Of a DNA stretch of 45,353 nt, positions 1 to 45,353 are shown piece after piece (position 1 is the stretch's first letter; each line of letters begins with the position of its first letter). The notes beneath the pieces are model-generated. The model saw nothing but the letters and a program-made list of their open reading frames with translations, ran no database searches and was not told where the DNA came from. Both the position numbers and the translations under genes were made by a program. This DNA comes from a virus: the IMG/VR virus record IMGVR_UViG_3300048591_001361, positions 1-45,353 of that record; one strand, given 5' to 3'.

Positions 1-127
1 CCGATTGGTGTCTGAAGTGGAGGCTTGGTGTCCGCCCGGTGTCCGCTTTTGGGATTTCATAATAATGCGGAATATTGATAATGAAGCACATGAGTGCTTC
101 ATTATCGAGATAGTGACCCGGCTGGGG
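1..127. repeat. Left copy of 127-bp terminal direct repeat (circular closure)
   Basis: Bases 1-127 are identical to 45227-45353. The repeat reaches both ends of the window exactly, and 127 is a common maximum assembler k-mer, so it most likely marks a circular molecule cut open in silico rather than a biological terminal repeat. True length is then about 45,226 bp, and coordinate 45227 equals coordinate 1. Confidence 0.95.
77..106. repeat. Perfect 13-bp inverted repeat
   Basis: GATAATGAAGCAC, four bases, then its exact reverse complement. No T-run follows on either strand, so it is not a standard terminator. Its place between the GGTGTCC pairs suggests a recombination core, a directionality-factor site or an mRNA 3' end between repressor and integrase. 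Repeated at 45303-45332 because of the terminal overlap. Confidence 0.75.
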
Positions 128-184
128 TCGCGTTGTTGCCTTATATATCATAGGTTGTGATAGATTGGTGTCCGATTGGTGTCC

Positions 185-562
185 CTATTCGCGATTATCT
201 GCAAGAAAATCTTTAAATTCTGTCTTAAAATTATCTATGTCTGAAACATCGATAAAAAAGGTAACCCCCACTTTATCGGATGTTTTCTCTTTTTCTTTTT
301 CTTGCTTTTTATATAATTCAAGAGGCTCGGCAGCACTTTCAGTGATGCCTTCGATGTCGTCGGCGATCAGTTTAAAGAAATTAAAATCAAGTGCGCGGCA
401 AAAAAGGCGTAGGGTATCCGTGCGCATCTCTGTTGATTCGTAGTATCTGTAGATGTTGTTGCGGGTACAATGAATTTCCCTACCGAGTTCGGTAGGCCCC
501 TTGTTCAGTTGTTCTGCCCTTTTGCGGAGGGCATCTCCTATATGTATACGTTGCGTTGACAT
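185..562 (-). CDS. XRE-type HTH repressor (CI-like)
   Basis: A 125-residue protein whose N-terminal 60 residues (about 7-62) fit a five-helix HTH domain of the XRE/Cro-CI type, with a core around ELGREIHCTRNNIYRYYE. An acidic/basic hydrophilic linker (about 83-95) and a short C-terminal segment follow. There is no LexA-type protease domain, so release from repression is probably not by RecA-stimulated self-cleavage. It is transcribed away from the small HTH gene at 720 and toward the integrase, the usual lysis-lysogeny arrangement. A host-type minus-strand promoter lies about 90 bp upstream. Its role as prophage repressor is inferred from fold and position. Confidence 0.8.
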   Translation of the reverse strand: MSTQRIHIGDALRKRAEQLNKGPTELGREIHCTRNNIYRYYESTEMRTDTLRLFCRALDFNFFKLIADDIEGITESAAEPLELYKKQEKEKEKTSDKVGVTFFIDVSDIDNFKTEFKDFLADNRE

Positions 563-651
563 AACTGCTGCAAATTACTAACAACGTATCGAATTAATAT
601 ACAAATACATGTATCTAACTTGTGTGCGTTAGTGTTGATAAAATTGTAACG

Positions 652-684
652 CAAATGTAGTAATCGAAACGAAACGTAAACAAA
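652..684 (-). promoter_or_regulatory. Promoter for the repressor (TTTG-N21-TACATTTG)
   Basis: On the minus strand a TTTG (complement of 681-684) is followed 21 bp later by TACATTTG (complement of 652-659), a perfect TAnnTTTG -7 box of the Bacteroidota housekeeping sigma factor. The leader to the repressor ATG would be about 85 nt. It faces and overlaps the rightward promoter region for the gene at 720, so one bound regulator could choose between them. A 10-bp palindrome ATACATGTAT lies at 605-614 within the leader. Confidence 0.65.
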
Positions 685-719
685 AAGGTTACACATTTGG
701 ATTTTCAAATAAATACTCA

Positions 720-932
720 ATGGACGAGAAACAAAACCGTACAGAACTCCGAAACCGCCTAAAACAGGGAGATATTACAAAAATATCTACTATGAGCGGT
801 TGCAGTCGTAAAACCGTATACTGTTGGTTTGCGGGCGAGAATGACAACCTTAATATCTCTGAGGCTGTGGCTGATATGCTTGAAGAACGTGAAAAAGCCG
901 ACCTCAGAATAAAGGCGCTAATAAAAACTTAA
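720..932 (+). CDS. Small HTH protein, Cro-like
   Basis: A 70-residue protein with a predicted HTH around residues 19-40 (ITKISTMSGCSRKTVYCWF) and a charged C-terminal helix. It is divergent from the repressor and first in the rightward early operon, the classical Cro position. The -7-like sequence CACATTTG (692-699) about 20 bp upstream is weak and has no clear -33 box, in keeping with a regulated early promoter. Function is inferred from size, fold and position. Confidence 0.7.
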   Translation: MDEKQNRTELRNRLKQGDITKISTMSGCSRKTVYCWFAGENDNLNISEAVADMLEEREKADLRIKALIKT

Positions 933-934
933 CG

Positions 935-1231
935 ATGCCAAAGATCGCCCAACAACCTGTAACGTTAAGCAGATGGTTGCATTCTGCTGTTCAACAGTGC
1001 GAATTTTTATTGCGCACCGGAAGATATCGGCGCAATGCAGAGGATGTACGCAGGTCGTTGGCTTTTTGGAAGCCTTATGTGGGTTGTAACGAGCAACTTT
1101 TAAAGCGAGTGTGCAGCACCCAATATGATAGTTTACTGGGGCTTTTGCCTAGAAACAGGGCTTTTCCCACCAAGACACATCAATTAAACACGCTACTATG
1201 CACCCAAAAATCTACATCGCAGGTCCCGTAA
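935..1231 (+). CDS. Hypothetical early protein
   Basis: A 98-residue basic protein beginning two bases after the stop of the HTH gene and overlapping the next gene by 34 bp. Residues 1-70 look like a compact helical domain rich in Arg, Trp and Cys. The tail lies in the overlap and looks less constrained. No family recognised. Tight spacing supports it being real and in the early operon. Confidence 0.55.
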   Translation: MPKIAQQPVTLSRWLHSAVQQCEFLLRTGRYRRNAEDVRRSLAFWKPYVGCNEQLLKRVCSTQYDSLLGLLPRNRAFPTKTHQLNTLLCTQKSTSQVP

Positions 1232-1533
1232 CCGGTCGGCCTAACCTCAATCTGCCAGCGTTTTTATCTGCGGCCGCACGGCTCGAGATAAGAGGGTATA
1301 ACCCAATTGTGCCGCACAAACTCTTAGAGGGCCTTGACTTTGACCCTGTCAGCGACTATAAGGAAATAATGAAGCTCTGCCTGGGTGAGCTGCTTTCCTG
1401 CCAAGGATTGGCTCAACTCCCCGATTGGCGATACTCGCCCGGTGCCCGCATAGAGGTACAAGTGGCTACATACATCGGCCTCAAGGTGCAGTTGATCGGT
1501 GATTGGAGGAATTTAAATGGAGTAAGACCATGA
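1198..1533 (+). CDS. DUF4406-like nucleoside 2-deoxyribosyltransferase-fold protein
   Basis: A 111-residue protein starting with the motif IYIAGPVTG (residues 5-13), then an NLPAF segment and an alternating helix/strand pattern. This is the signature of DUF4406, a phage-enriched family related to nucleoside 2-deoxyribosyltransferases. Members are thought to act on nucleotides or modified nucleosides, but the substrate here is unknown. It lies in the early operon ahead of other small genes and the methyltransferases, so a part in nucleotide or DNA-base metabolism is reasonable but unproven. Confidence 0.75.
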   Translation: MHPKIYIAGPVTGRPNLNLPAFLSAAARLEIRGYNPIVPHKLLEGLDFDPVSDYKEIMKLCLGELLSCQGLAQLPDWRYSPGARIEVQVATYIGLKVQLIGDWRNLNGVRP

Positions 1534-1829
1534 AATTCATTACCTACATACATTGGTACAACCTCAAGGCTTTGGGCGGCGATGGAGCCAACTTCGTGGC
1601 TGGAGTTATGCGCTCATTTGCCCATCGGCTATTGGCCGATGAGCTCGAGCGCGCCCAGCTGCTTGAATCCCTTGCCGAACGCATTGCCTCAATAAACGAA
1701 AAAATGGGGTTGCCCTCCGGCGGCTACCAAGCAGAAATAGAATATCTGGGTGCCGAGCGGCGCATTACCGCCACTGTGTTCGGTATTGCTACCCTCCACA
1801 TTGTGCCCCTCAACGACCTTCCGCTATGA
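1530..1829 (+). CDS. Hypothetical early protein
   Basis: A 99-residue protein from ATG 1530, which is preferred over an in-frame TTG at 1503. The ATG overlaps the preceding stop region by four bases. Helices occupy residues 20-60 (FAHRLLADELERAQLLESLA) and a short beta-rich end follows. It overlaps the next gene by an ATGA-type junction. No family recognised. Confidence 0.6.
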   Translation: MKFITYIHWYNLKALGGDGANFVAGVMRSFAHRLLADELERAQLLESLAERIASINEKMGLPSGGYQAEIEYLGAERRITATVFGIATLHIVPLNDLPL

Positions 1830-2188
1830 AAAAAGGTTGCCAACAATATTTCATTGCTCAAGAATTGGTTTGGGGCGAATTGTTTGATGATGAATATCAA
1901 GAATATCTGCGGCAAAGCGGCGGAACATCAGACGAGATAAGCGTGGGGCTATATCGCGACATGAGATCTGCTTTAGAAACGCGTCTGAAGATGCAAAAGC
2001 GCGAGGAGTTGCAAAGACTGGAACACCTGACGCTGCCCCAACTGCGCAACATAGCAAACACATATACCCACCCTGTGGATACTCCCGCATCGCTTCTTCT
2101 GCGCAAATGGAAGCAATTTGACGGGTGGTTTACCCGAAACTTTGGTTGGTTTTTTACGAACGGGAATAAAATAGGGACCTATGAATAA
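1826..2188 (+). CDS. Hypothetical early protein
   Basis: A 120-residue protein translationally coupled to the gene before it (four-base overlap). It is mainly helical and charged, with an aromatic C-terminal part (FDGWFTRNFGWFFTNG). No family recognised. Confidence 0.6.
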   Translation: MKKGCQQYFIAQELVWGELFDDEYQEYLRQSGGTSDEISVGLYRDMRSALETRLKMQKREELQRLEHLTLPQLRNIANTYTHPVDTPASLLLRKWKQFDGWFTRNFGWFFTNGNKIGTYE

Positions 2189-2245
2189 GGCGAGCGCATC
2201 AGATCTCTTAATTACAGTAATGTCTAATTTTAATTTTAATTCACT

Positions 2246-2461
2246 ATGATTTACCTTTCAATTGTGGCTGTGGCGGCCATTGGCGCCTACGGCTATATTT
2301 TCTACCAGTATCGGGTATTGGCTGACGAACTCAGAACCCAAACGGCATTATTGCTTGATCAACTCAATGCACTCCGGCAATATAAGGAAGAAATCAAAGC
2401 CTTACGACAACGCATTGCGGAAATAGACACTAAAGCCAAAAAATGGGGGTGGAAACTATGA
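2246..2461 (+). CDS. Small membrane-anchored coiled-coil protein
   Basis: A 71-residue protein with one N-terminal membrane span (about residues 2-20) followed by a heptad-like helix to the end. It follows a short AT-rich gap and ends in an ATGA overlap with the next gene. The shape resembles small inner-membrane phage proteins, but it is far from the lysis genes, so a spanin role is unlikely. Function unknown. Confidence 0.6.
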   Translation: MIYLSIVAVAAIGAYGYIFYQYRVLADELRTQTALLLDQLNALRQYKEEIKALRQRIAEIDTKAKKWGWKL

Positions 2462-2754
2462 ATATTCAATTTCTGGTTAGGCGCAGCGTTGACAACAAGC
2501 AGATAGAAGTAGGGCATTACAGTTCTACCGGCACCTGGCACATCGAGAGTAGCCATGCCACACCCGCATTGGCGGCCATGCATGTGCGCTGGCTCAATGG
2601 AGGATCGCCTCTCACTGACATCGATTTGGTGCTCCTGATAAAAATAGGGCAACTGGCCCACCAAGCGCACTGCGCCCCCAAAACCCAACGCACATTGATA
2701 CTTGCCGAAGCCGAAGCTTACTATGAAGCACTCAGCCCCGAATACAAGCCCTGA
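2458..2754 (+). CDS. Hypothetical early protein
   Basis: A 98-residue protein. ATG 2458 is chosen because it forms an ATGA overlap with the preceding stop; an in-frame ATG at 2443 would add five residues. The start is beta-rich (MNIQFLVRRSVDNKQIEVGH) and a helical second half follows. No family recognised. Confidence 0.55.
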   Translation: MNIQFLVRRSVDNKQIEVGHYSSTGTWHIESSHATPALAAMHVRWLNGGSPLTDIDLVLLIKIGQLAHQAHCAPKTQRTLILAEAEAYYEALSPEYKP

Positions 2755-2884
2755 ACCCCTGCGGGTAGATGGGCGCACGTATGTGTTTACCTCTGACATT
2801 GAGCGTGCACAGCGGTTCTTAATTAGGGTAGCGGCAATGCGTCGCCGCCAAAGAAGATGTTTAATTATTAAAAATCTGAAGTAA
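2723..2884 (+). CDS. Small hypothetical protein
   Basis: About 53 residues from ATG 2723, overlapping the previous gene by 32 bp. It has a strand-rich centre (LRVDGRTYVFTSD) and a strongly basic tail (MRRRQRRCLIIKNLK) that could bind nucleic acid. It is the last gene before the attC-like hairpin. An upstream in-frame TTG at 2702 is less likely. Confidence 0.45.
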   Translation: MKHSAPNTSPEPLRVDGRTYVFTSDIERAQRFLIRVAAMRRRQRRCLIIKNLK

Positions 2885-2919
2885 TGCAAGGAGAAAACAG
2901 CCGGGAAACGAAAAGTAAA

Positions 2920-3054
2920 GCACAACGGCAAAGTATATGAAACGTAGGGGAATGTTGAGGTGGAGCGAACCGATTAGCAGAATGGTAGATACCACCACTA
3001 ACTTAAAGGATACGCAGTTCGCCCCTATGTTTTCATATACAATGTTGTGGGTGC
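2920..3054. repeat. Large imperfect inverted repeat, attC-like
   Basis: Three paired blocks form one long stem: CACAAC (2921-2926) with GTTGTG (3044-3049), GTATATGAAA (2933-2942) with TTTCATATAC (3031-3040), and TAGGGG (2945-2950) with CCCCTA (3022-3027). Unpaired spacers separate the blocks and the loop is about 70 nt. Outer boxes containing AAC/GTT with asymmetric interruptions resemble integron attC sites, which fold as single-stranded hairpins. It sits directly upstream of one AT-rich gene unlike its neighbours. A structured RNA leader is the main alternative. Confidence 0.6.
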
Positions 3055-3080
3055 GAATTCGAAACGATAAACTTAGAATT

Positions 3081-3635
3081 ATGAAAAAAGGAATTGAAAG
3101 CTTAAAAGCAGCAGTACAACATGATACTGAACAATACGAAAACTGCTTCAACGAAAATGGTTGTGACCACGAATTTACACGCATTGTTCCCGAAACAAAT
3201 CCTAAACTAATCGCAATGGGATTTTCCGAATCCTGCATTAGTGTTTCTAAATGTTCTCATAAATATTGTGATAAATACAAATGGGTAATTGAAAGAGCAA
3301 AACATTATGCTGAAAAAACTGGCAAAACCTATGAAGAAGTAATTGAAATATGGGAAAGCAACCGCACGTATTGGTATATGAATTATTACCAAGATTCCAA
3401 CCAGCCGCTAAACGGAAGAAAAAAGACTGCTGAACAGGTTATTAAAACTTCCGAAAGAATCGAGTTCTTAAAAAAAGAAATTGATACGTATGATTTTCTT
3501 TCGACTACTTTAACTCAAGAACATCAACAATCGGTTAAAAATGACATTTTAATGAAGGTCGAAAACATGAAACGTGAGCTTTCTGATTGTCAATCGAGAA
3601 TAAAATTATATGAAATTAGCTGTTTCGCTTCTTAA
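3081..3635 (+). CDS. Cysteine-rich hypothetical cassette gene
   Basis: A 184-residue protein from ATG 3081. The longer reading to 2937 runs through the inverted repeat and is rejected. The first 70 residues hold paired cysteines and histidines (CFNENGCDHEF near 21-31 and CSHKYCDKYKW further on) that could bind zinc. The second half is a long charged helical region, probably coiled coil. The gene is more AT-rich than its neighbours and is flanked by the hairpin upstream and about 100 bp of very AT-rich sequence downstream. This fits recent acquisition as a single-gene cassette. Function unknown. Confidence 0.7.
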   Translation: MKKGIESLKAAVQHDTEQYENCFNENGCDHEFTRIVPETNPKLIAMGFSESCISVSKCSHKYCDKYKWVIERAKHYAEKTGKTYEEVIEIWESNRTYWYMNYYQDSNQPLNGRKKTAEQVIKTSERIEFLKKEIDTYDFLSTTLTQEHQQSVKNDILMKVENMKRELSDCQSRIKLYEISCFAS

Positions 3636-3737
3636 ACTGAGCGATAACTTCGGAATATACCCAGCTTTAAAATTTTTAAATTAATCAATTAAAAACAAAT
3701 AAAATCGGTAACCTAAAAAATTAAATTAATTAATTAA

Positions 3738-3992
3738 ATGCAACTCAATCTTTTCACTTCTACCGGAATCTACTGCGGCGTGTGTGGCAACGACCACGGA
3801 CGTCGAGAAGATAAACCTGACTTTTGGGCGGGTTTTTTTGATGCAGACACAGCGGGGTTTGTCGGCCTAAAATGCAGGGACAAGCATTACCGCAAAAAAC
3901 AGTTGCCCACCGGCGGTGTAACCTACTCGGAAATGCCGGTATCTATAGCCGGTGCCGGGATATTTCGCTCGATACAAGGGAGGGGCAAGTGA
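3738..3992 (+). CDS. Small Cys-containing protein coupled to the cytosine methyltransferase
   Basis: An 84-residue protein with CGVCGNDHGRR near its start and a later Cys/His pair (LKCRDKHY), a possible zinc knuckle. Its stop overlaps the GTG start of the cytosine methyltransferase by four bases, which implies translational coupling and perhaps a shared function. No family recognised. Confidence 0.6.
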   Translation: MQLNLFTSTGIYCGVCGNDHGRREDKPDFWAGFFDADTAGFVGLKCRDKHYRKKQLPTGGVTYSEMPVSIAGAGIFRSIQGRGK

Positions 3993-5659
3993 ATCCGGAG
4001 TTTATTGTAGTAGATCTTTTCTGCGGAGCCGGCGGCACCACCCTCGGCTATGAGCTATCGGGCAAAGCCATAGTAGTGGCGGCTTTAAATCACGACTCCA
4101 AGGCCATTAGAAGCCATTGGCGCAACCACCCCAATGTGACGCATTTTGAGGAAGATGTGCGCACCTTGCGCATGGCGGGGTTAATGAAATTGGTAACCGA
4201 AGCGCGGCGGCGGTATCCGCAAGCGCGCCTGGTATTATGGGCGAGCTTAGAATGCACCAATTTCAGTAAGGCGAAAGGCGGGCAGCCGCGCAAGGCAGAC
4301 AGCCGTACATTGGCTTGGGCGTTGGTTAGATACGTCGACGCGCTGCGGCCCGATCTCATTAAGATTGAAAATGTAGTGGAATTTATGGCTTGGGGACCAC
4401 TTGACGAAAACGGTAAACCCCAGAGCCGCCGCAACGGAGAGAGTTGGCTAAAGTGGAGGAAAAAGATATGCAGCCGCGGGTATGTGGATAGTTGGCGCGA
4501 ATTGAACGCTGCCGACTATGGGGCCTACACTAGTCGCAACCGCTTGTTTGGCATTTTTGCGCGATGTGAATCTTGGATAAAGTGGCCTGAGCCGACCCAC
4601 GCCAAAAAGCCGGGCGAAGGCACCCTTTTTGCGCAGCGCAAAAAGTGGCGTGCAGTGCGCGAGGTGCTGGATATGCACAATACAGGGCACAGTATTTTTT
4701 GGCGCACAAAACCCTTGGTGGATAAGACCTTGGAGCGGGTGTATGCTGGCCTAATCAAGTTTGTAGCCGGTGGTAAAAATCAATTCTTGGCCAAAATATA
4801 TGCCGTGAGCTCTACCAGCCCCGGAGTATACGATATAGGCACTACGGCGCACACCATTACCACTCGCGATTCACAAGCACTGGTTCAGGCCGAGTTTATC
4901 ACCAAATACTACAGCGGTGTGCCCATGAGTAAGAATATTCCTATATCGGGTCCGGCGGGCACCATAAAAACCAAAGATGGCCAAGCGTTGGTTTTTTTGG
5001 CTAAGAATTACAGCGGGGCCCACAATATACAAGGTGTGGAAGTGCCGTTGCACACCATTCCCACAAAAGATAAGTTTGCGGTAGTAGAAGCGCGATTTAT
5101 GAACCGCCAATATTCGCAGGGCACACCCATTGCGAGCATTGACAGCCCCGGCGACACCATCACCACTGTACCAAAGCAACAGGTAGTAAGCGCGTGGTTG
5201 TTGAACCATAACTTCAGTAATATCGGTGGCCATGTAGATGAACCTTCACCTACATTATTGGCCTCGCGCAAACACTATTATATTGTTAATCCGAGTTGGA
5301 CCGGTGCCCAAGCCGATATAGAACTTCCGTGCCCCACAGTGATTGCCCGGCAGGACAAATCGCCATTATATCTCATAGCTTGCGAAGAAGGCAATGTGGC
5401 GGTGCCGGTGTATGACACAGATAGCGGTGTAATGAAACGCATCAAGGCATTTATGGCGCTCTACAACATTATTGACATCAAGATGCGTATGCTGTCTGTT
5501 CGGGAATTGCTGCGTATACAGGGTTTTGGCGACCAATATATATTGGAGGGAAGCCAGGCGGACCAAAAAAAATTTATAGGCAATAGTGTAGAGCCTCATG
5601 TAGTATGCGCATGGGTCAATGCGTTGGTGATTGACCGCGCCCAAACGGATGCGGCATGA
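3989..5659 (+). CDS. DNA cytosine-5 methyltransferase with repeated target-recognition region
   Basis: A 556-residue C5 methyltransferase that transfers methyl from S-adenosylmethionine to cytosine in DNA. Motif I is DLFCGAGGTTLGYE (residues 9-22). Motif IV is ASLECTNFSKAKGG with probable catalytic Cys89, where Glu replaces the usual Pro before Cys. Motif VI is IENVVEF, a motif VIII-like element is SRNRLFG, and motifs IX-X lie near the C-terminus (SVRELLRIQGF, FIGNSVEPHVV). Between VIII and IX about six degenerate repeats of 30-40 residues recur with a P-x-x-T-I-x-T-K-D-like core, an enlarged target-recognition region. The start is GTG 3989, preceded by GGGAGGGG and overlapping the upstream stop; no conserved motif lies further upstream. 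Likely role is self-protection from host restriction. Confidence 0.9.
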   Translation: MNPEFIVVDLFCGAGGTTLGYELSGKAIVVAALNHDSKAIRSHWRNHPNVTHFEEDVRTLRMAGLMKLVTEARRRYPQARLVLWASLECTNFSKAKGGQPRKADSRTLAWALVRYVDALRPDLIKIENVVEFMAWGPLDENGKPQSRRNGESWLKWRKKICSRGYVDSWRELNAADYGAYTSRNRLFGIFARCESWIKWPEPTHAKKPGEGTLFAQRKKWRAVREVLDMHNTGHSIFWRTKPLVDKTLERVYAGLIKFVAGGKNQFLAKIYAVSSTSPGVYDIGTTAHTITTRDSQALVQAEFITKYYSGVPMSKNIPISGPAGTIKTKDGQALVFLAKNYSGAHNIQGVEVPLHTIPTKDKFAVVEARFMNRQYSQGTPIASIDSPGDTITTVPKQQVVSAWLLNHNFSNIGGHVDEPSPTLLASRKHYYIVNPSWTGAQADIELPCPTVIARQDKSPLYLIACEEGNVAVPVYDTDSGVMKRIKAFMALYNIIDIKMRMLSVRELLRIQGFGDQYILEGSQADQKKFIGNSVEPHVVCAWVNALVIDRAQTDAA

Positions 5660-6489
5660 ATAAGCACCTGAACATTATCTCATATTTTGGGGGGAAATTC
5701 CCTCACCTCAGTTGGTTGATTCCGCTGTTGCCCAAGGGTGATTATCACTTTGTAGACGCGATGTGCGGTGCTGCGAATGTGGCGCTCAATGTTACGTATC
5801 CGCTTATCACTATCAACGATCTGAACGACGATGTGATGAACCTATATAGGGTTTTGCGGGAGCAACCCGAAGAGTTTAAACGCGCGGTGTATTTTACCCC
5901 TTTTAGCCGCGCCGAGCTGTATCGCGCGCTCACATATCGGCGCCGATCGGACAGGGTGGAGTGGGCTCGAAATTTTTACGTGCGATGCCAGTTGGGTTTT
6001 GGCGCCAATGGTGCGCAGAACAGGCATAAAGGCGCGGGAATGGAATATGAGCTGCAGCGTTCTGCTTTTTACCGCGTTGATAATTGGAATGTAAAGCTGG
6101 CGAAGCTCGATGAGATTGTAAGCAAACTCCGGCATATGCAGATAGAGAGTAGAGATGTGATGGAACTTATAGACCGGGTAGATCGACCACAAACCATACT
6201 GTATGTCGACCCACCTTATTTGCGCAGCACTCGCAGCGACAACAAAAGGTACAAACACGAAACCGACGATGCTTTCCACGAAAAATTGCTCTGTACCCTA
6301 GGGCAGGTGAGACACGCATATGTAGCACTTAGCGGATATCATAGTGATATGTATGCATCGGTATTAGGCGACTGGCACATTACCCGCGGACCCGAAACTC
6401 GAAGCAACGTGAAAAAGCGCAAAGTGCGGGAATGCTTGTGGACTAATTATAACCCTGCTGTAATTAACGGGCAAATGGAATTATTTTAA
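5656..6489 (+). CDS. DNA adenine-N6 methyltransferase, Dam/D12 class
   Basis: A 277-residue D12-class methyltransferase. It has the N-terminal YFGGK (10-14), the AdoMet-binding FVDAMCGAANV (32-42) and the catalytic DPPY (185-188). The product would be N6-methyladenine in a short target that cannot be read from sequence. It overlaps the cytosine methyltransferase by four bases, so the two are coupled. No restriction endonuclease is nearby, so this is an orphan pair, common in phages that mask their DNA. Confidence 0.92.
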   Translation: MNKHLNIISYFGGKFPHLSWLIPLLPKGDYHFVDAMCGAANVALNVTYPLITINDLNDDVMNLYRVLREQPEEFKRAVYFTPFSRAELYRALTYRRRSDRVEWARNFYVRCQLGFGANGAQNRHKGAGMEYELQRSAFYRVDNWNVKLAKLDEIVSKLRHMQIESRDVMELIDRVDRPQTILYVDPPYLRSTRSDNKRYKHETDDAFHEKLLCTLGQVRHAYVALSGYHSDMYASVLGDWHITRGPETRSNVKKRKVRECLWTNYNPAVINGQMELF

Positions 6490-6495
6490 ATAGAG

Positions 6496-9400
6496 ATGAT
6501 AAAACAAGACTGCATAGCAAGAATATTGGAGGCATCAGACATTGTATCTGTGGTGGGCGCCTATGTCGAACTAAAAAAAACGGGCAGCACCTATAAGGGA
6601 CTAAGCCCGATAACAGATGAAAAAACACCCTCATTTATGGTGTCGCCCGCAAAGCAGTTGTGGAAGGATTTTTCGAGCGGGGAAGGCGGCAATGCGCTGA
6701 GTTTCCTAATGAAATGCCAGGGGAAAAATTTCCGGGAGGCTATGAAAGAGCTCAGCAATATTACCAATATACAGCTTGAGTTTGATGACGAACAGCGGAG
6801 CCCAGAGATTGAGGAAGAAGGTAAGCGTGTGGCGGCGGCATTGGACTTGAGCGCCAAAAAGTATAGGGAAGCGCTATGGAGCGAGGCCGGGAGAACCGTA
6901 CGAGATTATTTGCACGAAAGGGGTTTGAGTGATGAGGACATAAAATTGTGGGATTTGGGTTTTGCGGGCGATGACTGGCAGTTTCTGACCAACGAGCTTA
7001 CCGGCAAGGGATTGTTTTATCCTGCCGAAAAGGCGGGGTTGGTAAAACGTGGGGAGGAAAAAACTTATGATATTTTGCGGAACCGAATAGTAATTCCATT
7101 ACACAAGCACACCGGCGAACTGGTTGGATTTGCGGGGCGGGACATCAGTAAGCTATTAGACCCAAGCAGCACATTTGAAGCTGCTAAATATTTAAACCCG
7201 AAAGAGTCGGCTTATTATGCGAAGCAGAAAATTCTATATGGGCTTCATGCCGGTTGGCATGGAATAAAGAAGGCGGGATATGCAATAATCACTGAGGGAT
7301 ATTTCGATGCGGCGAGTATGCATCAGGCAGGGTGGGATAATACAGTGGCAGTATGCGGTACGGCACTAAGTACATATCATGCCCATCTGTTGAAGCGATA
7401 CACCAACCAAGTGGTATTGATGTTTGATGGAGATAAGGCGGGGCTTAAGGCTCTGGAGCGCAATATGGATGCGCTATTAGAATCTGGTTTCAAAGTTTTT
7501 GCATGTATTCTTAAAGAAGGCGATGACCCGGATACTTGGGCGCAAAAGCGCATAAAAGCGAAGGAAGATTCTTTTGATTTGACTGGTACTTGCTACGATG
7601 CGATAGTATGGTGGGCAAAAACCACCTATTTCGCCATTGAAGAACCTATACATCAGGACAAGTTTCTGGACAATGTTTGCGACAAAATAGCGGTCATCGG
7701 GTCAGAACATGTCAGAGAATTCTACCACAAACTATTGCGGAAAGAGCTCGACCTGAAGGCCAAATATTGGCGCGACAAATTGCTGGATGCGCTCAACCGC
7801 AGATCTGCCGAAATAGCCCGCAAGCAGTTCAAGGAGAATCGAGAGACGGGGGTGCCTGTAGAATATACCCTGCCGTATGTTTTGACCAAAAAAATCAAGT
7901 GGGAGCAGATAGAGCATGATGTGCGAAACTATTCCCTTTTTATGGCCGAAAACCGTATATGGAGCCTACGGGGAGAGCATGATGCATGGCATTTTGAAGA
8001 CGTGGCTAATTTCAGGATCCGAATAATCCAACACATGGAGCATGAAAAAATGCCACGGAAGTTGGTGGAGATAGAGAACGTGCATGGCCGGAAACGCATG
8101 TTTGATACCCGAAGTGAAGATTTTACTGCGATTATGAGTTTCGTGAAAATGGTGACCGCTTTCGGGAATTTCAATTGGCAAGGTTCGCTCATTGATTATC
8201 AGCGCCTATTGAGTAAGATATATGATGATATGGGCGATGGGCGCATGATTGAGATATTGGGATGGCAACCGGAGGGATTTTGGGCCGCAAACAATGCTCT
8301 GGTAGATAGCACAGGCACTAAACATATATTGGATGAATATGGGTGCGCCAAACTTGAGGGTGCTGATTACTACTTGCCTTCGGGCAACTCGATATATGCA
8401 GATAATCCGTTCAAGTTTGACAGCCAAAAACGATTGACCCTCGACGGCACCGATGATATTCGGGGAGTGATGGAAGCTATAATGAAGGTACATCGCCAAC
8501 ATGCCATGAACGCGCTATTATTTACTGTGGGAACCTTGTTTAGTGATTTGGTTTTTTCTAAGCTTCAATTTTTCCCATTGCTTTTTTTGTACGGACCAGC
8601 AAGCTCGGGCAAAGACCAATTGATACTTAGTTGTCAGAGCTTTTTCGGGCGGCCGTTGGATGCAATTCAAATGACCGGCAAGGCAAACACCGACAAAGGC
8701 AAGCTGAGGACCTTCGCGCAGATGCGCAATGTGATTACGCATCTCAGCGAATACAAGAACGGCAACGACGACACTGATTTGCTGGTGATGGGCCTGTGGG
8801 ACAGGAAAGGATATGTGAGGGGCAATATAGATAGCAGCGTAGGCACTGATACGGTACAGATATTAAGTGCTGTGACTTTTACCGGCAATTATTATCCCAC
8901 ACACGACCCGTTGATAAGCAGGGTAATAACGGAAGAAATGACCCGGACAGATTTTAGCGCGGAGGAAAAACAATACTATGATAAGCTCAGGGATATGATG
9001 GCCGGTGGATATAGTAATTGTTTGCCCAAGATGATTGCCTTACGGCCAATTGTAGAGCGTGATTTTATGGTGGTGTACCGTCAGGTGCGCGATGAATTGA
9101 AGGCAGATTTGGCCAACATTGACTTGCCTGATCGAATGATTCAGAACGGCGCCGCGCTTGGCGCTATGTACAAGTTGTGCGAGAAGGTGATAGCGTGGCC
9201 TTTCGAATACCAGGCTTGGAAGGACCACTTGGTGAATTGCTTTAACGCACAGGTAGATAAGATGCAAAGTGGCAGCGCTATAAGCATGTGGTGGGATTGT
9301 ATTCTAGAAGCTGTAAGAGGCAAGGAACCTATGCTCCAGTTGCACAGAGATGTGAAGTTGGAGGGCGAACACATCACCATCAACTATAACCTCGCCTACA

Positions 9401-9711
9401 ATGCTTATGCGCAGCTACATTATAAGATCTACAAGAAGGCGGCACAAACTAAGGCTGTGATGCTCGACAAGCTGAAGAAGCACCCCTGTTTTGTGGGTGT
9501 AATAAACAGTACTCGATTTAGTGGAATGACAAAAAAGACCAGTGCTCACAGTTATTTAATAGATCAAATATCATGTGGAGATGATATAATAGAAGCACTA
9601 ACCGATCAGATAAAGCATGTGGGTTATGGCGGCGGACAGCCAAGTCCTTTGACCGATGAAGAAAATGAAAAAAATTCGTCAAAATCTTTTGCGGAGAAAT
9701 TGCCGTTTTAG
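6496..9711 (+). CDS. Primase-helicase (DnaG-like TOPRIM primase fused to P-loop ATPase)
   Basis: A 1071-residue replication protein. Residues 1-75 follow the CHC2 zinc domain of DnaG closely (EKTPSF and GEGGNALSFLM are kept), but the zinc ligands are gone: GLCPFH reads GLSPIT and the second Cys pair is replaced by KDFSSGEGG. A TOPRIM catalytic domain follows with EGYFD (about 267-271) and DGDKAG (about 311-316). A C-terminal ATPase has a Walker A-like GPASSGKD (about 699-706) ending in Asp instead of Thr/Ser. It probably unwinds and primes phage DNA. The repeat array just downstream may be its origin. The fusion is common in phages; lost zinc ligands and the odd P-loop are notable. Confidence 0.88.
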   Translation: MIKQDCIARILEASDIVSVVGAYVELKKTGSTYKGLSPITDEKTPSFMVSPAKQLWKDFSSGEGGNALSFLMKCQGKNFREAMKELSNITNIQLEFDDEQRSPEIEEEGKRVAAALDLSAKKYREALWSEAGRTVRDYLHERGLSDEDIKLWDLGFAGDDWQFLTNELTGKGLFYPAEKAGLVKRGEEKTYDILRNRIVIPLHKHTGELVGFAGRDISKLLDPSSTFEAAKYLNPKESAYYAKQKILYGLHAGWHGIKKAGYAIITEGYFDAASMHQAGWDNTVAVCGTALSTYHAHLLKRYTNQVVLMFDGDKAGLKALERNMDALLESGFKVFACILKEGDDPDTWAQKRIKAKEDSFDLTGTCYDAIVWWAKTTYFAIEEPIHQDKFLDNVCDKIAVIGSEHVREFYHKLLRKELDLKAKYWRDKLLDALNRRSAEIARKQFKENRETGVPVEYTLPYVLTKKIKWEQIEHDVRNYSLFMAENRIWSLRGEHDAWHFEDVANFRIRIIQHMEHEKMPRKLVEIENVHGRKRMFDTRSEDFTAIMSFVKMVTAFGNFNWQGSLIDYQRLLSKIYDDMGDGRMIEILGWQPEGFWAANNALVDSTGTKHILDEYGCAKLEGADYYLPSGNSIYADNPFKFDSQKRLTLDGTDDIRGVMEAIMKVHRQHAMNALLFTVGTLFSDLVFSKLQFFPLLFLYGPASSGKDQLILSCQSFFGRPLDAIQMTGKANTDKGKLRTFAQMRNVITHLSEYKNGNDDTDLLVMGLWDRKGYVRGNIDSSVGTDTVQILSAVTFTGNYYPTHDPLISRVITEEMTRTDFSAEEKQYYDKLRDMMAGGYSNCLPKMIALRPIVERDFMVVYRQVRDELKADLANIDLPDRMIQNGAALGAMYKLCEKVIAWPFEYQAWKDHLVNCFNAQVDKMQSGSAISMWWDCILEAVRGKEPMLQLHRDVKLEGEHITINYNLAYNAYAQLHYKIYKKAAQTKAVMLDKLKKHPCFVGVINSTRFSGMTKKTSAHSYLIDQISCGDDIIEALTDQIKHVGYGGGQPSPLTDEENEKNSSKSFAEKLPF

Positions 9712-9712
9712 C

Positions 9713-9907
9713 TTCGGACAACTTCGGACAAGGGAATAAGAGTATGAAAATTAATAATATAGATATAAAAAAGTGTCCGAAAAGGTGTCCGAAGTTGTCC
9801 GAAGTTGTCCGAAGTAGCGTTTCGGACAACTTCGGACAGGTTCGGACAGGAAAATATTTGTAAACGATTGAATATGAGCAAAGACGAAGTTGTCCGAAGT
9901 GTCCGAA
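9713..9907. repeat. Array of 11 TGTCCGAA octamers (candidate origin)
   Basis: Eleven exact copies of TGTCCGAA lie in 195 bp. Inverse copies are at 9713, 9723, 9821, 9831 and 9841; direct copies are at 9774, 9786, 9796, 9806, 9891 and 9900. Within clusters the spacing is 10 bp, about one helical turn. Copies 9796-9813 and 9821-9838 form a perfect 18-bp stem with a seven-base loop, and an AT-rich stretch lies at 9733-9772. The position directly after the primase-helicase, the turn-phased iterons and the AT-rich block fit a replication origin. An operator for the flanking genes is the alternative. The last two copies lie inside the next gene. Confidence 0.7.
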
Positions 9908-10248
9908 GCGATTTTGCCACTTTTCCCGATGAGGCAAAAAACGAAAAAATTTTACCAAAATTGGGTTCAGAGGTCATATATGCGGAAGTGCGAATGCGCG
10001 TTGCCACCGGAGGGGATTTAGGGAACGGGTTGCCGGTGGGATCGGAGGGATACAGAAGGCTGTTGGGGAGAGATATATATGTATTGGGCGGAACGGGGGC
10101 TGTGGAACATCATACGGCAGGGATTACATTACCTTGGGAAGATGTGGGGAAGTACCTCCTGGAAAAACGGCTATATGTGGTGGACCCTCCGGGATATTGG
10201 AGGTCGGAGGCGGTGATGGTTAAAAATCCGGTTGACAAAACTCAATGA
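9874..10248 (+). CDS. Hypothetical protein
   Basis: A 124-residue protein from ATG 9874; a TTG start at 9805 would place the octamer array in coding sequence and is disfavoured. It has a Gly-rich centre (VATGGDLGNGLPVGSEGYRR) and a mixed alpha/beta C-terminal half. No family recognised. Its first codons contain two TGTCCGAA copies, so its transcription or translation may be affected by whatever binds the array. Confidence 0.55.
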   Translation: MSKDEVVRSVRSDFATFPDEAKNEKILPKLGSEVIYAEVRMRVATGGDLGNGLPVGSEGYRRLLGRDIYVLGGTGAVEHHTAGITLPWEDVGKYLLEKRLYVVDPPGYWRSEAVMVKNPVDKTQ

Positions 10249-10277
10249 AGCGCATCGCAATAATTAACACAGTGTAT

Positions 10278-10285
10278 TAAGTTTG
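10278..10285 (+). promoter_or_regulatory. Host-type -7 box TAAGTTTG
   Basis: A perfect match to the Bacteroidota -7 consensus TAnnTTTG, five bases before ATG 10291. Initiation about 5-6 bases downstream would give a leaderless or nearly leaderless mRNA. A -33 element is not clear. Confidence 0.5.
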
Positions 10286-10290
10286 TGGGC

Positions 10291-10842
10291 ATGGCAGACT
10301 ATCTATCCGTTTCGGTGGAACTGGAACCCCACCTAGTTAAGTTTTTGTTGTACCATTATGGCGGTCGCAATGTTACTGCCAGTAGAGATGATATGTTTGG
10401 GGCTCTATTTATTGCAATATTGCGCAAACCTCCCTACAATTGGAAGCCTACGGCCAATGATGAGCGCAGGTGTTGGCAATTCCTGGTGGAGGCGCACAAC
10501 AGCAAGGGGCGTGGACTATGGGTAGATAATGACAGTGCGGCCCTGTTTCGCAATTATGTGCGCAGGACCTTCGACCTGATTTTCTATTCTTATATTGCAA
10601 TAGCGGTGATGGCGGAGCAGCAAAAAATGACTTCGGCCATTAATAATTTTCGGGACAAATACGATATTCAGGAAGATGACTTGACCCTCGATGCCATGAA
10701 AAAGGCTTTTTACAGGTTGAGGCAAGAGTATAACGGCCTGAAAATAAAAGAACTAAAAGAATTTGGCGTTATCTGTCCTTTTTTTAATGGCTTAGTTGAC
10801 AAATATTTGGGGAAATATGCAGGATATAACAAGGCTTCGTGA
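10291..10842 (+). CDS. Hypothetical phage protein
   Basis: A 183-residue mostly helical protein; ATG 10291 is preferred over GTG 10285 because of the promoter position. It has a charged central region (residues about 45-80) and a C-terminal segment (LTLDAMKKAFYRLRQEY) that could be an HTH-like helix pair. It lies between replication and virion genes, where late regulators are often found, so it is one candidate activator of the late promoters, without direct evidence. Its 3' end overlaps a late promoter and the next gene. Confidence 0.6.
   Translation: MADYLSVSVELEPHLVKFLLYHYGGRNVTASRDDMFGALFIAILRKPPYNWKPTANDERRCWQFLVEAHNSKGRGLWVDNDSAALFRNYVRRTFDLIFYSYIAIAVMAEQQKMTSAINNFRDKYDIQEDDLTLDAMKKAFYRLRQEYNGLKIKELKEFGVICPFFNGLVDKYLGKYAGYNKAS
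10775..10810 (+). promoter_or_regulatory. Late promoter G (GTCCTTTTT-N19-ATATTTGG)
   Basis: GTCCTTTTT at 10775-10783, a 19-bp spacer and ATATTTGG at 10803-10810, inside the end of the preceding gene and six bases before ATG 10817. One of seven sites with this architecture. Its position independently supports the chosen start of the following gene. Confidence 0.7.
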
Positions 10843-11449
10843 GACCAACCGCGGCGGAATGCAGCGGATATATGTGGTAGAAGCGCGATATGTATTGAAC
10901 ATGGTGCATAATCGCGCCATTAACGAAGTGACGTCTATTGCCTTGGCGACAGGGATAGACTGGAGCACCATTGAGTTTACGCGCGAATCGCTGCAGCTCA
11001 AAGAACGCACACGACAGCGCAACGGAAGTGTAGTTAAGGAGATTTCGCTCGAGGGCGTCATACCCAAAGACAGGGGCGGGCTTGGGGCGCAACTCGATTA
11101 TATGGAACGGCATAAATGGGTAGTGTTGGCCATGGATAAGAACTTACTTATCAGAGTAATCGGCACCCAAACACAACCCGCAGTTTTTACTATCGAAAGC
11201 AAAAACAGCGGCAAAAAATGGAACGACATGAACGCTCAAGAGGTGAGTTTTAAGTTGATTTCGCGGCGCAGCGCCCCCACATTTTTACCGGTGGCACAGG
11301 CCTATATCAACTCGGTGGGGCAATTGGTTTATGACAATCGATTTACCCCATTGCTTACATTCTCTGTGGTGGGCGGCAACCTGATAGCAGCGGGACCCGA
11401 CAGCAATAAGTATTCGCTGAACAATGGGCGGTTGATATACACGCCCTAG
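10817..11449 (+). CDS. Putative virion protein
   Basis: A 210-residue protein from ATG 10817, fixed by the late promoter just upstream. Its pattern of long beta-rich stretches (e.g. KEISLEGVIPKDRGG, then a sequence of short strands) and its place as first gene of the virion region suggest a structural protein, possibly tail or head decoration. No specific family assigned. It ends at the next late promoter. Confidence 0.55.
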   Translation: MQDITRLRETNRGGMQRIYVVEARYVLNMVHNRAINEVTSIALATGIDWSTIEFTRESLQLKERTRQRNGSVVKEISLEGVIPKDRGGLGAQLDYMERHKWVVLAMDKNLLIRVIGTQTQPAVFTIESKNSGKKWNDMNAQEVSFKLISRRSAPTFLPVAQAYINSVGQLVYDNRFTPLLTFSVVGGNLIAAGPDSNKYSLNNGRLIYTP

Positions 11450-11484
11450 TCCTTTTGCCGCTCAATATCGCATAGTAACCTTGC
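11449..11484 (+). promoter_or_regulatory. Late promoter A (GTCCTTTT-N20-ACCTTGC)
   Basis: GTCCTTTT at 11449 overlaps the preceding stop codon. ACCTTGC (11478-11484) preceded by TA gives TAACCTTG, one base from TAnnTTTG. ATG 11488 follows after three bases, implying a leaderless mRNA. Its spacer is 20 bp where the other sites have 19. Confidence 0.7.
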
Positions 11485-11487
11485 AAT

Positions 11488-12474
11488 ATGTCAATTAATT
11501 TAGGGCCGGTAGCAGGGGTGCTTTACAAAATTGCCGCACCCAATCCCAACGACTTTAGGGGGATATGGGTTCCGTGCAGCACAGACGATGACCCGAGCAC
11601 AGCCAATGACCGACCAAAGCGGTTTAATGGTTCTGCCTGGGTATATGTAGCCGCAGACGGCACCAATGGTGTAGATGGCGATAGCTTCTATATATATCAG
11701 GCGTATGCGCAAAGCAATGCCGGAGTAGGGTTTACGACAACCTTTCAGTCGGATCCGGGTATATATCCTTATTGGGCTTTTTTGGTGACCACAGCGCCTA
11801 TAGCAAGCCCGCAAGCCAGCGATTTCGCGGGGCTATGGGTGGCGCGGGCAGCCAATGGAATCAGTTGGTATCCCTATACAGCGTATGCCAATGATACTTC
11901 GGGCACTGCCTTTGTGTGCAATGTTTTTGCAAACCCAGACAGCTATAGCCATTCGGCTACCATTTGGCTTACTGTGAGCGAGCCTTGGGCCAATAGGGTT
12001 GTGGGAGATTTTGCAGGGCAGTGGTATAGACACAAAGGTGCTACCGGAGCTCAGGGTGTGGCCGGAAAGCATATCACTGCTGTAGCTTGGAATGGCAACG
12101 ACATTCAGTTTACTTTCAACGATGCAACCACTGTGAGTTTGGTGGGCGCAAAAACCACATTGAAGGGAGATCCCGGAGCAGGTATAGAAAGCTACCTGAA
12201 ATCGTTTGCCACCACACTTAAATTCGATTATTCCAAGCATGCCGACACAGCTCAAACAGGGGTAATAGCTTTCGCCTTAGATCCTACTGATTTGGTGCCC
12301 GGAGTAATATGGACATTGCTGATCAGCCAGAACGGAACTGACCCCATCACCTTTCCGCCTGAGTTTAAGGAAATTGGTGCGCCTAATAATGTGATGAACG
12401 ATATCTGCGCCATTGAGTGCCGCGCTATCGACACTAATACTATATTAACCTACATCAATAATTACACACCATGA
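11488..12474 (+). CDS. Tail fibre/adhesin-like protein
   Basis: A 328-residue protein rich in Gly, Ala, Thr and aromatic residues. Repeated segments pair PxASDFAGLW with tyrosine-rich strands (NPNDFRGIWV near 19-28, then about 115 and 180). Collagen-like Gly-x-x tracts occur (GTNGVDGDS, KGATGAQGVAGK, KGDPGAG), which usually trimerise fibres. This composition marks a tail fibre or receptor-binding protein. It heads a block of four small to medium virion genes with overlapping stops and starts, likely the host-range module. Confidence 0.75.
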   Translation: MSINLGPVAGVLYKIAAPNPNDFRGIWVPCSTDDDPSTANDRPKRFNGSAWVYVAADGTNGVDGDSFYIYQAYAQSNAGVGFTTTFQSDPGIYPYWAFLVTTAPIASPQASDFAGLWVARAANGISWYPYTAYANDTSGTAFVCNVFANPDSYSHSATIWLTVSEPWANRVVGDFAGQWYRHKGATGAQGVAGKHITAVAWNGNDIQFTFNDATTVSLVGAKTTLKGDPGAGIESYLKSFATTLKFDYSKHADTAQTGVIAFALDPTDLVPGVIWTLLISQNGTDPITFPPEFKEIGAPNNVMNDICAIECRAIDTNTILTYINNYTP

Positions 12475-12746
12475 TAGCAAGCGATGCAAGAACAGTTGTG
12501 GGCATATGTGCTATTGGCACTGTGCTGCACACTATAGATGACAACCCGAATAATGTACTCTCGGAACCGGCGAGGTTGGCCATGTTGGCTGATGGCGACA
12601 TTACGGTGACTATGGCTAATGGCTCAACATTACAATTGACCGGCGCTGCGGCCGACAAAATCAATCCACTCAACCTTTTCATTAAAAAAGTACACCTCAC
12701 CGGAACTTCACTAACAGGGTCTGATATTCTATTGCTAAGGCCCTAA
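12471..12746 (+). CDS. Small virion-associated protein
   Basis: A 91-residue protein starting in an ATGA overlap with the fibre gene. It is hydrophobic and beta-rich, without charge clusters or membrane spans. Probably a fibre accessory or tip protein by context. No family recognised. Confidence 0.5.
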   Translation: MIASDARTVVGICAIGTVLHTIDDNPNNVLSEPARLAMLADGDITVTMANGSTLQLTGAAADKINPLNLFIKKVHLTGTSLTGSDILLLRP

Positions 12747-13111
12747 TGGTGTTGCCAATAATATACAGAGGTGAAAGCCGAAACCCAAGCTTTGCCATCA
12801 AAGATGCCGATGGCAACGCTGTGCTCCATGCTAATATCCTTGATGCAGTAGTAGTGCTAAAGGTGGGTGGGGTGGCCGTGGCCAAATATAAAAAGGTGAG
12901 CGCCGTGGGATACACCGCGCTGATCAGCGAGCCCGACCCCGGCAAATACAGCCTACCTATTGAATCGAGCGAAACCAAAAAATGGCCGACCGGAGTGCTG
13001 ACTATGTGGGTGAAGGTGATGACAACCAACGCTAGTTTGGAGGGCGATTATGTGAACATAAGCCCTAAGGAAGTAGCTAGGGTGGAGGGGCCGCCCGGGG
13101 AGGTGCAATGA
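12746..13111 (+). CDS. Small virion protein, baseplate or fibre-associated
   Basis: A 121-residue protein whose ATG overlaps the preceding TAA by one base. It is mostly beta: DADGNAVLHANILDAVVVLK, a glycine-rich turn, then a strand set ending EGPPGEVQ. The pattern resembles small immunoglobulin-like or baseplate-wedge proteins found next to fibres. Function inferred from context only. Confidence 0.5.
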   Translation: MVLPIIYRGESRNPSFAIKDADGNAVLHANILDAVVVLKVGGVAVAKYKKVSAVGYTALISEPDPGKYSLPIESSETKKWPTGVLTMWVKVMTTNASLEGDYVNISPKEVARVEGPPGEVQ

Positions 13112-14193
13112 GTGATTTAAGCATAGAAGTAAGCCTGAATGCAGAGATTGCAGTAGAATTTGCTACAGAATTTACGGTTGTAAACAGCCCGGCAAGTGTA
13201 CGCAACACCGACAGCAGCTATCAGCAACAAATATCTGCGGGTGCAGAGCTTGTGCTGCCCGATATACAAATACTATCAGCGGATAGCGCTGCCGAAATAT
13301 GGCATCCAGCCGCAAAAAACCTGCAATTGCCTGAAGGGTTTAATGTGCCTGAAGCGTCGATGAAGGGATTGACAAGGCCAAATCTTGTAAGTAGTAGATA
13401 CATCACCACAGGTGCTTCGCAATACAGCTATGCTCTTTGTGATACTGAGGATTATTTTTTATATACGGAATACAGTTCCGGACAGATTGTTAAGATTGAT
13501 AAAGCCACAAACCAAGAAGTGTTTAGGCAATATTTCGGGTTGTTAAGTAATTCGATTACTGGATTAATCTTTCTCAATGACAGATATTACGCTATAGGAG
13601 CTGCGCAAGGCCGCCTCTGTGTATTTGATCCCGATCTCAATTACATTAATGGTGTACTTATACCGTTCGCGCAATGGACTAGATATTTAACTACCCACCC
13701 CAATGGTAATATTATAGTAGTGGTTACGGGGCATAGTGCAGGAACTTATCTGTATGAGTATGAACCGAGTGATAACCCAATATTAGTGAAATCCACCATC
13801 CTCAATAACACTCCGGGAGGATTGAACGCTTACAGCCTTATTATTGAGAATGATGAAGTCCATGTTTATGATGTTTCTAATCAATCATATAACGTGTGTA
13901 TATACAACTATACCACAGGTGATTTTCTTACACAACATAGTTTAGCATTCAGACTGGGCGGGGGGATTAGGGTGTCGCCTGACCGAATATTAGTAATGGG
14001 AGCATGGTCAACCGCCTATGTCAATTCATTATTATTAGTTGACAATGATTACAATATTCGAAACTACTTAGGATTAGCTGCTGGAGGATTAAGAATAGTA
14101 AAGGGTGTAAAAGAGAATGTATTCTATTCGTCGCATAACGCAGGAGGCAACCCCGCTGACTTCCTAATAGCCAAACATTACTTGAGCCTGTAG
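13108..14193 (+). CDS. Putative receptor-binding protein with beta-propeller-like domain
   Basis: A 361-residue protein. Residues 1-90 are a low-complexity phage-type linker (STAAEIW-like segments) that may dock on the tail. From about 95 the sequence becomes repeated four-strand units with recurring DNDY/DPDLNY turns (FVDYFLYTEYSSGQIVKID-type, LCVFDPDLNYINGV, LLLVDNDYNIRNYLG), as in beta-propellers. This second part is more AT-rich than the first, suggesting that the tip domain was acquired separately. Likely role is host recognition, by inference. Confidence 0.6.
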   Translation: MSDLSIEVSLNAEIAVEFATEFTVVNSPASVRNTDSSYQQQISAGAELVLPDIQILSADSAAEIWHPAAKNLQLPEGFNVPEASMKGLTRPNLVSSRYITTGASQYSYALCDTEDYFLYTEYSSGQIVKIDKATNQEVFRQYFGLLSNSITGLIFLNDRYYAIGAAQGRLCVFDPDLNYINGVLIPFAQWTRYLTTHPNGNIIVVVTGHSAGTYLYEYEPSDNPILVKSTILNNTPGGLNAYSLIIENDEVHVYDVSNQSYNVCIYNYTTGDFLTQHSLAFRLGGGIRVSPDRILVMGAWSTAYVNSLLLVDNDYNIRNYLGLAAGGLRIVKGVKENVFYSSHNAGGNPADFLIAKHYLSL

Positions 14194-14196
14194 TCT

Positions 14197-14232
14197 GTCC
14201 TTTTTTTTAACGGTTGGCCAATAGAATTTTGG
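14197..14232 (+). promoter_or_regulatory. Late promoter B (GTCCTTTTT-N19-AATTTTGG)
   Basis: GTCCTTTTT at 14197, a 19-bp spacer and AATTTTGG at 14225-14232, four bases before ATG 14237. It drives the head protease and capsid genes. Confidence 0.75.
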
Positions 14233-14236
14233 CCGC

Positions 14237-15265
14237 ATGGCAAGGAAAGTCATAGAGATATATGATGTAATAGGGGGCGGCTACTTCTACGATGGTTTGT
14301 CGGCACGGTGGTTTAACCGCGCCATGGATCAAGCCGAAGCTGAGGCGGGCGAAGACCCAATAGAGGTGCGCATAAATTCTCCCGGAGGCAGCATCACTGA
14401 GGGTATAGCGATGGCCAACCGAATAAGCCGTTCCACCAAAACGGTGCATACCTATATAGATGGCGTAGCATTCAGCATGGCCGGTATTATAGCTATGCAC
14501 GGCCACAAGATATATATGGCTGCCAATGGCAGCATAATGATTCATTGCGCAAGCGGCGGTAGTATTGGCAATAGCCGCGATATGACTGCAACGGCACAGA
14601 CGCTTGATTCTATCGATACCGGGTTGGCCGAAACTGTGGCAGCTCGTACCAATATGACGGTGGCAGAGGTAAAAGCCAAATGGTTTGATTACACGGACCA
14701 CACGCTCACAGCAGATGAAGCGGTGGCAGCCGGATTGGTCGATGAAAAAATCCCAATTAAAATAAAGGATGCCGACAACCTGAGGGCAATGACCATTGAG
14801 CAGTTGTATGCCCATTTTACGGGGCAGAAGAGCAACGACAGCAAGGGAGTTTTTAACCGGCTTAAAGAGTCTGTGATAGCTGCCCTTAGACCCGATATTA
14901 AGAATTTAAATCTAAAACCAGAAAAAATGAATCTCGAAACACTACAAGCCAAGCTAGCCGACCTTAAAGACGGGAAACTTGATGTAAGCGCCGAAGACGC
15001 ACAAGCAATTGATGCGGAAATTAAGGCTGCATTGGGCAAAGGCAAGGTGATTACCGAAGCCGACCTAACGGCAGCCGCCAACAATGCGCGCACCGAGAAG
15101 GACGCCGAAATACAAACGCTCAAAGACCAAATCAAAGCTCTTGAGGATGCTGCGGGTGCGCCCCCTGCCGGAGGCAAAAGGAAGAAAGGCGATTCTGTCG
15201 GTGCAGAAGGCGAGGAAAATGAAGAGCATAGCTGGGATGCAGAAGCAGAAAAAAAAGGATTTTAA
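14237..15265 (+). CDS. ClpP-type prohead protease fused to scaffold-like domain
   Basis: A 342-residue head-maturation protease. The first about 190 residues have the ClpP/crotonase fold: RINSPGGSITEG, nucleophile Ser80 in DGVAFSMAG, and His103 in MIHCASGG. The remainder is a charged, Ala/Lys/Glu-rich coiled coil with a KGGKRKKGDS linker, as in capsid scaffolds. An in-frame ATG at 14927 (Met231) after an A-rich run could give a separate scaffold, a known strategy for fused protease-scaffold genes. It directly precedes the capsid gene. The protease should digest the scaffold during prohead maturation. Confidence 0.85.
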   Translation: MARKVIEIYDVIGGGYFYDGLSARWFNRAMDQAEAEAGEDPIEVRINSPGGSITEGIAMANRISRSTKTVHTYIDGVAFSMAGIIAMHGHKIYMAANGSIMIHCASGGSIGNSRDMTATAQTLDSIDTGLAETVAARTNMTVAEVKAKWFDYTDHTLTADEAVAAGLVDEKIPIKIKDADNLRAMTIEQLYAHFTGQKSNDSKGVFNRLKESVIAALRPDIKNLNLKPEKMNLETLQAKLADLKDGKLDVSAEDAQAIDAEIKAALGKGKVITEADLTAAANNARTEKDAEIQTLKDQIKALEDAAGAPPAGGKRKKGDSVGAEGEENEEHSWDAEAEKKGF

Positions 15266-15284
15266 TTTTAATACCAAATAGAAA

Positions 15285-16235
15285 ATGGCAACTGTAACCG
15301 AAGTAGTAAGCGCCTGGGGTAAGTATATCAACCACGGGCAGAACAAGAAAGACATCCTGTCGATGTTTCGGGACAAGTCGGCCACCGACGAGGTGCTGAC
15401 AATGATTCCCACCGAAAATGATGTACTGCGCAAAAGCACGGTTAGTGTTTCGCGCGTATTGCAGCGATTCCAGAAGGCATATACTGCCTTGGGTGCGGTA
15501 GAATTTTTGCCTTTCGAGATTCCCCTCGACCGCCTGAAAATTGACTTCAGCGAAACGCCCGATGACATTGTTCAATCTTGGTTAGCGTTTTTGAGTGATC
15601 GCGGATTAGACCGCAAAGATTGGCCGCTGATGAAATTTCTACCCTACCACATTATAGAGCAGTCTCGCGAAGATTGGGAATTGCTTGAAGTGTATAAAGG
15701 TGTGCAGGCTGCAATTGTGCCCGGCACTGCTTCGGCCTCCGGAGCGAGCGTGAACGGCATCAAAAAACAAATTAACGACCACATCACAGCGGGCCGCATT
15801 CCCGCTACCATCTCTACCGGTGCGCCCTCTACTACTCCTGCCACTTGGGCAGGGCAGGTGGAAGATTTCTTTGAGGCTATCCCTGAGAAATATTGGCCTC
15901 ACATCAGCAGCATCAATATGTCGCCATCGCTGCGCACACGCTTCAAGAAAGGCAACCGCGCCAAGTATAACGTCAACTATGAGCAGAAGGACTCGCTCCT
16001 AACCTTAATGGACCACGAGAACGTGGAAATTAAAGGGCTTCCATCAATGACAGGCAGCACCAAGATTTGGTGCACGGTGAAAGGCAACGCGGTTTGCGGC
16101 ATTAAAACACCTACACAAGAAGGTGTATTTCAGGTGCAGGAAATTAAGCGCGAAGTGGTTCTAATGACCGACTGGTGGAAGGGCGTAGGGTTCTTTGTGC
16201 CTCAATGGATTTTCACTAACGATCAAGACTTATAA
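15285..16235 (+). CDS. Major capsid protein
   Basis: A 316-residue protein directly after the protease-scaffold gene. It has an N-terminal helical arm, a central segment (SREDWELLEVYKGVQAAIV) and a C-terminal part with phage-capsid-like strands (KIWCTVKGNAVCGIKT, VLMTDWWKGVGFFVPQWIF). Size, order and the lack of another candidate make it the major capsid protein, probably of HK97 fold. No processing site can be named. Confidence 0.8.
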   Translation: MATVTEVVSAWGKYINHGQNKKDILSMFRDKSATDEVLTMIPTENDVLRKSTVSVSRVLQRFQKAYTALGAVEFLPFEIPLDRLKIDFSETPDDIVQSWLAFLSDRGLDRKDWPLMKFLPYHIIEQSREDWELLEVYKGVQAAIVPGTASASGASVNGIKKQINDHITAGRIPATISTGAPSTTPATWAGQVEDFFEAIPEKYWPHISSINMSPSLRTRFKKGNRAKYNVNYEQKDSLLTLMDHENVEIKGLPSMTGSTKIWCTVKGNAVCGIKTPTQEGVFQVQEIKREVVLMTDWWKGVGFFVPQWIFTNDQDL

Positions 16236-16238
16236 GCC

Positions 16239-16562
16239 ATGCCAGAATCAAGCAAAGAGGGGATGACCCCCCAAAAAGAAATAGCCGCTTTGAAGGCTCA
16301 AATTAAAGAGCTTCAAGCCGAGAACAAGGCCGTAGACAAGGCAAATACAGAATTGATGGAACGCCTTAAGGCTGCCGATGCAGCTAAGGCTGTGCCCGGA
16401 GCCGCAACTGTGGTAACTATCGGAAATCGCCAATTCCAACTATTAGGAGGGGCCATCATTGATGGGCAAACCCTCAATAAGGAGCAATTGGCCGAAAATC
16501 AGAAAGCCCTGAAGGCTTTATTGGGAAAAGACAGCGAATTACTTAAACCCTTAAAAGACTAA
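16239..16562 (+). CDS. Small coiled-coil protein between capsid and tail-type genes
   Basis: A 107-residue protein. Residues 10-50 form a strong coiled coil (KEIAALKAQIKELQAENKAV) followed by a short hydrophobic/beta segment and a helical end. It starts three bases after the capsid stop. It may be a head accessory or head-tail joining component; no family recognised. Confidence 0.55.
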   Translation: MPESSKEGMTPQKEIAALKAQIKELQAENKAVDKANTELMERLKAADAAKAVPGAATVVTIGNRQFQLLGGAIIDGQTLNKEQLAENQKALKALLGKDSELLKPLKD

Positions 16563-16565
16563 ATC

Positions 16566-17201
16566 ATGTCGAATATTCTGAGAAACAGGCTTAAGTCGAT
16601 AGGCAATCAGGGCGGAGTAAAGCCTATCATTTATTTGGGCAAGGTCGGCGACTTTTTGTCCATAAAAAAGAAGTTTGATACAGCAACCGCCACGGTTTAC
16701 GCTGATATCACAGCTCGAGATGCCGCCAGCCCCAGCGCCGGCGATGGATGCTATGTGACCGCCGAGAAGAAGTACTACTACTATACCGGGACAGCCTGGG
16801 TAGAGTCGAATGAGTTCACGGTGAACGACACTCATACTTTCGGCGCATCATTAGGGTTCGTTAAGCTCGAAACTACCGACATGGACGAACGCGCCATGGA
16901 GGGGGCCGGAGCAGAAGAGAATGACAGCACCGGCAGCGAGTGGAAGTTGCCGTTCAAGTTGGCAGGTTTGGATGCCACAGGTCTGCAACTTCTGAAGGAG
17001 GCGCCCTTGGAGCAATACATTGCCCTGATAAAGGATAACAATGGCCGCACATTCCAATTAGGCACAGAAGATAATCCCGCAGTAGTGAGGTTTACAGGCG
17101 GCAGCACCAAAGGCAAAACCGTGCAGGCACCCGGATTGGATTTTGAGCTCGTGAGCGATGAGCAGTTGCTGTTCTACGCGGGGACTATAACAACGTTGTA
17201 A
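16566..17201 (+). CDS. Putative virion structural protein
   Basis: A 211-residue beta-rich protein with an aromatic patch (KKYYYYTGTAWVE, residues about 66-78) and a C-terminal half of regular strands (GRTFQLGTEDNPAVVRFTGG). The layout is like tail-tube or decoration proteins of Bacteroidota phages. Its place three bases after the coiled-coil gene supports a structural role. Exact role not assigned. Confidence 0.55.
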   Translation: MSNILRNRLKSIGNQGGVKPIIYLGKVGDFLSIKKKFDTATATVYADITARDAASPSAGDGCYVTAEKKYYYYTGTAWVESNEFTVNDTHTFGASLGFVKLETTDMDERAMEGAGAEENDSTGSEWKLPFKLAGLDATGLQLLKEAPLEQYIALIKDNNGRTFQLGTEDNPAVVRFTGGSTKGKTVQAPGLDFELVSDEQLLFYAGTITTL

Positions 17202-17443
17202 TGTCGAAGAAATCAGAACCAGAAAATCAGTTTGTGCCCGCTGAAGTAAGAGACGAATATAAGGTAGCTGTTAAAGGCGGTCCGATGGTAGTATTGCCCG
17301 GTATGGTGAAGGAAATAGATTTGCGTTTATTGGATAATAAGCAAGCGGCATATTTGGCACGCGTATGCCCGGCGGCAGTTGCAAAAAAAACTATAACGCA
17401 AGACCAGGATCTACTACCGAAAAAACAAACCAGAAGCAAGTAG
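17201..17443 (+). CDS. Small hypothetical protein at end of capsid operon
   Basis: An 80-residue charged protein whose ATG overlaps the preceding TAA by one base. Lys-rich tail, no membrane span. It is the last gene before a strong terminator. Function unknown. Confidence 0.5.
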   Translation: MSKKSEPENQFVPAEVRDEYKVAVKGGPMVVLPGMVKEIDLRLLDNKQAAYLARVCPAAVAKKTITQDQDLLPKKQTRSK

Positions 17444-17462
17444 AAGTGCAGTGATTGAAGGG

Positions 17463-17497
17463 AGGACAGCCACACTTTCGTGTGGCTGTCCTTTTTT
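17463..17497 (+). terminator. Strong intrinsic terminator after capsid operon
   Basis: AGGACAGCCACAC (17463-17475), four-base loop, exact complement (17480-17492), then a run of T to 17497. Its 3' arm and T-run also supply the GTCCTTTTT box of the next late promoter. Confidence 0.92.
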
Positions 17498-17523
17498 ATG
17501 TTGGGATGCGCGATGATTTTTGA
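17488..17523 (+). promoter_or_regulatory. Late promoter F overlapping the terminator
   Basis: GTCCTTTTT at 17488-17496 lies in the terminator arm and T-run. A 19-bp spacer and ATTTTTGA (17516-17523) follow, then ATG at 17554. It matches the other sites in spacing, so one element appears to stop the capsid transcript and start the next. Confidence 0.6.
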
Positions 17524-17553
17524 TTCCTATTTAATAACCAAAATTTCGTAATT

Positions 17554-17946
17554 ATGAGAAACATTTTTTTGGTTGCCATTAGTTTGGCAGCCGTATCTTT
17601 TGACAGCACAGCGGCTCAGGTAGAGGTCGGCCCCTGTGTGGTGACCGCCGTTGAGCACGAGATCTCTGCGTTCGATAATTGTGTAGAGTGCTACCCCATT
17701 AGTCGCATAGACTTGGCGGTAGAGGTTTCTACGCTGCAGGTAGAATCTCCAACCGGTAGTGGAGATATGTCGGTGATATATGTTGCGCATAGCGCTGCGG
17801 CCCTCAAGGGTTATCACCGCCGCCACTATAGGCCGCCTGTTGACAAAGAATGCAGAGATACTAAGCAGCTATGGCGATTTACTCCAACTAAATGTATTTA
17901 CGGGCTTAGTTCCGGCGGATTAAGTCGATTACATTTGCCGCAATAA
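17554..17946 (+). CDS. Small secreted protein
   Basis: A 130-residue protein with an N-terminal signal peptide (residues 1-21, hydrophobic core FLVAISLAAVSF, probable cleavage near STAAQ). The mature part has five or six cysteines (CVV, CVECYPIS, KECRDTK, KCIYG) that could form disulphides in the periplasm. It is an isolated single-gene unit between two terminators with its own promoter. A late-expressed periplasmic effector (lysis or exclusion) is possible. No family recognised. Confidence 0.6.
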   Translation: MRNIFLVAISLAAVSFDSTAAQVEVGPCVVTAVEHEISAFDNCVECYPISRIDLAVEVSTLQVESPTGSGDMSVIYVAHSAAALKGYHRRHYRPPVDKECRDTKQLWRFTPTKCIYGLSSGGLSRLHLPQ

Positions 17947-17962
17947 GGATGCTACAGAAGGG

Positions 17963-17992
17963 AATGCCCGGGAGATAATCTCGGGCATTTTT
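17963..17992 (+). terminator. Intrinsic terminator after secreted-protein gene
   Basis: AATGCCCG (17963-17970) pairs with CGGGCATT (17982-17989), followed by T-rich sequence. It separates the secreted-protein gene from the packaging operon. Confidence 0.8.
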
Positions 17993-18009
17993 ATTAATGG
18001 GCGGTGAAT

Positions 18010-18045
18010 GTCCTTTTTGCGCAATTGCGCGTGATGCACCTTCGC
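18010..18045 (+). promoter_or_regulatory. Late promoter C (GTCCTTTTT-N19-ACCTTCGC)
   Basis: GTCCTTTTT at 18010-18018, 19-bp spacer, ACCTTCGC at 18038-18045, three bases before ATG 18049. Same -7-like octamer and spacing as promoter D. It places the start of the next gene at 18049 rather than GTG 18004. Confidence 0.8.
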
Positions 18046-18048
18046 ACT

Positions 18049-18672
18049 ATGACATATCAAGAAGGGGTAGAAAGATTAGCGGCGGCAGAGCCGAGTAATG
18101 CGCTGCTGAAGGTTCTTCGCAAGGGCGAGAACAGCTTCACACGAGACTTGCTGCGCGACACTTTAGCAACCTTGCCAAGGTCGCACTTGGGCACACCGCC
18201 ACCACGTACAGAGGCAGTTTTAGCACCACCCCGCGCGAATCCCCAAAGAAAGATGCAGCGAATCGATACCGACTCGCTGCATCCTTCTTTGCAGCGCATA
18301 TACCACGACAAGCTACTGCCACTGTACCGTGAGCGGACGGCTGCCCACGTGCTTCTTAAGGCCTCATGCAGTGACACGCAGCAGTCGCGCTTGCTGTCTC
18401 TCCAAATCGTGCATATAAGTGCCAAGTGTCGTAGGTATCTCAATATGATTGAAGATTGGCAGCAGCGCGGAATATTGCCCGAAGCAGAAAATGAACTATC
18501 GTTGTTTGAGATTTACAAGGAAAAAGTGAGCCGCCTGCAAACCAACCGGAGTTTTATAAGTAGATGTAAAGGACCCGAGGCACAAGCCCACAAAGAAGAA
18601 AGGTTAAAGGAATGCAACGAGCTTATTGGTGAGATATCGCAAATAGAGCAGGACTTAATTGCAATGACATGA
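18049..18672 (+). CDS. Hypothetical protein at head of packaging operon
   Basis: A 207-residue protein. It has a long Arg/Lys-rich N-terminal part (residues about 30-80) and a helical C-terminal half with charged coiled-coil character (RLKECNELIGEISQIEQDL). It is the first gene of the operon leading to the terminase. Its stop overlaps the next ATG by four bases. No family recognised. Confidence 0.6.
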   Translation: MTYQEGVERLAAAEPSNALLKVLRKGENSFTRDLLRDTLATLPRSHLGTPPPRTEAVLAPPRANPQRKMQRIDTDSLHPSLQRIYHDKLLPLYRERTAAHVLLKASCSDTQQSRLLSLQIVHISAKCRRYLNMIEDWQQRGILPEAENELSLFEIYKEKVSRLQTNRSFISRCKGPEAQAHKEERLKECNELIGEISQIEQDLIAMT

Positions 18673-19256
18673 GCTTGTTTGAATTTTCAGAGCTTAGAGG
18701 CGCGATAAAAAAAGGTGATGAACCTTCGCTTCCGGTCGCTATTCGCGGTAGGGGTACTGCCAGGGTAGTATTGGCCGATAGAAGCAAAAAGGTTGGGGAG
18801 GCAATAGGCGCCATCAATCTGGAGGAATTTATTTGGGTTCCGAGCTTTGGGAATTGGAGCGCTCATCATGTGGTAGAATGTTTGGTTGCGCAAATCGGTC
18901 CGTGCGAAATGTGGTTCACGAGTTGGGCAATTAGTGAAGGGCCCATCCGCAAATTATTAGCCGTTGATCAGATTAATATTCGCGGCGCTGTGCTCAGCGA
19001 CCGCGTAAAGACAGAATGCCCGAAGGCGTTCCAGCTACTAAGCGCAAATCTGGGCAGCATTGCCCTACGGAAAAATCATAGTAAAGGATTTGTGTTAACC
19101 GGAGCCGAGCTGTCGGTTAGTGTTACTATGACAGCTAATTTTACTGCTAATCGCCGAATAGAGATGTATGCGATATCTACTCACCAATCGGTTGTAAATG
19201 CACATTTGAACCTTATACAAACAGTAATTAATGGAATTGACGGACAAGATGATTGA
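18669..19256 (+). CDS. PLD-like (HKD) protein upstream of terminase
   Basis: A 195-residue protein with one HxK-type motif, NHSKGFVL (His137, Lys139), strands and helices before it (WSAHHVVECLVAQIGPCEMW) and a later TANRRIEMYA segment, as in half-domain members of the phospholipase D superfamily. In phages such proteins sit beside terminases and are proposed to bind or cut DNA. As a single half-site it would need to dimerise to act. A catalytic role is inferred. Confidence 0.6.
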   Translation: MSLFEFSELRGAIKKGDEPSLPVAIRGRGTARVVLADRSKKVGEAIGAINLEEFIWVPSFGNWSAHHVVECLVAQIGPCEMWFTSWAISEGPIRKLLAVDQINIRGAVLSDRVKTECPKAFQLLSANLGSIALRKNHSKGFVLTGAELSVSVTMTANFTANRRIEMYAISTHQSVVNAHLNLIQTVINGIDGQDD

Positions 19257-19500
19257 GGAGGTCGAGCAATTTGCGGCCACTTATCTCACAGACGAGGAAA
19301 TAGGCCTTGTTTGCGGAATTGACAATATCAGAGAGCGCATGCGCTGTGATCGGGAGTTGAGCAATGCAATAACCCGTGGTCGACTAAAAACCAAAAGCGC
19401 GATCAATATGAGTATTCTCGAACAGGCGAAACGCGGAAGTAGCCCGGCGCAATCTCTGGCTAAAAAAATGGAAATACAATTACAAATTGATTCGATATGA
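19231..19500 (+). CDS. Small terminase-like HTH protein
   Basis: An 89-residue protein with an HTH-like segment (YLTDEEIGLVCGIDNIRERM, residues about 18-37) and a helical tail, overlapping the PLD-like gene by 26 bp and the next gene by four. The small size and place two genes before the large terminase suggest a DNA-binding part of the packaging machine or a small-terminase fragment. Confidence 0.55.
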   Translation: MELTDKMIEEVEQFAATYLTDEEIGLVCGIDNIRERMRCDRELSNAITRGRLKTKSAINMSILEQAKRGSSPAQSLAKKMEIQLQIDSI

Positions 19501-20117
19501 GCGACCATGAAGAACCACGGCGGCCCGTAAACAAATTGCTTGATGTGCATGACAAGACTACTCTTGACAACATACGGGCTTATCTATGGGACCCCGAAGT
19601 GAATGCCGAGAAGATCACAGCACACATGAAAGAAGTGCTTATTCGCTTGCGCAAAGCTCATAATCTATTATTTGAGTTCAAACTGAACAAAAAGGTTGCT
19701 GAGCTTTTGTGCTCTGAATATAAATATTCAATGAGCACAGGGTATCGTGATATCGCTGCAGCTAAGCTCATTTTTGGCGTTCGAAACGATGCCACCAAAG
19801 AATATGACCGCCATCTCTATATCGCTTGGCTTCGAGAAAGCGCTTTGAGAGCGCAAACGGCTGGTGATTATATGGCCGAGAGCAGACTTCTCAGCCAAGC
19901 CATCAAGCTTGAGCAATTCGATAAGCCCGAGGCCGAAGATGACGGGTTGCGCGAGGCGCCTCCTACATTTATCATCCAAAACAATCCCGAGCTAGTAGGG
20001 GGTAAGCGCATTAAGAATCTAGACGAACGAATATCGAGATTCAAGCACAAAAGACGTCAGGATTCTCTTGGGGTTGAGGAAGCGCAAATTATTTCGGAGG
20101 AAAGTGAAGAAAGTTAA
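19497..20117 (+). CDS. Probable small terminase subunit
   Basis: A 206-residue helical protein with an N-terminal disordered stretch, helices around 20-130 and an acidic end (QIISEESEES). It lies immediately upstream of the large terminase and overlaps it by 14 bp from the GTG start, the usual place for TerS, which binds the packaging site and regulates TerL. Assigned by position and size; no motif. Confidence 0.55.
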   Translation: MSDHEEPRRPVNKLLDVHDKTTLDNIRAYLWDPEVNAEKITAHMKEVLIRLRKAHNLLFEFKLNKKVAELLCSEYKYSMSTGYRDIAAAKLIFGVRNDATKEYDRHLYIAWLRESALRAQTAGDYMAESRLLSQAIKLEQFDKPEAEDDGLREAPPTFIIQNNPELVGGKRIKNLDERISRFKHKRRQDSLGVEEAQIISEESEES

Positions 20118-21732
20118 TCTACATATGAACCGCCCGCAAATTGCCTCAATGCTCATTCAAGCATGGATTGAGGTTGCGATATGGGGCAGGAGAACCGGCA
20201 AAACAACGGGTCTGATAAGTAAACGTCAATTAGATTATTGGTACACTTTTCCGCAGGGCACAACCGCTTTCGTGAGCCATACCTATCAGGCATTACTCAC
20301 TCGAACATTACCATCCCTTCGCATAGGGTTGGCGGTATATGGCTGGGAATGGGGGAAGGATTACCACATTGGTAGATTTGGGCCTAAATCGTGGAAACGG
20401 CCATATTTCTGCCCCGCTGACCCTGCGTATTTCATCCACAATAAAAACGGTTCCGGGACAATTTTATCAAGTCAGTACGGCAACATCGGTAACATCAATG
20501 GCGCTACCATTGATGCCGGTATCTCCGATGAAGCCAAGTACATAAACAAATCCAAATTCGATGAAGAAGTCATTCCTGCATTAAGCGGCAATAGTTTAGC
20601 CTGGAAAGAGCATCCATTGTTTGGGGGTTGGCTTTTTGTGTCTGATATGCCTCGCACGCCTGAAGGATACTGGTTGTTCGATTATGAGAAGCTTATGGAT
20701 ACAGAACAGATAGAGCTCATCAAGGAACTGGCAATTAAAGTAAATGACTATATACTTAAATTGGACTCCGCCAATGGAGTTACCGCAAAAAACTACCTCA
20801 CAAAACTCAACAAGTATAAAACTCTATTGGATGAGCTGCGATATGAGTCTATATATTACTCCGAGGCATCAACCCTCGAAAACATGGAAGTTCTAGGCGA
20901 GCGTTATATCCGGAACCAACAGAAAGTTTTATCCCCAAATGAGTTCGATATCTCAATTCTTAATCTCCGTGGCCACGCCAACAAACAAAGATTTTATGGC
21001 GAGTTCGACCCGAATATTCACGGTTACTATGCTATAGACAATGACTTCCTGCGCTCACTCGATTACGACTACGAAAAAATAACAAACCTCACTTGTCGTA
21101 AGGATACTGATATCGACCGGGATCAAGGCCTCCATATAGCTCTTGACTACGGCGCTAATTTTAACGGTGTGTGTACTGCTCAACTACAGGACCATGTTTT
21201 TTGTCATCTCAGTTCTATGTCTGTTACAGACCCTCATCGCCTTAGGCATCTCGCCGAAAAGTGGTGCGATTACTACCGCGATCACCCCACGCGAATAGCT
21301 CATTATTATTACGACCATACTGCTGTAGGTAGGGACGCTATCCGCGATATTGCATATTATCAGGAATGGTCATACTATCTCAAGAACAAAGGATGGGATG
21401 TTCGACTCTATTATATTGGATTAGCCCCTTCACACGTAGACCGATTCAACTTCTGGCAAAAATTCCTTAGAGGAGGCAACATAACCTATCCCAGATATAG
21501 ATACAACAGAGGGAATAACGAGGACTTCGAGATTGCTATCCAATCCGCTCAAACGAAAGAAGGCCGGAAAGGGATTGAGAAGGATAAGACCTCAGAGAAG
21601 CCAGAGCGAGGTATTAATCAAGCATATGCCACTCATATAACAGACGCCCTTGACACCTTAGCTTACAGTATGGTAGTTATCAAACCACTGCCACTTAGTA
21701 ACAATTCTGATATCGGTGTTATAAGTATGTAG
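20104..21732 (+). CDS. terL: Terminase large subunit (packaging ATPase/nuclease)
   Basis: A 542-residue packaging motor. Walker A GRRTGKTT lies at about residues 28-35, Walker B ending DE at 142-143, and a coupling motif near SDMPRTP. The C-terminal RNase H-like nuclease has LDYGANFNG with Asp348, the YYYDHTAVGRD segment and ITDALDTLAY near the end, giving the acidic triad. GTG 20104 is chosen because it follows GGAGGA and keeps the conserved leader before the P-loop; ATG 20125 is an alternative. It drives DNA into proheads and cuts concatemers. This is the clearest marker of a tailed phage in the window. Confidence 0.93.
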   Translation: MKKVNLHMNRPQIASMLIQAWIEVAIWGRRTGKTTGLISKRQLDYWYTFPQGTTAFVSHTYQALLTRTLPSLRIGLAVYGWEWGKDYHIGRFGPKSWKRPYFCPADPAYFIHNKNGSGTILSSQYGNIGNINGATIDAGISDEAKYINKSKFDEEVIPALSGNSLAWKEHPLFGGWLFVSDMPRTPEGYWLFDYEKLMDTEQIELIKELAIKVNDYILKLDSANGVTAKNYLTKLNKYKTLLDELRYESIYYSEASTLENMEVLGERYIRNQQKVLSPNEFDISILNLRGHANKQRFYGEFDPNIHGYYAIDNDFLRSLDYDYEKITNLTCRKDTDIDRDQGLHIALDYGANFNGVCTAQLQDHVFCHLSSMSVTDPHRLRHLAEKWCDYYRDHPTRIAHYYYDHTAVGRDAIRDIAYYQEWSYYLKNKGWDVRLYYIGLAPSHVDRFNFWQKFLRGGNITYPRYRYNRGNNEDFEIAIQSAQTKEGRKGIEKDKTSEKPERGINQAYATHITDALDTLAYSMVVIKPLPLSNNSDIGVISM

Positions 21733-21946
21733 TAAGCACATTGCTGCTTTGCGCAAAGAGCTTACTATCTCTTCGAGAGATGTTCATCCATTAGTATTAA
21801 GCGGTAAGCCCCAACTATTCCACTTTGTTACATAGTAGGGGCTTGGCGTAGTAGGGGCGCAGCCCGCAGGGCTGTGTCACATATCGGTAAGCCTATACCG
21901 CAATTGAGATATAACGATAGGGCGTGTCGGGCTGTTCTTCGGGAGA

Positions 21947-21969
21947 TTTGCTTTTTTGGAAAAAGCAAA
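21947..21969 (+). terminator. Terminator-like stem after terminase
   Basis: TTTGCTTTTT, three bases, AAAAAGCAAA. The pairing is perfect over 10 bp but mostly A-T, with no extra T-run, so termination strength is uncertain. It marks the end of the structured block. Confidence 0.5.
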
Positions 21970-22074
21970 GGCAAAAAATACGGGACTAAATAGCAGTATT
22001 GCAACTATTTAGATAGATTATAAATAAGAAATTTTGCCACTAATTCTACCCCTAAAACCTTGCTGTAAATGTAT

Positions 22075-22102
22075 GATTGTGTATATTAGTGTCATGTTTA
22101 AC
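22075..22102 (+). promoter_or_regulatory. Promoter-like TATATT-N8-GTTTAACC
   Basis: TATATT, eight bases, GTTTAACC, followed by ATG 22121. The same pair with the same spacing occurs at the 23633 promoter, so the GTTTAACC element is probably the start of the transcript or a bound leader site. The -7 box is weaker (TATATTAG rather than TATATTTG). Confidence 0.5.
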
Positions 22103-22120
22103 CCTTTAAATATCAATGCA

Positions 22121-22498
22121 ATGAAACAAAATGCAGCGAAAAGCGGAGAAAGTGCCCCCGCTTCAAATGAGAGCACTACAAGTAAACTTGAGGTTGTTAA
22201 GGCAGCAGAACCAACGCAGCCGACCCCCCTCACAGTAGAGCAGCGCATCACGAATTTAGAGCGAATGTCAACCGTTCGAGATAAACGTGAGCGCGTAAAA
22301 GATGCATCGGATAGGCTGAATTTCTTCCGTCTGGAATATGGCGGGGAGAGCTTGACGATTCAACTAACTACCCCAGAGGGCAAGAAGTTTCAAACTTCGC
22401 ACCCGAAGGTGGCTAATAGCGTGATGGACCTGATGCAGGAAGTTATCGCCGAAGAGTTGAGGGATGTAGAGAAACAAATCCTCTCAATGGTTGTATAA
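22121..22498 (+). CDS. Hypothetical protein
   Basis: A 125-residue protein from ATG 22121. The Ser/Thr/Pro-rich first 45 residues look disordered. Then comes a coiled coil (LTVEQRITNLERMSTV onward) and a strand-rich segment (SLTIQLTTPEGKKF) with a C-terminal helix. It is transcribed alone from its own promoter and followed by a large hairpin. No family recognised. Confidence 0.55.
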   Translation: MKQNAAKSGESAPASNESTTSKLEVVKAAEPTQPTPLTVEQRITNLERMSTVRDKRERVKDASDRLNFFRLEYGGESLTIQLTTPEGKKFQTSHPKVANSVMDLMQEVIAEELRDVEKQILSMVV

Positions 22499-22503
22499 AA
22501 AGC

Positions 22504-22537
22504 GCGGGCGCATGATGTTAGCCCATCATGCGCCCGC
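22504..22537 (+). terminator. GC-rich hairpin between two genes
   Basis: A perfect 14-bp stem (22504-22517 with 22524-22537) with a six-base loop. No long T-run follows, so it may be an attenuator, an mRNA-stabilising end or a weak terminator. The next gene begins 28 bp later after another GTTTAACC element. Confidence 0.6.
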
Positions 22538-22564
22538 TTAGTTTAACCCTTTCAAAAAAAAGAG

Positions 22565-22780
22565 ATGTCAAATATAAGAACACTTAGAGTATCGACCGCC
22601 ACAAGAGTAGGCAGGTCTAAATTTATGGGTATGCGCGACAAAATGCACGTGGTGCCGAGTTTGCGCCTTGCCGGGGACTGGTTGGGAGCAGCGGGATTTA
22701 CCGCAGGGCTGCCGGTGGTTGTAACAATCGAAAAAGGTTGTTTAATCATTGAGCGGCATAAAATGGAGGTAGTAAGATGA
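22565..22780 (+). CDS. SymE-like protein
   Basis: A 71-residue protein matching the SymE pattern: N-terminal RTLRVSTATR, then PSLRLAGDWLGAAGF and strands ending GLPVVVTIEKGCLIIERH. In enterobacteria SymE is an SOS-induced RNA-acting toxin of a type I toxin-antitoxin system with an antisense RNA, and SymE-like proteins are widespread in Bacteroidota. No antisense gene is evident here. The role in this phage could be addiction or an unrelated RNA-binding duty. It overlaps the next gene by four bases. Confidence 0.75.
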   Translation: MSNIRTLRVSTATRVGRSKFMGMRDKMHVVPSLRLAGDWLGAAGFTAGLPVVVTIEKGCLIIERHKMEVVR

Positions 22781-23469
22781 TACGCGGCAATTCGTTTCAG
22801 GAACTGGCCGAAGTGCCACTACCTGCCAGGACTTCATCCTATACACCTGTACCACATACCGAATTAGTGCAAATGATTGATGGAATGTGCAGCGCAAGCG
22901 GGTTTAGTGTTGTGGATCACCGCTTTGAATTGGCCGCGAATGGTCATCAGCTTTTTGGGGTGTACCATATTGAGGCGCATGATGGGTCTTTTCGGAAGGC
23001 GTTAGGTTTCCGAAACAGCTATGACAAGAGCATCGCGGTAGGACTATGCGCGGGAAGCTCTGTAATTGTTTGCTCAAACCTAATGTTTAAGGGCGATGTG
23101 ATTATGATGCGCAAGCACACAGGCAGTTGCATGACTGATATAGGCGATTTAGTGAGCAGATGTTTTGATGTGATGGATGTTGAGTTTGAGGAAATCAAAG
23201 AGGACGCGGGGCGGCTGCAAGAAATAGAGATGCCCCGTACTAAGATGGCTGAGCTTGCTGGACGTCTGTTTATAGAAGAAGACCTATTTAGCAGCACTCA
23301 ATTAAACGTGATGAAGCGTGAAATAATTGGGTCACCCCTGTTTAAGGAGCAAACTGCATGGGATTTTTACAACCACGCTACCGAAGCTTTGAAACATTGC
23401 CCTCCCCGCGAAAGGATGGGGCAACACTCTTTGCTGCACAAGCGGGTTTTGGAACTTGCAGAGCTGTAG
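22777..23469 (+). CDS. DUF932-like protein
   Basis: A 230-residue protein with a pattern like DUF932 phage/plasmid proteins (VPHTELVQMIDGMC, FRKALGFRNSYDKSIAVGLC and VIVCSNLMFKGD). Function of the family is unknown; members occur on mobile elements and are sometimes linked to DNA metabolism. The gene is coupled to the SymE-like gene by a four-base overlap, and two hairpins follow its stop. Assignment is from pattern recognition only. Confidence 0.65.
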   Translation: MIRGNSFQELAEVPLPARTSSYTPVPHTELVQMIDGMCSASGFSVVDHRFELAANGHQLFGVYHIEAHDGSFRKALGFRNSYDKSIAVGLCAGSSVIVCSNLMFKGDVIMMRKHTGSCMTDIGDLVSRCFDVMDVEFEEIKEDAGRLQEIEMPRTKMAELAGRLFIEEDLFSSTQLNVMKREIIGSPLFKEQTAWDFYNHATEALKHCPPRERMGQHSLLHKRVLELAEL

Positions 23470-23487
23470 GAACCACCGACCGTTGAG

Positions 23488-23523
23488 GAACCCTGTATCC
23501 GTTGTTAAACGTTTACAGGGTTC
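23488..23523 (+). terminator. Hairpin after DUF932 gene
   Basis: GAACCCTGTA (23488-23497) pairs with TACAGGGTTC (23514-23523), a perfect 10-bp stem with a 16-base loop, followed by a weak T-rich stretch. First of two stacked hairpins. Confidence 0.6.
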
Positions 23524-23532
23524 TGAAATTTT

Positions 23533-23581
23533 GCCCTTCGGGCTTCGTCTTCGTTCCTCGCCGAAACCACGAAGGGCTTTT
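23533..23581 (+). terminator. Second hairpin before the AT-rich island
   Basis: GCCCTTCG (23533-23540) pairs with CGAAGGGC (23570-23577), then TTTT. The loop is long and itself partly self-pairing. Together with the preceding stem it insulates the phage genes from the accessory operon. Confidence 0.65.
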
Positions 23582-23632
23582 GTCAATAAATGTTAAAAAA
23601 TCATAATAAAGATATATATAATGTAAATACGC

Positions 23633-23640
23633 TATATTTG
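23633..23640 (+). promoter_or_regulatory. Promoter of the AT-rich island (TATATTTG)
   Basis: A perfect TAnnTTTG -7 box at 23633-23640, followed two bases after its end by a GCAAGTTTAACC leader like that at 22075-22102. ATG 23669 lies 28 bp downstream. No clear -33 box. This host-type promoter precedes the long overlapping gene chain and could work in the lysogen. Confidence 0.65.
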
Positions 23641-23668
23641 TTGCAAGTTTAACCTAAAATCAGAAATA

Positions 23669-24235
23669 ATGAAAACCGTTAACATTGAGCTTTTAGCCGA
23701 GCATCTCAAAGGCAAACTTTGGGAGAAAGGAGATGTAAAGAGACTTTACGTAGACAAAGGATTCAATACAAAAAAAATGAGAACGAAAGCCTATGTATTC
23801 CCAAAAATCGATGGTACCTATGGCGTAAACTGTACTATTGATTGTCCGAGTCAAGACCCTAATTGGATTGTGTCTCAGGAGAGTAAAATAACAGATTCTT
23901 TGATTGAAGATATCAACGAAATAATTGAAGAATTTGGCCATGAAATAGAAATAGCCCAATCTATTCAAACCGAACCTTTGGAGGTCGAAGAACAAGTACA
24001 AGGATACTATATGAGATGGCATGATGTGAGATTGCCAATCAGCAAATATGGTAAATTAGCAACCCGCAAAAGACAAAAAGTACATACGTACAAAGGAGCT
24101 ATAACTAAGACGCCATCAGGGTTTGTTGCTTTAAGCGATGATCTCTTTGGCCAAGCCCAGCGTTTTGAGCTCAATAACGTTTTGTACGAATATGGTCAAC
24201 TACCAAATTTTACCCACAATGGCGAACTGGGTTAG
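23669..24235 (+). CDS. Hypothetical protein, first gene of AT-rich island
   Basis: A 188-residue protein. It has a Lys-rich mixed domain (residues 1-70), an acidic helix (IEDINEIIEEFGHEIEIAQS) and a C-terminal region whose order P-T-G-F-V-A-L-S-x-D-L-F resembles pieces of the two small proteins downstream. No family recognised. It overlaps the next gene by 17 bp. It is AT-rich and probably acquired with the island. Confidence 0.6.
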   Translation: MKTVNIELLAEHLKGKLWEKGDVKRLYVDKGFNTKKMRTKAYVFPKIDGTYGVNCTIDCPSQDPNWIVSQESKITDSLIEDINEIIEEFGHEIEIAQSIQTEPLEVEEQVQGYYMRWHDVRLPISKYGKLATRKRQKVHTYKGAITKTPSGFVALSDDLFGQAQRFELNNVLYEYGQLPNFTHNGELG

Positions 24236-24491
24236 GATCAAATTCGAAAAGTACTTACATCACACCGGAAAGGCCATACTAGTGCGCGTTAATAACAAAG
24301 AGCATTGGATTCCCTTGAAGCTATGTAGGGATATTATAGTCAATAATAAACTTGGCGGCAATTTGTGTGTACCAATATTTGTAGCTGAAAAAATGAACGT
24401 AGAATTTACACCTGATATTGAATACATACATCATATACCGGAAGTACAAGATACATCAAATATAAAACACGATAAAAATTTATTCAAATGA
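24219..24491 (+). CDS. Small island protein with C-terminal HDxxLFK
   Basis: A 90-residue protein from ATG 24219. Beta-rich and basic in the middle (KAILVRVNNKEHWIPLK) with an ending IKHDKNLFK. A protein two genes away ends EHDADLFR and has a comparable middle, so the two look like paralogues. Overlaps the next gene in ATGA. Function unknown. Confidence 0.55.
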   Translation: MANWVRIKFEKYLHHTGKAILVRVNNKEHWIPLKLCRDIIVNNKLGGNLCVPIFVAEKMNVEFTPDIEYIHHIPEVQDTSNIKHDKNLFK

Positions 24492-24748
24492 AAAATCCAT
24501 ATTACCAAATGTCAGACTTCAATTACAATCCAACTAAAGAACAAGTTGAGTATGCGAACAAGTTTAATAAGATGGTTGCATCAGTTACATTTAACGGTGA
24601 AAAATATAGAGAAGATTTCTCCCACACCGAAGAGTATTCTTTGTATTTGAGATGGAAAACTCAAACAAACATGATAATAATGACTAAGGAAAGTCACGAC
24701 AGACTTCAGCTTGAAATGAAAGAAAAATGCTTAAAGACAATGAGATAA
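24488..24748 (+). CDS. Small hypothetical island protein
   Basis: An 86-residue, Tyr- and Lys-rich protein that sits between the two HDxxLF paralogues with overlaps at both ends. No family recognised. Confidence 0.5.
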   Translation: MKNPYYQMSDFNYNPTKEQVEYANKFNKMVASVTFNGEKYREDFSHTEEYSLYLRWKTQTNMIIMTKESHDRLQLEMKEKCLKTMR

Positions 24749-25047
24749 TTTGTAATGCACAAAGAGTAAAATATCATTCAATTGAATATTATGACAAGTA
24801 CATTACTATACAGCAAAACAGAACAAGGCGAAGGGTTCCCATTGGATATTACTTTGAGGATAACGGATCAGAAATATACTTATCCCTTTATTACTCTTGT
24901 TTATTTCAGTGTAAAAAAAAGATAAGGAAGTTCATTTTAAATAAAGAAACCAAAGAATTTAGAGATTTTAATCCTGTAACAGTAGAAAATCATATTCCAG
25001 AATTAATAATCAAAGATACTGAACACGATGCAGACCTTTTTAGATAG
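24727..25047 (+). CDS. Small island protein with C-terminal HDADLFR
   Basis: A 106-residue protein with a middle (YITIQQNRTRRRVPIGYYF) and end (IPELIIKDTEHDADLFR) like those of the 24219 gene, whose end reads IPEVQDTSNIKHDKNLFK. Divergent duplicates are likely. It overlaps the helicase gene by 20 bp, so the conserved tail is encoded in the overlap region. Confidence 0.55.
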   Translation: MLKDNEIICNAQRVKYHSIEYYDKYITIQQNRTRRRVPIGYYFEDNGSEIYLSLYYSCLFQCKKKIRKFILNKETKEFRDFNPVTVENHIPELIIKDTEHDADLFR

Positions 25048-26224
25048 TCAGGAAAAAGCCGTTGAAAAGCTAAATGCAGTTAAATGTGGTGCTTTATTTA
25101 TGGAAGCAGGCACAGGCAAAACTCGTTCTGCAATGCAGTTAATTAAAAATACGGATACTGATTATGTTCTTTGGTTTACACCCTTCCAAACAAAGGATAA
25201 TTTACGGGCTGAAATAAACAAATGGGGCGGATTAGATTGTGATATAGTCGGAATCGAAAGCATTCAGAACAGTAATAGAATTTATTTGGAATACACTCTA
25301 AAATGTCAAATGGCAAAAAATGTATTTATTGTTGTAGATGAGAGTTTGAAAATCAAAAATGCCGATGCTATAAGAACCCAAAGGCTTCTACACTTAGCAA
25401 AGAAATCAGCATACCGGATAATATTAAATGGAACGCCATTAAGTAGAAATATACTTGATTTATGGTCCCAAATGGAGTTTCTCTCACCTAAAATACTAAA
25501 GATGGGCTTAGCGGAATTTAAAAACACATTTTGCGAATACATAAAAGTAACTTATCACTCGCAGGGGTTTGGTAGGTCATATTCAAAGGAGTTTATAAAA
25601 AAGTATCACAATATTGAATATTTGTATAATCTAATTGAGCCATTTATTTTTGAAAGCAAATTATCGTTAAGTATAGGCCAACAACATATCGATATTGATT
25701 ACAGATTAACAAATAAAGAGCTCGAGGAACACGAAAGACTAAAAACTAAATACCTCGACAATGAATATCTGCTTGCAAGAAATAATAATATTTTTCTTGA
25801 GATTACCCAAAAGATGCAGCATAATTATTCTTTAAGTCCTGCAAAATTCGAGATAGTAGATGAATTATTATCAGATATTGACAAGTCAAAGGTTTTGATT
25901 TATGCAAAATACATAGACACACAAAAGGCGTTAAAGCAATATTACAAAGACATTGAAATTAAAAGCATAGCGAAACATTCCTATGGTCTTAATTTACAGG
26001 AGTACAACGTAATTATGTTTTGGGATAAGACTTGGGATTATGCCCAACGTGAGCAAATTGAACGGCGGATATTTAGAACAGGTCAAAACACAGATTGTAT
26101 TTATTATGATTTAACCGGAGATGTTGGTCTTGAAAAAATGATAAACCAAAACATTGAACGCAAACGAAAGTTATTAGATGTGTTTGCTGAAATGAGTGTT
26201 GAACAATTAAAAAGGGAGTTATGA
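25028..26224 (+). CDS. Compact SNF2-type DNA helicase/translocase
   Basis: A 398-residue superfamily 2 enzyme close to the minimal size for the fold. Walker A EAGTGKT is at 26-32, the DExx-type VVDES at 102-106, motif III LNGTPLSRN at 133-141 and motif VI QIERRIFRTGQ at about 344-354. No extra DNA-binding or nuclease domain is present, so it probably translocates on DNA and acts with partner proteins. It is AT-rich and overlaps its neighbours. SNF2-type ATPases are common in mobile defence and DNA-modification systems; here it precedes IbrA-like and IbrB-like proteins. Confidence 0.85.
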   Translation: MQTFLDSQEKAVEKLNAVKCGALFMEAGTGKTRSAMQLIKNTDTDYVLWFTPFQTKDNLRAEINKWGGLDCDIVGIESIQNSNRIYLEYTLKCQMAKNVFIVVDESLKIKNADAIRTQRLLHLAKKSAYRIILNGTPLSRNILDLWSQMEFLSPKILKMGLAEFKNTFCEYIKVTYHSQGFGRSYSKEFIKKYHNIEYLYNLIEPFIFESKLSLSIGQQHIDIDYRLTNKELEEHERLKTKYLDNEYLLARNNNIFLEITQKMQHNYSLSPAKFEIVDELLSDIDKSKVLIYAKYIDTQKALKQYYKDIEIKSIAKHSYGLNLQEYNVIMFWDKTWDYAQREQIERRIFRTGQNTDCIYYDLTGDVGLEKMINQNIERKRKLLDVFAEMSVEQLKREL

Positions 26225-27051
26225 AAACAAAGTTTTTAGTCTCAAAGAATTTAAAAAGTCGGCTTGATTTTATTCGCCGGTTAAAGGGTCGTAAAATCGC
26301 AATATTTGGCTATAAAACTGACATAGTAAATGAGTTTGATGTAGCTATTGATATGCATCAATTAATGAAAGAAGATTATTACTTAAATCACTTAGCTATG
26401 TGCAATAAGGATACAACGATTGTATTAATCGATGTGCTTGTTAAGCATGGAATATATGTTCATCCGTTTGGGAAAATATTTGCTTTTTCTGAACAAGCAA
26501 AGGAAACTATTGTTATAGATACATTTGCGTTTAAGTGGGATGAAAAGCAGATTGTTCGCCCGTTTCTTTTTATAGACCCGAGTATACTCGGTAGCTCAAT
26601 GATAAAATTCTATCAAGGCGCGGCCAATACAGTAGAAAATTATTACTCCGCAATAAAAACACACATCAAAATCGATGTACAGCCTCTTGAGATAGAAGTA
26701 ATCCAATATCACCCGACACAAGAAGAGGTCGGAGAATACAACAAATTGAAGCACAGCCTAATTATTCAAGAAAAACAACCAAAGAACAAAATTGTTAATT
26801 CTTTGATAGAATTTGTTGACAATCTTCAGTCACGCAAAGCTGTGATGGGAGAAGTCGCGGATAGTTATTTAGTAACATCAAACAAACCGAAAAACAAATT
26901 CATGATATATGATACTCTGCGTGATGAAAACATTCACAAAATCACATTTTTATCATCTAATATTTTTGGCGCCGATGAGATAGAATTAAACAAGACAAAA
27001 CTTGCGCTTGAAAGACATAATATATTAATAAGATTGTTGAATGGCAACTAA
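26221..27051 (+). CDS. Unknown protein, possibly a degenerate helicase relative
   Basis: A 276-residue protein. Residues 1-130 show alternating helix/strand with an RRLKGRKIAIFGYK strand but no Walker A motif. Around 170-210 the sequence QYHPTQEEVGEYNKLKHSL matches in spacing and pattern the segment after motif III in SNF2 helicases; the helicase next door has YRLTNKELEEHERLKTKYL at its equivalent place. It may be a decayed or regulatory SNF2 partner. Coupled by a four-base overlap to the helicase and ten bases to the IbrA-like gene. Confidence 0.5.
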   Translation: MKTKFLVSKNLKSRLDFIRRLKGRKIAIFGYKTDIVNEFDVAIDMHQLMKEDYYLNHLAMCNKDTTIVLIDVLVKHGIYVHPFGKIFAFSEQAKETIVIDTFAFKWDEKQIVRPFLFIDPSILGSSMIKFYQGAANTVENYYSAIKTHIKIDVQPLEIEVIQYHPTQEEVGEYNKLKHSLIIQEKQPKNKIVNSLIEFVDNLQSRKAVMGEVADSYLVTSNKPKNKFMIYDTLRDENIHKITFLSSNIFGADEIELNKTKLALERHNILIRLLNGN

Positions 27052-28168
27052 AAAGTACAATAGACAAAAGAATGTGTATGAGGCGGCAATCGAACGAATG
27101 TCGTTTATTTTTGAAAATTATAAGAATATCATAGTCAGTTGTAGTGGTGGGAAGGATAGTACAATTTGTACTTATTTAGCCTTAGAGGTTGCGAAGCGAA
27201 TGAGACGACCTTTTTATGTATTCTTCCTTGACCAAGAGATTGAATATTCGAGTACGGTTAATTTTATTGATTCGATAATGAAAGAGAAGTATGTGATTCC
27301 ACTATGGTTTCAGGTGCCCGCCTTATTAACAAATACGGCATCAATATCGCAAAATGTAATTGATCCTTGGAATCCTGAAAAGAAACTCCAATGGGTACAT
27401 AAACAAAAAGTCAAGTCTATAAAAAAAATTGATTGGGAGGTAGATGTACCATATCAATTTAAGAAAGAGAAAAAATACGGATTTTATGGATTAATACAAT
27501 GCATGGAGCAAATATTTAAGAAAAGTGATAGTGTCGCGCAGATTATTGGTTTGCGAGCTGATGAAAGTTTAGATCGATTCAGGGCAGTAACAAAGCATGA
27601 AGGCTTGCCAGGTATTCCTTGGTGCACAAAAACTAAAACCCACATTAAGTTCTATCCGATTTACGACTGGAGATTTACAGATATATGGGTTTATTTGTCC
27701 CGAAACAAAAAGAAGTACAATAAGATGTACGACTATTTCAACTTAAAAGGCATGCGAAACAATGAGATGCGACTTTCTAATTTGCTTCACGAAAAGGCTT
27801 ATGAATGTATTGCTGATTTACAAGAATTTGAACCTAAGTTATACGATAGAATGATTGACCGCTGTATGGGGATTGCAACTGCTCAGGAATATGCCGGACG
27901 CGGTGGTTCAATGTATAAAACTGAGAAACTTCCAAAGGATTTTACCTCATGGGTTGAATACCGAGACTATCTATTATCGACCCTCCCTAATAGAGAACAT
28001 GCTGAGATATTCCGCAAAAGATTTGATTCACAGTTTAAAAATGATTATGTGGTTAAGCAGCAGGTTAACCGAATATTAATCACAGATGTGAATAATTTTA
28101 AAAAAATCAACAATTTTCAAGAAGACCCTTCAGTTAAGATAAGGGAAAAATGGATGGAGATATTGTAA
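27041..28168 (+). CDS. IbrA-like PAPS-reductase-family protein
   Basis: A 375-residue PP-loop ATPase of the phosphoadenosine-phosphosulfate reductase superfamily. The PP-loop SGGKDST is at 35-41, and GLRADES (170-176) and YPIYDWRFTDIW (205-216) match the family that contains IbrA (DUF3440 type). IbrA with IbrB enhances expression of prophage genes in Escherichia coli; the related DndC and SspD handle sulfur for DNA phosphorothioation. Cys codons include the IPWC segment near 192-195. It is followed 17 bp later by an IbrB-like gene. The substrate here is unknown. Confidence 0.8.
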   Translation: MATKKYNRQKNVYEAAIERMSFIFENYKNIIVSCSGGKDSTICTYLALEVAKRMRRPFYVFFLDQEIEYSSTVNFIDSIMKEKYVIPLWFQVPALLTNTASISQNVIDPWNPEKKLQWVHKQKVKSIKKIDWEVDVPYQFKKEKKYGFYGLIQCMEQIFKKSDSVAQIIGLRADESLDRFRAVTKHEGLPGIPWCTKTKTHIKFYPIYDWRFTDIWVYLSRNKKKYNKMYDYFNLKGMRNNEMRLSNLLHEKAYECIADLQEFEPKLYDRMIDRCMGIATAQEYAGRGGSMYKTEKLPKDFTSWVEYRDYLLSTLPNREHAEIFRKRFDSQFKNDYVVKQQVNRILITDVNNFKKINNFQEDPSVKIREKWMEIL

Positions 28169-28185
28169 ACTAAATTTAAACAATA

Positions 28186-28755
28186 ATGAATAAAATAGAA
28201 ACGATTGAAGACTACTTTCAGTGGAGGCAAACGCAAGTAGTTTACGAAGAGAGGGGAATAAAATTTCCTGTATTAAATGCTGTGCTGGTTAATCGCAGCT
28301 TAGTTCAAGCTAATGATTACAACCCGAACCACGTGGCAAAGGATAAAATGAAATTATTACAAACATCAATAGTTGAGAACGGTTTCTGTTTTGGAATAGT
28401 ATCGATATATGATGATGAACTCCAAAAATTTGTGATTATTGATGGCGACCACCGGAATCAAATATCCGGAGAAAAGTGGCTTAAACTAACATATGTGCCG
28501 CTCGTTATATTAAATCACCAAATGAGTAAGAGGCTTTCTGCCACCGTTCAATTTAATAAAGCCCGTGGCGTCCACCAAATCGAGGGGAATGCGGGGCTGG
28601 TTAGGCGAATGGTTGAACTCGGTATAAGTGACATTGATATTTGCAAGGCATTAGGGATGGAACCGGACGAGGTATTGAGATTTAAGCGGAATGTAAAAAT
28701 AGTAGATGTTTATAAAGATTTGAATTTTTCAAACTCATGGGAAATACAGAATTAG
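28186..28755 (+). CDS. IbrB-like ParB-fold protein
   Basis: A 189-residue protein with the ParB/Srx nuclease-like fold: YNPN (45-48), DGDHR (86-90) and FNKARGVH (123-130), then a helical C-terminal domain. It sits 17 bp after the IbrA-like gene, the same order as the IbrA-IbrB pair on other mobile elements. Many relatives of this fold bind nucleotides or act as ATPase-like switches, so it may use CTP or ATP. Overlaps the next gene by 19 bp. Confidence 0.78.
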   Translation: MNKIETIEDYFQWRQTQVVYEERGIKFPVLNAVLVNRSLVQANDYNPNHVAKDKMKLLQTSIVENGFCFGIVSIYDDELQKFVIIDGDHRNQISGEKWLKLTYVPLVILNHQMSKRLSATVQFNKARGVHQIEGNAGLVRRMVELGISDIDICKALGMEPDEVLRFKRNVKIVDVYKDLNFSNSWEIQN

Positions 28756-28919
28756 AGAAGAAATACAAAAAAATCCTCATTGATTTGGGGGTATCTGACA
28801 CGGCTGTCGGCTTGGCTTTTGGGTATAAACATCTACAGAGCTGGCATAGTTCAACGCGGAGATTGAAAGTGATGGCGGGGATAGTTTGGTTGTTCAATCT
28901 CATTAAGTCGAAGGATTAA
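28737..28919 (+). CDS. Small HTH-like protein ending the island
   Basis: A 60-residue protein with LGVSDTAVGLAFGYKHLQSW, a helix-turn-helix-like core, and a hydrophobic final helix. It overlaps the IbrB-like gene by 19 bp. It may regulate the island, or be a small DNA-binding cofactor. No named family. Confidence 0.5.
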   Translation: MGNTELEKKYKKILIDLGVSDTAVGLAFGYKHLQSWHSSTRRLKVMAGIVWLFNLIKSKD

Positions 28920-28927
28920 TACATTTG
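28920..28927 (+). promoter_or_regulatory. Host-type -7 box TACATTTG
   Basis: A perfect TAnnTTTG starting one base after the stop of the HTH-like gene (28919), 46 bp before ATG 28974. No good -33 box. It could start a short transcript of the two acidic genes before the portal operon. Confidence 0.45.
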
Positions 28928-28973
28928 CGGGGTGGAGATACCTCGCTTTTTATTTGCGCCCGATCAAAAAGAA

Positions 28974-29192
28974 ATGCAGTTGTACATTGTACATACTGAA
29001 TTTCCTTTGTCGATTATTTACGTCGAACAGACCATTCCGGCAAAGTTATTTGTAGTGAAAACCGAGCTTGTTGACGATGACGAAAGTCAAGATGAGTTAG
29101 CTCATGACGAGAGAGAAATGTTGGAGGAAATGCTGATAGCCGCGGGAGATTGGTACAGAACGGCAGCGCCCGATTCCTTAAATAAAAACTAA
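28974..29192 (+). CDS. Small acidic protein
   Basis: A 72-residue protein from ATG 28974; GTG 28932 is less likely. The first 40 residues are strands with hydrophobic faces (YIVHTEFPLSIIYVEQ) and the rest is very acidic (VDDDESQDELAHDEREM). Negative charge of this kind is found in DNA-mimic inhibitors as well as in structural proteins, but there is no further evidence. Function unknown. Confidence 0.5.
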   Translation: MQLYIVHTEFPLSIIYVEQTIPAKLFVVKTELVDDDESQDELAHDEREMLEEMLIAAGDWYRTAAPDSLNKN

Positions 29193-29193
29193 T

Positions 29194-29493
29194 ATGCCCC
29201 TAAAAACTTACCAGATACTCGATGTATACCGGTTTGAAGGATACCGAACATTTGTGGTGGAGGCCGTTGAGGATACAGATGATGACTTGCCGCTATTTGG
29301 CACATTTGAGTTGGAGCTTATCAATGCGAATGAAGTAGAGCTTGACCCCATTGCCGATGCGAATTTCATTCAGCAAATCAAAGACCGCGATATCTTTTTT
29401 ACAGACATCAAAGACATATATTACGATGTTATTTTGGAATCCATAGGCTTACCCGACAGTGTGAAGGGTTATAAGATTGTAGAGCCGATATAG
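29194..29493 (+). CDS. Small acidic hypothetical protein
   Basis: A 99-residue acidic protein starting one base after the preceding stop. It has strands in its N-terminal half (YRTFVVEAVEDTDDD) and acidic turns throughout. Adjacent and similar in charge to the previous gene. No family recognised. Its stop is 12 bp before a late promoter. Confidence 0.5.
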   Translation: MPLKTYQILDVYRFEGYRTFVVEAVEDTDDDLPLFGTFELELINANEVELDPIADANFIQQIKDRDIFFTDIKDIYYDVILESIGLPDSVKGYKIVEPI

Positions 29494-29504
29494 GTTTTTA
29501 GCCT

Positions 29505-29540
29505 GTCCTTTTTTTCTTTCCACGACGATGCGACCTTCGC
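29505..29540 (+). promoter_or_regulatory. Late promoter D (GTCCTTTTT-N19-ACCTTCGC)
   Basis: GTCCTTTTT at 29505-29513, 19-bp spacer, ACCTTCGC at 29533-29540, three bases before ATG 29544. It drives the portal, lysis and tail genes, the longest operon in the window. Confidence 0.8.
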
Positions 29541-29543
29541 TTA

Positions 29544-29813
29544 ATGATAAGTTTGAGGGATGCCTTAGTAATAACTGAAACAAGAGATGAGGACGGCAAC
29601 AAGGTGCCGTTTTCATTAAAATGGTCGACTGCTAATGTGACGCGCAGAACGGGCGGCAAATTCATATTCGAAGAAAATTTAACGCGTACCGGACTAAATC
29701 ATTCCAGCAAGAACAACGACACTATCGGGGTAGTAAGTGAGCGCCTGAAACATCCGGTTCCTGTGCATATTCATTTAATAATGGCGATAAACGGCGTGGA
29801 GGTCCAGGTATAA
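29544..29813 (+). CDS. Small hypothetical protein before the portal
   Basis: An 89-residue beta-rich protein (ALVITETRDEDGNKVPFSLKW, residues 7-27). ATG 29544 is placed by promoter D. Its TAA overlaps the portal ATG by one base. Perhaps a neck or portal-associated protein. Confidence 0.55.
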   Translation: MISLRDALVITETRDEDGNKVPFSLKWSTANVTRRTGGKFIFEENLTRTGLNHSSKNNDTIGVVSERLKHPVPVHIHLIMAINGVEVQV

Positions 29814-31150
29814 TGAATATTATTATGTCAGGCAGTGGCGAGACTATGTTTCTGCACAACTCTCAAATATGGGCTAAAGTGACCGCGCCCGAACACGCAA
29901 AGCCTACAAACCCTAGAAAGAAAACAGATTATACCACGGTCGAGTATATGCCTTGGGGCGAAGACAACTTGAAGCCCCAAAATGTTGTAAAAAAAGTGGA
30001 GGCGAATGATATTCTGCCACTTGCTTTGGATATTAAGGCTAGAGCATGCTATGGGAGAGGTATTGTATGGGGATACGAAAAAGTGGACGAAAAAGGCCAA
30101 CAAGTGATGACACCGGCGTACAACAGAGAAGTATCTGATTGGTGCCGAAAGACAAACATCAATGCATATCTGCGGGAGGCCTCACACGATCTGTTCTGGT
30201 TTGGGAGCCCATATGCAGAGATGATTAAAAACCGAAAGGGCGATAAGGTAGCATATCTTCATGCATTGGACGCTACCACAACCCGCATGGGTAAGCAAGA
30301 GCGCGATGGCCTTATCAAGAAGGTATATGTGTCTGCTAATTGGGATGAGTCTGATAAGCATGAGGATATACTTGACTGCATTGACCCTTATTTTGATATG
30401 GCGGGACAAATTGCGTCCCTCAATAAGCCGAAATTCATCTACCCTATTTATTCTCGCTTGAACGGACGCGTAGCCTACGAGCTGCCTATATGGGATGGGC
30501 TGATGGCTTCGAAATGGCTTGATTTGGCTGAAATAATTCCGCAGGTTAAGCTCAGCAGATTGACCAATAATCTATCTATGGGCTATCACATAGAGATTGA
30601 CGGCGATTATTGGCGGCACATATATCCCGACTGGGAGAAGAAGACAGAGGCCGAAAAGGCCACGCTGAAGAAGACGGAACTTGAGAATTTCTTTAATACG
30701 ATGGTTGGCCCCGACGGCAAACACTTATTGATGACCCCGATGACCCGAGTGCCTACAGGCCAGGGAGGATTTGAGCAAATGAGTTTTTGGAAGGTAACGG
30801 AATTGAAGGGTAAATCGGTGAGTGATGAGATGCTTGAGGATAGCCGCGAATGTGATTTCCATATAATTAGAGCCACCGGTGTAGACCCTACCTTATTGGG
30901 CGTGAGCCCGGGAAAGGGACACAGCGCGGGCAGCGGAAGCGATAAGCGGGTTGCGTTCAACAATCTTGCTTTGGTTTTGAAGCCCGATCAAGACCGGATA
31001 TTAAGCCCATTGAATGATATTATTATCCCGATGAACGGGTGGAATAAAGGCGACAGCGAAGAAAAAGGCGAATTCAAATTCTGGGTGATGAACTATTATA
31101 TAGCTACGCTCAACAGCGGCGGCGAAATATCTAAAAATGAAGCTTCATGA
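29813..31150 (+). CDS. Portal protein
   Basis: A 445-residue protein with the size and order of a portal. It has an N-terminal clamp-region-like segment (EANDILPLALDIKARACYGRG), repeated aromatic/charged segments, an IRATGVDPTLLGV stretch with a GKGHSAGSGSDKR loop and a C-terminal helical part. Portals form the dodecameric ring at the capsid vertex through which DNA is packaged. It starts the head-tail module downstream of a late promoter. ATG 29813 gives the longest frame; ATG 29825 is possible. Confidence 0.82.
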   Translation: MNIIMSGSGETMFLHNSQIWAKVTAPEHAKPTNPRKKTDYTTVEYMPWGEDNLKPQNVVKKVEANDILPLALDIKARACYGRGIVWGYEKVDEKGQQVMTPAYNREVSDWCRKTNINAYLREASHDLFWFGSPYAEMIKNRKGDKVAYLHALDATTTRMGKQERDGLIKKVYVSANWDESDKHEDILDCIDPYFDMAGQIASLNKPKFIYPIYSRLNGRVAYELPIWDGLMASKWLDLAEIIPQVKLSRLTNNLSMGYHIEIDGDYWRHIYPDWEKKTEAEKATLKKTELENFFNTMVGPDGKHLLMTPMTRVPTGQGGFEQMSFWKVTELKGKSVSDEMLEDSRECDFHIIRATGVDPTLLGVSPGKGHSAGSGSDKRVAFNNLALVLKPDQDRILSPLNDIIIPMNGWNKGDSEEKGEFKFWVMNYYIATLNSGGEISKNEAS

Positions 31151-32136
31151 TATTTGACCGGGACGAAGATTTCAGAGAACATTTTATTGCCGGAGGCAAC
31201 TTTACGCTCTCAATGGTGAAGCCCCTATTTCCCAAGGTAGAGGCCTATATGGTAGATATACTCGGCAGGGCTCAATGGGAGGCGCTGATAGTGGTATACA
31301 ATGCCGCCGGAAGGAATTTGGAAGCTGTCGCGGATGCAAAAGACAAGGAATTAATTGTTGTGTTGCGCGAGCCGTTTGCCTTACTGTGCATACTGCACTA
31401 TATTCCTATTGGTAATCTGAGTATGACCGCGGGTGGTTTTACTGTGACTGACGGTGAAAACAAGAAGGCGGCAAGTCAATTCAGAATCCAACAATTCGAG
31501 CAGGGAGTTCTACAACAAGCCTACGATGCGATGCATAGAGCTTTACTGTTTCTGGAACGCAAAAAAGCGGTTTACACCGATTGGGCCGCAAGTGACACAT
31601 ATAAGGAGCTCAACACTCATTTTATAGCCAATGCAACAGATTTTTCCGCGCAGGTTAATATCCATAACAATCAATATGTATTTCTGAAATTTCTCGCGGT
31701 AATGAATCGCGTGGAGGAGTATCGCATCCGGCCGCTACTTGGGGATGTGCTTTTTGACTCATTAATAACAAAACGGAAAGCGGGCACTGCTATGAGCGCT
31801 GCAGAAGAAAAACTAATACTCCGGATAAAGACTACTGTGGCTAACCTTACCATGCGGGATGCTCTACCTGAATTGGGGGTAAGATTCGATAACCGCGGCA
31901 TAACACTATTCAGCAATGAGCGAAACAACGATCAGCCGAGCCTTGTAGCTGCCGCAGACAGCCACATACAAAGGCTTTTGAGCCATTACTCGAAAAAGGG
32001 TGAAGCCAGTTTGAGCGCCTTGGAAACTTTTCTGGTGGAGAAGCATGATGATTATCCCGACTGGCCTTATGAAGAGCCCGAAGATGAAACGCCTTGGAGA
32101 TTTAACGAAAATAACGGAGGATTTGTAGGATTATGA
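31147..32136 (+). CDS. Head-tail connector-like protein
   Basis: A 329-residue, largely helical protein whose ATG overlaps the portal stop. Helical bundles (FAVLREPFALLCILHYI-like) are linked by acidic turns, and the C-terminus is acidic (EEPEDETP). Bacteroidota phages often have a protein of this size here, sometimes listed as DUF6712. It probably joins portal to tail. The role is inferred from position. Confidence 0.55.
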   Translation: MIFDRDEDFREHFIAGGNFTLSMVKPLFPKVEAYMVDILGRAQWEALIVVYNAAGRNLEAVADAKDKELIVVLREPFALLCILHYIPIGNLSMTAGGFTVTDGENKKAASQFRIQQFEQGVLQQAYDAMHRALLFLERKKAVYTDWAASDTYKELNTHFIANATDFSAQVNIHNNQYVFLKFLAVMNRVEEYRIRPLLGDVLFDSLITKRKAGTAMSAAEEKLILRIKTTVANLTMRDALPELGVRFDNRGITLFSNERNNDQPSLVAAADSHIQRLLSHYSKKGEASLSALETFLVEKHDDYPDWPYEEPEDETPWRFNENNGGFVGL

Positions 32137-32471
32137 ATGTAGAAGGAGTAACCGTGAGTTGGGAGATGCTCATGAGCGCCATATTGTTCCTGGTGTGGTT
32201 GGTGCGTTTGGAGTCGTTGGCCAAGAGCACACGCGGACGGGTGACAACCCTCGAGAATAACGACAAGCGGCAAGATATTGCAATAGCCAACAATGAGAGT
32301 GGCGACAAATTGAGGGACGAGCGAATATCGACCCTTATAAGCTACAAATTGAGCAGCGAAGGAAGTAGAGATGCCGCGCTGCAAAAACTGATACATATAG
32401 AGACCCTGTTGGAAGGGTTCATTAAAGATTCAAACCGCCGCCTGACGGCCTTAGAGGAAAAAATGAAATGA
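32133..32471 (+). CDS. Membrane-anchored coiled-coil protein
   Basis: A 112-residue protein with one N-terminal membrane span (about residues 10-24, WEMLMSAILFLVWLV) and a long charged coiled coil to the end. Immediately upstream of the endolysin with an ATGA overlap, so a part in lysis such as spanin-like function is plausible. Only one gene of a spanin pair is evident. Confidence 0.6.
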   Translation: MNVEGVTVSWEMLMSAILFLVWLVRLESLAKSTRGRVTTLENNDKRQDIAIANNESGDKLRDERISTLISYKLSSEGSRDAALQKLIHIETLLEGFIKDSNRRLTALEEKMK

Positions 32472-32968
32472 AAGTAGCAGCAAATTTTGTGGTGCAGGAA
32501 TTTGTGCCGCGCGAAACTTGGGAGCGATGGGGCACGAACAGTATCTGGTTCATACGCAAAGAGCTTGTAGAGCTCATGCAATTCACCAAGCTTTTTTTAT
32601 CAGATTATTTTGGGGAAGAAATTTATGTTGTGATGAATAATTGGCATACAGGCGGGGTAAGAGATGACAGCGGATATAGGCCGCCGAGCAGCTATGGGCC
32701 TTCAGGCGAATTCAAAAAAAATCCCTTGAGCGAAAGTTTGCACAGGCAGGGATGCGCTACAGATTCCAAGTATTTCGTGAAACGCGGGGGTAAATTGGAG
32801 GAGATACCTGCCGATGTAATCAGGAATATCATCACGCAACATGAGGCTGAGTTTATGGCTGCGGGATTAACCACGATAGAAGATGCTGCCTTTTCGCCTT
32901 CTTGGCTGCACATGGATATAAGGTGGACAGGGTTGAACAGAATACTCATCGTTAAACCAAGAAAATGA
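32468..32968 (+). CDS. Endolysin, peptidase M15-like
   Basis: A 166-residue protein with the M15-type zinc site: His92 and Asp99 in LHRQGCATDS, and His148 in SWLHMDIRW. NNWHTGG and SGYRPPS precede them, as in D-alanyl-D-alanine carboxypeptidase-like endolysins. It should cut peptide cross-links of peptidoglycan. No signal peptide is seen, so it needs the holin next door. Overlaps both neighbours by four bases. Confidence 0.8.
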   Translation: MKVAANFVVQEFVPRETWERWGTNSIWFIRKELVELMQFTKLFLSDYFGEEIYVVMNNWHTGGVRDDSGYRPPSSYGPSGEFKKNPLSESLHRQGCATDSKYFVKRGGKLEEIPADVIRNIITQHEAEFMAAGLTTIEDAAFSPSWLHMDIRWTGLNRILIVKPRK

Positions 32969-33477
32969 AGAAACCATTTAAGGATACCAAGTTTGCCGCT
33001 TTTCTACAGAAAGCAAAGGCAATAGTTCCCGATGTAGCCGGAGTAGCTCTGGAGGTAGCCACCGGCGACATACCCGGGGCAATAGACAAGGTGGGCGATA
33101 TGCTGCGGAAGAACAAGGGCAATAGCCCGGAAGCGAAGGCCTTGACCGTTGAATTTGACCGCTACCGCATGGAGTGGATACGAGAGATGGCCGAGATTGA
33201 ATTGCGCGACCGAGAAAGCGCAAGAGAGCGGGAGGTAGCTATGGCGCAAAGCGGAAGGCCTGATGTGATGTTTTGGGCTACCGGTGCGGCCGTGATTGCC
33301 GCCTTTTTGGTGTGTGTTTATTCGGTGATTTTCTTGCAGATTCCGGAAGCCAATAAAGAGCTATTCAGTCATCTAATGGGAATGATAGAGGGCGCATTTA
33401 TCGGTGGGATGGTGATGTATTATTTCGGGAGCTCCAAGAGCAGCTCCGAAAAAAACAAATGGTTAGGAAAACAATGA
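32965..33477 (+). CDS. Holin-like membrane protein
   Basis: A 170-residue protein with an N-terminal basic/helical part (residues 1-75), a charged linker and two membrane spans (about 100-121 and 132-152), then a basic Ser/Lys tail. It follows the endolysin directly. It probably permeabilises the inner membrane for the endolysin. The long soluble head is larger than in small classical holins. Confidence 0.65.
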   Translation: MKKPFKDTKFAAFLQKAKAIVPDVAGVALEVATGDIPGAIDKVGDMLRKNKGNSPEAKALTVEFDRYRMEWIREMAEIELRDRESAREREVAMAQSGRPDVMFWATGAAVIAAFLVCVYSVIFLQIPEANKELFSHLMGMIEGAFIGGMVMYYFGSSKSSSEKNKWLGKQ

Positions 33478-33561
33478 CATTATGCCCATTACCGCCACTG
33501 CAATCACAATGACAATCATAGCGAGTTTAAAGCCTTGTTTGTGAAAATTGGAAGGATACAT
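33463..33561 (-). CDS. Possible small antisense membrane protein
   Basis: A 32-residue frame on the minus strand: a hydrophilic start (MYPSNFHKQGFKLA) followed by one membrane span (MIVIVIAVAVMGIMSLF). It occupies the gap between the holin-like gene and the next plus-strand gene and overlaps 15 bp of the holin end. Its ATG and the plus-strand ATG at 33560 share CATG. Lysis region and topology suggest a toxin-like or holin-associated peptide, but a chance frame cannot be excluded. Confidence 0.35.
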   Translation of the reverse strand: MYPSNFHKQGFKLAMIVIVIAVAVMGIMSLFS

Positions 33562-34402
33562 GACGAAAATCGAAATATTAGGCAAACATAAAGAAAATCA
33601 AAGCGAAGCTTACAAGTTTGCTTACGATTTGCCAGATAAGTGGGAAGAATTGGACAGCAAGCAGTTGGTTGCAATCGCTCCATTATATATGACTAATGGT
33701 ATGCCCGAGGGCGAGTTGCTGATGAAAATATTCATAGCCCTCACCCGAATGACCCCCAATGTTTTTAAGATTGTGGTGGGCGCTGCAAAGAAGGATGCAG
33801 ATCCTCAACAGGCGTTTGATAAAATAGCCGAGTTGCTGCGATTGGTGGAATGGACCACCGAGCGGGCTGTGTGCGAAATAGATATAATGGCGCATTACAA
33901 AGGGTTGAGCGGACCCGGAGATTATCTAAGCGGCATATGTTGGGAGCAATTGGGCTTGGCTGATGGCTATTTGCGTGCATGGCAAACAGACAAGAAGCGC
34001 GAAACGCTGATACAATTGCTCGCTATTGTTTACCGCAAAAAGGATTATCCTTGGAATGCAGAAGATTTGCGGCCGCAAACTCAAATATTGACCCTATTGG
34101 AAATGGATGAGCTGATGGCGCTGCTGATCAATTACATCGCACTTCGCAATAAGGCTATCGACACACGTCCGGATGCATTTGTGTCGGATGGGGCAGATGA
34201 TGAGTTGCCGCGCATAAACATGGGAGGAGGGTTTGATCCTGAAGGATATTTTAAACTTGCGATAGATATGGCCGGACCCAAAACAGGAACGTACAAAGAA
34301 GTATTGGCAACACGCGCCGATGAAGTGCTGCTGATGCTTGAAAAAACTAATATAGACGCAAAAAGAAGAGATGAGGAAATTCAGGCACAAAGAGGTAGTT
34401 AA
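33560..34402 (+). CDS. Putative tail-module protein
   Basis: A 280-residue protein from ATG 33560 (a TTG 33548 is possible). It is mostly helical with conserved-looking aromatic turns (TDKKRETLIQLLAIVYRKKDYPW) and a flexible Gly-rich C-terminal linker. It opens the tail gene block. No family recognised. Confidence 0.6.
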   Translation: MTKIEILGKHKENQSEAYKFAYDLPDKWEELDSKQLVAIAPLYMTNGMPEGELLMKIFIALTRMTPNVFKIVVGAAKKDADPQQAFDKIAELLRLVEWTTERAVCEIDIMAHYKGLSGPGDYLSGICWEQLGLADGYLRAWQTDKKRETLIQLLAIVYRKKDYPWNAEDLRPQTQILTLLEMDELMALLINYIALRNKAIDTRPDAFVSDGADDELPRINMGGGFDPEGYFKLAIDMAGPKTGTYKEVLATRADEVLLMLEKTNIDAKRRDEEIQAQRGS

Positions 34403-34880
34403 TCTTCTGGCCGGATTAGCCGAAGCCCACAGGGAGATATTGCACAGTGCAGAGCGGTGTCATTTTGCGCAAAGCACAATCGATGCGCTATTGAAGAGCA
34501 ATACACCCTCGGCGCTGCAAAGCCCTGCCGTAATCCTTGAGCCCACCGAGGCACGATATGGCGGAAATGATATATCGAACACGCATAAGACCCGAATAGT
34601 AGGCTTTTCGATTTTGAAGGCTTTGCCCAATTCGCCCAATGAATTGGATATTGTAGATGCCCAAGACGAGATGGAGGCAATAGCCGATGATTTTGTATCC
34701 CATTTTATTGCGGCCGCGCATTTTAATTCAGGTCTTGAAGAATCATTGAACGGAGTAAATGTGCCCCGGATAGAATTAGCACAGGTGCGCGAGCTATTCG
34801 GATATTGGTATGGAGTGCGAGTAGAAGTTGAGTTCGCGTCTGTTCAGGAATTATATTATGAGGAGGACAAATGGCTGTAA
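34371..34880 (+). CDS. Putative tail-terminator-like protein
   Basis: A 169-residue protein, overlapping its neighbours by 32 and 10 bp. The C-terminal strand pattern (FGYWYGVRVEVEFASVQELYYEE) and a mixed alpha/beta middle resemble tail-terminator or tail-completion proteins, which cap the tail tube at the neck. The match is by eye only. Confidence 0.5.
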   Translation: MRKFRHKEVVNLLAGLAEAHREILHSAERCHFAQSTIDALLKSNTPSALQSPAVILEPTEARYGGNDISNTHKTRIVGFSILKALPNSPNELDIVDAQDEMEAIADDFVSHFIAAAHFNSGLEESLNGVNVPRIELAQVRELFGYWYGVRVEVEFASVQELYYEEDKWL

Positions 34881-36490
34881 CTCAAAAAAGCGGACCGCCC
34901 GCAATGGTATTGGGGCGAAACCCTATAGAATATGAATGGGAGGTAACGAGCCATGTGATTACCCAGGCAACCAAAAGTGCGTGGGTAATAAGGTTGTTGG
35001 AGGCCAATATAATATTCGACTGGCAGGACACGATATACTTCTCGATACCCGGGTTGCAGGTGCAAATTCAAATGACTTCGTATCCCTCATATATGCAGGA
35101 CGGATCGGGTACCAAATGGTTAGGAATTACAGCGGCCTACAGCTCCGCGATCAATGCGCAAAAATTAGCCGAAGGACTGCGGGGGAATCACATATTGAAT
35201 GCCCTCTACAATATCACTTGGCAAGGAACTACTACGGTAGGCCAATATTCAGAGGTGTTTATCGAGGCGAAGCAAGCGGGCGAAAAATGGAATATGGAGA
35301 TATTCGACTGGGTGTTATATAAATGTACTATTGATACCACATATGGCTCTCCTCCCTTAGCCGAGGTGGTGCGCACGGTGCAAGGTGTAGATGCAGTGAC
35401 AGAAGGTGGTTTTAAGATCAACACGCATTTGCTGGTGGAGCGCGTGCGCGAAAGCGGCGTATTCGAGTTGGCGGCCAGCCTGCCGATGTATATCAGTAAA
35501 GCTAATAGAGTGCAGGCCGACCTATCGCCATTTATTGAGGGGTATTTTGATCCGCCCGGTCTTGGGCCCGACCTCACAAAGGAATGGGCGCCTGCCCCGG
35601 AGGTATTGCTGAAGGTGTCGCTTGGGATTACGGAAGCGGTGTGGCATCAGTATGCGTATTGGACATCGCAGAATGCAGGGTTTACGGCATTGGATGCGGG
35701 TGTAAAGGTGGAGGATTTCCCCGAGATGAAAGACATAGCCTCATGGCTTGTTGGGCATGGCGGATACCTGAGCTGGGCGCCGATAGAAAGGGAAGTAACC
35801 AAGGATATGCCACTGATAGCCTATATATATGGATACACACCACAGTTGGCCGGTGGAGGTGCGCCCGGAATGCATGCGACCATATATTGGAGCGATGGGA
35901 GCAGCAACACCTACTTGGTGATAAACCAGAGTTTGGCTGCCGGTAAGGTAGCTTGGTTTAATTGCAGTTGGGGTTGGATACAAGACCACGTGAGTCTACC
36001 CTCCAAGGAGCCATTATACTACGACATCACCATTATTGCGGCCAACTATGCCCAAAGCCCGATTCTGCGCTTTACGCTGATTGAAGGGCGAGATGAAGAC
36101 ACTTATTTCCTTTTTAAAAATTCGCTGGGCGGATGGGACACGCTGCGAGTAAATGGAGAACGCGCAACCAAGTTGAGCATAGAAAAGGATGAGATAGTGA
36201 GGCCGCTTCCGTTTAATTATACCGAAGCGATGGATTATATGGATATGATGACTGTGCAGCACGAAGATACCCGCGAAATATACACCGGAGATATAGACCC
36301 AACAGAGCGGTTGTTGGTAAAGGAAATGCTGCTGAGCCGCAAAGTATATCTGGTGCAAGGAACGCGAAAAATACCTGTGAGGATACCGCCCGGTCAATTT
36401 GAGATACACAGCGAAAACAGGGGTGAATATGTACACGATCTCAAGATACAGTACATATTGCCGCGAAGCAGAGGAAACAGCGAACTATGA
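34871..36490 (+). CDS. Large tail protein
   Basis: A 539-residue beta-rich protein without low-complexity collagen tracts. Aromatic strands recur (WVIRLLEANIIFDWQDTIYF, YYDITIIAANYAQSPILRF). Consistent with a tail tip or baseplate hub protein of a siphovirus. It overlaps the next gene by four bases. No enzymatic motif. Confidence 0.6.
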   Translation: MAVTQKSGPPAMVLGRNPIEYEWEVTSHVITQATKSAWVIRLLEANIIFDWQDTIYFSIPGLQVQIQMTSYPSYMQDGSGTKWLGITAAYSSAINAQKLAEGLRGNHILNALYNITWQGTTTVGQYSEVFIEAKQAGEKWNMEIFDWVLYKCTIDTTYGSPPLAEVVRTVQGVDAVTEGGFKINTHLLVERVRESGVFELAASLPMYISKANRVQADLSPFIEGYFDPPGLGPDLTKEWAPAPEVLLKVSLGITEAVWHQYAYWTSQNAGFTALDAGVKVEDFPEMKDIASWLVGHGGYLSWAPIEREVTKDMPLIAYIYGYTPQLAGGGAPGMHATIYWSDGSSNTYLVINQSLAAGKVAWFNCSWGWIQDHVSLPSKEPLYYDITIIAANYAQSPILRFTLIEGRDEDTYFLFKNSLGGWDTLRVNGERATKLSIEKDEIVRPLPFNYTEAMDYMDMMTVQHEDTREIYTGDIDPTERLLVKEMLLSRKVYLVQGTRKIPVRIPPGQFEIHSENRGEYVHDLKIQYILPRSRGNSEL

Positions 36491-38394
36491 TAGAGATTGT
36501 AGTAGGCGATGAAATCTTAGACTTATACCCCAACACCAAAATACAATTGGTGTGGGAAAACGGAATATTAGCGGGAGAATCGGCGGCTATACCTCATAGT
36601 ATGCCTATTAAATTTCCCGGAAGCCCCAAGAATAAGCGAATTTTTGAGCACCGGCACCATTTTCAGGTGGACAGCGGACAACAGGTATATCCGTGCGCAC
36701 TGCTTGTGAATAAGACGCCAACTCCGTTTAGGCAATTGGTGATAGATGGATACGCAGGTGAATTTGCCGGGCATTTGAGCGCGCAGGATTTCAGGGCTGA
36801 TTTTTTTGCGCTAAAAATCAAGGAATTGCCGGGTTGGCCTACTGTATCCATAAGCCCTGCTACAAGCGCTGGTGTGGCCGCATATGCTACAGGCAACTAT
36901 AATGATATAGCGTTCCCAGAGATATACGCACCCAACCTATATGGTGGAAAAAACACCGCGTGGGAAAAAAAACTAAACACCAATGATGCCGCCAAGTACA
37001 ACACCACCGCCACCGGCAACAAGTATGCCTATGCCCCTATGCTGCGGGTGCATGAGGCGGTAAAGAGAATGTTTGCGGGCGAGGGTTGGCGGGTAGATGG
37101 CCCTTTTATGGACGATGCGCAACTCCATAAGCTGTTGGTGTGGAACGGCAAGCCGCTTGACCAAGAATCGAAAGTAACGCATAAGGCTGTGGTAGATGCC
37201 TATGCGAAGAATGCTTTCGGAACTCTGAGTGCAATGTTTATTACCCGAGAACGCCAAGATGACACCGGTAAACTTGATAGCACAGGATGGTACAATATTA
37301 CCGATGTAGGCGAATACACCTTTAAGATCGAAGGAATGATAGCTAAATACGCCAGTGCGCATAGCTATGTTTATCGCGGGCAGTTTATTTTGAAGGACGA
37401 CACAGGGGTTACCGTAGCGGCTACAGAACCCACAAACATTACGCACGGAAAAACGGCTTTTATATCGCTTGATGAATCGGTTGAATTTGATGCAGCGGCC
37501 GTGGCAGCCGGGCGCAAAGTGATGTGGTGGTATAGGTTGGAGCAGAGACATGTTGATACGGATGGTTGGTTGCCTTCGGGAGGATGCTATTACAGCGCGC
37601 AGATGAGCTTTGAGTACACCGAGCATGAATACGGCATCAATGTATTTAAAAAATCGTTTAGCTATGGGGATTTGCTGCCCGATGTAACTACAGGTGCTTT
37701 TATGGGGGGCCTGAAATCTGTTTTTAATCTGCTATACGATTGGGATTTCGCTAATCGCAAACTGGGTTTGTATTTCATTGAAGATTTGGTAAACAACTAC
37801 GCCCACGATGACTGGAGCGGGCAAATGATAGGCGAACCCTCTAAGAGTTTCCCTGTGGTGAGGGGCGTGAGGTTTGAATGGCGCGACAGCGCTTTGGCGG
37901 GAGATTATAAGGAGGTGGGCGGACGGCATGTGGTGATAAGGCCCGCCTGCAATGTAATGGTGCGCGGCACCGGCAACCACGACACTCAATATATCAATGA
38001 GGAGGGGTATAGCGAGATGTATGGGCTAACGCGTGAGCCCGATTTTAAGCTTTTGTGGGATTACAACGACGAGCAGTCGCCATTGAGCCTACAGTGGCGC
38101 GATATACCCCAAAACTATTTGGGGGATAGCCTATGGCGGCGCTACTGGAAAAACAGTGTAGAGCTGATGCGCGGCTTAGAGGCGCTGCAATGGAAAAAGC
38201 GCATGACATTGCCCGAGCTATGGGGGATGGATATGAAGACCAAAAAAATGGTGGACGGCAAAATATTCCTGATAAACAGAATGAAGGCCGTGATAGACCA
38301 CACCGGGAGCCTGGCGCCTGTAGAGCTTGAGTTGGCGAAGGTGCAATATGATGGATATATAGAAGACCCTCAATGGTGGCGATATGCGTGGTGA
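36487..38394 (+). CDS. Large distal tail/baseplate protein
   Basis: A 635-residue protein. It begins with strands and a PIKFPGSPKNKRIF segment reminiscent of baseplate-hub N-termini. The middle is rich in beta structure and aromatic residues (FAFMGGLKSVFNLLYDWDFANRKLGLYF region), and the end is helical. With the preceding gene it probably forms the tail tip. A role is inferred from size, order and composition. Confidence 0.6.
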   Translation: MIEIVVGDEILDLYPNTKIQLVWENGILAGESAAIPHSMPIKFPGSPKNKRIFEHRHHFQVDSGQQVYPCALLVNKTPTPFRQLVIDGYAGEFAGHLSAQDFRADFFALKIKELPGWPTVSISPATSAGVAAYATGNYNDIAFPEIYAPNLYGGKNTAWEKKLNTNDAAKYNTTATGNKYAYAPMLRVHEAVKRMFAGEGWRVDGPFMDDAQLHKLLVWNGKPLDQESKVTHKAVVDAYAKNAFGTLSAMFITRERQDDTGKLDSTGWYNITDVGEYTFKIEGMIAKYASAHSYVYRGQFILKDDTGVTVAATEPTNITHGKTAFISLDESVEFDAAAVAAGRKVMWWYRLEQRHVDTDGWLPSGGCYYSAQMSFEYTEHEYGINVFKKSFSYGDLLPDVTTGAFMGGLKSVFNLLYDWDFANRKLGLYFIEDLVNNYAHDDWSGQMIGEPSKSFPVVRGVRFEWRDSALAGDYKEVGGRHVVIRPACNVMVRGTGNHDTQYINEEGYSEMYGLTREPDFKLLWDYNDEQSPLSLQWRDIPQNYLGDSLWRRYWKNSVELMRGLEALQWKKRMTLPELWGMDMKTKKMVDGKIFLINRMKAVIDHTGSLAPVELELAKVQYDGYIEDPQWWRYAW

Positions 38395-38803
38395 CGGACA
38401 ATATATAGATCACGATGCGGCGCTCAATAAAGATACAGAGGAATGGAGCAGGGAAGTAGTCGGGGATATGCTCGACAACATTTCGCGGTTGGGGATAGTG
38501 GGCACCGGCAAGCTATATAGGATGCTGCGCTATAAGCTGGGATATGATGTGGGCGGGGTGGTAGACAGGGTAGGTATACAGATGCTGCGGCACGGGATAA
38601 TGGCCGAATATGGAGTGGGGCGCGGCCAAAAGATAGCAGATGTGAAAGGCGGCGGCAAAGCGCTGAAGCGCAAGCCGAGGCCGTGGTTTGGGCCTGCTCT
38701 GGCCGGAAGGGTGGGGAAGTTGGCAGATATATTGGCAGCCAACCGCGCCGATGCTGTGGTGAGCGCAGTAGATATAAGTAATAAAAAAATTGGCGCTAAG
38801 TAG
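38384..38803 (+). CDS. Small tail-completion-like protein
   Basis: A 139-residue protein overlapping the tail protein by 11 bp. It is helical and basic (GKALKRKPRPWFGPALAG), with glycine-rich turns. Size and order match small tail assembly or neck proteins (HK97 gp10-like). No family certain. Confidence 0.5.
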   Translation: MRGDGQYIDHDAALNKDTEEWSREVVGDMLDNISRLGIVGTGKLYRMLRYKLGYDVGGVVDRVGIQMLRHGIMAEYGVGRGQKIADVKGGGKALKRKPRPWFGPALAGRVGKLADILAANRADAVVSAVDISNKKIGAK

Positions 38804-38820
38804 CAATAGAGATATATTTG
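38790..38820 (+). promoter_or_regulatory. Host-type promoter TTGG-N19-TATATTTG
   Basis: TTGG at 38790-38793, 19 bp, then TATATTTG at 38813-38820, a perfect -7 box with standard spacing. It precedes the lipoprotein gene by 27 bp. Both boxes are host-like, so the cargo genes should be expressible in the lysogen without phage late activation. Confidence 0.7.
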
Positions 38821-38847
38821 CCTTAAACCAATAAAAAACTACATAAT

Positions 38848-39327
38848 ATGAAAACCCTACTCATTATGGCGGCGGCAGCGCTGCTGATGGCGGGCTGCGC
38901 CAAAAAAGAAGGATGCACCGACCCCAAGGCCAAAAACTATGACAGCAAGGCGAAAAAAGACGATGGAAATTGCGAATTGCCGGTTAAAGGGTGCACCAAT
39001 TCGAAGGCGGATAACTACAGCACAGGGGCAGAGGAGGACGATGGAAGCTGTGTTTACACCGATAAATATGTACTGTATGCCGGAAGTTGGTGCTACCAAT
39101 CATCTCAGTACTATACAATCTTTGTAAACGGAGAGCGAAAGGGACAATTGCTTGCGGAAGGCGATCCATCCTGCGCCCAAATTAAGGGGTATACACTGAC
39201 GCTGGCTAAGGGAACCTATCATGTAGAATATCGGTGCCCCGGCCCTAATTATAGTATCGAGGGGTTCTATATTGATGTGGAGAACCCAAGCGGCGATTGC
39301 AAGGCTATTAAAATACCTGTGCGGTGA
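38848..39327 (+). CDS. Surface lipoprotein with GCTDPxAxNY repeats
   Basis: A 159-residue lipoprotein with a type II signal peptide: lipobox region LMAGC, lipid-modified Cys17. After it come two tandem copies (about residues 22-42 and 48-68) of a GCT[DN]xKAxNY-x(n)-DDG[NS]C repeat, common in Bacteroidota surface and secreted proteins. A beta-rich C-terminal domain with cysteines (residues about 75-155) follows. It lies in a two-gene unit with a host-type promoter inside the late region, the mark of a lysogenic conversion gene. Superinfection exclusion or adhesion change is possible, not shown. Confidence 0.8.
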   Translation: MKTLLIMAAAALLMAGCAKKEGCTDPKAKNYDSKAKKDDGNCELPVKGCTNSKADNYSTGAEEDDGSCVYTDKYVLYAGSWCYQSSQYYTIFVNGERKGQLLAEGDPSCAQIKGYTLTLAKGTYHVEYRCPGPNYSIEGFYIDVENPSGDCKAIKIPVR

Positions 39328-39698
39328 GATACCCTATTTTGATTGGGGCGCTGATTATTTGCGGGAGCGGATATGCGCAAAAGAAGAAGGATATAGACGC
39401 TATTTTTTACAAAGGCGTGAAGGTGGAGGAATTGGAGGAGGTGCCCTCTGATTTGGAGGATGCAGGGGAAAAATTGCAGGTCGGAGGGGCGCTGATAGCT
39501 GTGGGCGGATTGATAATGGCGGGAGGTGCTGCATCGGCAGCCGCAATGGAAGAACCTATGATGGGGTTGGGAATAGCGGGTGTGGGATTTTTTGTGCAGA
39601 TAATAGGTGCGCTCCATATATCGGGTGCGGGTGGTGTATTAAAGGACATAGGCAAGGAGGCGCGGCGGGAGGAAGAACTGAAGCGACGGCGAAAGTAG
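39324..39698 (+). CDS. Signal-peptide membrane protein paired with the lipoprotein
   Basis: A 124-residue protein from GTG 39324, overlapping the lipoprotein stop by four bases. Signal peptide about residues 1-18 (ILIGALIICGSGYA), then an acidic segment, two Gly/Ala-rich hydrophobic spans (about 54-76 and 82-98) and a basic tail (ARREEELKRRRK). Probably inner-membrane or envelope associated. It ends before a strong terminator. Function unknown; likely works with the lipoprotein. Confidence 0.65.
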   Translation: MRYPILIGALIICGSGYAQKKKDIDAIFYKGVKVEELEEVPSDLEDAGEKLQVGGALIAVGGLIMAGGAASAAAMEEPMMGLGIAGVGFFVQIIGALHISGAGGVLKDIGKEARREEELKRRRK

Positions 39699-39715
39699 AT
39701 GCCCAAGGAAAAAAG

Positions 39716-39743
39716 AAACCCCCGTGCAAGCACGGGGGTTTTT
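39716..39743. terminator. Bidirectional intrinsic terminator
   Basis: AAACCCCCGTGC (39716-39727), two-base loop, GCACGGGGGTTT (39730-39741), then TT. The left side has an A-run as well, so it can serve both the plus-strand lipoprotein unit and the minus-strand genes that converge on it. Confidence 0.9.
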
Positions 39744-39746
39744 GGT

Positions 39747-39896
39747 TTAGCGGGTTTTGTTGTTTTCGATTTGGTAGATATAATCTACGAAATCGAGCAT
39801 GCAGCGCGGGGTTTCGTCGAAAAGCGCCTGGTCGGGGTTGGCGGCCAAGAGCTCTATGCACCACAAGGCCACCTGCAAGGATGGTGGATGAGGCAT
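39747..39896 (-). CDS. Small minus-strand protein, overlapping frame B
   Basis: A 49-residue frame (MPHPPSLQVALWCIELL..., ending MLDFVDYIYQIENNK). Amphipathic helices and the terminator just downstream make it look like a real coding sequence. The frame remains open upstream to 40151, but its middle reads like an out-of-phase sequence. It overlaps frame A by 43 bp. Confidence 0.5.
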   Translation of the reverse strand: MPHPPSLQVALWCIELLAANPDQALFDETPRCMLDFVDYIYQIENNKTR

Positions 39897-40021
39897 TCCC
39901 TGAATATTTCGCGCAATTCGGTGCGCATAAACCTTAATGAAGCTGCAGCGGTGGATGGCTCCGCTGCTTGTGGTTTTACATCCGCAGGCGATGCACCTGC
40001 TCCTGACTTGGTCTGTCCCAT
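39854..40021 (-). CDS. Small minus-strand protein, overlapping frame A
   Basis: A 55-residue frame starting ATG 40021 (MGQTKSGAGASPADVKPQAA...), low-complexity then a helix (LRFMRTELREIFRE). It ends within frame B. Either two coupled genes overlap here, or one gene of about 90 residues has been broken by a frameshift, since A's N-terminal part plus B would form a continuous linker-and-helix protein. A deletion of one base or programmed slippage is possible. Confidence 0.45.
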   Translation of the reverse strand: MGQTKSGAGASPADVKPQAAEPSTAAASLRFMRTELREIFRECLIHHPCRWPCGA

Positions 40022-40240
40022 GGTTTAAAAATTTTATGGGTAAATAAAAAACCACCCGGTCGCCGACCAAATCAGGATGCGTAGGCATTTCGAAAAGACA
40101 GTACTTGCAACTGAACGCCGGATGGAAAAACTTTCTGATTACACCTAACATTTTATTCTAATTTGGTCACTACAAAAGAAAAGGGGAAGGTGTATATATT
40201 TTCTGTATGACCGCAACAATGTGCTTTGCATATTAGCCCG
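40022..40240. other. Interval with an unresolved minus-strand open frame
   Basis: About 220 bp. The frame of gene B stays open here to ATG 40151 and reads MLGVIRKFFHPAFSCKYC..., with a C-x2-C pair, which may be a short separate peptide or the start of a longer gene. No plus-strand gene. A host-type -7 box on the minus strand lies just upstream (40241-40248 region). Confidence 0.35.
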
Positions 40241-40248
40241 CAAATGTA
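40241..40248 (-). promoter_or_regulatory. Minus-strand -7 box TACATTTG
   Basis: The complement of 40241-40248 reads TACATTTG, a perfect TAnnTTTG, heading the small minus-strand genes. It overlaps an inverted repeat that also faces the rightward promoter. Confidence 0.5.
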
Positions 40249-40286
40249 ACTATATTGTTACCTTCGTATTGTAAATAGTTACATTT
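40242..40286. promoter_or_regulatory. Inverted-repeat operator between divergent promoters
   Basis: AAATGTAACTA (40242-40252) and TAGTTACATTT (40276-40286) are perfect 11-bp arms with a 23-bp spacer. The left arm overlaps the minus-strand -7 box, and the right arm abuts the rightward -7-like ATATTTTTG. A regulator bound to both arms could control both directions. The sequence resembles elements near the repressor gene (ACGCAAATGTA at about 650). Confidence 0.6.
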
Positions 40287-40300
40287 CATATTTTTGTGTC

Positions 40301-40534
40301 ATGACTAAATCAGGAAAAACCGAAACGGGTGCAGCATCTGCGCTTGAATCAATTCTTATGTTCTATGCCCCTGCGGCAAATTGGCAAGAGGGAGACCCCA
40401 AGAGCGAGTCGCAACTGCTGGAGCTTATCCACTACAAAGCGAGTAGAGAGGAGCTGCGGTGGTTTATGCGCGATAAGGGCTTTTTGGCCAAAATTATTGC
40501 CGGCGAGCCCTTTTGGCGGGTGGTGGTGATATAG
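40301..40534 (+). CDS. Small hypothetical protein with its own operator
   Basis: A 77-residue protein, helical and mildly charged (SQLLELIHYKASREELRWFMRDKGFLAKI). Transcribed from a host-like promoter with an inverted-repeat operator and only a few bases of leader. It ends just before the tape-measure promoter. No family recognised. Separate regulation suggests expression in the lysogen. Confidence 0.55.
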   Translation: MTKSGKTETGAASALESILMFYAPAANWQEGDPKSESQLLELIHYKASREELRWFMRDKGFLAKIIAGEPFWRVVVI

Positions 40535-40538
40535 GGGT

Positions 40539-40574
40539 GTCCTTTTTGCCGCGGGAGATTTGCGCCACTTTAGC
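40539..40574 (+). promoter_or_regulatory. Late promoter E (GTCCTTTTT-N19-ACTTTAGC)
   Basis: GTCCTTTTT at 40539-40547, 19 bp, ACTTTAGC at 40567-40574. ATG 40592 follows 17 bp later, so this mRNA has a short leader. It drives the tape measure. Confidence 0.7.
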
Positions 40575-40591
40575 GTGAAAACGGGAAAGCT

Positions 40592-43500
40592 ATGGCCGAA
40601 AAGACCGAAAACCGCCGGATATACATATATATAAATGGCAAGGAGGTAGAGAACAATATGTCGTCTATCCGCAAGGAATACGCCAAAACCAATGCGGAAC
40701 TCAACAAGATGACGCGCGGCACCAAGGAGTACAACGACAAAATGGGGCAGCTCAAGGACCTTGACAAGCACATACAACACCACCGCGACAAGCTGAGGGG
40801 CGTGAGTCGCCAATGGCAGGAATTTAGCAAAATAGCGGGAGCGGTGATTGGTGCGGGGCTTGTGCAGGGCGCGATACAAAAGACCTGGGAGTATATCAAT
40901 AATTTGGTGACCGGCAGCGCCGCCTTAGACGACGCATTTGCCGATGTTATGAAAACCACCGGGCTGACAAAAGCGGAGGTGAAGTCGCTGAATAGTGAGC
41001 TTGGCAAGATAGACACACGGACCCCTCGGGCACGGCTGCTTGAACTGGCGCGGGATGCCGGAAAATTGGGGATACAGGGCAAAAAGAACATACTTGAGTT
41101 TGTGGTGGCTGCTGATAAGATTCAAGTGGCGTTGGGCGAAGATTTGGGGGAGGATGCCATAAAGAACATAGGCAAGCTCAATGACTTGTTTAAGTTAAAC
41201 GATGTATACGGGTATGGGCAGGCAATGGAAAAAACGGGTTCGGCTTTGAACGCGTTGGGCGCGGGTAGCACAGCGGCAGAGGCCTATTTGGTGGGATTTA
41301 CAAAGCGCATGGCGGGCACAACCTCTCAAGCCGGATTTACGATTGACAAGGTGTTGGGGCTGGGTGCTGCCTTAGACAGTTTGGGGCAAACCGAGGAGGT
41401 GAGCAGCACCGCTGTGGGGCAATTGATTACCAACATGTTTTTGAAGACGGAACAATATGCGGGGTTGGCGAGAATGAGTGTAGACGAGTTTAGAACGCTG
41501 TTGCAAACTGACGCCAACGAAGCGCTGATCAGAATGCTTGAAGCTGTGCAGGGCAATAATGAGGGCTTGTCTACCATGGCCGCCGAACTGCATGATGTAG
41601 GAATTACGGGGGCGCGGGCCACAAGTGTAGTGACCACGTTGGCCAATAACACCGATATAATAAGGAAGCAGCAAGAATTGGCGAACACCAGCTTTAAAGA
41701 AGGTACTTCGATTGTTAACGAGTTCAACTTGAAAAACGAAACCTTAGCCGCCAAGCTTGAGAAGATCGGCAAGGCTATTAACTCATATTTCGCCAGCCCG
41801 AGATTCGCCCAATGGCTAGGGAATGTGATTGATTTATTCGACAGGTGGATGAAGATACCCTTGAGCGACAAGCTGGAGGAAGAGCGAATGAAACTTAATA
41901 TGATGGGCATAGAGCTCACCGAATCGAACATAGCTGAAGAACGGCGAATAGAGCTAATCAATGAACTTAAGGAACTATACCCTGAGCATTTGGGAAATAT
42001 TGATGCCGAAACCATTAGCAACTCTGAATTAAGCGAAGCCATTGACAAGGTGAATGAGATGCTCATTAACAAAATAGTGCTCCAGAAGCACGATGAAGCT
42101 ATGGAGGAGAAAAACCAAGCGATTGCAGAGAAAAAATTGCAGATATTGGAGAAACAAAAGCAACTACGAGAAAAAATGCTTGTATACCACGACAAATACA
42201 ATATAGCGATTAAAGAGGAGGGAACCTTGGTGCAGAAAGTAGCCGCGTTTTCGCAGTCATTAGAAGAAACCACCAATGCACGCGGGCAGAGTATGGGGGA
42301 AAGTGCTAAGATTTTCAGGCGCGACCTGGATCATTTGCTCGACATGAAATCTGAGTTGAACAAACTAGACAACGAAGGCAAGGAAATGCTCAAGGACAGA
42401 GTAGAGCTTATGAAGGAATTGGGAATGACAACCCCAACCGCAGGAAAGGGCGATGCCGAAACAACCGCAACCGCAACCGCAGGGACACCTCCGCCGACAC
42501 CGGTTGATGATCCTCGCGTTGGGTTGATACAAGGGGCCAATAAACAAATTCAAAAAGCCCAAGAGGAGTTAAATGCGGCGATGACTGTTGAAGACATAAG
42601 GGCGGCACAGGAACGAATCAAGATTTGGGAAACCTATAAAAATGCGCTATTGGGCGATCAAGAATCGATAGCTATGGCAGCCAAAGATGTTCATCAGCAG
42701 CTTGAAGCTATGATGAATGACAACTTGACCAAAGGGCGCGAAGCTACGGAGGCAGAGATGAACGCCCGCGGGCAGCAGAATGAGGCGCAAATGCAGCGCG
42801 AGGCAGAATTGCGGGATATTATCAACGATATTAAGAAGCGGGATTTTGAGGCTGAATATGAAAATCGCATAGCCTATGAGATTCAATATTGGGATGACAA
42901 GATAGCCCTCGCTCAGGTGATGGGCGAGGATGAGGAATTGCTGGAGCGCGAAAAGCAAGAGCGAATAAGCGCTATTAAGCGGGAACACTTAATGAAGCAA
43001 GTGGAAGAGTTGCAGGCATATTGGGGAGCGGCCAGCCAATTTGTGGACATTTATTTGGCCAACAAGACCAATCAAGAGGCCGCGCATATCGACAATTTGA
43101 ATCGCGACCGCGATGCAGAAATGGCAAACCTTGAACGCTTGAGGGCCGCAGATAAGTTGAGTGATTCGGCCTACAAAGAACAACAATTCAGACTGAACGA
43201 AAAATACAACCAGAAAGAGGCGGCCATAAAGCGGAAGGCTTTTGAGCGGCAAAAGAATGCCGACATCATACAAGCGGGTATCAACGCGGGTCTTGCGGCC
43301 ACCAAAACATTAGCGCAATTGGGGCTTCCGCTGGCAGTTCCCGCCCTGATAACCTTGGCCACTATGACAGCGGCACAGATAGTGGCAATCCAGAATAAGC
43401 CTGTTCCTCAATTTGGCGAGGGCGGTTGGCTTAAGGGTCCGCGCCATAGTGGCGGAGGTATGCCGGTGATTGATCCATTGACCGGAAATTCGGTGGCTGA

Positions 43501-43828
43501 AGTAGAGGGCGGCGAGGTGATAGGCAGCCGAGGGTTTGTGGCAAAGAATCCCCAGTTGGCCGCTGCGGTGGTAGCTGCCAGTAGAGATGGGGGTAGGGCG
43601 ATTACCGTAGATGAATTGATAGGCGGCCAATATCGATTGGACACGGCCGGCAAGCGTGTATTTGCCGATGGCGGGTTATTCGAAGGCGGCGGAGGCGATG
43701 CTCGCGGCCTTATGGAATTGATGGCAAAATACATGAGTCAGCCGCCACGCGCAGTAGTAGTATACAGCGAAATAGAGGCGGCGGGCAGTATGCTTGACCG
43801 AGTGGCGCGATATAACCGACTATCCTAA
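40592..43828 (+). CDS. Tape measure protein
   Basis: A 1078-residue protein, the longest in the window. An N-terminal charged coiled coil (residues 1-75) is followed by a hydrophobic segment (FSKIAGAVIGAGLVQGAI) and a TMP domain typical of phage minor tail proteins (KIDTRTPRARLLELARDAGKLG, then AYLVGFTKRMAGTTSQAGFT). Long charged coiled coils span about 400-870, an Ala-rich hydrophobic region lies around 885-930 and a Gly-rich tail ends it. Tape measures set tail length; at roughly 1.5 angstroms per residue this predicts a tail on the order of 160 nm. It supports a siphovirus. Confidence 0.88.
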   Translation: MAEKTENRRIYIYINGKEVENNMSSIRKEYAKTNAELNKMTRGTKEYNDKMGQLKDLDKHIQHHRDKLRGVSRQWQEFSKIAGAVIGAGLVQGAIQKTWEYINNLVTGSAALDDAFADVMKTTGLTKAEVKSLNSELGKIDTRTPRARLLELARDAGKLGIQGKKNILEFVVAADKIQVALGEDLGEDAIKNIGKLNDLFKLNDVYGYGQAMEKTGSALNALGAGSTAAEAYLVGFTKRMAGTTSQAGFTIDKVLGLGAALDSLGQTEEVSSTAVGQLITNMFLKTEQYAGLARMSVDEFRTLLQTDANEALIRMLEAVQGNNEGLSTMAAELHDVGITGARATSVVTTLANNTDIIRKQQELANTSFKEGTSIVNEFNLKNETLAAKLEKIGKAINSYFASPRFAQWLGNVIDLFDRWMKIPLSDKLEEERMKLNMMGIELTESNIAEERRIELINELKELYPEHLGNIDAETISNSELSEAIDKVNEMLINKIVLQKHDEAMEEKNQAIAEKKLQILEKQKQLREKMLVYHDKYNIAIKEEGTLVQKVAAFSQSLEETTNARGQSMGESAKIFRRDLDHLLDMKSELNKLDNEGKEMLKDRVELMKELGMTTPTAGKGDAETTATATAGTPPPTPVDDPRVGLIQGANKQIQKAQEELNAAMTVEDIRAAQERIKIWETYKNALLGDQESIAMAAKDVHQQLEAMMNDNLTKGREATEAEMNARGQQNEAQMQREAELRDIINDIKKRDFEAEYENRIAYEIQYWDDKIALAQVMGEDEELLEREKQERISAIKREHLMKQVEELQAYWGAASQFVDIYLANKTNQEAAHIDNLNRDRDAEMANLERLRAADKLSDSAYKEQQFRLNEKYNQKEAAIKRKAFERQKNADIIQAGINAGLAATKTLAQLGLPLAVPALITLATMTAAQIVAIQNKPVPQFGEGGWLKGPRHSGGGMPVIDPLTGNSVAEVEGGEVIGSRGFVAKNPQLAAAVVAASRDGGRAITVDELIGGQYRLDTAGKRVFADGGLFEGGGGDARGLMELMAKYMSQPPRAVVVYSEIEAAGSMLDRVARYNRLS

Positions 43829-44034
43829 GCTATACTTCGAGCGCGGCCTTCTACTATCTCGAAGGCAGTTTCGAACTGCTCTTCGGGAATAGGAATACCC
43901 ATTTTTTGATATTCCAAGGCCATGTGCAGAAACCATTGCATGAGGCGAAGGGCATGCAATGATGTTTCGAGTTGGCGCTCGAGGCGCTGCCGCTCACGGT
44001 CGTTACGTGCAGCCACGTTAGATTTATCGGTCAT
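43825..44034 (-). CDS. Small minus-strand protein downstream of integrase
   Basis: A 69-residue helical, charged protein (NDRERQRLERQLETSLHALR then LRLMQWFLHMALEYQKMG). It lies 40 bp downstream of the integrase on the same strand, probably co-transcribed, and its end overlaps the tape-measure stop by four bases. Its helix-linker-helix outline is faintly like the combined 39747-40021 protein. It is not an obvious HTH excisionase. Confidence 0.55.
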   Translation of the reverse strand: MTDKSNVAARNDRERQRLERQLETSLHALRLMQWFLHMALEYQKMGIPIPEEQFETAFEIVEGRARSIA

Positions 44035-44074
44035 AGTTTACTGATTTGGTGCTAATAACGCGCAAAAGGCACTA

Positions 44075-45211
44075 TTAGCCGAAAAAACTATCAAAGCGGT
44101 TCATTCCGGCTTTTTTCCATGCATCAGCAATATGCACATAAACCATGGTTGTGGCGATATCGGAGTGCCCCATCAGCTCGCGAAGCTCTTCCACCTTTCC
44201 GCCTAAAAACAGATACATAGTAGCGAAGGTGTGTCTGCCTGTATAGAGAGATACGGGAATGGGGATATTGAGAAAAAGTGCAATAGATTTAAGGTGGCGG
44301 TTGGCCACCTGCGGCGAGTAAATGAAATCGAATATCGGATCTGTCGGATTAAGGATATTATTGAGGATAGCGGGGGCGGGTATTCTAACTGTTTTCCGCT
44401 TGTATAGTGTTTTTGCGGGCATAAAGACAATATACCCATTTTGGAAGTGGGCGCGGCGAATACGAAGGTGATCACCGGGCCTGATGCCGGTGAAGCACGA
44501 AAAAAGAAACTGCTGAAGGATGTTTTTCCAGGTGGGCGGGGTATTGGGTGCGTGGAAAAGGTCGAATACTTGCCTGAGTTGGTCGGGAGTAAGGGCTTCA
44601 CGATTGCCGACAGCAGTAGGAATTTTGAATTTGAAGAAGGGATCTATGCGAATAAACCCAGATTCAACGGCACGAGCAACGTATTTGCGAAGCACTTTGA
44701 GATTTTTATTTCGTCCTCCGGGTCCGTTGTTTCTTTTGCGTTGCAGGAACCGGTCGAAGTCGCGAAGGAAATCAATATCGATATCCGAGAACGCGAGGGC
44801 AGGGCGGTATTGCTCAATAATATTAAGCGCGGAAGATATTTTTTTATAGGTGGAAGGCGCAATGGTTTCGCGGTCGAGGTGTTCGCGGGCGAAGGCCAGA
44901 AAATTGCCCGATGAAGCTTGTGAATCGAAATCAGTTTTAAAGCGTTCAATAGTTGGGGTGATTTGGCGGAAGGCATAGGAAGTAAAAAGCTCAAGGACTT
45001 TAATATCGATTGTATCGAGGATAGCGTTGGCCTCGGCGGAGCCTTGAGAGGGTCTAATTCGCTGTGTGGTCTTGTTCCATTTGGCGGGGGCGACGGAAAC
45101 GCCGGTAACTTTTCTGTATTTTTTGCCGGAAATGCGTACTTCAAGGACAACGGGCACGAGGGCGGAACCCCTGTCGGTGCGAATAGTGAACTTACGATTA
45201 GCGGACACCAT
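44075..45211 (-). CDS. int: Tyrosine integrase
   Basis: A 378-residue site-specific recombinase from ATG 45211. An in-frame upstream ATG at 45328 lies in attP repeats and is rejected. Residues 1-45 match an arm-binding domain (Arm-DNA-bind type of Bacteroidota integrases), 100-195 form the core-binding helical domain, and the catalytic domain has Arg244 (TGIRPGD), a Lys around 267-273, Arg326-His327 (TGRHTFAT), His349 (LMGHSD) and nucleophile Tyr358 (MVYVHI). The usual first His of box II is replaced by Tyr323, a variant I think also occurs in other Bacteroidota integrases. It integrates the phage at attB using the adjacent attP. Confidence 0.92.
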   Translation of the reverse strand: MVSANRKFTIRTDRGSALVPVVLEVRISGKKYRKVTGVSVAPAKWNKTTQRIRPSQGSAEANAILDTIDIKVLELFTSYAFRQITPTIERFKTDFDSQASSGNFLAFAREHLDRETIAPSTYKKISSALNIIEQYRPALAFSDIDIDFLRDFDRFLQRKRNNGPGGRNKNLKVLRKYVARAVESGFIRIDPFFKFKIPTAVGNREALTPDQLRQVFDLFHAPNTPPTWKNILQQFLFSCFTGIRPGDHLRIRRAHFQNGYIVFMPAKTLYKRKTVRIPAPAILNNILNPTDPIFDFIYSPQVANRHLKSIALFLNIPIPVSLYTGRHTFATMYLFLGGKVEELRELMGHSDIATTMVYVHIADAWKKAGMNRFDSFFG

Positions 45212-45226
45212 GATAAGCAGTGGTGT

Positions 45227-45353
45227 CCGATTGGTGTCTGAAGTGGAGGCTTGGTGTCCGCCCGGTGTCCGCTTTTGGGATTTCATAATAATGCGGAATA
45301 TTGATAATGAAGCACATGAGTGCTTCATTATCGAGATAGTGACCCGGCTGGGG
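45227..45353. repeat. Right copy of 127-bp terminal direct repeat (circular closure)
   Basis: Exact second copy of bases 1-127. It lies just upstream of the integrase start (45211, minus strand), inside the repressor-integrase intergenic region, so the artificial cut falls in the attP region. Confidence 0.95.

Follow-up and report, generated by a model that had tools for sequence, protein, structure and literature searches.

The viral record IMGVR_UViG_3300048591_001361, analysed here over its full 45,353 nucleotides (the window), carries a cassette that combines a SNF2-family ATPase with a pair of IbrA- and IbrB-like proteins, a module that almost certainly exists as a widespread mobile unit. 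Loci were gathered by the SNF2 protein alone, and distinct viral loci and assessable genome loci were counted. IbrA and/or IbrB was encoded directly 3′ of the SNF2 gene in all 72 distinct viral loci and in 48 of the 49 assessable genome loci, with a median SNF2-to-Ibr gap of −3 nt. The pooled linkage, 120 of the 121 distinct loci that could be assessed, decisively contradicts an absence of co-occurrence elsewhere, which the initial annotation had named as part of what would refute its reading. Carriers belong to Bacteroidota, Bacillota, Verrucomicrobiota and Pseudomonadota, together with one Nitrospirae MAG. As judged from sequence, an active-type SNF2 protein, a beta-barrel protein, an IbrA without conserved cysteines, an IbrB of the ParB/Srx superfamily and, in this subtype, a dead SNF2 protein are encoded together.

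Layout and setting of the cassette

Nine ORFs, all on the plus strand like the other cassette features described below, fill positions 23669–28919 in the ORF list of the window. Successive ORFs share 4–22 nt, the one exception being IbrA and IbrB, where 17 nt separate the end of the former (28168) from the start of the latter (28186). The G+C content of the block is 0.32–0.37, compared to about 0.44–0.53 over most of the remaining window. The AT-rich, overlapping nine-gene operon of the initial annotation is thus borne out by coordinates and G+C contrast. Its names for the SNF2, IbrA-like and IbrB-like proteins agree with Pfam and PHROG matches, and the motifs EAGTGKT, SGGKDST and DGDHR were all found in the cassette proteins.

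Two strong terminator-like hairpins (23487–23577) set the cassette apart from the upstream operon. The first, at about 23487–23524, folds with −22.7 kcal/mol and a z of −6.0, and the second, at 23533–23577, has a z of −3.1 (strand folding), so that the terminator pair proposed earlier is real as two hairpins. The host-type promoter proposed along with it is weaker. A putative −7 box, TATATTTG at 23633–23640, agrees with the Bacteroidota −7 consensus, but a −33 TTTG was not present at the canonical spacing from it, and the two-box pattern is not more frequent in the window than expected by chance.

The first gene, ORF1 (23669–24235, 188 aa, family unknown), has relatives upstream of small adaptor/SNF2 genes in 35 loci. 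ORF2 (24219–24491, 90 aa) is a small adaptor, predicted to form a six-strand beta barrel with a flexible, conserved C-terminal tail. It was annotated with a start at 24138, but homologues start at the equivalent of 24219, which is probably the true start and leaves a 17-nt overlap with ORF1. A small beta-barrel adaptor gene lies upstream of SNF2 in 104 of 137 loci. Structure searches with the adaptor retrieved nothing beyond weak SH3-like barrels, the best at Z 4.0 across some 50 residues, and matches of this strength are unusable for function. ORF3 (24488–24748, 86 aa), taken from the ORF list, gave no match over noise in family searches. ORF4 (24727–25047, 106 aa), which a profile match to S1-type adaptors places in the small adaptor superfamily alongside ORF2, overlaps the start of the SNF2 gene. 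At the other end, ORF9 (28737–28919, 60 aa) lies where other cassettes have small HTH genes. Relatives of the following ORF10 (28932–29192, 86 aa) are located just 3′ of IbrB (or of the HTH gene) in other cassettes, and the cassette therefore probably extends past 28919, to 29192.

The location between packaging and portal genes holds, but by distant homology only. The product of 20068–21732 is similar to a phage protein, at 25.7% identity and 1e-37, and that phage protein in turn has a match to terminase large subunit at 3e-5; 29813–31150 matches a portal profile at 1e-3. Relatives with an empty site were sought through the portal; this search returned zero matches and therefore an empty site could not be shown. 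At the DNA level 25 kb of the window gave no match to named phages, and searching the window for Rfam families and tRNAs likewise gave no matches. A Mu-like identity of the phage was ruled out by its tyrosine integrase and by the finding that 3872–5659 and 5656–6489 encode DNA methyltransferases, of the C5-cytosine and the D12 N6-adenine type, respectively.

The SNF2 proteins and the IbrA/IbrB pair

The SNF2 protein (25028–26224, 398 aa) scores 47 bits against PF00176 (cutoff 24.9) and keeps every catalytic motif (GTGKT, DES, GTP, GLNLQ and Q...R..R.GQ). Motifs I, II, III, V and VI are 90–100% conserved among 140 sequences. With the domain over the curated cutoff and the motifs intact, it belongs to the SNF2/SWI2 ATPases.

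Downstream of it, ORF6 (26221–27051, 276 aa) had been guessed to be a helicase-like partner. The guess was right and can be sharpened: judged from alignments and from a structural model, ORF6 is a catalytically dead SNF2 paralogue. The two-lobe SNF2 fold is present, as hhalign aligned ORF6 with SNF2 (96.8%, 2e-10), its profile retrieved active SNF2s at 9e-16, and its AF2 model (pLDDT 83.6) matched SNF2 ATPases with Z 14.4 and rmsd 4.4 over 267 of 276 residues and SNF2 by Foldseek at 8e-6. The Walker A, DExx and arginine-finger motifs, on the other hand, are replaced in ORF6 and all its homologues. An exact-pattern search of viral contigs recovered only two previously known ORF6 loci; position-based and profile searches found relatives beyond these two. 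Among dead-SNF2-like proteins, a group of 291 aa was negative when compared directly with the SNF2 profile (4%), and is tied to SNF2 via the ORF6 profile and one weak Pfam match (0.005).

The IbrA-like protein (27041–28168) is a predicted PP-loop ATP-pyrophosphatase of the PAPS-reductase/DUF3440 family. Its assignment to IbrA rests on PF01507 (70.6 bits, cutoff 22.5), on DUF3440 (39.7 bits, cutoff 25) and on IbrB adjoining at +17 nt. The PP-loop, DxE, GxR..E and YP..DW...D motifs are near-invariant across 185 IbrA sequences, and the closest structures are CysD (1zun) and FAD synthase (8rom). The window IbrA matches 215 phage and 587 plasmid records. The IbrB-like protein (28186–28755), which carries the DG-[x]-HR motif, matches the PHROG ParB family phrog_2159 at 8e-39, and its profile retrieves Noc/ParB/SerK structures. 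By fold family and NTP-site motif, the DG.HR being 100% conserved in the aligned IbrB sequences, it belongs to the ParB/Srx superfamily. Its ParB domain resembles the domain fused to phage DNA methyltransferases (phrog_498).

Recurrence, partner exchange and genomic neighbours

The window SNF2 is 84% identical to that of one locus (L017), whose IbrA is only 32% identical, while the window IbrA and IbrB are 72% and 70% identical to those of another (L003), whose SNF2 reaches 44%. Mantel correlations were 0.76 for IbrA–IbrB and 0.33 for SNF2–IbrA, and at least 12 changes between the A–B and B–A gene orders were counted on the SNF2 tree. By these comparisons, the linkage of SNF2, IbrA and IbrB persists through swapping of single parts. 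When viral loci were fetched by IbrA, 42 of 79 had no SNF2 within reach of IbrAB; the motor is therefore dispensable for whatever IbrAB does.

The same module of IbrB, IbrA, SNF2 and small adaptor is found in Listeria as lmo1309–lmo1310–lmo1311 (PMC5736727). Unlike the cassette of the window it is chromosomal and lacks the dead SNF2. It is located among housekeeping genes, between frr-pyrH and tkt, and its flanks contain no phage genes. These chromosomal copies are not easily accounted for by a counter-defence role. The module is also carried by Flavobacterium phage FCL-2, which shows no signs of lysogeny (PMC4541368). The initial annotation regarded the cassette as carried in the lysogen, which fits the integrase of the window phage, but FCL-2 and the Listeria copies make it unlikely that a role specific to lysogens fully explains the module.

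A DPPW DNA methyltransferase lies beside IbrAB in 29 of 185 loci, an adjacency whose label changed independently at least 8 times on the IbrA tree; such methyltransferases could be independent anti-restriction cargo. Extra ParB genes are also found among the neighbours. The anti-CRISPR gene AcrIIA5 adjoins the module in the virulent Streptococcus thermophilus phages D4276, CHPC877 and CHPC1062, these being three phages only, and the locus serves accessory genes in general. AcrIIA5 is also carried by Sfi21 and other phages, with no module match among the matches listed. In the Fusobacterium phage phiFN37, 7-deazaguanine-type genes, encoding a ParB and a queuine-transglycosylase, are located close to the module.

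Proposed role of the module

The neighbouring methyltransferases, AcrIIA5 and the queuine-transglycosylase cluster are consistent with the DNA-modification or counter-defence function suggested in the initial annotation, its sulfur part excepted. A role in counter-defence or DNA protection is slightly more likely than not. That the module would do this by translocating on DNA and adenylating or otherwise modifying it comes a little short of an even chance, and the specific modification mechanism is more tentative still. The SNF2 motor, forming a pair with the dead SNF2 and tethered through the tail of the adaptor, would track along double-stranded phage DNA, carrying IbrB as an NTP-binding, DNA-associated protein, and IbrA. 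IbrA would activate a substrate by converting ATP to AMP and PPi with adenylyl transfer, as ATP sulfurylase and FAD synthase do, and a covalent mark put on phage DNA or on a DNA-bound protein might blunt restriction/CRISPR-type defences of the host. It is conceivable, but rather doubtful, that phages here modify their DNA in a way that forms a class of its own, in which SNF2, dead SNF2 and a ParB-type NTP clamp move a cysteine-less adenylyltransferase of PAPS-reductase type along dsDNA, and the genome is concealed from host nucleases by an installed group derived from a nucleotide or an amine.

DarB provides a phage precedent for pairing SNF2 with a DNA-modifying enzyme (PMC5512222). Such SNF2-methyltransferase polyvalent proteins of P1 and relatives act in anti-restriction, and share the PHROG helicase family phrog_62 with the cassette SNF2. 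The cassette differs in consisting of separate small proteins instead of one giant injected protein, and in a partner chemistry that is presumably of adenylation type and not methylation. The 7-deazaguanine system Dpd is similar in that its SNF2 motor, DpdE, resembles the cassette SNF2 in the core, and in the ParB-like protein and base-transglycosylase close to the module in phiFN37, but the window cassette lacks the DpdA transglycosylase. In the searchable literature no biochemical or genetic work on the SNF2 module was found.

An activity in gene expression is a live rival, although an unlikely one. The IbrA/IbrB of E. coli prophages (and YbdN/YbdM of K-12), of the same families and likewise an adjacent pair with the same motifs, are reported to activate prophage gene expression. 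IbrAB would then co-activate phage or prophage promoters, with the SNF2 pair acting RapA-like on RNA polymerase or on DNA topology. IbrAB is annotated accordingly as a prophage gene activator (PMC5874904), RapA and other SNF2 family members act on RNA polymerase (PMC5512222), and small HTH genes often come after IbrB in related cassettes. Against this, a pure activator would not need the PP-loop catalytic site, which is intact in 185 of 185 IbrA sequences, many DNA methyltransferases and extra ParBs are among the neighbours, and the Listeria module is placed away from phage genes. The window proteins are 28–34% identical to IbrA/IbrB of PhiR5_2, and neither the PhiR5_2 copy nor two plasmid copies (for which the gene table is incomplete) have an adjoining SNF2, adaptor or dead SNF2.

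About equally improbable is a defence system, restriction-like or for superinfection exclusion, on temperate phages and chromosomes. Both bacterial chromosomes and viral contigs contain the module on its own, nuclease activity is possible for ParB/Srx domains (PMC5512222), and PADLOC matches relate the SNF2 to motor proteins from the Zorya, Dpd and DISARM systems. This likeness, however, is limited to the shared helicase core, and no other cassette protein matched the models of these three systems. The conserved proteins of the module do not include a recognisable nuclease, toxin or membrane effector, and FCL-2, reported without lysogeny, would gain little from immunity.

Sulfur chemistry of the DndC/CysH type, either DNA phosphorothioation or auxiliary sulfate reduction, is very improbable. 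Dnd, SspABCD and type-4 BREX likewise combine a PAPS-reductase-family enzyme, a ParB/Srx-superfamily protein and a motor, inactive SNF2 domains are present in DndH and PglZ (PMC12839542), IbrA has a PAPS_reduct domain with weak DndC and BrxP matches, and its phage homologues are routinely called PAPS reductase auxiliary genes (PMC10434257, PMC11318856). The cassette motor differs from theirs, however, and no cysteine desulfurase, DndD or DndE was seen. No cysteine is conserved in the 185 aligned IbrA sequences, where no Cys column exceeds 54%, whereas C280 is required for the Fe-S cluster of DndC (PMC11662687). Lacking the Fe-S cysteines of DndC and the catalytic cysteine of CysH, and scoring 25.4 bits against the curated DndC model (cutoff 290.4) and 34.5 against that of CysH (cutoff 165.1), IbrA belongs to neither family. 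The sulfur link of the initial annotation is for these reasons unsupported, and the cysteine pattern mostly refutes it. Least probable, by a small degree, is toxin–antitoxin or host-fitness cargo as guessed for lmo1309–1310: a TASmania profile classes IbrB of Listeria as an antitoxin and, by guilt of association, IbrA as a toxin (PMC7020466), but this label comes solely from resemblance to ParB, IbrA has the character of a PP-loop enzyme, and a motor and adaptors accompany the two proteins.

IbrA and IbrB are widespread in phages, and their genes often carry a wrong label, either sulfate metabolism or "prophage activator". That one large IbrA/IbrB branch is locked to a dedicated SNF2 motor and a small adaptor, and in some cases to a dead SNF2 as well, provides a mechanistic frame for the family, and cultured models for the module are available in the phages D4276, CHPC877 and FCL-2 and in the chromosomal copy of Listeria. 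DNA modification by the module, if true, would represent new chemistry, and counter-defence, if true, would be one that is common and has gone unnoticed.

Composition of the block and its recurrence

The block at 23669-28919 was confirmed to be AT-rich and compact, as the initial annotation had described, with all genes in one direction, and two strong hairpins precede its start. The genes named there, encoding SNF2 (25028-26224), IbrA-like (27041-28168) and IbrB-like (28186-28755) proteins, were correctly identified, but the module has further parts. Its proposed packaging and portal flanks stand in a qualified form: the upstream gene is TerL-like via distant homology and the downstream gene is portal-like. 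The lytic Flavobacterium phage FCL-2, which shows no sign of lysogeny (PMC4541368), likewise has its version of the module flanked by terminase and portal. The window comes from a virus record and encodes a tyrosine integrase, as well as two DNA methyltransferases, C5-cytosine and D12-class N6-adenine, with adjacent genes at 3872-6489; through this pair the phage already spends on modifying DNA by means other than the cassette.

The SNF2 protein profile was run by itself against IMG/VR and a set of genomes at species level, which kept IbrA and IbrB from biasing retrieval. IbrA and/or IbrB was found directly downstream of SNF2 in 72/72 distinct viral loci, a count that draws on the best 80 of 450 by score and is limited accordingly, and in 48 of the 49 genome loci having enough sequence; the median gap is -3 nt. 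Chance linkage is negligible, since only 215 of 50,697 phage records have an IbrA match. Hosts include Bacteroidota, Bacillota, Verrucomicrobiota, Pseudomonadota and one Nitrospirae MAG. Many IbrAB pairs have no SNF2 within reach, and the motor is therefore an add-on to the core pair.

The sole unlinked case, from Succinivibrio (locus L221, 5556-7311), has adaptor and SNF2 genes without IbrAB on a plasmid-like contig with ParA/ParB. Streptococcus phage 94 (L007, 5763-6002) retains a short C-terminal SNF2 remnant before an intact IbrA-IbrB. ParB-PAPS reductase-ParB arrays occur in actinobacterial and Bacillus phages (L012 and L013 beside terminase, L013 and L014 with a methyltransferase), and no SNF2 of the module's family was found at these three arrays. 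An IbrA homologue is present in 323 Klebsiella plasmid records, and on one Klebsiella pneumoniae plasmid (L237, 4962-6823) iroB lies directly downstream of the IbrAB pair.

Accessory proteins and the dead SNF2

A small protein is encoded immediately upstream of SNF2 in 104/137 loci. Three seemingly distinct types of this adaptor fuse into one superfamily with iterated profiles, and they are modelled as a small beta barrel whose C-terminal tail is both flexible and conserved. ORF2 (probable start 24219, end 24491) is such an adaptor and ORF4 (24727-25047) probably another. ORF1 (23669-24235) belongs to another family that recurs upstream, in 35 loci. On the downstream side, relatives of ORF10 (28932-29192) are common, as are HTH genes.

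On profile comparison and predicted structure, ORF6 (26221-27051) is a dead SNF2, a paralogue that no longer has the Walker A, DExx and arginine-finger positions. Profile-profile comparison matched it to the SNF2 family over the motif II-III region (96.8%, 2e-10), and a profile built from its relatives picks up active SNF2 proteins (9e-16). The confident model (pLDDT 83.6) aligns with SNF2 ATPases over 267/276 residues (Z 14.4). Another clade has similar proteins of 291 aa encoded after SNF2 and before IbrA; they tie to ORF6 (70%, 4e-5) and are matched by its profile, and direct comparison with SNF2 gave no link. In 15 loci a 249-aa family (L049 7206-7955 and relatives), for which Pfam gave no match, replaces the dead SNF2 ahead of IbrA.

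Enzymatic capacity and exchange of parts

SNF2 keeps all catalytic motifs. Practically all of 185 IbrA sequences keep the PP-loop SGGKDS, the DxE pair, GxRxxES and YPxxDWxxxD. One IbrA-like ORF of 789 aa (L132, 4666-7035) is broken just after the PP-loop by an apparent intein (TGDHSVM motif). Among the solved proteins closest to IbrA are two adenylyl-transferring enzymes, FAD synthase and CysD, a subunit of ATP sulfurylase. In IbrB the DG.HR motif is invariant, and the nearest structures are ParB/Noc CTPases and free serine kinase. From these solved relatives we infer that the module may adenylate something. DNA sulfur modification, suggested initially, did not hold up, also when set against DndC/CysH cutoffs: cysteine reaches at most 54% in any column of the IbrA alignment (185 sequences), and sulfur transfer of the DndC or CysH kind is thereby excluded as the function common to them. 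DndC requires C280 for its Fe-S cluster (PMC11662687).

At locus L017, SNF2 shares 84% identity with the window's protein and IbrA only 32%. Conversely, the window's IbrA and IbrB share 72% and 70% identity with those of L003, and SNF2 only 44%. Distances correlate at 0.76 between IbrA and IbrB but only at 0.33 between SNF2 and IbrA (128 loci), and the SNF2 tree implies 12 or more switches between A-B and B-A order, a rough number from a quick tree. As the parts are often exchanged yet kept side by side, SNF2, IbrA and IbrB very probably act together.

Genomic context and interpretation

Extra ParB proteins and DNA methyltransferases top the neighbour list, which was compiled without a background set. 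DPPW-type methyltransferases adjoin IbrAB in 29/185 cases, at no fewer than 8 independent places on the IbrA tree. In Fusobacterium phage phiFN37 (L232, 7569-9878), ParB, a queuine tRNA-ribosyltransferase and a queuosine precursor transporter are encoded ~1.4 kb downstream of the module. AcrIIA5 is followed directly by the module in three virulent S. thermophilus phages, namely D4276, CHPC877 and CHPC1062; in D4276 (L233, 3194-3984) the last base of AcrIIA5 is the first base of the adaptor gene, a layout repeated in the other two. Among the matches listed, other AcrIIA5 phages, e.g. Sfi21, had no module. Listeria carries the module (lmo1309-1311) on its chromosome, where frr-pyrH and tkt flank it and the neighbours on either side are housekeeping genes; lmo1309-1311 are listed rather than treated as a module in PMC5736727, and have been guessed to be a toxin-antitoxin (PMC7020466).

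The best single account is that the module would be a DNA-tracking adenylation or modification device protecting phages against host defence; its rivals are a gene-expression regulator and a defence system. No experiment on the SNF2 module turned up in the open-access literature searched. The SNF2, IbrA and IbrB families are already known; what appears to be undescribed in the papers that could be searched is that they group almost obligately, that the adaptors form one superfamily and that SNF2 can have a dead partner. The module would be a variant of IbrAB with a real chance of new DNA-modification chemistry.
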